39,039 bases of DNA from contig DASVDQ010000124.1 of NCBI GenBank assembly GCA_036381035.1, positions 1 to 39,039 on the forward strand, in the 5' to 3' direction. Both the position numbers and the translations under genes were made by a program. The notes beneath the pieces are model-generated. The model was given only the letters and a program-made list of their open reading frames with translations. It did not search any database and was not told the origin of the DNA. Positions 1-39,039 of the stretch are shown in pieces. The DNA comes from Trueperaceae bacterium. Lineage in GTDB: Bacteria; Deinococcota; Deinococci; Deinococcales; Trueperaceae. Numbering within the stretch: position 1 is the stretch's first letter; each line of letters starts with the position of its first letter.

Positions 1-629
1 GTGTGCCAGTCGGCATCCTGGCCGGGATCCACATTACTGGGGCGGCTGTCCCGGATGCCGAGAATGCGCGCCAGCAGGAAGTCCTTGAAGCAGCCGTCGG
101 TGAAGCAGTACGCCCGGGCATGCCAGCGGAAACCGTCGAACGCGATGGCATGCGGCGCGATCCAGCGCCAGCGAGGAGCGGGGCCGGAAAGGGACTGGTA
201 TTCGACTTCGATGGCCTGTTTGTTGTGAATGGCTTGGAGCACGGTGCGCAGGTTGCCGGCATCGATACCACGGGCAGGGCCGCGCACCGTGTCGAAGGCC
301 GGCAGCTGGCCGATCCAGGTTTCCTCCTGCGTGACGATGCCGTCGGAGATCGACCGCAATTGGGACAGGTAGCTGGCCGGGTCCGGTTTCAGAAACAGGG
401 GCTCGAAGCAGTCGCCCCGGACGTAGGTGCGGGCGCTCTTGTCGTAGACCATGTTGCCCGGCGCCATGCCGAGGTAGCGGTTCAGGTCGGTGGATGCCTG
501 GTTGATCGAGATCCCGAAGGCGGCCATCAGGTCGCCGCGGTTGACATGGCCGTCCCAGAACAGCCGGAACTCGATGAACTCGAGCCGGCGCTCAATGCCC
601 CACCGAGCGCTGTCCTGCGTCGCCCCCAC
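1..629 (-). CDS. WYL-domain transcriptional regulator, BrxR/CapW-like (partial, C-terminus off the left edge)
   Basis: An open minus-strand frame runs from GTG at 629 to the window edge, 209 codons without a stop. The N-terminus (about residues 7-70) reads as a winged helix with WGIERRLEFIEFRLFWDG and later YLGMAPGNMVYDKSARTY, the hallmark of WYL regulators that repress BREX, CBASS and related phage-defence operons. The central WYL domain (about 115-185) contains WRWIAPHAIAFDGFRWHARA, with WHA where the family name motif stands; this variant is usual in that subgroup as I recall it. The C-terminal extension is cut off. A GGAG sits 7 bases before the GTG; an in-frame TGA lies just upstream. 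Genes controlled by it would lie further left, outside the window. G+C is lower than in the neighbours, which suggests transferred DNA or a contig join. Domain call is strong; the defence role is inferred from the subfamily. Confidence 0.85.
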   Translation of the reverse strand, partial: MGATQDSARWGIERRLEFIEFRLFWDGHVNRGDLMAAFGISINQASTDLNRYLGMAPGNMVYDKSARTYVRGDCFEPLFLKPDPASYLSQLRSISDGIVTQEETWIGQLPAFDTVRGPARGIDAGNLRTVLQAIHNKQAIEVEYQSLSGPAPRWRWIAPHAIAFDGFRWHARAYCFTDGCFKDFLLARILGIRDSRPSNVDPGQDADWH

Positions 630-855
630 CTTGACACTCCGGCATCATGACCCGCATCGAAACTGTATTCGACCAGTTCCTGGTTGGTTTGTAAAGAGAG
701 GATGGGTGCGGCGGGGACCATCGCCGCGAGGGGGGCGTGGCGCAGTCAGCGAATCATGGTATCTTTCATGGCATTAGATGCTTGTTGCCGCGGTAACGCA
801 TTGATCTATATGCGATTGAAGTTCCCATTGATGTTCGAGTGGAAGTGACCGCTGG
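630..855. other. Low-GC spacer between WYL regulator and EVE gene
   Basis: No convincing gene is seen here. Positions 781-840 contain 27 G or C bases out of 60, far below the rest of the window. There is no tRNA fragment, transposase remnant or long repeat that would mark an insertion boundary. The spacer holds the divergent promoters of the two flanking genes. Confidence 0.5.
672..684. promoter_or_regulatory. Small inverted repeat upstream of the WYL regulator (possible operator)
   Basis: ACCAG-TTC-CTGGT is a perfect 5-bp inverted repeat 43 bases upstream of the regulator's GTG start. On the minus strand TACAGT follows it and could be a -10 box. WYL repressors of the BrxR/CapW type bind palindromes in their own promoter, so autoregulation is possible, but the repeat is short and could be chance. 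Confidence 0.25.
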
Positions 856-861
856 TATCAT
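856..861 (+). promoter_or_regulatory. -10 box for the EVE gene, leaderless arrangement
   Basis: TATCAT ends 5 bases before the ATG at 867. With a start point about 6-7 bases after the box, the transcript would begin at or next to the ATG. No ribosome binding site is visible. A weak -35 (TTCGAG, 834-839) lies 16 bases upstream. Confidence 0.5.
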
Positions 862-866
862 CCGGC

Positions 867-1328
867 ATGGCAAGAGCGTGGCTCATCAAGAACGAGCCCG
901 ACTGCTACTCGTTCGACGACCTGTTGCGCGACGGCAAGGTGCAGTGGGACGGCGTGCGCAACTACCAGGCTCGGAACTACATGCGTGACGAGATGCGGCC
1001 GGGCGACCAGGTGCTCTACTACCACTCCTCCACCGCCGAGCCGGCGGTAGTGGGCCTCGCGGAGGTGGCGTCGGAGCCCTACCCCGACCCCACGCAGTTC
1101 GACCCCACCAGCGAGTACTACGACCCCAAGGCCACACCGGACAGCCCGCGCTGGCACCTCGTGGAGTTCAGGCCCGTGAGGCGTCTCCCGCGCCCCGTCA
1201 CCCTGGCCGAGATGAAGCGCGACCCCGCCCTGGAGGGCATGCGCCTGCTTCAGCGCGGGAACCGCCTGAGCGTGATGCCCGTCGAGCCGGAGCACTTCGC
1301 CCGCGTGCTCGAGCTGGCGGGAAGCTGA
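867..1328 (+). CDS. EVE-domain protein (PUA-like fold)
   Basis: The 153-residue product is a single EVE domain. It starts MARAWLIKNEPDCYSFDDL, contains WDGVRNYQARNYMRDEM and LYYHSS, and ends with the family's methionine- and proline-rich tail, all at normal length for stand-alone bacterial EVE proteins (relatives of eukaryotic THYN1). The EVE fold is related to PUA and YTH domains and is proposed to bind modified bases in DNA or RNA; some EVE domains are fused to restriction nucleases, but stand-alone copies like this one are widespread and have no settled role. The ATG is preceded by a TATCAT box. hrcA begins 5 bases after its stop, so the two are probably cotranscribed. Family assignment is firm, function is not. 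Confidence 0.9.
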   Translation: MARAWLIKNEPDCYSFDDLLRDGKVQWDGVRNYQARNYMRDEMRPGDQVLYYHSSTAEPAVVGLAEVASEPYPDPTQFDPTSEYYDPKATPDSPRWHLVEFRPVRRLPRPVTLAEMKRDPALEGMRLLQRGNRLSVMPVEPEHFARVLELAGS

Positions 1329-1333
1329 GCACG

Positions 1334-2347
1334 GTGCCGCGCCTCCGCCACGGGACCGGGGCGGGCGCGCCGGACGCGCCGCGCTTCACCGAGCGGCACG
1401 TGCGCGTGCTGCACGCCGTGGCCGAGAGCTACATCCGCACCGCGCACCCGGTCCCCTCGCAGCACGTGGCGTCCCAGCTGGACGTCTCCAGCGCGACCGT
1501 CCGCAACGACTTCGGCGCCCTCGAGGAGGGCGGCCTGCTGCAGCAGCCTCATACCTCGGCCGGGCGCATACCCACGGCGGAGGGCTTCCGCTACTACGCC
1601 GCCTCCTACCTGCCGCCGCGGCGCCTGCCCCGGGGCGAGCGCGAGGTCATCAGGCGCGAGCTGGGCGGCGTGGGCGGCGACGAGCTCTTCGTCCAGGCGT
1701 CGCGCCTTGCCGCGCGCCTCTCCGGCTACGCCGTGCTCGTCAGGCTGCCCCCCGACGACGCCCTCCGCGTCCACGAGGTGCACCTCTCGCTGGTCTCGAC
1801 CCGGCGCCTCCTGGCCGTGGTCGTGCTCGAGAACGGCCTCGTGCGCCAGCTCGGCGTGGGCCTCGACCCCATGCCGTACGAGGGCGTCATAGACGAGGCC
1901 GAGCGCAACCTGCGGCAGCTCGACCTGAGCGTGGGCGACGCCCCGCGGACCCTCCGGGCCGTGGCCGCGACCGCGGACGAGGACCTGGCCCGCACGCTAC
2001 GGGCCGTCGCCGACGCCTGGGTGGGCCTGCGCTCGGCGAAGCTGTTCCGCGCCGGGCTCGGGCGGCTCCTGGACGAGCCGGAGGGCGAGGACCCCAGCTT
2101 CGTGCGGCTGGTCGTGGAGCACGTCGAGGGCGAGGCCGCGCTGCCCGAGGCGCCGGAGGGGGACATCGAGCTCGACCTCGACGACCGTCTGGCGCTGGTC
2201 AGCGCCTCGTTCTCCTTCGGCGCCGGCCGGGGCGCCCTCACCCTGGTCGGCCCGGCGCGCATGCGCTACCCCCACGCGCTCTCGATCGCCAGGGAGTTCG
2301 GCCGCGCCCTCACCGCGAGCTCGGGCCAGGACGCCGCCGCGGGCTGA
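1334..2347 (+). CDS. hrcA: Heat-inducible transcription repressor HrcA
   Basis: 337 residues, about normal for HrcA. A winged-helix domain (about residues 15-80) carries ESYIRTAHPVPSQHVA, SSATVRNDFGALEEGGLL and QPHTSAGRIPTAEGFRYY, a diagnostic HrcA signature. The rest matches the HrcA GAF-like and dimerisation region. HrcA represses chaperone genes (groESL, dnaK) by binding the CIRCE inverted repeat and depends on GroEL for activity. No chaperone gene and no CIRCE-like TTAGCACTC repeat was found near the gene, so its targets lie elsewhere. The GTG start at 1334 lies 5 bases after the EVE stop and gives an N-terminal extension of about 15 residues before the first helix; a start a few codons later cannot be excluded. 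Confidence 0.93.
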   Translation: MPRLRHGTGAGAPDAPRFTERHVRVLHAVAESYIRTAHPVPSQHVASQLDVSSATVRNDFGALEEGGLLQQPHTSAGRIPTAEGFRYYAASYLPPRRLPRGEREVIRRELGGVGGDELFVQASRLAARLSGYAVLVRLPPDDALRVHEVHLSLVSTRRLLAVVVLENGLVRQLGVGLDPMPYEGVIDEAERNLRQLDLSVGDAPRTLRAVAATADEDLARTLRAVADAWVGLRSAKLFRAGLGRLLDEPEGEDPSFVRLVVEHVEGEAALPEAPEGDIELDLDDRLALVSASFSFGAGRGALTLVGPARMRYPHALSIAREFGRALTASSGQDAAAG

Positions 2348-2431
2348 GCCCACGGTCCGCCGGCGCCTCTCAGACACGCAGGAGACCGCATCCCTACGGA
2401 GTTTCTCACAGCTCGGGGCACCCCGCGGGCC

Positions 2432-2437
2432 TATGCT
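2432..2437 (+). promoter_or_regulatory. Possible -10 box for the Roadblock gene cluster
   Basis: TATGCT lies 29 bases before the GTG at 2467, and an AGGGGG ribosome-binding-like run ends 8 bases before that start. No clear -35 hexamer is visible. The 119-base gap after hrcA is the only sizeable one before 5415, so a promoter here is expected. Confidence 0.35.
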
Positions 2438-2466
2438 CGTGAGCGTGTCATTAGGGGGCTCGCCGC

Positions 2467-3378
2467 GTGCCTAACGAGGTGTACCGCGCCGCCGTGGACG
2501 GCCTCGCCGGCCTCGTCCCGCCGCGCGTCGCCCAGCGCCTCGTCGACGAGGCGCTGAAGGCGACGCGCCGCACGCCGGAGGACGTGAGCCTCTCGGCGAT
2601 GCGGCGCCTCCTCCTGGGGCCGATCCGCGCCGAGCTGGACGGCGTCCTGCCGCCCGGCGCGGCCGGCCCTGGGCTCAAGCGCCTCGCCGCCTCGCTCGCC
2701 CACCACGACGACCAGCCGCGACGGCGCTGGTGGCAGCTGCGCCGCCGCACTGCCCAGATCGGCGGCGAGGCGAGCGACGCCGAGGCCGCTCGCGACCCGG
2801 GCCACGACCCCGACACAGCGACGCCGCCCGTCCCCGCCCTGGGCGCCGCCGCCAAGGCGGCGGCCGTCGCCGGACCGTCGCCGAACGTCCGCGCCACGCT
2901 GGTGCGCCGCGTCGACCCGGCCGAGGCCGCCGCGATCGAGCGGGCCGTGGCGGCGGAGCGGTCGGGCGCCGCGGGCGGCGGCGTGGCCGTCGCCGCTGAC
3001 GCTCGGCCGGACGCCCCGTCGCGCCGACGGGCGCCCCGTGCCGCCCCCCTGCCCGCGCTCGACGACGCGCTCGTCGACAAGGCGCTGCGCGCCTTCGGCG
3101 CCCTCGAGACCGTGCGCCAGGTGGTGGCCGTGAGGGGCGCCGAGGTCGTACTGGGGAGCGGCGAGGGCGTCGACGAGGCCGCGCTGCCGGGGCTGGCCCT
3201 GGCGACGTCGCGGCTCCTCGGCCGCGACGGCACCCTCAAGCTGTTCGCCCTGGAGCGCCCCTCCGGCGCCCTGTTCCTGTTCCCGCTGCGCGGCGGCGGG
3301 CTCGTGGTACTGACCAAGCCCAAGGTGAACGTCGGCGCGGTGCTGGCCGCCCGCGCCGCCCTCGAGGAGGCAGCATGA
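2467..3378 (+). CDS. Uncharacterised protein: shared N-terminal helical module plus Roadblock/LC7-like C-terminus
   Basis: 303 residues with no signal peptide or membrane segment. Residues 1-62 align without gaps to the start of the 914-aa protein at 5479 (21 identities by eye), including N-x-VY, AV, PRV, R-x-P-E-x-V and L-x-G. A variable Ala/Arg/Pro-rich linker follows (about 85-200). Residues about 205-303 have the beta-alpha-beta rhythm of a Roadblock/LC7 fold: FGALETVRQVVAVRGAEVVL, an alpha-helical stretch, then strands LKLFALE and LFLFPLRGGGLVVL. Roadblock proteins usually form dimers and bind small GTPases (as MglB with MglA) or act as scaffolds. The stop overlaps the next gene's ATG by 4 bases, so production is probably coupled. 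I do not recognise the family; the fold call is by eye and moderate. Confidence 0.6.
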   Translation: MPNEVYRAAVDGLAGLVPPRVAQRLVDEALKATRRTPEDVSLSAMRRLLLGPIRAELDGVLPPGAAGPGLKRLAASLAHHDDQPRRRWWQLRRRTAQIGGEASDAEAARDPGHDPDTATPPVPALGAAAKAAAVAGPSPNVRATLVRRVDPAEAAAIERAVAAERSGAAGGGVAVAADARPDAPSRRRAPRAAPLPALDDALVDKALRAFGALETVRQVVAVRGAEVVLGSGEGVDEAALPGLALATSRLLGRDGTLKLFALERPSGALFLFPLRGGGLVVLTKPKVNVGAVLAARAALEEAA

Positions 3379-5414
3379 TCGCTCGTCTGAGACCCATAGC
3401 CGTCGTGGCAGCGCTGTTCGTGCTGGTCGGCGCTCCGGCACTGGCCCAGGAGGACAGCGTCCTGCAGCGCTACGACCTGGCCGTGGAGAACCTCGAGTTC
3501 GCGATCGCCTCCGTGCCCGGCGACCCCGTGCAGGCGCGCGACGAGCTCGAGCGCGCCGTCAACGCGCTGCTCACGCTCTCGCGCGACACCACGAGCGCCA
3601 CGCTCCTCGAGGCGATGCAGCGCACGTTCGACCGCGCCAGGACCGCCGTGGACAACGAGAGCCGCGCCGACCTCGCCGTGCAGGCGGCGGTGCTGCGCGG
3701 CGGCTTCCGCCGCCTGGTGGCCGACTCGGCCTTCACCGCCGGCGCCGCTGGAGAGCTCGACACGGCCCTGTCTCGCCTCACCCACGTGGCCGAGGAGCTG
3801 GGCTTCGCCGCCGACGACCTAGAGACGCTGGCGGGCGCCGGCACCTCGCTGGCAGCGCTGCGGCTGGCCTTCGAGGCCGGGGCCGCCGCGGCGATCGCGG
3901 CCGAGCTCACGGTGAGCGAGCGCCTGCTGCCCACCGACAGGGAGGCGGCCTACGAGGCGCTGGCGACGGCCTACGGGGACTCGCTGCTGGTGCAGGACTC
4001 CCCGCGCGCCGACCCCGACCTCCACGCGGCGCTCCTGCGCGCCGCCCAGGCGCTGGTCCAGAACGACGCCGAGGCCTTCGCTGACGCCACCGACGAGGCC
4101 GAGGGCCACCTCACGCGCCTGGCGTCGGCCGCACGCGCCGGCGAGGCCGGCGGGCTGGCCGCGCCGGCCGCGCCGCCGGAGGGCGCCGCACCGGACGCCG
4201 CCGGCGCCGCCCCCGGGGCCGGCGAGGCCCCCGCGCCCGCCGCGCAGGATGAGGCCCCCGCCGCGCCGCCCGCGGAGGGCGCTCCCGCGCCCGCCGACCA
4301 GCAGGCCGACCAGGCGGCGCCCCAGGGCGGTCAGCCGGACGCGGCCGAGCCGCCGTCCGACGAGGCGGCCGCGCCGCCCGCAGCGCCGGCCGCCGCAGGG
4401 CCCGAGGGCCAGCCGGGCGCGGGCGAGGCCGCCGGACGACCCGGCGAGGGGCTCGGCGAGCTGCCGTCGCTCGGCGGCGAGCCTGCCGCCGAGGGCGCCG
4501 CGCCCGTGGACCTCGCCCTGCTCAGGGCGCAGTTCGAGCAGGAGCGTCGCGACGCCGAGCTGGCCGCTCTCGTCCAGGAGCTCGAGGGCGCGGGCCTGCC
4601 GGCCGGCCTGGCGAGGTCGCAGGCCTCGGCGCTGCTGGACGCGGGCTTCACGTCCACGGACGCGGCGTTCGACGCCGTCGCCGCGCGCCTGGGCGAGGCC
4701 GTGGCCGACCTGCGCGCGGGCGACGCCGCCGGCGCCGCGAGCGCCGTGGGGACGGCCAGGATGGCCTTCGAGAACGTGCGCGGCCTCGTGGGCGCCAGGG
4801 ACTCCGCCGCCGCGGCCGACGCGGCCGCCCTCTTCGACAGCGTCCTCGACCGCCCCGCGATGCGCGAGCACGACCTGACGCTGCTCGCCGCCTCGGTCGA
4901 GGCGGGCCGCGCGGCGCTGCTCGGCGAGCCGGCCGCCGGCGCCGGCCTGTCCCTGGAGCGGAGCGTCGACGCGGTCTGGGGCGGTTGGACGCGCCTGGCC
5001 GTGCTGTTCGTGCTCGGCGTCCTCGCCTTCGTGCCGCTGCGCTACCTGAACCTGGCGTTCGGCGGCGGCAACGCGAACTGGCGGCTCGTCGCCTGGGCGC
5101 TGTTCCTCCTGCTGGTGCCGGTCTTCTACGAGGCCCTAGCGGCCCTCGGCACCGCCGTCGCGCGGCTCACGGAGACCCCCTCCCTCGACGTCCTGGCGCG
5201 CTGGTCGATGTTCGACAGCACGCTGGGGCACGTCGTATGGGCCGCGCTGGTCTTCCTCGCCCTGCTCTTCGCCGCGATCGGCCTGCGCGGCATCTGCGCC
5301 CAGTTCGGCGTGCTCGGCGCGCGCGGCGGCCCCCAGGCGTCCACGACGCCGACGCTCGTCGAGTCGAGCGGGGTGCGGCAGCAGACGGCGGTAGACTGGG
5401 ACGACGAGTTCTGA
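3375..5414 (+). CDS. Uncharacterised envelope protein: signal peptide, long extracytoplasmic helical region, three membrane segments, acidic tail
   Basis: 679 residues. The N-terminus is a signal peptide with likely cleavage after PALA (residue 24). Residues 25-255 are predicted helical and rich in Ala, Asp, Glu and Arg. Residues about 256-379 are a low-complexity Ala/Pro/Gly/Glu linker. A second helical region (380-530) follows, then three hydrophobic segments at about 540-560, 570-590 and 620-640. With a cleaved signal peptide this puts the first ~510 residues outside the membrane and the last ~40 inside, ending VDWDDEF. That tail is a plausible docking peptide for the cytoplasmic Roadblock proteins on either side. 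The ATG overlaps the upstream stop (ATGA). No family was recognised; the topology is read from the sequence and the partnership is inferred. Confidence 0.65.
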   Translation: MIARLRPIAVVAALFVLVGAPALAQEDSVLQRYDLAVENLEFAIASVPGDPVQARDELERAVNALLTLSRDTTSATLLEAMQRTFDRARTAVDNESRADLAVQAAVLRGGFRRLVADSAFTAGAAGELDTALSRLTHVAEELGFAADDLETLAGAGTSLAALRLAFEAGAAAAIAAELTVSERLLPTDREAAYEALATAYGDSLLVQDSPRADPDLHAALLRAAQALVQNDAEAFADATDEAEGHLTRLASAARAGEAGGLAAPAAPPEGAAPDAAGAAPGAGEAPAPAAQDEAPAAPPAEGAPAPADQQADQAAPQGGQPDAAEPPSDEAAAPPAAPAAAGPEGQPGAGEAAGRPGEGLGELPSLGGEPAAEGAAPVDLALLRAQFEQERRDAELAALVQELEGAGLPAGLARSQASALLDAGFTSTDAAFDAVAARLGEAVADLRAGDAAGAASAVGTARMAFENVRGLVGARDSAAAADAAALFDSVLDRPAMREHDLTLLAASVEAGRAALLGEPAAGAGLSLERSVDAVWGGWTRLAVLFVLGVLAFVPLRYLNLAFGGGNANWRLVAWALFLLLVPVFYEALAALGTAVARLTETPSLDVLARWSMFDSTLGHVVWAALVFLALLFAAIGLRGICAQFGVLGARGGPQASTTPTLVESSGVRQQTAVDWDDEF

Positions 5415-5478
5415 AGCCCCCGGCCGTCGCGCCCGGCGCCGCCAGCACCCCTGGCCGGGCTGAATCACCGGAGCCCTG

Positions 5479-8223
5479 ATGACCAACCTCGTCTACCAGA
5501 CGGCGGTCGAGGAGCTGGAGGCGGTGATGTCGCCGCGCGTCGTCTCCCGCTCGCTCAAGGAGGGCCTGCGCCAGCACGGGCGCTCCCCCGAGACCGTCGA
5601 CGTCGCGACGCTCGAGGAGATCCTCAAGGGCCAGGTCTACCGCCAGCTCCAGGTCACGATGCCCGTGACCGAGGCGAAGGCCACGGTGGCCAACATCCTC
5701 GAGCGCCTGCGTGAGGTAGGCGACGACAAGGCCCCGGCGCCTCGCAGCGGCCTCGAGGCCCAGGCCGAGCGCCTCCAGAACCTGCAGCAGGCGCTCAAGC
5801 CGTACAACCTCTACTTCGAGTGGCCAGAGGTCCAGAAGCTGCGGGCGCAGCTCCAGCTCCTCGAGGCCGAGCACGAGGCCGGGCGCGAGGCCGGCACGCT
5901 CCTCGCCGACGCCGAGGCCCAGCTCGAGGCCGTGTCGCAGAAGCTCGAGGACCAGCTCGTGCTGCAGGCGCGCGAGGTCGGCGAGCTCTCCGAGGCCCTG
6001 GAGGCCGTCCGCTCGCTGGGCGGACCGAAGGTGAGGCGGCTGGAGTCCCTCGTCAACCACATGCGCTCGGCGCAGGAGGCCAGGCACCTCGCCCCCGCGG
6101 AGCTCGAGCGGGCCAGGAGGCTCGCCCGCGACCTCCGCAAGCTCATGGAGTCGAGCGTCTACTCCGAGGCACAGGAGGGGGACGCCGAGGGCCAGACCGC
6201 GCCGGCCGAAGCGGAGGCCGACGAGGGCGGGGTCTTCGACGTCGGCACCGAGGACGAGGAGATCCTGACCATCGACGTCGGCAACCTCACGCCGGAGGCG
6301 AGCGAGCGCCTGCGACTGATCGACCTGGCCGCCGAGTCGGAGGACCTCGCCGCCCTGCGCGACGAGCACGGCGTGCTGCTCGACTACCGGCCCGACCTCG
6401 CCGCGCGGTTCGAGGCCCTGGCGGCCGACCTGGCGGCGGGACGGACCGTCGCCGACGAGCTCGCGGAGCTGCGCGAGGCGCTGCCCGCGGCCGCCGACGA
6501 GGTGCGGGCCTCCCTCCGCGCCGAGTTCGAGGAGCTCGGCCGCGAGGTCGAGGAGCTGCCGGAGGTCATCGACGCCGCCGAGCTCCGTCAGGCGGCGAAG
6601 GTCACCCTGGGCATACTGGCCACGACGCTCCCGGCCGCCGCCGACGTCGATCACGTCAGGCAGCTCCGCGAGCTGGCCCGCGAGCAGGTCGAGGTCCAGC
6701 GACGCGCCGAGGAGGCGCTCGAGGCGCAGTTCAAGGCGCAGGAGGAGCTGGTGCGGCGCCTCGAGGAGACCCTCGTGCGCTACGAGGCCCACAGCCCCTC
6801 GGAGGACGTGCGGCGCCTGCGGGAGGAGCTCGAGTCCCTGCGCCTGGCCCACGCCAGCCGCACGCTCGTGCCCGAGGTGATGGCCTCGGTGAGGCAGGCC
6901 GAGGAGCGCCTGGCCCGCGAGCTGGCCGAGCGCGCCACCGAGGAGTCCGAGCGCCGCCGGGCGCGCATCGAGAGCCTGCGGGCCCAGCTCCTGGCGGTGC
7001 CCCCCACCGCCACGCTCGGGGACCGGGTCGAGGCCGCGCTGCGCGAGGTGGACAGGCTGCTCGAGGAGCAGGCCGGCAGCGAGGCGGCCAGCGCCCTGCT
7101 GCTCGACGAGGAGCTGGGGCCCACGCTGCCGCTGGACGCCGAGCACGCCGACCTCGGCGCGCTGGAGGCCCTGATCTCGTCGCTGCGCAGCGAGGCGATC
7201 GTCAGCGTCAGGAAGCGGCTCGAGCGCCTGGCCGAAAGGGCCGGCGAGATCGGCAGCGTCTCCTTCGCGGAGCGCATCCAGGCGGCTATGACCGACCTCG
7301 AGGGCGGCGTGTTCCCCGACCTGGCCGGCCTCGAGGTCGAGCTGGGCCGGGCCAGCGAGGCCGCGCGCACGCACCAGCTCGGCGAGCTCCACAGGCTGGG
7401 CCGCGAGGCCCAGACCTACGCCGGGCTCGACGACCCGCAGGTGCGCGAGCTGTTCGAGCTGCTCGCGTCCGAGCGCCAGCAGCTCGCCGCGGGCGGGCAC
7501 GCCCGGCGCCTCGGCGAGGCCGCGCTGCTCCTGGGCCGCGTCGAGGCGCGCGTCGAGGAGCGCCTGTCGAGCGTGCCCGCGCGGCTCGACGACGCGCTGG
7601 CGCGCTTCGAGGTCGTCGCCAAGCTGAACAGCGACGACGTCGCCACCGTGCGGCGCATCCTCCAGCACCTCGACTCGCAGCGCGACTCCCTGAACCGCGT
7701 CTCGGTGGGCCTGCGCCTGCAGCTCGAGTCGTCCTTGTCGCAGGCCGAGCAGCTCCTGTCCAGCCTCGAGGAGGAGTACGAGGCCACGCGCCTCATCGCC
7801 GACCAGCTCGTCGCCGGGGGGCTGCTCGACGACGTGCTCGGCCCCCTGGCCGGGGCGGGCGGCGGGGCGGCCGAGCCGGCGCGGACCGGTCAGCCTCCCG
7901 CCGAGCTGGCCGAGCGCTACGCCGACACGCCCGGCGTCGCGTCAGTGAGCGTGCTCTCCCCCGCCGGCGAGCTCCTCGCCGGCGCACCGCTCCACGGCGC
8001 GGACGGTCGGCGGGCCCTGGGCGACCTGAGGCGGTCCGCGGCGGCGCTGCTGGCGCGCGAGGCGGAGCGGGAGGGCGACGTGCTCGTCGTGACGGCCGGG
8101 CTGTCGGAGGGGCACCTAGTCGTGGCGTTCGCGCCGGGCCTCACCGTGACGCTGAGGGTCGACTCGGCGGCCCTGGCCCCCGTGGTCTCCGGCCGGCTGC
8201 GCCGCGACCTGGCCGGCGACTGA
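5479..8223 (+). CDS. Uncharacterised giant coiled-coil protein with shared N-terminal module and Roadblock/LC7-like C-terminus
   Basis: 914 residues, cytoplasmic by appearance. Residues 1-62 match the module at the start of the 2467 protein (VYQTAVEELEAVMSPRVV, then HGRSPETV). Residues about 85-800 are almost wholly Glu/Arg/Leu/Ala-rich helix with heptad character, broken near 225-275 by an acidic insert (DVGTEDEEILTIDVGNLTPE). Residues about 807-914 look like a Roadblock/LC7 domain: YADTPGVASVSVLSPAGELL, a central helix, then strands DVLVVTAGL, HLVVAFAPGLTVTLRV and a final helix. A GGAG 5 bases before the ATG is a good ribosome binding site. tsaE begins 8 bases after the stop. The architecture suggests an elongated scaffold that dimerises at one end. 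No known family was recognised. Confidence 0.65.
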   Translation: MTNLVYQTAVEELEAVMSPRVVSRSLKEGLRQHGRSPETVDVATLEEILKGQVYRQLQVTMPVTEAKATVANILERLREVGDDKAPAPRSGLEAQAERLQNLQQALKPYNLYFEWPEVQKLRAQLQLLEAEHEAGREAGTLLADAEAQLEAVSQKLEDQLVLQAREVGELSEALEAVRSLGGPKVRRLESLVNHMRSAQEARHLAPAELERARRLARDLRKLMESSVYSEAQEGDAEGQTAPAEAEADEGGVFDVGTEDEEILTIDVGNLTPEASERLRLIDLAAESEDLAALRDEHGVLLDYRPDLAARFEALAADLAAGRTVADELAELREALPAAADEVRASLRAEFEELGREVEELPEVIDAAELRQAAKVTLGILATTLPAAADVDHVRQLRELAREQVEVQRRAEEALEAQFKAQEELVRRLEETLVRYEAHSPSEDVRRLREELESLRLAHASRTLVPEVMASVRQAEERLARELAERATEESERRRARIESLRAQLLAVPPTATLGDRVEAALREVDRLLEEQAGSEAASALLLDEELGPTLPLDAEHADLGALEALISSLRSEAIVSVRKRLERLAERAGEIGSVSFAERIQAAMTDLEGGVFPDLAGLEVELGRASEAARTHQLGELHRLGREAQTYAGLDDPQVRELFELLASERQQLAAGGHARRLGEAALLLGRVEARVEERLSSVPARLDDALARFEVVAKLNSDDVATVRRILQHLDSQRDSLNRVSVGLRLQLESSLSQAEQLLSSLEEEYEATRLIADQLVAGGLLDDVLGPLAGAGGGAAEPARTGQPPAELAERYADTPGVASVSVLSPAGELLAGAPLHGADGRRALGDLRRSAAALLAREAEREGDVLVVTAGLSEGHLVVAFAPGLTVTLRVDSAALAPVVSGRLRRDLAGD

Positions 8224-8231
8224 CGGCGGCC

Positions 8232-8666
8232 GTGCGCTCACTGACCCGCGACGTCGGGAGCCTGGACGACCTGCGCCGCCTCGCCGAGGACGTGGCCGCC
8301 GCCACCGGGCCGGGCGACATGCTCGTGCTCACGGGCCCGCTGGGAGCGGGCAAGACCACTTTCGTGCAGCAGCTCGCCGCCGCGCTGGGGTCTACCGCGG
8401 CGGTGAGCAGCCCCACCTACACGCTGGTGCACGAGTACCCCACGCCGCAAGGCACGCTCGTCCACGTCGACCTCTACCGCCTGCCGCCGGGCGGCGCGTC
8501 CGCGCTGGGCCTCGACGACTACCTGGACAGGTCGCGCCTCGTCGCCGTGGAGTGGGGTGAGCCGCTGCTCGCCGAGCACCCTGGCGCCCACCACCTCGAG
8601 CTGGCGCTGGTGGACGAGGACGTGGGGCGCCGCGTCGCGACCTGGCGGTCGCCGGAGCCGCCGTGA
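8232..8666 (+). CDS. tsaE: tRNA threonylcarbamoyladenosine biosynthesis ATPase TsaE
   Basis: 144 residues, normal for TsaE (YjeE). The P-loop is GPLGAGKTT (residues 35-43), followed by SSPTYTLVHEY (59-69), HVDLYRL (78-84) and VEWGE (106-110), the standard TsaE series. TsaE is the ATPase of the TsaB-TsaD-TsaE complex that attaches threonylcarbamoyl to A37 of tRNAs reading ANN codons. GTG at 8232 is the first sensible start; it lies 8 bases after the coiled-coil gene, so the two may be cotranscribed. tsaB follows after 94 bases. tsaD and tsaC are not in the window. Confidence 0.93.
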   Translation: MRSLTRDVGSLDDLRRLAEDVAAATGPGDMLVLTGPLGAGKTTFVQQLAAALGSTAAVSSPTYTLVHEYPTPQGTLVHVDLYRLPPGGASALGLDDYLDRSRLVAVEWGEPLLAEHPGAHHLELALVDEDVGRRVATWRSPEPP

Positions 8667-8760
8667 TGAGCCGTGTCTCCGGCGGGCCGGATGCCGTCGG
8701 CCCCACGCCGACGCGCCGCCGACCCGCCGCGCGGGCGACCCGCGACGGGGGTCCGGGGCG

Positions 8761-9351
8761 GTGAGCGAGCGCGCGGCCGGGAGCCGCCTGACGCTGGCCG
8801 TCGACTGCGCCACGCCGTACCTGGCGCTGGCGCTCGTCGACGAGGACGGGCGCGTGCTGGGCCGCTTCGCCGCCGAGGTGGGGCGGGAGCACGCCACGCG
8901 CCTGGTGCCTGAGCTGCACGCGCTCACCGCCGGGGTGCCGGGCTGGCGCGGCCGGCTGGCGCTGGTCGTGGCCGGCGTGGGGCCCGGCTCCTACACGGGG
9001 CTCAGGGTCGCGCTGGCGACGGCCAGCGGGCTGGCCCGCGCCGTCGGCGCGGAGGTGAGGGGCGCGCCCACCTTCGCCGCCCTCGCCGCCGGCGTGCTCG
9101 CGCCAGGCGAGGACGCGGTGGTAACCCTCGACGCCAGGCGCGGCAACGTCTACGCCGCCCACTGCCGGCGTGCACCAGGCCCCGAGGACGTCGCGCCGTC
9201 CGTGGCGCTGCTCGCCGGGCCCGTGAAGCTCCCCGCCGCCGAGGCGGGGTCGCTGGCGCCCGGCGCGCGCGTCCTGCCGGCGGGAACACCGGACGCCGCC
9301 GCGCTCGCCGCCAGCGCCGCCGAGGGCCCGCCGGCGGCGATCTACCTCTAG
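8761..9351 (+). CDS. tsaB: tRNA threonylcarbamoyladenosine biosynthesis protein TsaB
   Basis: 196 residues, somewhat short for TsaB (about 230 in E. coli), with the missing part at the C-terminus. The N-terminal ASKHA lobe is intact: LAVDCATPYLALALVDEDG, then VAGVGPGSYTGLRVALATA and GAEVRGAPTFAALA. TsaB is the inactive paralogue that forms a heterodimer with the catalytic subunit TsaD and recruits TsaE in t6A synthesis. The GTG at 8761 follows a G-rich stretch (GGGG) and is in frame; an open frame extends further upstream into tsaE but has no TsaB character. The adjacency with tsaE supports the assignment. Confidence 0.9.
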   Translation: MSERAAGSRLTLAVDCATPYLALALVDEDGRVLGRFAAEVGREHATRLVPELHALTAGVPGWRGRLALVVAGVGPGSYTGLRVALATASGLARAVGAEVRGAPTFAALAAGVLAPGEDAVVTLDARRGNVYAAHCRRAPGPEDVAPSVALLAGPVKLPAAEAGSLAPGARVLPAGTPDAAALAASAAEGPPAAIYL

Positions 9352-9383
9352 AGGGCCGCCTCTACCCGCGAGAAGGGCCAAGT

Positions 9384-9389
9384 TATACT
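9384..9389 (+). promoter_or_regulatory. -10 box for mreB
   Basis: TATACT lies in the 69-base gap between tsaB and mreB, 31 bases before the ATG. A GGAG at 9411-9414 gives a conventional leader, unlike the leaderless genes elsewhere. A matching -35 is not obvious. Confidence 0.5.
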
Positions 9390-9420
9390 GCCGCGAATCC
9401 CGCCGGGGTGGGAGTTGAGC

Positions 9421-10458
9421 ATGTTCTTCAAGTTCGGACAGGAGATCGGGGTCGACCTGGGCACGGCCACGGTCTTGATCTACGTCAAGGGCCAGGGCAT
9501 CCTCCTGCGCGAGCCCTCGGTGATCGCCATGGTGCGCGACACCGGCGAGGTGAAGGCCGTCGGCGAGGAGGCGTACCGGATGCTCGGCCGCACCCCGGGC
9601 AACATCGTCGCGGTAAGGCCCATGCGCGACGGCGTGATCGCCGATTACGACCTGACCGAGAAGATGCTGCAGGCCTTCGTCCGCAAGGTGCTGCGCGGCC
9701 CCAGCCGCCTGTTCAAGCCCCAGGTCATGGTGTGCGTGCCCTCGGGCGTCACCGAGGTCGAGCGCCGCGCCGTGCTGCAGGCGACCCGCGAGGTGGGCGC
9801 GCGCAAGGCCTTCCTCATCGAGGAGCCGCTGGCCGCGGCGATCGGCGCGGGAGTGAAGATCGCCGAGCCGACGGGCAGCATGATCGTCGACATCGGCGGC
9901 GGCACCACCGACATCGCGATCATCTCGCTCGGCGGCATCGTCGTCTCGGAGAGCCTGCGCATCGCCGGCAACGAGCTCGACGAGTCGATCATCCGCTACA
10001 TCAGGCAGAAGGAGAACCTGCTCATCGGCGACCGCACGGCCGAGGAGGTCAAGCGCCGCATCGGCGCCGCCACGATCCGCAGCTCCGCCGACGAGCTCGA
10101 GACCGAGGTGCGCGGACGCGACCTCATCAACGGCCTGCCGAAGAGCGTGCGCGTGACCACGTCGGACATCGTGGAGGCCCTCCAGGAGCCGATCCAGAAG
10201 ATCGCCGACGGCGTGAGGCGCGTGCTCGAGCAGGCCCCGCCGGAGCTGGTCTCGGACGTCATCGACCGCGGGATCATCATGACCGGCGGCGGCTCGCTGC
10301 TGAGGAACTTCGACGAGCTGCTGCGGCAGACGACGGGCATACCGGTGATGGTCGCCGACAACGCCACCGACTCGGTGGCGCTCGGCACGGGCCAGGCCCT
10401 CGACATGATCCACGTGCTCCGGGACGCGCTGATCTCGGACAACTTCCTCAGACGCTGA
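9421..10458 (+). CDS. mreB: Rod-shape determining protein MreB (bacterial actin)
   Basis: 345 residues, full length. It begins MFFKFGQEIGVDLGTATVLI and has the actin-fold nucleotide motifs: phosphate 1 (VDLGTATV), phosphate 2 (IVDIGGGTTDIAII) and adenosine (IMTGGGSLL). MreB filaments guide side-wall peptidoglycan synthesis at the inner face of the membrane. The ATG at 9421 is chosen over the TTG at 9415, because the TTG touches the GGAG Shine-Dalgarno while the ATG lies 6 bases after it. Unusually, mreC and mreD do not follow; the next gene, 2 bases away, is a secreted S55 peptidase. Family assignment is certain, cell shape of the host is not known. Confidence 0.97.
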   Translation: MFFKFGQEIGVDLGTATVLIYVKGQGILLREPSVIAMVRDTGEVKAVGEEAYRMLGRTPGNIVAVRPMRDGVIADYDLTEKMLQAFVRKVLRGPSRLFKPQVMVCVPSGVTEVERRAVLQATREVGARKAFLIEEPLAAAIGAGVKIAEPTGSMIVDIGGGTTDIAIISLGGIVVSESLRIAGNELDESIIRYIRQKENLLIGDRTAEEVKRRIGAATIRSSADELETEVRGRDLINGLPKSVRVTTSDIVEALQEPIQKIADGVRRVLEQAPPELVSDVIDRGIIMTGGGSLLRNFDELLRQTTGIPVMVADNATDSVALGTGQALDMIHVLRDALISDNFLRR

Positions 10459-10460
10459 GG

Positions 10461-12179
10461 ATGCGACGGCTCCTGGCCGCGGCCGGCGCGGCCTGCCTCG
10501 CCGTCGCCTGTGCGGCGCTGGGGGCGGGCGCGGGGCCGGCGCGCGCCCAAGGCGCCGCGGCGGTGCCCGACTTCCCGCTCGCGGAGGTGCGCCCCGGCCT
10601 CGTCGGGTACGGGCTCACCGCCGGTCCCGGCGGCGAGGTCGAGCGCTTCGACGTCGAGGTGCTCGCAGTGCAGGAGGACGCCGGGCCGGGCTTCCCTCTC
10701 GTGCTCGTGCGCGCCTCGGGGACGTTCATCGAGGCCGCCGGCGGCGTCGCCGCGGGCATGAGCGGGAGCCCCGTCTACCTGCCGCGGGACGGACGCGACG
10801 CGCTGCTGGGGGCCATCGGCTACGTCTTCCCCGAGGCCGACCACGACCTCGCGCTCGTCACGCCCATCGGCGCGATGCGCGACGTGGACGTCGCCGGCGC
10901 GCCCACCTCCCTCGCCGTCCCTGGCCTCGGCACGGCCGTGCCCGTGACCACGCCGGTCCTCATGACCGGCACGTCGCCGCGCGCCGCCGCGCTCCTCGAC
11001 GAGCTGTTCGCGGGCGCCCCCACGCGTCCCTTCGCGCCCCTCGGGGCGCAGGGCTCAGCGAACGGCGGGGCCGAGCCGGCGGCGCCGCCCGAGCTGGCGC
11101 CCGGCGCGGCCGTGGCCGTTCAGCTCATCGGCGGCGACCTGCAGCTCGCCGCGCTCGGCACCGTCACGGCCGTCGAGGACGGGTCGCTGCTGGCGCTGGG
11201 ACACCCCCTGTTCGGCGCCGGACGCGCCTCCTACGGCCTCGCGCCGGCCGACGTCACGGCCGTGGTCCCCAGCGACGTCGTGCCCTTCAAGCTCGCCAAC
11301 GTGCGCCCCGAGACCGTCGGCGCCGTCACCCACGACACGCCGGCGGCACTGGTCGGCGAGGTCGGGCGGGAGCCCGAGACGGTGGACCTGGCGCTGACCG
11401 TCACGGTCTCCGGTCGGTCCGAGCGCTTCGCGGTCCGCCTCGCCGCCGGAGAGCGGCTCTACCCGCTGCTCGCCGCCATCGCGACCCTCGACGCCGCCGA
11501 CAGGGTGCTACGCTCTGTCGGCCCCGGCAAGGCTGACCTCGCATGGGAGGTGACGTTGCGGGACGGCACGCGGGTGAGGGTACTCGAGCAGGTCACGAGC
11601 GAGGAGGACGTCGGCCTCGAGGCGGCGCGCCTCGCCGGCGAGCCGCTGGCCGTCCTGGCCGGCAACAGGTTCGCCGACCCGCAGGTGGAGAGCGTCGACC
11701 TGAGCGTGGCGTTCGACAGGGACCCCGGCAGCGCCGAGGTCGCGGAGGTGGTCCTCGAGGACGAGAAGCTCGTCGCCGGCGGCCACGCCATCCTGCACGT
11801 CAGGCTCCAGCCCTACCGCCGCGAGGCCGTCGTGCGGACCTTCAGCGTGCCCCTCCCGACGGACATGAACGGCGAGGTGACCCTGCTGGTGCGCGGCGGC
11901 GACGTGCCTCGCGAGGTCGAGGGCGCGCCGGAGGAGGGCGGCGAGGTCGACGAGCCCCGCACGTTCCCCGAGCTGCTCGACGCCCTGCGGGACCAGGTGC
12001 AGGCGAGCGAGCTCGTCGTCGAGTCCGTCGACGAGCACGGCGACGTGAGGCGGCTGCTGCGGGTGCCCCTCGCGTGGGTGGTGGTGGGCAGCCAGGACCT
12101 GCACGTGACCGTGGCGCCCGCGGACGAGGACGGCTCGGGCGGCGACGGGCCGGGGCAGGGCGAGGAGGAGGACCGGTGA
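10461..12179 (+). CDS. Secreted SpoIVB-like peptidase S55 domain protein
   Basis: 572 residues. An Ala-rich signal peptide ends near residue 30 (ARAQG). The next ~200 residues match the S55 family: [17 protein letters not shown], then [14 protein letters not shown], whose serine in GMSGSP is the expected nucleophile, and [11 protein letters not shown] histidine typical of the active site could be the one in LGHPLFGAG (about 250), which also belongs to this family. The C-terminal ~300 residues are beta-rich with no domain I can name, and the last 20 are acidic and Gly-rich. SpoIVB itself triggers SpoIVF processing during sporulation; homologues in non-sporulating bacteria have unknown targets. 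The gene is 2 bases after mreB and overlaps lpxD by 4 bases, which puts it in an envelope operon. Confidence 0.85.
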
Positions 12180-13228
12180 GCGAGGCCGGGCCGCTCACGC
12201 TCACGCAGCTGGCGGACGCCATCGGGGGTCGCCTCGAGGGCGCGCCGGCCGACGTCGGGGTGAGCCGCCTCGCCTCGCCCGCCTCCGTGGCGGCGGGGCG
12301 CGACGACGCCGAGGCGTGCGTGGTCGTCGCCGGCACCGAGGCCGACGTGGCGGCGCTGGCCACCGCGCCCCGGCCGCCGGCGCTGGTCGTGGCGCCGGAA
12401 GGCCTCGACGCGGGGGCCCTGGCGGGCGTGCCCGTGGCGCGCGTCGCCGACGCCCGCCTGGCGCTGGCCGCGCTCTCGGGACTTCTCGACGACCGCCCGG
12501 ACCCGGCCACCGGGGAGCGCAGCGAGCGCGCCTTCGTCCACCCCACCGCGTCCCTCGGCGAGGGCGTGACCCTGCTGCCCGGCGCCGTCGTGCTGGCGGG
12601 CGCCCGGGTCGGCGACCGCAGCGTACTGGGGCCAGGCAGCGTGGTGGGCGAGGGCAGCGTCGTCGGCGCCGACTGCGTCCTGCACGCGAACGTCACGCTC
12701 TACGACGGCGTGAGGCTCGGCGACCGCGTGGTGCTGCACGCCGGCGTGGTCGTGGGCGCCGACGGCTTCGGCTACGCCGCGTCGCCGGGCGGCGCCGTGA
12801 AGGTGCGCCACCTGGGCGGCGTCGTGATCGGCGACGACGTCGAGGTCGGTGCGAACACGGCCATCGACAGGGGCACCATCGACGACACGGTCGTGGGCGC
12901 CGGCACGAAGATCGACAACCACTGCCAGGTCGGGCACAACGTGCGCATCGGCCGGCACTGCCTCATCGCGGGCATGACCGGCATCGCCGGCAGCGTCGTG
13001 GTCGGCGACGGCGCTGTCCTCGGCGGGGCCGTGGCCGTGGCTGACCACGTGAGCATAGGCGCGGGCGCCCGCATCGCCGGCCGCAGCGGCGTGACGAAGG
13101 ACGTGCCCCCCGGCGAGACGTGGGCGGGCTTCCCCGCCAGGCCGTACCGCCAGTTCGCCAGGCGGCTCTACCTGCTCGACCGCCTCGAGGACGTCTGGCG
13201 CGCCGTCAGGCGCCTGGAGGGCCGCTGA
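12176..13228 (+). CDS. lpxD: UDP-3-O-acylglucosamine N-acyltransferase LpxD
   Basis: 350 residues, usual length. An N-terminal uridine-binding domain (about 1-110) precedes a left-handed parallel beta helix with hexapeptide repeats (about 115-310). The stretch [10 protein letters not shown], then [26 protein letters not shown] and GFPARPYRQ near the end are standard LpxD signatures; the His in VGHNV is the catalytic base position. LpxD adds the second acyl chain to UDP-3-O-acylglucosamine in lipid A synthesis. The GTG start overlaps the stop of the S55 peptidase gene (GTGA). lpxC begins 1 base after the stop. Confidence 0.95.
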
Positions 13229-13229
13229 G

Positions 13230-14036
13230 GTGGCCGCGGCGGTAACCGGCGTCGGGCTGCACAGCGGCGAGACCTGTCGCGCCTACCTCCACCGCGACGA
13301 CGGCCCGCTGCGCTTCCGGCGCGGGCGCGCCGAGGTGGTCGCCCGCGTGACGAACGTCGCCGCCACGGACAGGGCGGTCACGCTGGCCGCCGACGGCGCC
13401 CGCGTGTCGCTGGTCGAGCACCTGCTGGCCGCCCTGCGGCTGCGCGGGTTCTACACCGGCGTCGTCGTCGAGACCAGCGCCGAGGAGCTGCCGATACTCG
13501 ACGGCTCGGCGGCGCCGTGGCTCGAGGCCGTCGCGGCGCTCGGCGAGCCGCCGGAAGCGCCTCCGCCCCTCGTCCCCGCGGCGCCCGTGGAGGTCGCGCT
13601 CGGCGCCTCCCTGGCCAGGGTGGAGCCGGGCGACGAGCGCCTCGACGTCTCCATCGAGTTCGCGCACCCGGCGATCGGCGCGCAACGCTGGTCGGGCGGT
13701 CCTAAGGACTACGCCGAGCTGGCGAGCGCCCGCACCTTCGGGTTCCTCGGCGAGGCGGAGTCCCTCAGGGCCAGAGGGCTCGTTCGGGGCGCGTCTCTGG
13801 AGCATGCTATCGTCTTCGCTGATGACGGGCCGCTGCGCCCACTTCGGTTCCCCGACGAGCCGGTGCGCCACAAGGCGCTCGACGCTATCGGCGACCTGGC
13901 CCTCCTCGGCCGACCCCTCCAGGCTCACGTCACACTGCAGCGCGGCTCCCACAGGCTCCACCACGCCCTCATGTCCCTACTGCTGAGCGCGAGCGAGCTC
14001 CCGGAGCGGGACCGCGAACGGCCGGTGCGACCGTGA
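13230..14036 (+). CDS. lpxC: UDP-3-O-acyl-N-acetylglucosamine deacetylase LpxC
   Basis: 268 residues, about 35 shorter than the E. coli enzyme, losing a little at each end. Zinc ligands and catalytic residues are all present: E63 and H64 in SLVEHLLAAL, H214 and D218 in VRHKALDAIGD with K215, and a later His in RGSHRLHHAL. GVGLHSG, ELPILDGSAAPWLEA and SARTFGFL are also typical. LpxC is the zinc-dependent committed step of lipid A synthesis. GTG at 13230 starts 1 base after lpxD; the next gene overlaps by 4 bases. The intact active site argues for a functional enzyme rather than a relic. Confidence 0.93.
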   Translation: MAAAVTGVGLHSGETCRAYLHRDDGPLRFRRGRAEVVARVTNVAATDRAVTLAADGARVSLVEHLLAALRLRGFYTGVVVETSAEELPILDGSAAPWLEAVAALGEPPEAPPPLVPAAPVEVALGASLARVEPGDERLDVSIEFAHPAIGAQRWSGGPKDYAELASARTFGFLGEAESLRARGLVRGASLEHAIVFADDGPLRPLRFPDEPVRHKALDAIGDLALLGRPLQAHVTLQRGSHRLHHALMSLLLSASELPERDRERPVRP

Positions 14037-14995
14037 GCGTGCGCGTCGCGGTCATCGGCTACGGCGTGATGGGCCGCTACCACGCCATGAACTACCGGTC
14101 GCTGCCGGGCGTGCGGCTCGTCGCCGTCGTCGACCCCGACCCGGACAAGCGCCTGGCGGCCCAGCTCGAACTCGGCGTCGAGGCCTACCCCTCGGTGACG
14201 GCGCTGCTGGAGGCGCGCGCCGTGGACGCGGCCAGCGTCGCGGCGCCGACGAGCCTCCACTACTCGCTGGCCAAGCAGCTACTCCTCGCCCGCGTGCACG
14301 TCCTGGTCGAGAAGCCGGTGGCCACCGACGTCGACCAGGCTCGCGAGCTGGCCGAGCTCTCCAGAGGGCTCGGCCTCGTCCTTCAGGTCGGCCACATCAC
14401 GCGCTTCTACCGCTCCGTGGCGAAGCTCGGCGAGGAGGTGGACCGGCCCTACCTCATCGAGGCGAGGCGCCTGGTGCCCTCCACGCGCGTCAAGGACGTG
14501 GGCGTGATCCTCGACCTCATGATCCACGACATCGACATCGTGCTCGGCCTCGTCCACGGCGAGCCGGTCAAGGTCTCGGCCGTGGGGCGCTGCCTCAACG
14601 GCAGCCCACACGAGGACGTCGCCGCCGCGCAGGTCCTGTTCGCCGACGGCTGCATCGCCAGGCTGCTGGCCAGCCGCGTCGCCCCCGACGCGGAGCGCAG
14701 CCTGCTCGTGGCCGAGCGCGACCGCACGGTGCGGGTCGACTTCGCCAAGGAGCCCTACGCCGAGGTCGTCGTCTACCGCGACCCGGGCGGGGGCACCAGC
14801 GCCGGCCACGTGCAGCTCGACAGGCACGTGATCCACGAGGAGAACCCGCTTAAGAAGGAGCTCGAGCACTTCCTGGCGCGCCAGGCCGGCCAGGCCGCGC
14901 CCATCGGCACCCTGGCGGACGACCTGCGCTCCCTGGCCCTGGCGTCGCGCCTGCTGGCCGAGACGCGCGAGGCGCGCGGCGTCGTGGCCGTCTAG
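14033..14995 (+). CDS. Gfo/Idh/MocA-family NAD-dependent oxidoreductase in the lpx cluster (GnnA-like?)
   Basis: 320 residues with an N-terminal Rossmann fold (VAVIGYGVMGRYHAMNY) and the family's EKP motif in VHVLVEKPVATDVDQA. The C-terminal domain has GHITRFYRS, EARRLVPSTRVKDVGVILDL and MIHDIDIVLGL, typical of oxidoreductases that sit beside lpxA in several Gram-negative groups. One such enzyme, GnnA, oxidises the 3-hydroxyl of UDP-GlcNAc so that the aminotransferase GnnB can make UDP-GlcNAc3N. No GnnB partner lies next to it here, so GnnA activity is only a possibility. The GTG overlaps the lpxC stop (GTGA). Family firm, substrate inferred. Confidence 0.85.
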   Translation: MSVRVAVIGYGVMGRYHAMNYRSLPGVRLVAVVDPDPDKRLAAQLELGVEAYPSVTALLEARAVDAASVAAPTSLHYSLAKQLLLARVHVLVEKPVATDVDQARELAELSRGLGLVLQVGHITRFYRSVAKLGEEVDRPYLIEARRLVPSTRVKDVGVILDLMIHDIDIVLGLVHGEPVKVSAVGRCLNGSPHEDVAAAQVLFADGCIARLLASRVAPDAERSLLVAERDRTVRVDFAKEPYAEVVVYRDPGGGTSAGHVQLDRHVIHEENPLKKELEHFLARQAGQAAPIGTLADDLRSLALASRLLAETREARGVVAV

Positions 14996-15005
14996 GACGC
15001 TGCGC

Positions 15006-15011
15006 TAGACT
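15006..15011 (+). promoter_or_regulatory. -10 box for fabZ, leaderless arrangement
   Basis: TAGACT ends 7 bases before the fabZ ATG at 15019, inside the 23-base gap after the oxidoreductase gene. No Shine-Dalgarno is present. This would be an internal promoter splitting the lpx cluster into two transcription units. Confidence 0.5.
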
Positions 15012-15018
15012 TGCCGCC

Positions 15019-15438
15019 ATGGACCTGGACGTCCGGGCGGTCCTGCCCCACCGCTACCCCTTCCTCTTCGTCGACAGGCTCGTCTCCCTCGAGGGCGACG
15101 ACTTCGAGTGCGTCAAGAACGTCACCCACGACGAGCCGTTCTTCGCGGGGCACTTCCCCCAGGAGCCGGTGATGCCGGGCGTGCTGATCGTCGAGGCGCT
15201 GGCGCAGGCGGCCGGCGTCGCGCTGGCGGCGCGCGAGGGCGGCGCGCCCGCGGGCATCGGCTACCTGGCCGGCATCGAGGGCGCGCGCTTCCGCCGCAAG
15301 GTCGTGCCCGGCGACGTCCTGCGGCTCACCGGCCGCATCGTCGCGTTCCGGCGCGGGCTGTGCAAGGTCGAGGCCAAGGCCCTGGTCGGCGAGGAGGTCG
15401 CCGCCGAGGCCTCGCTGTCGTTCCTCTACTCCTCCTGA
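15019..15438 (+). CDS. fabZ: 3-hydroxyacyl-ACP dehydratase FabZ
   Basis: 139 residues, normal for FabZ. It starts MDLDVRAVLPHRYPFLFVDR and has the active-site His in FFAGHFPQEPVMPGVLIVEA, with the catalytic Glu in the following helix (VEALAQAAG). FabZ dehydrates 3-hydroxyacyl-ACP in fatty acid elongation and so competes with LpxA for the same acyl-ACP, which is why the two genes are commonly paired. lpxA starts 1 base after the stop. Confidence 0.96.
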   Translation: MDLDVRAVLPHRYPFLFVDRLVSLEGDDFECVKNVTHDEPFFAGHFPQEPVMPGVLIVEALAQAAGVALAAREGGAPAGIGYLAGIEGARFRRKVVPGDVLRLTGRIVAFRRGLCKVEAKALVGEEVAAEASLSFLYSS

Positions 15439-15439
15439 G

Positions 15440-16321
15440 ATGAGCGCGGCCGTGCCAGGGTCAGCAGGCGGCGCGCCGGCCGAGCCGGGCGCGCCGCCCC
15501 GCGTCGCCCGCACCGCCGTCGTCGAGGACCCCTCATCGCTCGCCCCCGGCGTGACGGTGGCGGCCGGCGCCTACGTGGCGGCCGGCGCCGCGCTGGGCGC
15601 GGGCGTGACCGTGGGGCCCGGCGTCGTGGTCGAGGGCGGGGTGCGGGTGGGGGCCGGCACGCGGCTGCTCGCCGGCACGGTCCTCCACAGCGGCGTGGAG
15701 GTCGGCGCGCGCTGCGCCGTCGGGCCATACGCCGTGCTGGGCGGCGAGCCCATGGACACGGCCTTCCGCGGCGAGGAGAGCCGCGTCCTCATCGAGGACG
15801 ACGTGACGATCCGCGAGTTCGTCACCGTGCACCGCGCCACCGGCGAGGGCGAGGTCACGCGCGTGGGCGCCGGCACGCTGCTCATGAGCTACGTCCACGT
15901 CTCGCACAACACCGTCGTGGGCCGGCGCTGCGTCCTCACCACCTGCGTGCAGCTCGGCGGCCACTCCGTCGTCGGCGACAGGGCGAACCTGGGGTCGAAC
16001 AGCCTCCTCCACCAGTTCTGCCGCGTCGGCGCCTACGCGATGTTCGGGGCGGCCAGCGCCGCGAACCAGGACGTCCTGCCGTTCGCGATGGCGCGCGGCA
16101 ACCCGGCCAGGCACTACCGCCTCAACACCGTGGGCCTGCGGCGGGCCGGCTTCGACGGCGAGCGCTACCGCCACCTCGAGGACGCGCTGCGGGCCCTGCG
16201 CCGCCGCGACACGGCCGCGCTCGAGGAGCTCGCCACCGTGAGCCGGGACGCGGCCGAGCTCCTGGAGTTCGTGCGCACCAGCCGGCGCGGCGTCCTGAAG
16301 TTCGTGACGGGGGGAAGATGA
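15440..16321 (+). CDS. lpxA: UDP-N-acetylglucosamine acyltransferase LpxA
   Basis: 293 residues, about 30 longer than E. coli LpxA because of an Ala/Pro/Gly-rich N-terminal extension (about residues 1-30). A hexapeptide beta helix follows. Diagnostic elements are TIREFVTVHRATGEG, LLMSYVHVSHNTVVG, whose second His is at the catalytic position, the HQFCRVGAYAMFG segment and GNPARHYRLN. The C-terminal helical domain is complete. LpxA transfers 3-hydroxyacyl from ACP to UDP-GlcNAc, or to UDP-GlcNAc3N where GnnA/GnnB operate. The stop overlaps the next gene's ATG by 4 bases. Confidence 0.95.
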   Translation: MSAAVPGSAGGAPAEPGAPPRVARTAVVEDPSSLAPGVTVAAGAYVAAGAALGAGVTVGPGVVVEGGVRVGAGTRLLAGTVLHSGVEVGARCAVGPYAVLGGEPMDTAFRGEESRVLIEDDVTIREFVTVHRATGEGEVTRVGAGTLLMSYVHVSHNTVVGRRCVLTTCVQLGGHSVVGDRANLGSNSLLHQFCRVGAYAMFGAASAANQDVLPFAMARGNPARHYRLNTVGLRRAGFDGERYRHLEDALRALRRRDTAALEELATVSRDAAELLEFVRTSRRGVLKFVTGGR

Positions 16322-17526
16322 GCCAGGTCGTGCTCGTCAGCAACGGCCCGGGCGAGCTCTACACCTGGGTCGCCCCCGTGGTCAGGGAGCTCAGGCGCGC
16401 CCTGCCGGACGCGCGCGTCTCCGTGGCGCTGGTGCCGTGCCAGTTCGCGGCCGGCAACGAGCCAGAGGTCGCGGCGTCGTTCGGGCCCGACCACGTGTCG
16501 CGCCCCGCCGAGTACCTGCGGGCGCTGGCCGCCGGCACGGTGCCGGCCGGCCTGGCCGACGCGGGCGCCGGACCGGGGGCCGTCGTCGGCCTCGGGGGCA
16601 GCGCCGCCGCGCCGGTCGCGCTGGGACGCAGGCTGCGCTTCCCGGCGTTCCGCTACAGCTTCGAGCCGTACTGGCACCGCGGGCTCGAGCTCCTGCTCCT
16701 GCCCGACGAGAAGGTGCGCGACAGGGCGCTGCGGCGCGGCTCGCCGGGCTCGGCGCTGCGCGTCGTCGGCAACCTCGTCGCCGACGCGGTCGAGGCGGCG
16801 GAGCCGCCGGCGGAGAGAGGCGACCCGCACGTGCTCGTCTTCGCCGGCAGCCGCGACCAGTTCGCACTGCACCTGATCCCGTTCATGATCGCGCTGGTCG
16901 ACAGGCTCGCGCGCGAGCTGCCGCGCGCGCGGTTCGTGTGGCCGGTGAGCCGCATGCTGCGCCCGAGGACGCTCGAGGCGGGCATCGCCGGCGAGGCGGC
17001 GGCGACGCTCGCGGGCGCGGCCGGGCGCCGCGAGGGCGACGTCGTGTACACGCCCGGCGGCGGGCGCATCGAGCTGGTGCCCGAGGAGCAGCGCTACGCG
17101 CACATGCGCGCCGCCGACCTGGCCGTGACGATCCCCGGCACGAACACGCTCGAGCTGGGCGTGGCGGGCGTGCCGGCCCTGGTGCTGCTGCCGCTGAACA
17201 GGCCCGAGCTCATCCCGCTCGAGGGCGCGGGCCACTGGCTGGGCCTCGTGCCGCTGGTGGGCCGCTACCTGAAGCGCTACGCGGTGAGGCTCTTCGTCGA
17301 GCGCCTGGCCGTGCCGGTGTCGCTGCCCAACCGCATCACCGGCGAGGACCTGATGGTCGAGGTCTCCGGCCGGGTCCACCCCGACGCCGTCGCCGAGCGC
17401 GCCCTCGCCCTCGTCGCCGACGAGGACGACCTGGCGCGGCGCCGCCGGCGCCTGCGCGAGACGATGCCGCGCCCCGGCGCCGCCGCCGCGCTGGTGGACG
17501 TCGTCGCGTCCCACGCCGGCCTATGA
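16318..17526 (+). CDS. LpxB-like lipid-A-disaccharide synthase-related glycosyltransferase
   Basis: 402 residues with the GT-B layout of LpxB: N-terminal VLVSNGPGELYTWVAPVVRE and C-terminal VTIPGTNTLELGVAGVPALV. Several features are closer, as I remember them, to the LpxB-related proteins of cyanobacteria than to E. coli LpxB, among them SRDQFALHLIPFMIALVDR and VSLPNRITGEDLMVEV near the end. The position directly after lpxA and before an exporter supports a role in joining two sugar units, but this subgroup's reaction has not been settled to my knowledge. ATGA overlaps at both ends couple it to lpxA and the ABC exporter. I leave the symbol empty for this reason. Confidence 0.82.
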   Translation: MSQVVLVSNGPGELYTWVAPVVRELRRALPDARVSVALVPCQFAAGNEPEVAASFGPDHVSRPAEYLRALAAGTVPAGLADAGAGPGAVVGLGGSAAAPVALGRRLRFPAFRYSFEPYWHRGLELLLLPDEKVRDRALRRGSPGSALRVVGNLVADAVEAAEPPAERGDPHVLVFAGSRDQFALHLIPFMIALVDRLARELPRARFVWPVSRMLRPRTLEAGIAGEAAATLAGAAGRREGDVVYTPGGGRIELVPEEQRYAHMRAADLAVTIPGTNTLELGVAGVPALVLLPLNRPELIPLEGAGHWLGLVPLVGRYLKRYAVRLFVERLAVPVSLPNRITGEDLMVEVSGRVHPDAVAERALALVADEDDLARRRRRLRETMPRPGAAAALVDVVASHAGL

Positions 17527-19337
17527 GCGCCGCCGACGACCCGCGCGTGCCCACGGCGCGCTCGCTGCTGTGGCCCCGGCGCCCCAGCGCCTACCTGGGC
17601 GTGCTGGCGGCGGTGGCGAGCGCCGTGTCCCGCGTCGCCGTGGTGCCCCTGTTCGTGACCCCGCTGTTCGACAGGGCGCTCGCCGACCCGTCGGCCCTCC
17701 CGGGGATGCTCCTCGTCGCCGGCGCCGTCGTGCTCGGCGGCAGCCTGGCCCTGTGGGCGCAGGACGCCCTGCTGGGGCGCGCGGCCGCGCTGTCGACGGC
17801 CGACGCGCGCCGGGCCGTCTACTCCGACCTCCTCCACCGACCGCCCGGGACCCTGCCCGGCTCCAGCGGCGCGCTGGCGAGCCGGGTGATCACGGACCTC
17901 AAGGAGGTCGAGAACTACGTCCGCTACGGCCTCGGCTCGCTGGTCGCCGAGAGCGTGACCCTGGGCCTGATCCTTGGCGCCCTGGTCAGGGCCGACGTGA
18001 GGGCGGCGGGTCTGCTGGCGGCGCTCGGGCTGCCGGCGGCGCTGGCGCTGCGCGGCCTCGGCGCGGCGCTGCAGCGCGCCGCCGCCGGCTCCATGGAGGG
18101 CACCGAGGCGCTCGGCCGCCACATCCAGGAGGGCGTGAGGCACCACGAGACGGTGGCGGCGTTCGGGGCGCGGCGCTTCATGCTGCGGCGCTTCGACGCC
18201 GTGAACAGGTCCACCGCCGCCGCGGGCGCCAGGCGCAGCCTGTTGGCCGGGCTGCAGGTCCCCGTGACGCAGGTGCTGCTCTACGGGGCGCTCGGCGCCG
18301 TCGTCGTCGTGCTCGCGGGCGGGGTGCGGCGCGGGGAGCTCACGGTGGGCGAGATGGTCTCGTTCCTCACGCTGGTGGCCCTCGCCGCCGGACCGGCGCA
18401 GCTCCTCCCGGCCGCGTATGCGCTCTACCGCCAGGCCGCCGCCGCGGCGCGGCGCGTGGAGGCGCTGGCGCGGGAGCGTCAGCCGGCGGAGGGCGCGCCG
18501 TCCGACGCGACGCGTCCGTCGGGCGCCGACGCCGGCCGCGCCGCCGAGCCGGCGGGGCCCACCGCACCAGGTCCCGAGGTCGGGTCGGCCGCGGACGCTT
18601 CCGGCCCCGCGCGCCCCGTGCCCACGCCCGCGCCCGGCGCCGCCGGGCACGCCCTCAGCCTGCGCGGCCTGGCCACGGGCTTCGACGCCGAGCGACCCGT
18701 GCTCACGGGCCTCGACCTCGACCTGCCCCCGCGCGGGCTCTTCGCCGTCACCGGCCCCAGCGGCGTGGGCAAGACGACCCTCCTCAGGACGCTGCTCGGC
18801 CTGCTCCCGCCGGTGGCGGGCCGCGTGGTCTGGGGCGACCGGGAGCTGCGCGACGTGCCGGACGAGGAGCTGCGGCGTCTCGTCGCCTACGTGCCGCAGG
18901 GCCACGAGCTCGTCTCCGGCACGGTGCGCGAGGCCCTGGCGCTGGGCCGCGAGGTGGCCGACGACGACCTGTGGGCCGCGCTCGAGGCGGCCGGCGTCGC
19001 GCGGACGGTGGCGGACCTGCCGGGCGGGCTGGACGCCGAGCTGGGCGAGGACGGCTCAGGCCTCTCCGGCGGCCAGAGGCAGCGCCTGGCGATCGCGAGA
19101 GCCCTCGTCGGCCGTCCCGCCGCCCTCCTGCTCGACGAGCCCACGTCGAACCTCGACGAGGCCGCGGAGGCCGGCGTCGTCGAGCTGCTGGCGCGGCTCG
19201 GTCGGGAGAGGCTGGTGCTGGCCGTCAGCCACAGGCCCGCGCTGGCGGCGGCGGCGGACGCGGTCATCGAGCTGGGCCCCGCGGACGGTGCGGGCAGGAC
19301 GCTGGCCGCGCGCGGGGCGGCATCGGAGCGCGCTTGA
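17523..19337 (+). CDS. ABC transporter, fused membrane and ATPase domains (MsbA-like)
   Basis: 604 residues. The first ~310 form a six-helix exporter domain (start near RPSAYLGVLAAVASAVSRVA; HIQEGVRHHETVAAFGARRF is a coupling region). A low-complexity Ala/Pro/Gly linker (about 317-375) is longer than usual. The ATPase domain has Walker A GPSGVGKTTLL (about 410), Q-loop YVPQGHE, signature LSGGQRQRLAIARAL (about 512), Walker B LLLDEPTSNLDE and H-loop SHRP. Placement at the end of an lpx cluster suggests export of the lipid A-like product across the inner membrane, as MsbA does. The ATG overlaps the previous stop; the following methyltransferase overlaps its stop. Confidence 0.88.
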   Translation: MSAADDPRVPTARSLLWPRRPSAYLGVLAAVASAVSRVAVVPLFVTPLFDRALADPSALPGMLLVAGAVVLGGSLALWAQDALLGRAAALSTADARRAVYSDLLHRPPGTLPGSSGALASRVITDLKEVENYVRYGLGSLVAESVTLGLILGALVRADVRAAGLLAALGLPAALALRGLGAALQRAAAGSMEGTEALGRHIQEGVRHHETVAAFGARRFMLRRFDAVNRSTAAAGARRSLLAGLQVPVTQVLLYGALGAVVVVLAGGVRRGELTVGEMVSFLTLVALAAGPAQLLPAAYALYRQAAAAARRVEALARERQPAEGAPSDATRPSGADAGRAAEPAGPTAPGPEVGSAADASGPARPVPTPAPGAAGHALSLRGLATGFDAERPVLTGLDLDLPPRGLFAVTGPSGVGKTTLLRTLLGLLPPVAGRVVWGDRELRDVPDEELRRLVAYVPQGHELVSGTVREALALGREVADDDLWAALEAAGVARTVADLPGGLDAELGEDGSGLSGGQRQRLAIARALVGRPAALLLDEPTSNLDEAAEAGVVELLARLGRERLVLAVSHRPALAAAADAVIELGPADGAGRTLAARGAASERA

Positions 19338-20101
19338 TCTACGACGACGCCCCCGACCTCTACGACGCCCACTACCTCGCCTACCGCGACGACATCCCCT
19401 TCTACACGCGCCTCGCCGCCGACACGGGCGGGCCGGTGCTCGAGCTCGGCGCTGGCACCGGCCGCGTGACCGAGGCACTCGCGCGGGCCGGCCACGAGGT
19501 CGTGGGCGTGGACGCCGCGCCGGCGATGCTGGCGCGGGCGCGCCGGCGCCTGGAGGTGGCCGGCCTCCTGTGCCGGGTGAGCCTCGTCGAGGCCGACATG
19601 CGCGACCTCAGCCTGGGCCGGCGCTTCCCCCTCGTCATCGCGCCCTTCAACGCCCTCATGCACGCCTACACGCTCGACGACCAGGACCGCACCATGGCCG
19701 GGGTCGTGGACCACCTGGAGGACGACGGGCTGTTCGCCTTCGACCTCTACGCGCCGCGTCACGGTCCGCGCCGGGTCGTGCGGGTCGAGCCGGAGGTCGG
19801 CGCCGACGCGGCGGGGCCGGGCGAGCGGCACGACGTCTTCCTCGTGCAGGAGGTCGACGAGCTGGCGCAGCTCGCGACCACGACCTACTACCACGACACC
19901 GTGGGCGCCGGCGGCGTCCTCACGCGCCGCGTCACGGCGCTGCGGCAGCGGTACTACACGCGCTTCGAGGTCGAGAGGCTGTGCCGCGCCTTCGGCCTGC
20001 GGCTCGAGGTGTACGGCGGCTTCGACCGCTCGCGCCTCACCGCCGACAGCCCCGTCATGGCCTGTCTGGCCAGGCGCGGCCCAGCAGCCGCCAGCCGCTA
20101 G
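19334..20101 (+). CDS. SAM-dependent class I methyltransferase
   Basis: 255 residues. The SAM-binding motif I is VLELGAGTGRVTEALARAGH, followed by motif II around GVDAAPAMLARARRRL and motif III around VEADMRDLSLGRRFPLVIAP, typical of small-molecule class I methyltransferases. The substrate cannot be told. The TTG start (19334) overlaps the stop of the ABC exporter in a TTGA arrangement, so it is likely translated from the lpx transcript, but nothing shows that it acts on lipid A. Its last 47 bases overlap the 3' end of the convergent histidine phosphatase gene, with no terminator between them. Confidence 0.85.
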   Translation: MIYDDAPDLYDAHYLAYRDDIPFYTRLAADTGGPVLELGAGTGRVTEALARAGHEVVGVDAAPAMLARARRRLEVAGLLCRVSLVEADMRDLSLGRRFPLVIAPFNALMHAYTLDDQDRTMAGVVDHLEDDGLFAFDLYAPRHGPRRVVRVEPEVGADAAGPGERHDVFLVQEVDELAQLATTTYYHDTVGAGGVLTRRVTALRQRYYTRFEVERLCRAFGLRLEVYGGFDRSRLTADSPVMACLARRGPAAASR

Positions 20102-20711
20102 AGGACACGAACAGCGCGTCGGGCATGAGCAGCGAGCCCCACAGCGCGAGCGGCGCCAGGTGGTTCGGCTCGGCCAGGAGCAGCGTCATGACCGTGGCGT
20201 GGGTGACGACGGCCGTGAGCCCCGCTCCGTCGCCCTGCGCCGCCACCTCGACCATCGCCGCGGCGAAGCGCGCCCGCGCCTGCGACGCCGTCTCCTCGCC
20301 CAGCACGAGCTCGTCCGGGCGCGCGAAGAGGCGTCCGATCGTCTCGCGCCACTCGACGTCGCCGACGATCGGCAGCACGCCCCGCCTGTGCTCGTCGAGG
20401 CCGGGGTGAGCGCCGGGGCCCCGCAGGCCCCAGGCCTCGGCCAGCGCCGCGGCCGTCGCCACGGCCTTGGGCTCGGTGCTCGACAACAGGCGCGTCACGC
20501 GCCTGCCCGTGCCCTCGAGCAGCCTGTCCACCTCCGCCGCCAGCGCGTGGCACGCCGGCACGGCGCCGGGGTCGAGGAGCCAGTCGCGCGCCGGCACGCC
20601 GGCCCTCAGCACCGGCCGCGCGTGCCGGACCAGGACCACGTCGGCCGCGGCGAGTCGTTCGCGGTCCCCCGGTGACGGGGGCTCGCTCGCGCCGCGGCCT
20701 CCCGCGCTCAC
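20055..20711 (-). CDS. Histidine phosphatase superfamily protein (candidate phosphoserine phosphatase)
   Basis: 218 residues. The phosphate pocket is VVLVRHARP (RHA rather than RHG), then LLSSTEPKAVATAAALAEAWG for the second Arg/Ser region, EWRETIGRL, and VVTHATVMTLLLA with the second catalytic His. The gene sits third in a run with serA and a class V aminotransferase, each overlapping by 4 bases. Known metal-independent phosphoserine phosphatases of Hydrogenobacter belong to this superfamily and also have RHA, so this could supply the last step of serine synthesis. The activity is inferred from the neighbours only. The GTG at 20711 overlaps the aminotransferase stop. Confidence 0.8.
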   Translation of the reverse strand: MSAGGRGASEPPSPGDRERLAAADVVLVRHARPVLRAGVPARDWLLDPGAVPACHALAAEVDRLLEGTGRRVTRLLSSTEPKAVATAAALAEAWGLRGPGAHPGLDEHRRGVLPIVGDVEWRETIGRLFARPDELVLGEETASQARARFAAAMVEVAAQGDGAGLTAVVTHATVMTLLLAEPNHLAPLALWGSLLMPDALFVSSSGWRLLGRAWPDRP

Positions 20712-21853
20712 TCCGCGTCTTCCCAGGCTCGCGCGGCGGCGCCGGCGGCCGCGCCGGGCGCCACGTCGAGCCCCACGGACCGCGCCGCCGCCTCGAGCGC
20801 GCCGGCCAGCAGCATCAGGTCGTGGCGGTCGGCCCAGCCGAGCAGGGAGGGCCTGACGATCCTGTCGGCCAGGTCCCCCTGGCCGCCGCCGACGTGCACG
20901 CCGAGCTCGGCGAGGGCCGCGGCCAGGCGGCGGGCCCCGGCGGCGGCCGGGACCTCGAGCGCCGCGACGGCCGGGCTGGGGCGGCTGGCGAACGGCCTGA
21001 GCCCGCAGGCCGCGCCGGCCGCCAGCAGGGCGCGGTTCAGCCGCTCCTTCTCGCGCCACCGCGCCTCCAGACCCTGCTCGAGGATGAGGCCGAGGGCCAC
21101 GTCGAGCCCCACGACCAGCGAGGTGGCCGGCGTGCTGCCGGCCCCGCCGGCGGCCTGCAGCTCGCGATCGCGCCTGAGGTCGAGGTAGCCGGTGGGCACG
21201 AGGCCCTCCGTGCTGGACCAGGCGCGCGTCGACAGCCAGGCGAAGCCGAGGCCGGGCGGGGTCATCACGCCCTTCTGCGAGCCGGAGACGACGACGTCGA
21301 GGCCCCACTCGCGCGGGCGCAGCTCCGCCGCGGCCAGGCTGCTGACGGCGTCGACGACCACGAGGGCGTCGGGCGCCGCCTCCCGCACCGTGCGGGCGAT
21401 CGCCGCCACGTCGTGGAGCATGCCTGTGGAGGTCTCGGAGTGCACGACCACGACGGCCGCCGTGTCGGGGCGCGCCCGCAGCTCCTCCGCCAGCCGCGTA
21501 AGGTCGTACTCCTGGCCGTAGTCTGCGGCGAGCTCGGTGACGGCGAAGCCGTAGCGCCGGCACAGGCCTGCCCACTTCTCGCCGAAGCGCCCCGAGCGCA
21601 GGCACAGGACGCGGGCGCCCTGCGGCAGGCAGGCCAGCAGAGCGCCCTCGAAGGCAGCCGATCCGGAGCCCGTGACGACCACGACGTCGTCGCCGGGGAC
21701 GGCGAACACCTCGGCCAGCGACGCGCGGACGCGCGCGAACACCGCCTGGAACTCCGGCCCCCTGTGGTGGATCACGGGCCTGGCCAGCGCGGCCAGCACC
21801 TGCGGCGGCACGGGCACCGGGCCCGGCGCGTAGAGGCGCTTCGCGGCGGTCAC
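20708..21853 (-). CDS. Class V pyridoxal-phosphate aminotransferase (candidate phosphoserine aminotransferase)
   Basis: 381 residues. It begins with the family's RLYAPGPVPVPPQVLAALAR, has TGSGSAAFEGALLACL at the cofactor phosphate site, VVDAVSSLAAAELRPREWGL for the PLP ring Asp, and SGSQKGVMTPPGLGF with the Schiff-base Lys. These resemble alanine/serine-glyoxylate aminotransferases, a family that also contains phosphoserine aminotransferases of archaeal type. The position 4 bases into the end of serA (GTGA overlap) makes 3-phosphohydroxypyruvate the likeliest substrate. The family is firm; the substrate is inferred. Confidence 0.85.
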   Translation of the reverse strand: MTAAKRLYAPGPVPVPPQVLAALARPVIHHRGPEFQAVFARVRASLAEVFAVPGDDVVVVTGSGSAAFEGALLACLPQGARVLCLRSGRFGEKWAGLCRRYGFAVTELAADYGQEYDLTRLAEELRARPDTAAVVVVHSETSTGMLHDVAAIARTVREAAPDALVVVDAVSSLAAAELRPREWGLDVVVSGSQKGVMTPPGLGFAWLSTRAWSSTEGLVPTGYLDLRRDRELQAAGGAGSTPATSLVVGLDVALGLILEQGLEARWREKERLNRALLAAGAACGLRPFASRPSPAVAALEVPAAAGARRLAAALAELGVHVGGGQGDLADRIVRPSLLGWADRHDLMLLAGALEAAARSVGLDVAPGAAAGAAARAWEDAE

Positions 21854-23421
21854 AGGCGGACCATCCGCAGCGTCTTGATCACGTCCTGGAGCGAGCGCAG
21901 ACGCTCGATGGTCTCCGGCTCCGGCGTGCTGTCGAGCGTGAGGACGAACATCGCCAGGCCGTCAGGCGACACGCGCGAGAGCTGCATGCTGTTGATGTTC
22001 ACGCCGTCCTCGCCCAGCACCGTGCCGACGCGCCCCACCGCCCCGGGGCGGTCGTAGTTCGTGCACACGAGCATCGTGCCCTCCGGCCTGATCTCGAGGG
22101 CGTAGCCGTCGATCGCCGTGATGCGCGGCCGCCCGGCGAGCACCGTCCCCGCCGCGCTCGACTCGCCGGCGGGCCCGCGCACCGTGGCCGTGACCTGCGT
22201 CGTGTAGCCGCGCCCGCGCGCGGCGCGCACCTTGGAGACGCGGATGTCGCGCTCCCTGGCGATCGAGGGGGCGTTGACGTAGGTGGGCTTCTGGTCCAGC
22301 ACCGGCTCGAGCAGGCCCTTGATCACGGCCGTGGCGATCGGGTCGGGGTCGATGGGGAACTCGCCGGCCAGCTCGACCTCGAGCTCGCGCACGCGCCCCC
22401 CGCCGAGCTGGCTGACGACGCGCCCGAGGACCTCCCCGAGCTCCAGGTGGTCGCCGAGGGCGGCCACGACCTGCGGCGCCAGCGCCGGCGCGTTGACCAC
22501 GCCACGAGAGTAGTCGCCCCGCAGCGCCATGACCGTGCGCTCGAGGATCTCGGTGCCGACGCGCCCCTGCGCCTCGACGGTGTTCGCGCCGAGGTGGGCG
22601 GTGAGCACGACGTCGTCGCGGTGCAGGAGCGGGTTGTCCGGGGTCGGCGGCTCGAGCGCGTAGACGTCGAGCCCGGCGGCGAAGACCTTGCCGCCCTCCA
22701 GCGCCTCGACGAGCGCGTCCTCCCTGATGATCCCGCCCCGCGCGGCGTTGACGACGACGGCGCCGTCGGGGAGGGCGGCGAGCTCCTCGCGGCCGATCAT
22801 CCCCTCGGTCTCCTCGGTGAGCGGCGTGTGGACGGTGAGGAAGTCGGAGCGCGCCAGCAGCGCGCGCAGGTCGTCGAACAGCTCGACCTTCAGCTCCTGG
22901 GCGCGGTGCGGCGAGACGTAGGGGTCGTAGGCCGCGACGCTCATGCCGAGGCCCTGGGCGCGCTTGGCGACCAGGGACCCGATGCGGCCGAGGCCCACGA
23001 TGCCGAGGCGCGCGTTCTTCAGCTCCCGTCCCAGGAAGGAGCGGTCCCAGCGGCCCGAGCGCACGAGCCTGTCCGACCGCGCCACGCCGCGGGCGGCCGC
23101 CAGCATCAGCGCCAGGGCGTGCTCGGCCGCCGAGACGTTGTTCGCCTCCGGAGCGTTGACGACGAGCACGCCGCGACGGCTGGCGGCCTCCATGTCGATG
23201 TTGTCGACGCCCACGCCGCCGCGTCCCACCACGCGGAGCCGCTCCGCCCTGTCGAGCAGCTCGGCGTCCACGCGGGTGCGGCTGCGGGTGATGATCGCGT
23301 CGTAGCCGCCCACGACCTCGAGCAGCTCGGCGCGCTCGATGCCGGGCCTGTAGTCGACCTCCACGTCGGCTCCGTCGACCTCACCGAGCTTGATGGAGTC
23401 GGTGACGAGTATGCGGGCCAT
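21850..23421 (-). CDS. serA: D-3-phosphoglycerate dehydrogenase SerA (long form with ACT domain)
   Basis: 523 residues, the long form. A substrate-binding and Rossmann domain pair covers 1-310: LGIVGLGRIGSLVAKRAQ for NAD, the catalytic Arg in NAARGGIIRED, the Glu in the YALEPPTPDNPL loop and the His in LTAHLGANT. An allosteric substrate-binding domain (about 320-445) and a C-terminal ACT domain (about 450-523, TNYDRPGAVGRVGTVLGEDG) follow, suggesting feedback by serine. The ATG at 23421 is chosen because MARILVTDS is the conserved N-terminus; the open frame runs further upstream without similarity. A TAACCT box lies 8 bases before the ATG. Two copies of a 32-base repeat lie further upstream. 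Confidence 0.95.
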   Translation of the reverse strand: MARILVTDSIKLGEVDGADVEVDYRPGIERAELLEVVGGYDAIITRSRTRVDAELLDRAERLRVVGRGGVGVDNIDMEAASRRGVLVVNAPEANNVSAAEHALALMLAAARGVARSDRLVRSGRWDRSFLGRELKNARLGIVGLGRIGSLVAKRAQGLGMSVAAYDPYVSPHRAQELKVELFDDLRALLARSDFLTVHTPLTEETEGMIGREELAALPDGAVVVNAARGGIIREDALVEALEGGKVFAAGLDVYALEPPTPDNPLLHRDDVVLTAHLGANTVEAQGRVGTEILERTVMALRGDYSRGVVNAPALAPQVVAALGDHLELGEVLGRVVSQLGGGRVRELEVELAGEFPIDPDPIATAVIKGLLEPVLDQKPTYVNAPSIARERDIRVSKVRAARGRGYTTQVTATVRGPAGESSAAGTVLAGRPRITAIDGYALEIRPEGTMLVCTNYDRPGAVGRVGTVLGEDGVNINSMQLSRVSPDGLAMFVLTLDSTPEPETIERLRSLQDVIKTLRMVRL

Positions 23422-23429
23422 GGCGCGAG

Positions 23430-23435
23430 AGGTTA
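23430..23435 (-). promoter_or_regulatory. -10 box for serA, leaderless arrangement
   Basis: On the minus strand TAACCT ends 8 bases before the ATG, with no ribosome binding site. If used, the repeats at 23475-23558 would lie upstream of the start point and act as DNA rather than as leader RNA. Confidence 0.35.
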
Positions 23436-23474
23436 CCACCGCGGGCCGGGGCGAAGGGCGGGGCCCGCCGTGGC

Positions 23475-23506
23475 CGAGCCCGCAGGTCCCTACGAGCTCC
23501 GCTCGG
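23475..23506. repeat. Direct repeat, copy 1, upstream of serA
   Basis: 32 bases starting CGAGCCCGCAGG and ending CCGCTCGG. Copy 2 (23527-23558) differs at one position. Each copy can fold: the ends (CGAGC and GCTCG) pair, and CGTAG and CTGCG on the minus strand pair around a GGAC loop. No further copy was noticed in the window. Confidence 0.8.
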
Positions 23507-23526
23507 GCGTCCACGCCAGACGACGG

Positions 23527-23558
23527 CGAGCCCGCAGGTCCCTACCAGCTCCGCTCGG
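23527..23558. repeat. Direct repeat, copy 2, upstream of serA
   Basis: Same 32-base unit as copy 1, 52 bases away, with C in place of G in TACCAGC. The outer stem is kept in both copies. The pair lies between serA and the 3' end of the lipoprotein gene, so it could be a serA control element, part of transcript end processing, or a dispersed genomic repeat. Confidence 0.8.
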
Positions 23559-23560
23559 AT

Positions 23561-23584
23561 CTCCCGGCCCGGTCGGTCCGGGAG
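23561..23584 (-). terminator. Hairpin after the WHy-domain lipoprotein gene
   Basis: CTCCCGG and CCGGGAG form a 7-bp stem around a 10-base loop, 12 bases after the lipoprotein stop. No T-run follows, as is common in high-GC genomes. Confidence 0.45.
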
Positions 23585-23596
23585 CCCGGGAGCTTC

Positions 23597-24517
23597 CTAG
23601 TGCACGAACCCGGTGACCGACCAGCCGCTCGGCACGGGGAACGAGTCCACGCCGAGGACGTCCATGAAGAGGTCGCCCTCGAGCCTCAGCAGCGTCGCGT
23701 AGCCGTCGATGGCCGACTCGAGCGCCGCCCTGGCGTCGTCGGACAGCTCGTCTGGCACCGGGTAGAAGAGCAGGTCGACGCGCGTGGTCTCCCCCGCGGC
23801 GATGGGCACGGGGCGCATGTCGTCGGTAGCCACCGGCCAGCCGCCGAGCACGAGGGTGAGGTCCTTGCCGTGCAGGAAGTAGCCGATGTCGCCCGGGTTG
23901 TTCGCGAGCAGGACGACCTGCGCCACGGGCACGCCGGTGTGCAGCTCGTAGACGCGGCTGGCCTCCTCGTCGAGGCGCAGCAGCGGCGCCTGCGCGGTGC
24001 GCCTCGCGAACGTCGAGCCCTCGAGCAGCAGCTTCTGCCTGGTCTCGAAGGCGTAGGAGGCCGAGCTGAAGCGCAGCGTGCCCTCGATCGCGAACCGCAG
24101 CGGCCTGTCGACGAAGGCCCGCGCGGCCGCCACGAACAGGTCGTTGCGGCCGGAGAGGTCGGTCGTGACCTGGAACGACACCGGCGCGGTGGCGTCCGGC
24201 TCGAGGTAGACGTCGGGCGCCAGCGCGCCGCGCACCGCCTGCCGGCCCTCGAGGAGCACGTTGTAGGCGATGGTCTCGAGCCGCACGGGGAACTTGTTCG
24301 GGTTGCGCACGAGCGCGCCGACGGTCATCTCCAGGACCGCGCCGGCGCCGGGAGGGTCGAAGCGCTCGATCGACGTCTGGCCGGGCACCAGCTCGAAGGT
24401 CGGCGGCAGGATGTCCTCGATCTGCTCGGTGCGCCTGATGTCGGTGCGCGGGGCGCACGAGGCGAGCACGGCCAGTGCCAGGGCCGCCGCCAACGTCGTG
24501 AGCGCCCTGCGGTCCAC
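23597..24517 (-). CDS. Lipoprotein with two WHy/LEA14-type domains
   Basis: 306 residues. The N-terminus is a lipoprotein signal with lipobox LASC (Cys at residue 21), followed by APRTD. Residues about 50-165 form a WHy domain of the LEA14 desiccation-related type (GALVRNPNKFPVRLETIAYN, then YLEPDATAPVSFQVTTDL). A second, weaker copy spans about 190-280 (VVLLANNPGDIGYFLHGKDL, then PIAAGETTRVDLLFYPVP). Such proteins are linked to dehydration and stress tolerance in plants and bacteria, but a molecular role is not established. GTG at 24517 follows a TAGACT box by 6 bases and has no ribosome binding site. The gene stands alone after a membrane protein gene. Confidence 0.85.
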   Translation of the reverse strand: MDRRALTTLAAALALAVLASCAPRTDIRRTEQIEDILPPTFELVPGQTSIERFDPPGAGAVLEMTVGALVRNPNKFPVRLETIAYNVLLEGRQAVRGALAPDVYLEPDATAPVSFQVTTDLSGRNDLFVAAARAFVDRPLRFAIEGTLRFSSASYAFETRQKLLLEGSTFARRTAQAPLLRLDEEASRVYELHTGVPVAQVVLLANNPGDIGYFLHGKDLTLVLGGWPVATDDMRPVPIAAGETTRVDLLFYPVPDELSDDARAALESAIDGYATLLRLEGDLFMDVLGVDSFPVPSGWSVTGFVH

Positions 24518-24523
24518 GGGCAG

Positions 24524-24529
24524 AGTCTA
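24524..24529 (-). promoter_or_regulatory. -10 box for the lipoprotein gene, overlapping the upstream stop codon
   Basis: TAGACT on the minus strand ends 6 bases before the GTG. Its first three bases are also the TAG stop of the upstream membrane protein gene (24527-24529), so one trinucleotide serves both purposes. Confidence 0.5.
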
Positions 24530-24997
24530 CCAGCGGCGCTGCTCCGCCGCTCGGGGCGCGAAGGGCAGCAGCAGGCAGACGACGAGCACGACCGCGCCGA
24601 AGAAGAAGAACACGCCGAAGCTCGTGAGCGGCAGACGCCCGGCCGCCGCGGTGAGCGAGACCGCCCGCTCGAAGAGCAGGAACGGCAGGAAGGTGTAGAC
24701 GACGCCGGTGATGCCGGGCATGAGCGCCGCCAGCAGCGGGCGCCCGCCCGTCCAGCGGTAGGCGAGCGCGGCGCCGCCCGCCGCGAGGAGCGCGCCGGCG
24801 GCGAGGAACGTCAGCGTCGCGGCCGTGCCGACGCCCTCTGACCAGCCGCCGCGGGCGGCGACGAGCGCGTGGACGAGCAGCGGCAGGTGCGCGAGCGCGG
24901 CCAGGGTCGGGAAGCGTCCCCGCCCGAGCACTACGCGCAGCACGAGGCCGACCCCCAGGCCGACGATCACGGCCAGGGCGAGCAGGCGCACGAGCAT
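24527..24997 (-). CDS. Small membrane protein of unknown function
   Basis: 156 residues with four hydrophobic segments: LLALAVIVGLGVGLVLRVVL at the N-terminus, a second around ATLTFLAAGALLAAGGAAL, a third around LMPGITGVVYTFLPFLLF and a fourth around FGVFFFFGAVVLVVCLLLPF. I do not recognise the family. The ATG at 24997 overlaps the recG stop (TGATG) and has GGAGG 7 bases upstream; a GTG one codon earlier (25000) is an alternative. The gene is probably coupled to recG, but a functional link is not evident. Confidence 0.7.
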   Translation of the reverse strand: MLVRLLALAVIVGLGVGLVLRVVLGRGRFPTLAALAHLPLLVHALVAARGGWSEGVGTAATLTFLAAGALLAAGGAALAYRWTGGRPLLAALMPGITGVVYTFLPFLLFERAVSLTAAAGRLPLTSFGVFFFFGAVVLVVCLLLPFAPRAAEQRRW

Positions 24998-27108
24998 CAC
25001 ATCACCTCCCTGACCATCACGGCGCGGCTGCGGCGGGACAGCTCCTCGCGCAGCCTGGCGGCCCAGGCGGCGCGGAGGTCCGGGTCGGCCCCCAATATCG
25101 CCTGCGCCAGCTCGCGCGCCTGTTCGATGACCTCGCCGTCGGTGACCAGGTCGCCGACGGCCAGCTCCGGCAGACCGGACTGCCTGGTGCCGCGCAGGTC
25201 GCCCGGCCCCCGCAGCTTGAGGTCGAGCTCGGCGATCGTGAAGCCGTCGGCGTGCTTCACCAGCGCCTCGAGGCGCCGGCGCGTCTTCCTGGTGGCGTCG
25301 CCCGCGACGAGCAGGCAGAAGCTCTCGTGCGCGCCGCGGCCCACGCGCCCGCGGAGCTGGTGGAGCTGCGACAGGCCGAAGCGCTCGGCGTTCTCCACGA
25401 CCATCACGGTCGCGTTGGGCACGTCGACGCCGACCTCGATCACGGTCGTCGAGACGAGGACGTCGGCCTCGCGCGCCCTGAACCTGTCCATCACGGCGTC
25501 CTTCTCGGCCTGCGGCATGCGGCCGTGCAGCATCTCCACCCGCACCCTCTCCGGCAGCACCTGCCTGAGGTCCTCGAAGAGCCTCGTCGTCGCCAGCACC
25601 TCGTCGAGGGCCTCGCTCTCCTCGATCAGCGGCGTGACCACGTAGGCCTGCCTGCCCTGCGCGACCTGCGAGGTCACGAAGCGGTAGACGTCGCCGCGCC
25701 TGTTCGCGCTCACCAGGCGCGTCGTCACGGGCGTGCGGCCGGGCGGCAGCTCGTCGATGACGGTGAGGTCGAGGTCGCCGTAGAGCGTCAGGGCCAGCGA
25801 CCGGGGTATCGGGGTGGCCGACATCACGAGCACGTCGGGCACCCCCTGCACCAGCGCGCGGCGCTGCGCCACGCCGAAGCGGTGCTCCTCGTCGATGACG
25901 GCCAGCCCCAGGTCCCTGAACTCGACGCCCTCCTGGATCAGCGCGTGCGTCCCGACCACCACGTCGGTGTCTCCGGAGCGCAGGCGCGACCTCACGCCGG
26001 CGCGCTCGCCGGCGGTCATCGCCCCGGTGAGGAGCTCGGTGCGCACGCCCAGCGGGAAGAGGTAGCGCTGCAGGTTCGCGTGGTGCTGGCGCGCCAGGAT
26101 CTCGGTGGGCGCCATCAGCGCGGCCTGGCGCCCGCCGCGCACGGCCACGTACATCGCGGCGGCGGCGACGGCCGTCTTGCCGGAGCCGACGTCGCCCTGC
26201 AGGAGACGCGCCATCTGGCGGGGGGCCGCCATGTCGGCGAGGACCTCGCTCAGGGCCCGCCGCTGCGCGCCGGTCATCTCGAACGGCAGCACCGACTCGA
26301 AGCGCTCGAGGTCCTCCGGCGCGGCCGGCTGGCTCTTGCCGAGGCGCGTGGGGTCACGGCTCCTCAGCACGGCCAGCTCGAAGAAGAGGAAGTCGTCGAA
26401 CTTCAGCCGCCGCATCGCCCTCTGCAGGGCCCTCTCGTCCTCGGGGAAGTGGGCCGCGCGCCAGGCCACGTCGAGCGGCACGAGGTCGTAGCGCTCGAGC
26501 CAGCTCCGCGGCAGGTGGTCTGGCAAGGTGGGCAGCGCCTCGAGGAGGCGCATCACGGCGCGCCGCACGTAGGCCTGGCTCGTGGCCTGGTCCGTCCGGT
26601 AGACGCCGACGATGCGGCCGAACGACAGCGAGGCCTCGTCGTCGTCGACCTCGAAGCCGGTCACGTTGAGCTCCAGGCGGCCGCCCTGGCGCCTGACGCG
26701 GCCGCTGAGGACGAGGTCGAGGCCCGGGTAGAGCTGCTTCTCGAGCCAGGGCTGGTTGAACCAGACGGCGGTGAAGCGCTGACCTGAGGTCCCCTGGAGG
26801 TAGGCGCGCAGCACGTGCAGCCCGCGGCGGCTCCTGGTGGCGCTGCGGCTCAGCACGCGCCCGGTGACGGTGGCGTTCTGGCCGTCCTCGAGGGAGGCGA
26901 GGCTGGGCAGGACGCGGCGGTCCTCGTAGCGCCGCGGCAGGTACGTGAGGAGGTCGCGGTAGGTCTTGACCCCCATGTCGCCGAGCTTCTTCGGCGCCTG
27001 GGCGCCGATGTCGACGAGCCTGGAGGCCAGCGGCTCGTCGAGGCGGTCAGCCGTCAGCGCCCCCGCGACACGGGGGGAGGGCTTCCCGCTGCCGCCGCCG
27101 CTCCTCAC
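24997..27108 (-). CDS. recG: ATP-dependent DNA helicase RecG
   Basis: 703 residues, normal length. The wedge (OB) domain covers about 70-165. The helicase motor has motif I LLQGDVGSGKTAVAAAA, APTEILARQHH (Ia), VIDEEHRFG (II, DEEH), MSATPIPRSLALTLYG (III), and TTVIEVGVDVPNA and QLRGRVGRG (V, VI), followed by the RecG C-terminal hook (LKLRGPGDLRGTRQSGLPEL). RecG remodels stalled forks and recombination intermediates. The GTG at 27108 lies 6 bases after a TACACT box and lacks a Shine-Dalgarno, so the mRNA is probably leaderless; the N-terminal ~25 residues are poorly conserved, leaving the exact start open. Confidence 0.96.
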   Translation of the reverse strand: MRSGGGSGKPSPRVAGALTADRLDEPLASRLVDIGAQAPKKLGDMGVKTYRDLLTYLPRRYEDRRVLPSLASLEDGQNATVTGRVLSRSATRSRRGLHVLRAYLQGTSGQRFTAVWFNQPWLEKQLYPGLDLVLSGRVRRQGGRLELNVTGFEVDDDEASLSFGRIVGVYRTDQATSQAYVRRAVMRLLEALPTLPDHLPRSWLERYDLVPLDVAWRAAHFPEDERALQRAMRRLKFDDFLFFELAVLRSRDPTRLGKSQPAAPEDLERFESVLPFEMTGAQRRALSEVLADMAAPRQMARLLQGDVGSGKTAVAAAAMYVAVRGGRQAALMAPTEILARQHHANLQRYLFPLGVRTELLTGAMTAGERAGVRSRLRSGDTDVVVGTHALIQEGVEFRDLGLAVIDEEHRFGVAQRRALVQGVPDVLVMSATPIPRSLALTLYGDLDLTVIDELPPGRTPVTTRLVSANRRGDVYRFVTSQVAQGRQAYVVTPLIEESEALDEVLATTRLFEDLRQVLPERVRVEMLHGRMPQAEKDAVMDRFRAREADVLVSTTVIEVGVDVPNATVMVVENAERFGLSQLHQLRGRVGRGAHESFCLLVAGDATRKTRRRLEALVKHADGFTIAELDLKLRGPGDLRGTRQSGLPELAVGDLVTDGEVIEQARELAQAILGADPDLRAAWAARLREELSRRSRAVMVREVM

Positions 27109-27114
27109 GTGAAG

Positions 27115-27120
27115 AGTGTA
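27115..27120 (-). promoter_or_regulatory. -10 box for recG, leaderless arrangement
   Basis: On the minus strand TACACT ends 6 bases before the GTG. It sits in the 132-base divergent region shared with the amino-acid binding protein gene. Confidence 0.5.
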
Positions 27121-27135
27121 CTAAGGCCGCCTCCG

Positions 27136-27165
27136 TTGCCTGTGCCTCCGGCGCTTCGCTATGCT
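27136..27165 (+). promoter_or_regulatory. Promoter of the amino-acid binding protein gene
   Basis: TTGCCT (27136-27141) and TATGCT (27160-27165) are 18 bases apart, a sound -35/-10 pair. About 70 bases of leader follow, ending in GGAGAGAGACC before the ATG, a conventional Shine-Dalgarno. Confidence 0.6.
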
Positions 27166-27240
27166 CCACTGCGACGTCCGCCGGCCCAGGCGCGAGCACG
27201 CGAGCGCCAGCCGCTGCCGGCGGAGCCCGGGAGAGAGACC

Positions 27241-27990
27241 ATGAGGAGAGCTGTGATCGTGATCGCGGCGCTGGCCGCAGCGGCCTTCGCCTCGGCCCAG
27301 GACCTAGGAGGCCGCACGTTGGTCGTCGGGTCCGACACCACCTACCCGCCGTTCGAGACCGTCGACGAGTCCGGCACGATCGTCGGCTTCGACGTCGACG
27401 TCGTGACCGCGATCTGCGAGCGCATCAACTGCGTGGCGCAGTTCCAGACGACGGCGTGGGACGGCATCTTCCCCGCCCTGGCCCAGGGCGAGTTCGACAT
27501 GGTCGCCTCCGGCGTCTCGATCACGCCGGAGCGCGACGAGATCGTCGACTTCTCCGATCCCTACCTGGTCGTGAACCAGGCCATCACGGTGCGCGTCGAG
27601 GACGCCGACCTCACCGTCGAGGACTTCTCGGGCGACGACAGCGACCTCGTGCTCGGCGCCCAGCTCGGCACCACCAACGCCCAGCTCGGCGAGGAGCTCG
27701 TCGGCGCCGACCGCCTGCGCCTCTACGACACCTTCAACTCCGCCGTCCAGGCGCTCCTCAACGGCGACGTCGACGGCGTGATCATCGACGGCGTCACGGC
27801 CGACGCCTTCGCGCAGCAGTACGCGGGCGACCTCGTCGTGAACATCCGCGGCCTGTCCAGCGACCCGCTCGGCCTCGTCTTCCCCGAGGGCGACCCGCTC
27901 GTCGACGACTTCAACGCCGGCCTCGAGATGATCAAGGCCGACGGCACGCTCGACGACCTGATCGAGAAGTGGTTCGGCGGCGAGGAGTGA
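27241..27990 (+). CDS. Amino-acid ABC transporter substrate-binding protein
   Basis: 249 residues. A signal peptide of about 19 residues (AAFASAQ) precedes a family 3 periplasmic binding protein. The signatures are LVVGSDTTYPPFETVDESG, GFDVDVVTAICERI, WDGIFPALAQGEFDMVASGV and FSDPYLVVNQAITVR, with GTTNAQ and DGVIIDG in the second lobe. These proteins bind polar amino acids outside the inner membrane. A GGAGAG site lies 6 bases before the ATG. The permease follows after a double hairpin; no ATPase gene is in the window, so the transporter either borrows one or has it elsewhere. Confidence 0.93.
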   Translation: MRRAVIVIAALAAAAFASAQDLGGRTLVVGSDTTYPPFETVDESGTIVGFDVDVVTAICERINCVAQFQTTAWDGIFPALAQGEFDMVASGVSITPERDEIVDFSDPYLVVNQAITVRVEDADLTVEDFSGDDSDLVLGAQLGTTNAQLGEELVGADRLRLYDTFNSAVQALLNGDVDGVIIDGVTADAFAQQYAGDLVVNIRGLSSDPLGLVFPEGDPLVDDFNAGLEMIKADGTLDDLIEKWFGGEE

Positions 27991-27993
27991 GCT

Positions 27994-28012
27994 GAGGCTC
28001 GGTGCGAGCCTC
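27994..28012 (+). terminator. First of two hairpins after the binding protein gene
   Basis: GAGGCTCG and CGAGCCTC form a perfect 8-bp stem around GTG, 3 bases after the stop. It may protect the transcript end or pause polymerase. Confidence 0.5.
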
Positions 28013-28017
28013 GAGGA

Positions 28018-28044
28018 GAGGGGCCGGCCCAGCGCCGGCCCCTC
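28018..28044 (+). terminator. Strong GC-rich terminator hairpin
   Basis: An 11-bp perfect stem (28018-28028 with 28034-28044) with a CCAGC loop, followed by GTCGTTCT. Together with the first hairpin it should reduce read-through into the permease. Confidence 0.7.
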
Positions 28045-28092
28045 GTCGTTCTGGGCCGGCCGCCAGGCGGGGCGCGACGCCCCGCCGCGCGT

Positions 28093-28098
28093 TAGCCT
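28093..28098 (+). promoter_or_regulatory. -10 box for the permease gene
   Basis: TAGCCT ends 9 bases before the GTG at 28108 and directly abuts an in-frame GTG at 28099, which makes the later start more likely. Confidence 0.4.
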
Positions 28099-28107
28099 GT
28101 GGCGACT

Positions 28108-29307
28108 GTGAGCCGTAACCAGCCGTCGGCGCGGCCCGCCGGCCGCCCGCTCGGGCGCGTGCGTCCGAGCAACATCGTCCTCCTGGCGCTGCTGCCGCTC
28201 GTCGTCTACCTCTTCGCGAGCGACGCGGACTACCAGGACGCGCTGACCTTCCTGCTCCCCGGCCTGCGGTACACGATCTCGGTGACGCTGCTGGGCTACG
28301 GCCTCGCGGCGGTGCTGGGCCTGTCCCTGGCGCTGCTGCTCCTGCTGAAGCCCGGCAAGCGCACCCTGCCGACCTTCTTCGTCGTCGCCTGCGTAGGGCT
28401 CGTCGTCGGCACGGCGCTGCTGTTCACGCCGAAGACCCAGCTGGTCCTCGCCGGGGCGGCCGAGGGGCGCGTGGCGATCGTCCGCGGCACGCCCGCGCGC
28501 ATCGCCGAACAGGTGCAGGAGGGGACGTTCGCGGAGGGGGCCCAGGAGCGCCGGTTCCTCAGCGCGCTGGACACGTCGGCGGCGCTCGCCTACCTGGAGG
28601 AGGGGCGCGTGACGGCCGTCCTGCTGCCCCCGGACGAGGTCCCGGCGGAGCTGCCGGAGCTGTGGCGCTTCACGTTCCTGCCCGACGCCGCCCGCAACCC
28701 GGCGTTCCTCGCCATCGGCATGGGCGTGGCGTTCCTGCTCCTCGGCTTCGCGGGGTGGCAGACGGGCCACCACCCCCTAAGCGTGTTCGCCGAGGTGTAC
28801 GTCGACCTCATCCGCGGCGTGCCCATGCTCGTCGTCGTGCTGTTCATCGGCTTCGTGATCCCCGGCGCGCTGCGCGACCTCACCGGCGGGAGGATCGTGA
28901 TCCGCGACGACCTGCTCCGCGGCGTGCTGGCCATCGCGATCGGTTACGCCGCGTACATGGCCGAGATCTTCCGCGCCGGCATCGAGGCGATACCCAAGGG
29001 CCAGATCGAGGCCGCCCGCAGCCTCGGCCTCACGGCGGCGCAGACCGCGCGCTTCGTGACGCTGCCGCAGGCGATACGCATCGTCCTGCCGCCGCTGGGC
29101 AACGAGTTCATCGCGATGCTCAAGGACACGGCCCTCCTGTCGGTGATCGGCGTGGGCGACGTGACGCAGAAGGCCCGCGAGTTCGGGGCGGCGACGCTGA
29201 ACCTCTTCCCGCCCTACAACAGCGCCGCGGTGGTCTACATCGCGCTCACCCTGGCCGCCTCCAGCCTGCTGAAGTCGCTCGAGAGGCGCGCGGCGTGGAC
29301 GCGCTGA
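28108..29307 (+). CDS. Amino-acid ABC transporter permease with an inserted membrane-anchored domain
   Basis: 399 residues, much longer than the ~220-residue HisM/GlnP norm. Segments at about 22-38 and 54-80 begin the fold. Then an extra segment (88-106), a ~90-residue soluble region (107-198, VAIVRGTPARIAEQVQ, LSALDTSAALAYLEEGRVTA) and another segment (199-217) interrupt it. The core resumes with VYVDLIRGVPMLVVVLFIGF, and the EAA loop (EAARSLGLTAAQTARFVTLP) ends normally with LPPLGNEFIAMLKDTALLSV. The insert looks like part of a binding-protein lobe. The likely start is GTG 28108; 28099 is possible. The gene overlaps alr by 13 bases. Confidence 0.88.
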   Translation: MSRNQPSARPAGRPLGRVRPSNIVLLALLPLVVYLFASDADYQDALTFLLPGLRYTISVTLLGYGLAAVLGLSLALLLLLKPGKRTLPTFFVVACVGLVVGTALLFTPKTQLVLAGAAEGRVAIVRGTPARIAEQVQEGTFAEGAQERRFLSALDTSAALAYLEEGRVTAVLLPPDEVPAELPELWRFTFLPDAARNPAFLAIGMGVAFLLLGFAGWQTGHHPLSVFAEVYVDLIRGVPMLVVVLFIGFVIPGALRDLTGGRIVIRDDLLRGVLAIAIGYAAYMAEIFRAGIEAIPKGQIEAARSLGLTAAQTARFVTLPQAIRIVLPPLGNEFIAMLKDTALLSVIGVGDVTQKAREFGAATLNLFPPYNSAAVVYIALTLAASSLLKSLERRAAWTR

Positions 29308-30461
29308 GGTCCGCCGCGCCGGCGGCGTCCGCGCCGGAGCTCTCCGCGGCGGTCGCCGAGGTGGACCTCTCGGCCCTGACGCACAACCTCGGCGTCGTGA
29401 GGCGGCACCTCGCGCCCGGAGCGGAGGTCCTCGCCGTCGTGAAGGCGAACGCCTACGGCCACGGCCTGCCCGGGACGGCGCTGCACCTCGAGTCCCAGGG
29501 CGTGCGCTGGTTCGGCGTGGCCACCCCGGCCGAGGCACTGGCGCTGCGCGCGGGCGGGGTGACCGCCAAGGTGCTGCTGCTCTCCCCCGTCGCCGAGCCG
29601 GACACCGTCGCGGCGCTGGCGGCGCGGGGCGTGGCGCTGACCGTGCCCGGCGAGGACGCGCTACGGGCGATAGCCGCCGCGCGCCTGCCCGAGCCGGTGG
29701 AGGTGCACATCAAGCTCGACACCGGCATGGGCCGGATCGGGGCGCGCACCCCGGCCGAGGCGGCGCGGCTGGCCGTGGCCGCCGCGCGCACCGACGGCGT
29801 GCGCATGGGCGGCACGTTCACGCACCTCTACGCCTCCGAGGAGGAGGACGAGGGCCCGACGCGCGAGCAGCTCGCGCGCTTCGAAAAGCTGGTGGCGGCG
29901 ATACGAGACGCCGGCGTCGACCCCGGGCTGAGGCACACGGCCAACTCGGGGGCGGTGTTCCGCTTCGCCGACCACCACTACGACCTGGTGCGTCCCGGCA
30001 TCGTCCTCTACGGCTACTACCCGGGCCCGCTCGTCGCGTCGCTGGCGCCGGGGCTGCGCCCGGCCATGCGCCTCACGGCGCCCGTCAGCTTCGTCAAGCG
30101 CCTGCCTCCCGGCGCCACCGTCTCGTACGGCGGCCTGTGGCGCGCCGAGCGCGAGACCGTGGTCGCCACGGTGAGGGCCGGCTACGCCGACGGCTTCAGG
30201 CGCTCCCTCACCGGCCGCGCCCGCGTCGGCCACCGCGGCCGGTTGCTCGAGGTGATCGGCCGCGTCTGCATGGACCAGCTGATGGTGGACGCCACGGGCG
30301 CTGACGTGGCCGTGGGCGACCGCGTGGTCTTGTGGGGACCGGGCGGGCCCAGCGCGGAGGAGCACGCCGCGGCGATCGGCACCGTCGCGTACGAGATGCT
30401 GACGGGCGTGGCCGCGCGCGTGGGCAGGGTGTACGTGCCGACTCTGCCGCCGCTGGACTGA
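29295..30461 (+). CDS. alr: Alanine racemase
   Basis: 388 residues, usual length. The PLP lysine is in AVVKANAYGHGL (about residue 50); HIKLDTGMGRIGART, FTHLYASEE and HTANSGAVFRF follow; the second catalytic residue, a tyrosine, is in TVSYGGLWRAE, and the C-terminal domain has GRVCMDQLMVD. The enzyme makes D-alanine for peptidoglycan. The GTG at 29295 overlaps the permease end by 13 bases and removes an unrelated upstream extension of the frame. Cotranscription with an amino-acid transporter fits supply of alanine, but the transporter's substrate is unknown. Confidence 0.95.
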   Translation: MDALRSAAPAASAPELSAAVAEVDLSALTHNLGVVRRHLAPGAEVLAVVKANAYGHGLPGTALHLESQGVRWFGVATPAEALALRAGGVTAKVLLLSPVAEPDTVAALAARGVALTVPGEDALRAIAAARLPEPVEVHIKLDTGMGRIGARTPAEAARLAVAAARTDGVRMGGTFTHLYASEEEDEGPTREQLARFEKLVAAIRDAGVDPGLRHTANSGAVFRFADHHYDLVRPGIVLYGYYPGPLVASLAPGLRPAMRLTAPVSFVKRLPPGATVSYGGLWRAERETVVATVRAGYADGFRRSLTGRARVGHRGRLLEVIGRVCMDQLMVDATGADVAVGDRVVLWGPGGPSAEEHAAAIGTVAYEMLTGVAARVGRVYVPTLPPLD

Positions 30462-30466
30462 GGCGT

Positions 30467-30494
30467 CCGCCGCGGGCGCGGGCCGTCGCGGCGG
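30467..30494. terminator. Bidirectional hairpin between convergent alr and CorC-type gene
   Basis: CCGCCGCG and CGCGGCGG form an 8-bp perfect stem around a 12-base loop in the 72-base gap between the two stops. No T-run is present. Confidence 0.5.
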
Positions 30495-30533
30495 CACCTT
30501 CGACGCGCCACGAGTGTGCCGAGCCCGCCGGCC

Positions 30534-31973
30534 TCAGCCGGCCTCGGCGGCGGCCTCCTCGACGGCGTGCTCGAGCTCGGGGTCGACCGGAGAGGCGAGC
30601 ACGCTGATCACGCGCCGGCCATCGGCCTGCTCGACCTCGAAGCGCATGCCGGCGAACGTCACGGCCTCGCCCGGCTCCGGTATGTGGCCCAGCTCGTCGA
30701 TCATGAAGCCGGCCAGGGTGTCGTAGTCGCCGTCCTCCTCGAACGTCACGCCCAGGGCCTGCCCGATGTCCTCGAGGTTCGCCGAGCCGAGGAGGCGGTA
30801 GGCGCCGCCCTCCAGGGCGCTGATCTCGGCCTCCTCCTCCTCGTCCGTCTCGTCGTAGATGTCGCCGGTGATCTCCTCGATGATGTCCTCGAGCGTGATG
30901 ACCCCGGCCGTGCCGCCGAACTCGTCGACGACGACGGCGAAGTGGCTCTTGCGCGCCCGCATGTCGCGCAGCAGCGCCGCCACCGACAGCGTCTCCGGCA
31001 CGAACTGCACGCTGGTCATCAGGTCGGCGACCTTGACGCCCGCCAGGTCGGGTGAGCCCTCGAGGTAGCCGAGCAGGTCGCGGGCGTAGACGACGCCGCG
31101 CACGTTGTCGATCGTCTCGGAGTAGACGGGGAGGCGGCTGTAGCCGTGCTCGCGCACCAGCGCCAGCAGGTCGAGCAGGCTCGCGCCCTCCGGCACGCCC
31201 ACGACGTCGACGCGCGGCGTCATGACCTCGCGCACCACGGTCTCCTCGAGGTCGATGACCCCGCGGATCATCGCCTGCTCCTGCGCCTCGAGGACGCCGG
31301 ACTCGCCGGCGCGCCGCAGGAGCTGGCGCAGCTCCTCCTCGGACATCTGCGAGCTCAGGCTCGGCTCGATGCGGAAGAGCCTCAGCACGCCCTTCGTCAG
31401 GAACGTGAACATCGCGCCGACGGGGTAGACGACGACCGAGAGCAGGTAGACGGGCCTGACGATCGCGCGCGCCAGCCCCACGGGGTCGCGCAGGGCGATC
31501 GAGCGCGGGATGATGTCGGCGAAGACGAGCATGAGCATCACGGCGACGACGCCGCCGTAGAACACGGCCAGCCACGGCGAGACCGCCGTGCCCGCCGCGA
31601 GCTGCAGCGCCGTGACGACGATGGCGGCGGCGAAGCCGACGTCGGCGGCCGTGCGCACGATCAGCAGCGTCGAGACGTACCGCTGCGGGTCGCGCTCGAC
31701 GAGCGCCAGGGCGCCGTTGCCCTCCTCGCGCCCCTCCCAGAGCTGCCGCATGCGCCACTCCGACAGCGAGCCGAGCGCCGCCTGGCAGGCGGACGCGAGG
31801 CCGGAGACCAGCAGCAGCGCGGCGGCCAGCGCCGCGCGACCGGGGCCCAGACCCACGGGCAGGCCCGTAGGTGCTGCCTGTGCGAGAGCGACAGTCGTCG
31901 TGAGGAGCAGGAGGGGGAGGACCGTCTTGGCGCGCCAGCGGCGCCAGGGACTACTCGGAGGTTCTTCGTTCAA
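30534..31973 (-). CDS. CNNM/CorC family membrane protein with CBS pair
   Basis: 479 residues. A hydrophobic start (TVLPLLLLTTTVALAQA) is followed by a DUF21/CNNM membrane domain (about 45-190, with DIIPRSIALRDP). Two CBS domains follow (REVMTPRVDVVGVPEGAS and DLMTSVQFVPETLSV), then the CorC/HlyC domain (FAVVVDEFGGTAGVITLEDI, GDYDTLAGFMIDELGHIPEP). Members are implicated in magnesium or cobalt efflux; older names call them hemolysins. TTG at 31973 is chosen because no ATG or GTG lies in frame between it and the membrane domain; TACACT (31984-31989) ends 10 bases upstream. The longer open frame upstream runs into the divergent kinase gene and is not real. Family certain, substrate unknown. Confidence 0.9.
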   Translation of the reverse strand: MNEEPPSSPWRRWRAKTVLPLLLLTTTVALAQAAPTGLPVGLGPGRAALAAALLLVSGLASACQAALGSLSEWRMRQLWEGREEGNGALALVERDPQRYVSTLLIVRTAADVGFAAAIVVTALQLAAGTAVSPWLAVFYGGVVAVMLMLVFADIIPRSIALRDPVGLARAIVRPVYLLSVVVYPVGAMFTFLTKGVLRLFRIEPSLSSQMSEEELRQLLRRAGESGVLEAQEQAMIRGVIDLEETVVREVMTPRVDVVGVPEGASLLDLLALVREHGYSRLPVYSETIDNVRGVVYARDLLGYLEGSPDLAGVKVADLMTSVQFVPETLSVAALLRDMRARKSHFAVVVDEFGGTAGVITLEDIIEEITGDIYDETDEEEEAEISALEGGAYRLLGSANLEDIGQALGVTFEEDGDYDTLAGFMIDELGHIPEPGEAVTFAGMRFEVEQADGRRVISVLASPVDPELEHAVEEAAAEAG

Positions 31974-31983
31974 CCTGCCGGGG

Positions 31984-31989
31984 AGTGTA
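31984..31989 (-). promoter_or_regulatory. -10 box for the CorC-type gene
   Basis: TACACT on the minus strand, 10 bases before the TTG start, in the 103-base divergent region shared with the kinase operon. Confidence 0.4.
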
Positions 31990-32059
31990 GCACAGCGGGG
32001 CGCGGAGGTCGTGCCAGACGTGACGCGCGGGCCCCGGCGGGGCGCCCGGCGGCCGGCGG

Positions 32060-32065
32060 TATGCT
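32060..32065 (+). promoter_or_regulatory. -10 box for the deoxynucleoside kinase operon
   Basis: TATGCT ends 11 bases before the ATG at 32077, leaving only a few leader bases and no Shine-Dalgarno. Confidence 0.4.
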
Positions 32066-32076
32066 CGGGGACCGAT

Positions 32077-32685
32077 ATGTCGCTCATCGTGATCGAGGGC
32101 CCCATCGGCGTGGGGAAGACCAGCCTGGCGCGCATCCTCGCCGAGCGGCTGGGGGCGCGGCTGCTCCTCGAGGTCGTCGAGGAGAACCCGTTCCTGGCCC
32201 GCTTCTACGAGGACAAGGAGCGCTACGCCTTCCAGACCGAGGCCTTCTTCCTGCTCTCCCGCTTCAAGCAGCACGCCGAGCTCTCGCAGGCCGCCCTCTT
32301 CCAGCGGCACACCGTCTCCGACTACATCTTCGACAAGACGTTCCTCTTCGCGTCGCTGAACCTGCACGGCGACGAGTTCGAGCTGTACCGCACGCTCTTC
32401 GACCAGCTCCGCTCGCGCCTGCCCGACCCCGACCTCACCGTCTACCTGCGCGCCGAGCCCGACCTGCTCCTGAGGCGCATCGCCAAGCGCGGACGCGCGT
32501 TCGAGTCGGGCATGAGCGCCGACTACCTGGCCGAGGTCACCGCCGCCTACGACGAGTACTTCGACGGGGCGCGCTTCCCTGTGGAGGTCGTCGACGCGGG
32601 GGCCATCGACTTCGTGGAGGACGAGGGCGACCGCGAGGCGCTCGTCGCCCGCGTGCTCGCGCGGCTCGAGGCCGTGCCGTCGTGA
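32077..32685 (+). CDS. Deoxynucleoside kinase 1 (dGK-like)
   Basis: 202 residues. P-loop IEGPIGVGKTSLAR (about 6-19), then EENPFLARFYEDKERYAFQT and FFLLSRFKQ, DYIFDKTFLFA, and the lid Arg cluster in RIAKRGRAFE. This is the deoxyguanosine/deoxyadenosine kinase family that phosphorylates purine deoxynucleosides in salvage. A second, distinct kinase overlaps its stop by 4 bases; paired kinases of this kind occur in Firmicutes and Deinococcus-Thermus, one preferring dGuo, the other dAdo/dCyd. The substrate split is inferred. Confidence 0.9.
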   Translation: MSLIVIEGPIGVGKTSLARILAERLGARLLLEVVEENPFLARFYEDKERYAFQTEAFFLLSRFKQHAELSQAALFQRHTVSDYIFDKTFLFASLNLHGDEFELYRTLFDQLRSRLPDPDLTVYLRAEPDLLLRRIAKRGRAFESGMSADYLAEVTAAYDEYFDGARFPVEVVDAGAIDFVEDEGDREALVARVLARLEAVPS

Positions 32686-33326
32686 AGCAGCAGGACGGCG
32701 GTCTCTACGTCGCGGTCGCCGGCAACATCGGCGCCGGCAAGTCGACGCTCACGCGCATCCTCTCGGAGCGGTACCACCTCTCCCCCGTCTTCGAGGCCGT
32801 CGACGAGAACCCCTACCTCGCCGACTTCTACGCCGACATGCGGCGCTACGCCTTCCACTCGCAGGTCTTCTTCCTCGCCTCGCGTCTGCGGCAGCACCTG
32901 CGCGAGGTGAACCCGGGCCGGCGCGTGATCCAGGACCGCACGGTGTACGAGGACGCGAACGTCTTCGCCAGGCTCCTCGCCGAGGACGGGCTCCTCGACG
33001 CGCGCGACCACGCCAGCTACACGCTGCTCTACGACGCCGTCGCCTCGGCCCTCAGGCCGCCGGACCTGCTCATCTACCTGCGGGCGTCGCTGCCGACCCT
33101 CAAGGCGCACATCAGGCAGCGGGGGCGCGACTACGAGGCCGACATCGACGACGCCTACCTCCAGCGCTTGGGCGAGCTCTACGAGCGCTGGATCGAGGAC
33201 TACTCGCTCTCCCCCGTCGTCGTCGTGCCGGGCGACGACCTCGACTTCGTCGGCGACGAGAGGGACCTGGCGCTGGTCCTCGACCTGCTCGAGCGGCACG
33301 GCCTCACCCCGCCGATGGTGCGCTGA
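32682..33326 (+). CDS. Deoxynucleoside kinase 2 (dAK/dCK-like)
   Basis: 214 residues. P-loop VAGNIGAGKSTLTRIL, DENPYLADFYADMRRYAFHS, then the DR-x(2)-YEDANVFA segment that in this family holds the nucleoside, and the lid RQRGRDYEADI. It differs from the preceding kinase by a longer C-terminal helix ending GLTPPMVR. Likely role is phosphorylation of deoxyadenosine or deoxycytidine. The GTG overlaps the previous stop (GTGA). murE starts 9 bases downstream, and pyrimidine-nucleoside phosphorylase lies 1.6 kb on, giving a nucleoside-salvage neighbourhood. Confidence 0.9.
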   Translation: MKQQDGGLYVAVAGNIGAGKSTLTRILSERYHLSPVFEAVDENPYLADFYADMRRYAFHSQVFFLASRLRQHLREVNPGRRVIQDRTVYEDANVFARLLAEDGLLDARDHASYTLLYDAVASALRPPDLLIYLRASLPTLKAHIRQRGRDYEADIDDAYLQRLGELYERWIEDYSLSPVVVVPGDDLDFVGDERDLALVLDLLERHGLTPPMVR

Positions 33327-33335
33327 GGGGCTAGC

Positions 33336-34841
33336 GTGCGGCTGTCGGCGCTCCTGTCCCGGGCCGCCGCGCGCGCCCCCGAGGCGCTGGGCGAGGTGCC
33401 GGACGCGGTCCGCGAGCGCGACCCCGAGGTCACCGCCGTGGTGCAGGACCACAGGCGCGCCGGGCCGGGCGCGCTCTTCGTGGCACGGACGGGGGAGCGC
33501 TTCGACGGCCACGCGTTCGCCGCCGAGGCCGTCGCGCGCGGGGCCGTCGCCGTGGTGGGCGACGCGCCGCAGGAGCGCGTGGCGGGGCTCGGGGAGGCGC
33601 CCTACGTGCGCGTGCCCGACGCGAAGCGCGCGCTGCCGCACCTGGCCGCCGCGCACGCGGGCCACCCGTCGGAGCGCCTGCGGGTCGTCGGGGTCACAGG
33701 CACCGACGGCAAGACCACGACGAGCTTCCTGGTCGCCCACCTGCTCGGCGCGCGTCACGCCACCGGGCTCATCAGCACGGCCGCGGTGCGCCTCGGCGGC
33801 GAGGAGCTGCCCCTCGAGGGCCACTTCACGACGCCCGAGGCGCCCGAGGTGCAGGGCCTCCTCGCCCGCTTCCTCGCGGCCGGCGCCAGCCACGTCGTCC
33901 TCGAGTCGAGCTCGCACGGCTTCTCGCAGCACCGCCTCGACGCCGTCGCCTACGCCGCTGGCGTCGTCACCAACGTCTCGCCCGAGCACCTGGACCACCA
34001 CGGCACGTTCGCGGCCTACGTGGACGCGAAGGCCACGCTCGTGCGCCGGGCGCGGGCGGCCGTCCTCAACGCCGACGACGAGGGCTACGCGGCGTTCCTG
34101 GCGGCGGCGCGGGAGGCCGGGACGCGCGTGGTGACCTACGGTGAGGCCGCCGACGCCGACGTGAGGCTGCTCGGCGTCGCGGAGCGTCCGGGGGCGCTCG
34201 ACCTGACCCTCGACGCGCTCGGCGAGCGGGTCTCCGCGCGGCTGCCGATGGTCGGTCGCTACAACGCCTGGAACGCCGCCGGCGCGGTGGCGGCAGCGGT
34301 GCTGGAGGGCGTGCCGGCCGCGGAGGCGGCGGCCTCCCTGGCCGGCTTCCCCGGCGTGCCCGGGCGCATGCAGGTCGTCGCCACCGAGCCCTTCACCGTC
34401 ATCGTCGACTTCGCCCACACGCCGCCCGCCCTCGCGAAGGCGCTGGCCGCGGTCGGGCGTCAGGGCGCCCACACGATCGTGGTGGTCGGGTCGGCCGGCG
34501 AGCGCGACCCCGGCAAGCGCGCGCCGCTGGGCGAGGCGGCCGTGCGCGGCGCCGACGTCGCCGTCCTCACCGAGGAGGACAGCCGCTCCGAGCCGGTCGA
34601 GGCGATCCTGGCGGCCATGGCCGCGGGCGCGGAGGCCGCCGGGGGCGTCCCGGGCGAGACCTACCACCTGGTGCCCGACAGGCGCGAGGCCATCGCCCTG
34701 GCCTACCGGCTGGCGCGCCCCGGCGACGTGGTGGTCCTCGCCGGCAAGGGCCACGAGCGCACGCTCGAGCGCTACGACGAGGTGCTGCCGTGGGACGAGG
34801 CGCGCGTCGCGCGGGAGCTGCTGCCGCCGGGCGCGAGCTGA
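33336..34841 (+). CDS. murE: UDP-N-acetylmuramyl-tripeptide synthetase MurE
   Basis: 501 residues, typical. N-terminal UDP-MurNAc domain ([20 protein letters not shown]), ATP loop [59 protein letters not shown] with the conserved His, and the C-terminal [16 protein letters not shown] and [12 protein letters not shown]. MurE adds the third amino acid of the peptidoglycan stem. The residue-selecting motif, DNPR in diaminopimelate enzymes, reads EDSR here (TEEDSRSEP), so another diamino acid is possible; Deinococcus and Thermus use ornithine. GTG start at 33336 lies 9 bases after the kinase stop. murF and other cell-wall genes are not adjacent. Confidence 0.93.
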
Positions 34842-34860
34842 GCCGCGGCGCGGCCGTCGT

Positions 34861-34876
34861 GCGGCCGCGAGGCCGC
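34861..34876 (+). terminator. Possible hairpin after murE
   Basis: GCGGCC and GGCCGC pair around GCGA, 19 bases after the stop; larger GCCGCGGC repeats outside it could extend the structure. In such GC-rich sequence this is weak evidence. Confidence 0.35.
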
Positions 34877-34947
34877 GGCCAGCTCCGCCGGGCCCGCCGG
34901 CGGCACCGCCGCGTGCCGTCCGCCGGCCGCGAACCAGGAGCTCGCGT

Positions 34948-34953
34948 TACGAT
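34948..34953 (+). promoter_or_regulatory. -10 box for pyrimidine-nucleoside phosphorylase, leaderless arrangement
   Basis: TACGAT ends 7 bases before the ATG at 34961; no ribosome binding site lies between them. Confidence 0.5.
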
Positions 34954-34960
34954 CGCCGTC

Positions 34961-36259
34961 ATGCAGGAGCAGGGCTTCCGCGCGCTCGACCTGATCCTCG
35001 CCAAGAAGGCCGGCGGCGAGCACGCCGCCCACGAGCTGTCGCGGCTCGTCGACGGCTTCGTGGCCGGGGAGGTCCCCGACTACCAGATGGCCGCCTGGCT
35101 GATGGCCGTGTGCTGGCGCGGCATGACGCCGCGGGAGACGGCCGACCTGACGCTGGCGATGGCGCGTTCGGGCGAGCAGCTCGACCTCTCCGACCTGCCC
35201 CACGCCGTGGACAAGCACTCGACGGGGGGCGTGGGCGACAAGACGACGCTGGTCCTGGCGCCGCTCCTGGCCAGCCTCGGCGCCACGGTCGCGAAGATGT
35301 CCGGCCGCGGCCTGGGGCACACCGGCGGCACCGTCGACAAGCTCGAGAGCATCCCAGGCTTCCGCGTCGACCTGAGCGAGGAGGAGTTCAGGCGCCAGGC
35401 GCGCGAGGTGGGCGTCGTCGTGACCGGCCAGTCGAAGGACCTCGCGCCCGCCGACGGCCTCATCTACGCCCTGCGCGACGTCACGGGCACGGTCGAGTCG
35501 CTGCCGCTGATCGCGTCGAGCATCATGAGCAAGAAGCTCGCCGGCGGCGCGAGGAGCATCGTGCTCGACGTCAAGGTGGGCTCGGGAGCCTTCATGCGCA
35601 CCGAGCCGGAGGCCCGCGAGCTGGCGCTGGCGATGACCGCGATAGGCCGCCACGCCGGTCGCGACGTCACGGCCGTGCTCTCCCGCATGTCGGAGCCGCT
35701 CGGCCGCGCCGTGGGCCACGCCCTCGAGGTGAACGAGGCCATGGAGTGCCTGCGGGGCGGCGGACCCGCCGACCTGCACGAGCTCTGCGTGGTGCTGGCC
35801 TCGCAGGTGCTGGCGCGCACAGGGCTGGCGGCCGACCGCGCCGCGGTGGAGCGGGCCCTCGACGACGGACGCGCCTACGAGCGCTTCGAGCGCTGGGTCG
35901 CCGCGCAGGGCGGCGACGTGGCGTCGCTCGGCGCGCTGCCGCTGGCGCCCGACCAGGAGCTGGTGCGGGCGCCGCGCGCCGGCGTGATCGCCGCCTGCGA
36001 GGCGCGGTCGGTCGGCGAGGCCGTCGGCCTCCTGGGCGGCGGGCGCGCGCGCAAGGGCGACGCCGTCGACCACGGCGTGGGGGTGGTGCTCCACGCCAAG
36101 GTGGGCGACGCCGTCGCCGCTGGCGAGCCCGTCGCGACGCTCTACCACCGGGGCGGCAAGGGCCTAGGGGCGGCCGCCGCGCGCGTACGGGCCGCCCTGA
36201 CCGTCGCCGACGCGGCCGAGCCGCTCCCCCTGATCGTCGCGGAGGGCCTGGGTCTCTAG
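34961..36259 (+). CDS. Pyrimidine-nucleoside (thymidine) phosphorylase
   Basis: 432 residues, usual length. The phosphate-binding loop is [20 protein letters not shown], followed by [40 protein letters not shown] and [11 protein letters not shown], with [11 protein letters not shown], and a C-terminal beta domain ([20 protein letters not shown], then [19 protein letters not shown]). The enzyme splits thymidine or uridine with phosphate to base and sugar-1-phosphate. Start ATG 34961 is the one directly after the TACGAT box; the frame stays open further upstream without similarity. Substrate breadth (thymidine only or also uridine) cannot be told. Confidence 0.94.
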
Positions 36260-36288
36260 GGCCGTCCGCGTCCGCCGGGGCCACCGCT

Positions 36289-36308
36289 CCGCGACGGAGC
36301 CGTCGCGG
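36289..36308. terminator. Bidirectional hairpin between convergent genes
   Basis: CCGCGACG and CGTCGCGG form a perfect 8-bp stem around GAGC in the 85-base gap between the phosphorylase stop and the secreted protein stop. Confidence 0.6.
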
Positions 36309-36344
36309 CCCGAGCCCGACGCGCGGCGGCGCGCCCTCGCCCGC

Positions 36345-36959
36345 CTACTCCTGCCCGAAGACCTTCACGCCGGCGGGGCACAGCCTGACCGCCGGGTTGT
36401 AGTCCTGGAACATCCCGCTGGGGTTGTCCTTCCACAGCCAGGCGTGCAGCACCCACAGCGGGAGCACCGGGTGCTGGTGCAGCTCGAGGCCGAGGACCGT
36501 GGGCGGCTCGGGGCTATCCCAGGCGTCTACCGGCACGATGTACTCGTGGGCGACCAGCGCCGCGACGTTCCCCTCGGCGTCGAGCTCGTAGACGAGCGCC
36601 TCCGGCCGGGCCGGGTCCAGCTCGGCGTCCATGAGCGCGTTGTTCAGGTAGTGCAGGCCCATGCCGCCGCGCGCCTCGTCCTCGAAGCAGCCGAGGTCAT
36701 CCATCGTGCTGACGTAGCCCTCGGCCTCGGCCGTGGCTAGGTCCTGGAACCGGGCGCCGCCCAGGTAGGCCTGCGTCAGGGCCTCCGCGTCCGCCTCGCC
36801 CTCGTGGCCGGCGCCCTGGGCCGCTCCGAACGCGGCCACGGAGGCCGCCGCCAGCACCCCCAGGGCGGCCGCCAGCAACCGGCGGCCGGCTCCGCGCCTC
36901 GCGCTACCCGCGGCGCGTAGGCGCCGCGCTCCCTCCACGTGCTGCCGTTGCTGCCTCAT
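36345..36959 (-). CDS. Secreted protein of unknown function
   Basis: 204 residues. A basic N-terminus (RQQRQHVEGARRLRAAG, then RRGAGRR) leads into LLAAALGVLAAASVAAFGAA, a long signal peptide. The mature part has EAEGYVSTMDDLGCFEDEA, GMGLHYLNNALMD, PEALVYELDAEGNVAALVAH, LELHQHPVLPLWVLHAWLWK and NPSGMFQDYNPAVRLC. I recall this pattern from widespread secreted proteins annotated only as hypothetical; conserved His, Trp and two Cys suggest a folded domain, perhaps metal-binding. ATG 36959 is preceded by GGAGAGGAG. The open frame runs further upstream but lacks similarity. It is convergent with the phosphorylase. Confidence 0.8.
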   Translation of the reverse strand: MRQQRQHVEGARRLRAAGSARRGAGRRLLAAALGVLAAASVAAFGAAQGAGHEGEADAEALTQAYLGGARFQDLATAEAEGYVSTMDDLGCFEDEARGGMGLHYLNNALMDAELDPARPEALVYELDAEGNVAALVAHEYIVPVDAWDSPEPPTVLGLELHQHPVLPLWVLHAWLWKDNPSGMFQDYNPAVRLCPAGVKVFGQE

Positions 36960-37144
36960 GTCTGCTCCTCTCCCGATCCGCGCGGTCTGTGGCGCGAACC
37001 GCGTTCGGGTCGAAGCTAGCGCCGGCGCCGGCCCGAGCTCATGGGGGGTTCCCCCTACGTTTCGCAGGGCGCGGCGCCCCGCCCGCCAGCCGTGCCGGCG
37101 GCGGGCTCGTCCGCCGCGGGCCCGGCGGCTTGCATCGCCGGCCG

Positions 37145-37174
37145 TTGACACGCCCGCGGGCGCCCGGCTACTAT
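37145..37174 (+). promoter_or_regulatory. Promoter of initiator tRNA-Met
   Basis: TTGACA (37145-37150, perfect consensus) and TACTAT (37169-37174) are 18 bases apart, followed by a leader of about 33 bases to the tRNA. This is the best -35/-10 pair in the window. Confidence 0.75.
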
Positions 37175-37214
37175 TGCTTTTGCGCCGCACACGGCGCCGA
37201 GGCGTTCGCGGCGA

Positions 37215-37291
<77 letters not shown>

Positions 37292-37297
37292 CGCCTA

Positions 37298-37319
37298 GGG
37301 CCCCTCTCGCGAGGGGCCC
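37298..37319 (+). terminator. Terminator after tRNA-fMet
   Basis: A 9-bp perfect stem (GGGCCCCTC with GAGGGGCCC) around TCGC, 6 bases after the tRNA, followed by GCTCCTTG. Confidence 0.8.
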
Positions 37320-37448
37320 GCTCCTTGTGGCACGGCCACGGGCCGCGGCCGCGCGTCCCTGGCTCCCCCGGGCCGCCCCTGCCGTGCGTTCCCGCCTCGA
37401 CGGCGACCGCCCGCCGGGCGCGGAGCGTGCGCTCATCGACCGCGCGGC

Positions 37449-37454
37449 TAGACT
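37449..37454 (+). promoter_or_regulatory. -10 box for era, leaderless arrangement
   Basis: TAGACT ends 8 bases before the GTG at 37463; another in-frame GTG at 37457 is too close to the box to be the start. Confidence 0.45.
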
Positions 37455-37462
37455 GGGTGCCC

Positions 37463-38476
37463 GTGACAGGCGACGAGAGCGAACAACGACGCCAGGGGGA
37501 CCAGGACGCCTCCGCCGCCGAGGAGGCGGGCGGCCCCGCGCCGGGCAGCGCCCCCCTCGACCGCGCCGGCGCGGCTCCCACCAGGTCCGGCTTCGTGGCC
37601 ATAGTCGGCAAGCCGAACGTCGGCAAGTCGACGCTGCTCAACACGATGCTGGGCGTGAAGGTGGCGCCGATCACCCCCAAGCCCCAGACGACCCGCCGCG
37701 GCGTGCGCGGCATCTACACGTTCGAGGACCGGCAGCTCGTCTTCGTCGACACCCCCGGCCTGCACCGGGGCGGCGACACGGCGCTGGACCAGGCGATGAA
37801 CCGCGAGGTGCGCGACGCCGTCGTCGACGTCGACCTCGTCCTGTGGGTCGTGGACCTCAGGCGCCCGCCCAGCGACGAGGACAAGGACGTCGCGCGGCTC
37901 CTCGGCGCGCTACCGCCCGAGGTGCCGGTGTTCATCGTCGGCAACAAGGTCGACGCCGCCAAGTACCCCGACGAGGCGCTCGAGCTGTACGGCGAGCTGT
38001 TCCCCCGCGCCGAGCGCACGCTGGCGCTGTCGGCCCTCAACGACCCCAAGGCCGTCTACGCCCTGCGCGACGACCTGCTCGACAGGCTCGAGGAGGCGCC
38101 CTTCTACTTCCCCGCCGACGTCCGCTCCGACCAGTCCCGCGAGCAGTGGGCCGCGGAGCTGATCCGCGAGGCGGCCATGATCCACCTCAGACAGGAGCTG
38201 CCGTACGCCGTGGCCGTGCAGGTCGTCGACTGGCAGGACCCCGTGGAGGAGGGCAGGCCCATCGTCATCACCGCCGAGATCTGGGTCGAGAAGCCCGGGC
38301 ACAGGCGCATCGTGATCGGGTCCGGCGGGGCGATGATCAAGGAGATCGGCCGCACCGCGCGCAAGCAGCTAGAGGTCTTCCTCCAGGAGCGCGTGTTCCT
38401 CGAGCTCGAGGTCGTCGTGCGCCGGGACTGGCGCCGCGACAAGGAGGCGCTGCGCGAGCTCGGTTACGAGCCGTGA
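37463..38476 (+). CDS. era: GTPase Era
   Basis: 337 residues, about 40 longer than usual because of an acidic, Ala/Gly-rich N-terminal extension (residues 1-45). G1 is [11 protein letters not shown]3 [10 protein letters not shown]4 NKVD, and G5 SALNDP. The C-terminal KH domain has [20 protein letters not shown] and [17 protein letters not shown]. Era binds the 3' end of 16S rRNA during 30S subunit maturation. GTG at 37463 follows a TAGACT box; the open frame reaches back through the tRNA terminator and tRNA, which cannot be coding. A start nearer the GTPase domain (after residue 40) has no ATG/GTG support. Confidence 0.95.
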
Positions 38477-38492
38477 GCGCCGGACGGACCGC

Positions 38493-38849
38493 GTGCCGAT
38501 AGCCGCCCGCTGGCGCAGCCTGGCGGCGCTGCCCAAGCCCCGCGGGCGCGACGCGATGCCGGGCGTCTACGAGCTGGCCGACGAGCAGAAGAACGTCGTC
38601 TACATCGGCCAGTCGGCGACCGACGTGCCCAACCGCATCAGGCAGCACCTCTCCCGCCCCACGTGCGTGCGCGAGCGCGCGCGCTACTGGCGCTACGCCT
38701 ACAGCCGCGTGCCGCAGGCCGAGGAGGCGCGCCTCCTCGCCGAGTACCGCGAGCGCCACGGCGACGTGCCGCCCTGCAACCGCGCCGTGCCCCGCACCAG
38801 GGACAGCCGGCGGCGGTTCGTCGAGCGCTTCGGCAGCGAGCCGGAGTAG
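38493..38849 (+). CDS. Small GIY-YIG-like nuclease-fold protein
   Basis: 118 residues. GVY (24-26) and YIG (37-39, in VVYIGQS) form the GIY-YIG pair; Arg48 or Arg50 in NRIRQHL, Glu77 or Glu78 in QAEEARLLAEYRERHG and Asn96 in PPCN match the remaining signature positions. All catalytic positions of a GIY-YIG nuclease appear present. Such one-domain proteins occur widely and are mostly uncharacterised. The GTG at 38493 lies 16 bases after the era stop without a strong ribosome binding site. Whether it cleaves DNA is unknown. Confidence 0.75.
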   Translation: MPIAARWRSLAALPKPRGRDAMPGVYELADEQKNVVYIGQSATDVPNRIRQHLSRPTCVRERARYWRYAYSRVPQAEEARLLAEYRERHGDVPPCNRAVPRTRDSRRRFVERFGSEPE

Positions 38850-38873
38850 CGACCTAGACGCATTTTCCTCGCG

Positions 38874-38898
38874 TCACATGTGAAAACCCCTACTAGGG
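38874..38898. promoter_or_regulatory. Two adjacent palindromes upstream of the last gene (possible operators)
   Basis: TCACATGTGA (38874-38883) is a perfect 10-base palindrome inside a TTTTC...GAAAA pair, and CCCTA-C-TAGGG (38888-38898) is a second. They lie 77-102 bases before the ATG of the right-edge gene, in the most AT-rich spot of this end of the window. A regulator-binding site is plausible. Confidence 0.4.
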
Positions 38899-38975
38899 CG
38901 CGTACCTCCACGGTGATAGAACCCTGAGAGCAACCTTCTCCGTCACGACGGCCTAGATGGAGAACAGGAGGAGCG

Positions 38976-39039
38976 ATGAAGACCATCCTTAGAACGCTCG
39001 TACTCGCCACCGTGCTCGGGGGAGCCGCTCTCGCGCAGG
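38976..39039 (+). CDS. Secreted protein, N-terminal fragment (cut by right edge)
   Basis: Only 21 residues are present: MKTILRTLVLATVLGGAALA, then Q. This is a typical signal peptide with an Ala-x-Ala cleavage site. AGGAGG lies 3 bases before the ATG with GAG between (AGGAGGAGCG), a strong ribosome binding site and much better than its neighbours', suggesting high expression. The product cannot be identified from this fragment. It is the only gene in the right end with a long (126-base) upstream region holding palindromes. Confidence 0.7.
   Translation, partial: MKTILRTLVLATVLGGAALAQ

Follow-up and report, generated by a model that had tools for sequence, protein, structure and literature searches.

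Roadblock proteins anchor or regulate small GTPases in organisms ranging from bacteria to humans, and Roadblock domains may also act solely as dimerisation modules without a GTPase partner, as in dynein and Ragulator, where they are pure scaffolds. In eukaryotic Ragulator (LAMTOR1-5), a dedicated anchor (p18/LAMTOR1) holds Roadblock pairs at the membrane, and small GTPases are recruited. To our knowledge, tethering of bacterial Roadblock proteins to a membrane site has been described in few cases. Among the bacterial members, MglB acts as GAP for MglA (1J3W/3T1R from Thermus thermophilus, 6HJM from Myxococcus), and in Myxococcus the partners SgmX, RomR/RomX, MglC and GltJ link MglA to membrane machines. 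The actinobacterial conservons (CvnA kinase, CvnB Roadblock, CvnC and CvnD GTPase) encode a membrane protein together with a Roadblock protein in the same operon, whose output is thought to go to a small GTPase (PMC4316618). In Thermus, which is without Pil-Chp and chemoreceptors (PMC12393216), MglA and MglB influence the localisation of pili at one pole (PMC12024867); how MglA and the polar pili are placed in Deinococcota has been called unresolved (PMC12393216, PMC12024867).

The window analysed here (a stretch of 39,039 nucleotides, contig DASVDQ010000124.1, from a Trueperaceae bacterium) carries three genes, A, B and C, encoding two Roadblock-ended proteins around an envelope protein (Table 1). 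The reading frames and the 4-base overlap of A and B (ATGA) given in the preliminary description agree with the ORF calls, and a gap of 64 bases separates B from C. As families, A, B and C are not covered by any Pfam or NCBIfam model; with these libraries, no kinase or GTPase domain was found in the three proteins, and a search against an anti-phage defence library returned nothing.

Table 1. Features of the A-B-C locus, with positions in the window.
Feature	Position	Strand	Extent and content	Basis
Gene A	2467..3378	+	303 aa; GTG start; N-module, disordered linker, C-terminal Roadblock domain	ORF
N-module of A	2467..2709	+	~residues 1-81; helical	hhalign vs C; AF2 pLDDT 93-98 (residues 1-80)
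Roadblock/LC7 domain of A	3061..3375	+	residues 199-303	AF2, Foldseek, Z 14.1, PDB-chain profile match
Gene B	3375..5414	+	679 aa; signal peptide, helical ectodomain, Ala/Pro linker, a further helical stretch, three membrane helices and the tail in the cytoplasm	ORF; hydropathy, positive-inside counts, AF2
Membrane region of B	4971..5318	+	residues 533-648; FGGxNxxW, GxxGIxxQFG; invariant columns	alignments A1, A4
Tail motif of B, VDWDDEF	5391..5411	+	residues 673-679; proposed docking peptide	orthologue tails, DNA-pattern scan
Gene C	5479..8223	+	914 aa; N-module, conserved FNLYFEWPEVQKLRAQ region, long helical/coiled-coil middle, degenerate Roadblock domain	ORF; alignments A3, A5
N-module of C	5479..5718	+	residues 1-80	BLASTP and hhalign vs A
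Best conserved region of C	5787..6165	+	residues 103-229; invariant L-Y, W, E and R columns	alignment A5
Roadblock-like domain of C	7876..8220	+	~residues 800-914	hhalign to A and MglB; Pfam in orthologues

By sequence comparison, A and C are sister proteins with a common N-module of ~80 residues. The ungapped alignment of residues 1-62 with 21 identities, earlier counted by eye, was recovered by BLASTP (E 5e-9, z 17) with a score reached by none of 1000 shuffles, and the orthologue profiles match over 79 columns (hhalign probability 99.1%, E 4.9e-19) against 0.9% for a reversed-profile control. The further claim that both proteins end in a Roadblock domain is upheld by profiles for A and C and by predicted structure for A. 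In the AF2 model of A (mean pLDDT 80.5), residues 199-303 show the topology helix-2 strands-helix-3 strands-helix (H200-211 E216-223 E226-232 H237-254 E260-264 E267-275 E277-283 H289-302), and this domain superposes on 7yh1 with an rmsd of 2.3 over 105 residues (Z 14.1). Ragulator proteins are its top Foldseek matches (E 4.8e-6), the profile of A matches Roadblock chains of the PDB (E 7e-4), and the structure and profile neighbours include the conservon protein CvnB5 (3leq). The fold is also that of MglB (104-105 residues, Z 10.7-12.7; hhalign 81%) and of MglC (7ct3; Z 10.2). Robl_LC7 (PF03259) was detected below 0.1 in 6 of 51 A orthologues (best 4.6e-4), and protein A of the window has no match to this model even at E 1. 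As judged from the predicted fold, A is a member of the Roadblock/LC7 superfamily, as a divergent branch.

The C-terminus of C is homologous to the Roadblock domain by profile. Rather than the unrelated folds that would have spoken against the preliminary description, the C-terminal profiles of A and C match at 95% in hhalign (E 2.9e-8; unrelated profiles ~1% or less), and the domain of C matches MglB at 85% (E 7e-6). Pfam Robl_LC7 matches 2 of 25 C orthologues (best E 0.0046), and a match also lies inside the C gene of the genome G109 (E 3.2e-4). As single sequences, the two C-termini align with a score within the shuffle range and have no Pfam match, and the Roadblock domain of C is degenerate and, in Thermus, shorter. 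Unlike MglB, A and C carry the extra N-module (C also a long coiled coil), both fall below the Pfam Robl_LC7 cut-off in the window, and neither is encoded with mglA: no mglA or mglB lies near A, B and C in the loci inspected, and a canonical mglB-mglA pair occurs elsewhere in the genome (in G000, mglA lies beside canonical mglB on contig C14).

Hydropathy and the AF2 model of B (mean pLDDT 82.5) agree with the long ectodomain, Ala/Pro linker, three hydrophobic segments and acidic tail previously read from the sequence, and B also has a signal peptide. The hydropathy peaks lie at residues 533-563, 570-596 and 612-648, and positive charges are found in the TM1-TM2 loop and after TM3; from the signal peptide, the three membrane segments and these charges, the tail is predicted to be cytoplasmic. 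Single invariant residues of the membrane region aside, the end of the tail is the most conserved stretch of B: W[DE][DE][DE] stands at or within 2 residues of the end in all 59 B orthologues examined, usually as EWDEEF, with a mean entropy of 0.6 bits vs 2.5 for the variable spacer of 26-65 residues ahead of it. In 15 of the 16 triad-carrying genomes scanned, the exact WxxxF-stop DNA pattern occurs once, at the end of B. This conservation, the variable spacer ahead of the motif and its restriction to B lend support to the proposal that A and C meet at the tail of B. As to the proposed trans-envelope scaffold, B reaches the periplasm, with no sign of contact with the outer membrane.

The predicted structure of B has no Foldseek match at E <= 0.001. 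Its N-terminal bundle weakly resembles the sensor domains of TorS and PilJ (VIA-align Z ~10-11, below the level that counts as meaningful for helical bundles with this tool), and a relationship to sensor-like or four-helix-bundle proteins (including BRIL fusions and TorS) was set aside, as these scores do not exceed chance for helical bundles. Assignment to Activator-TraM (E 0.0085, in 1 of 49 members) was likewise rejected, as was kinship with GltG/GltJ, for which the matches (best E 3.6e-6) came from a single sequence each and probably reflect the Pro-rich linker.

The likeness to TorS and PilJ, together with CvnB5 among the neighbours of A, would fit an arrangement in which the Roadblock domains of A and C regulate a different GTPase or ATPase and B senses an envelope signal, with a conservon-like logic but no kinase. 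As in the conservons, genes for a membrane protein and for a Roadblock protein share an operon; the triad differs in having two Roadblock proteins with a common N-module, in the lack of a detectable kinase domain in B and in the lack of a GTPase or CvnC gene, the flanking genes being hrcA, tsaE, tsaB and mreB. Such an arrangement is improbable, as no GTPase or kinase gene occurs in the triad or is conserved beside it, and MglA, the GTPase tested for presence, tracks the set.

Across 111 Deinococcota genomes, orthologues of A, B and C were found in 100, 99 and 103, respectively, as a single-copy set, which confirms the expectation that the three genes are conserved together in related genomes (~90% each). 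A and B are adjacent wherever contigs allow, and all three genes stand side by side in Trueperaceae, in Calidithermus and in further families; Thermus and Meiothermus retain C, though unlinked from A-B. The 60 named loci examined include no Deinococcus record. Six genomes (G002, G003, G005, G018, G024 and G110), falling into two clades of the MreB tree, lack A, B, C and MglA alike, and MglB-type Robl_LC7 is missing or sub-threshold in them. Among the 85 best assemblies, absence of MglA coincides exactly with absence of the whole triad; one genome (G012) lacks A and B but has MglA and a divergent C. The co-loss amounts to about two independent events, so another function that disappeared from these lineages could account for it.

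The preliminary description had also drawn a link to cell shape from mreB, whose start indeed lies 1.2 kb downstream of C. The order hrcA-A-B-C-tsaE-tsaB-mreB is the common one in Trueperaceae and would suit a triad serving MreB-dependent cell shape. However, tsaE and tsaB, which lie between C and mreB, are tRNA-modification genes, which gives the order the look of a housekeeping neighbourhood. Moreover, mreB is retained at full score, above the TIGR00904 cut-off, in all six triad-lacking genomes, and the triad lies away from mreB in the Thermus, Meiothermus and Calidithermus loci and the other loci inspected. The shape link is thus not sustained and a role in MreB-dependent shape is very improbable; a link to MglA, absent from those six genomes as well, is better supported.

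The triad-lacking genomes further keep PilT in three cases (G005, G018 and G110) and SLH/S-layer proteins in all six; together with the retained mreB, this argues that the triad is not an obligatory part of the pilus, S-layer or MreB machines. A structural role in the pilus was set aside, the co-loss with PilT being only partial. These observations also bear on the possibility that A, B and C form a conserved membrane scaffold without MglA, in which the Roadblock domains only dimerise and the assembly organises another envelope machine, for instance a type IV pilus platform or a link between peptidoglycan and the outer membrane. The analogy with dynein and Ragulator, the large periplasmic domain of B and the position of the triad away from mglA would be in keeping with such a scaffold, although the retention of PilT, SLH proteins and mreB and the loss of A, B and C along with MglA in both losing lineages speak against it; it is a possible, minority reading.

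Since the triad vanishes together with the small GTPase MglA, it probably serves this polarity switch as a membrane anchor not described before. The reading preferred here, held at about even confidence, is that A, B and C constitute a membrane-tethered Roadblock scaffold of the phylum Deinococcota, anchoring MglA-dependent polarity. B would be an exported protein fixed in the inner membrane; its helical, sensor- or adaptor-like ectodomain would lie in the periplasm and its flexible tail, with [VI][DE]WDEEF at the end, in the cytoplasm. This peptide may dock A and C, most simply via their common N-module, and docking would let the Roadblock domains pair as a hetero- or homodimer, the long coiled coil of C possibly serving as spacer or oligomeriser. 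Alongside MglB, the GAP proper to MglA, the Roadblock surface would then recruit or regulate this Ras-like GTPase, and the scaffold may mark a membrane site, for example the cell pole. The separation of the triad from mglA and mglB in the loci inspected, the presence of MglA without A and B in G012 and the degenerate Roadblock domain of C count against this reading, as does the use of Roadblock domains elsewhere as pure dimerisation modules. The triad would thereby fill the place of the Myxococcus partners as the link from MglA to a membrane machine, although no homology was found between these and B, C or the N-module. Ragulator offers an analogy in working, not in membership: the anchors show no visible sequence kinship, B is polytopic, exported and equipped with a periplasmic domain, and a short acidic-aromatic peptide forms its tail.

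A more speculative and rather unlikely extension is a new kind of bacterial signalling module in which the C-terminal WDEEF peptide of a polytopic envelope receptor is read by the undescribed N-module, a Roadblock pair is thereby recruited to the membrane and MglA is positioned or gated; if true, this module would supply in Thermus a missing link from the envelope or surface to the polarity of pili. This phylum-wide set, in which an obvious membrane anchor with a nearly invariant, docking-like tail comes with two Roadblock partners, provides a concrete candidate for how Deinococcota may place MglA and polar pili, and it is present in the genetically tractable Thermus.

Three neighbouring genes of the window, encoding proteins of 303, 679 and 914 aa (A, B and C; together, the triad), follow hrcA and precede tsaE-tsaB-mreB. 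None of the three proteins gave a convincing family match (Pfam and NCBIfam), and nothing was found for them in the defence library.

Coordinates of the triad and further features of the window
Feature	Position	Strand	Remarks
hrcA	1334-2347		upstream flank of the triad
A	2467-3378	+	ORF
B	3375-5414	+	ORF; 4-base overlap with A
C	5479-8223	+	ORF
Lipid A gene cluster	12197-16318		lpxD, lpxC, UDP-GlcNAc 3-dehydrogenase-like gene, fabZ, lpxA
Glycosyltransferase-like ORF	16318-17526		after lpxA, at the position expected for lpxB

Elsewhere in the window, lpxD (TIGR01853, 298 bits), fabZ and lpxA scored above their cut-offs and lpxC just below (TIGR00325, 168 bits); the glycosyltransferase-like ORF had no NCBIfam match at 1e-10. 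Deinococcota are usually said to be without LPS, a picture against which it would be noteworthy if Trueperaceae made lipid A.

The preliminary description had proposed a Roadblock domain at both C-termini and a common N-terminal module in A and C, and both proposals were borne out. The Roadblock domain is invisible in the single sequences; the AF2 model of A, from a modest alignment of 51 orthologues (49 for B), carries the complete Roadblock element order at residues 199-303. Structural neighbours were searched for this domain of A, the nearest being Asgard Roadblocks, MglB (the Roadblock GAP of the polarity GTPase MglA), conservon proteins and Ragulator subunits (best Foldseek E 4.8e-6; structural alignment Z 14.1, 105 residues, rmsd 2.3), and the sequence profile of A picked up solved Roadblock chains (E 7e-4). 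For C, the assignment comes from profiles, in which the last 115 residues match the Roadblock domain of A (95%, E 2.9e-8) and MglB (85%), with unrelated-profile controls at about 1% or less; Robl_LC7 was matched directly by two of 25 C orthologues and by the C gene of genome G109. By fold or profile, A and C are divergent members of the Roadblock superfamily; judged by gene context, they are not MglB. Their N-termini align ungapped over 62 residues (21 identities, BLASTP E 5e-9; none of 1000 shuffles reached the score), extended by orthologue profiles to 79 columns (99.1%, E 4.9e-19; reversed-profile control 0.9%), and in the AF2 model of A this N-module is a compact helical domain (pLDDT 93-98).

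Protein B begins with a signal peptide, followed by a helical ectodomain (28-258) and, beyond a disordered Ala/Pro linker, by a second helical region (380-515); three membrane helices come next and then a tail, which the charges in the TM1-TM2 loop and after TM3 place in the cytoplasm by prediction. The membrane region is well conserved (motifs FGGxNxxW and GxxGIxxQFG), and the spacer after TM3 is unconserved (26-65 residues, mean entropy 2.5 bits), as against 0.6 bits for the seven-residue end; W[DE][DE][DE] lies at the end, or at most 2 residues from it, in 59/59 orthologues inspected. Of 16 triad-carrying genomes scanned, 15 contain the exact W-x-x-x-F-stop DNA pattern once, at the end of B, and in the other one, G016, B ends in WDEEL; with a true stop, the pattern is absent from the four triad-lacking genomes scanned. 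Docking peptides typically look like this, with a conserved sequence at the terminus of a variable tether, and the end of B is a candidate for one. The best conserved stretch of C (residues 109-120, window 5803-5838; YNLYFEWPEVQK, consensus FNLYFEWPEVQK) resembles the B tail [VI]EWDEEF (hydrophobic-acidic-W-x-E) and, as pure speculation, might be an internal copy competing with B. In Thermus parvatiensis RL and Thermus sp. 2.9, B is split over two overlapping frames (loci L123 8739-10408 and L143 8718-10798), apparently frameshifted or misassembled; B is intact in related Thermus.

Orthologues of B, A and C were identified in 99, 100 and 103 of 111 Deinococcota genomes, respectively, the named loci covering Trueperaceae, Thermus, Meiothermus, Calidithermus, other Thermaceae and Deinococcales, with Deinococcus sensu stricto outside the assessment; the single pattern-based scan gave no relative from other phyla. 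A and B stand side by side, mostly overlapping, wherever the contig permits, and A-B-C is contiguous in Trueperaceae, Calidithermus and several further families. In Thermus and Meiothermus, C is located elsewhere with its N-module and overall layout kept, its Roadblock end giving a clear match in Meiothermus and being short in Thermus. As C directly precedes relA/spoT in Thermus (locus L225, 4220-8639) and A-B-C does so in Calidithermus (L140), the separation looks secondary, A-B having moved away later. At L225, C stands behind a membrane-protein ORF.

All three genes are missing from six Trueperaceae genomes (G002, G003, G005, G018, G024 and G110). MglA, searched with the protein of the source genome (G000), is missing from the same six and otherwise from incomplete genomes only; of the 85 best assemblies, five have no MglA, and these coincide exactly with the five in which A, B and C are all missing. 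In the six genomes, Robl_LC7 proteins are likewise absent or score below threshold. The six fall in two clades of the MreB tree (one with the intact sister G109), pointing to about two independent co-losses. The suggested link to cell shape through the nearby mreB was weakened, mreB being retained in 6/6; as SLH proteins are likewise retained in 6/6 and PilT in 3/6, triad loss tracks MglA more tightly than pili or shape, though with two events this may be coincidence. In genus g13, MglA is retained by G012, whose C is divergent and which lacks A and B; its MreB is very divergent (44% identity, below the family cut-off), and G021 shows A and B only weakly; this lineage is possibly midway through losing the triad. 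The canonical mglB-mglA pair of G000 (locus L145, 737-1824, contig C14) is unlinked to the triad.

The triad resembles conservons in its logic of membrane protein, Roadblock and GTPase (PMC4316618), and Ragulator, in which a membrane anchor holds Roadblock pairs, but the libraries searched contain no counterpart of the N-module, the WDEEF tail or the anchor, B, itself. In Thermus, MglA/MglB mutants make pili that are misplaced at one pole (review PMC12024867), and the setting of pilus polarity is stated as unclear (PMC12393216). Anatomy, conservation, co-occurrence and, by prediction, topology are shown, whereas tail binding, pairing, contact with MglA and a polar site belong to a proposed mechanism. 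B would be anchored in the inner membrane, and A and C would be recruited to its tail peptide via their common N-module; the Roadblock ends of A and C would form a pair offering a surface to MglA, MglB acting as a separate GAP, and the site of the B/A/C assembly may be polar.
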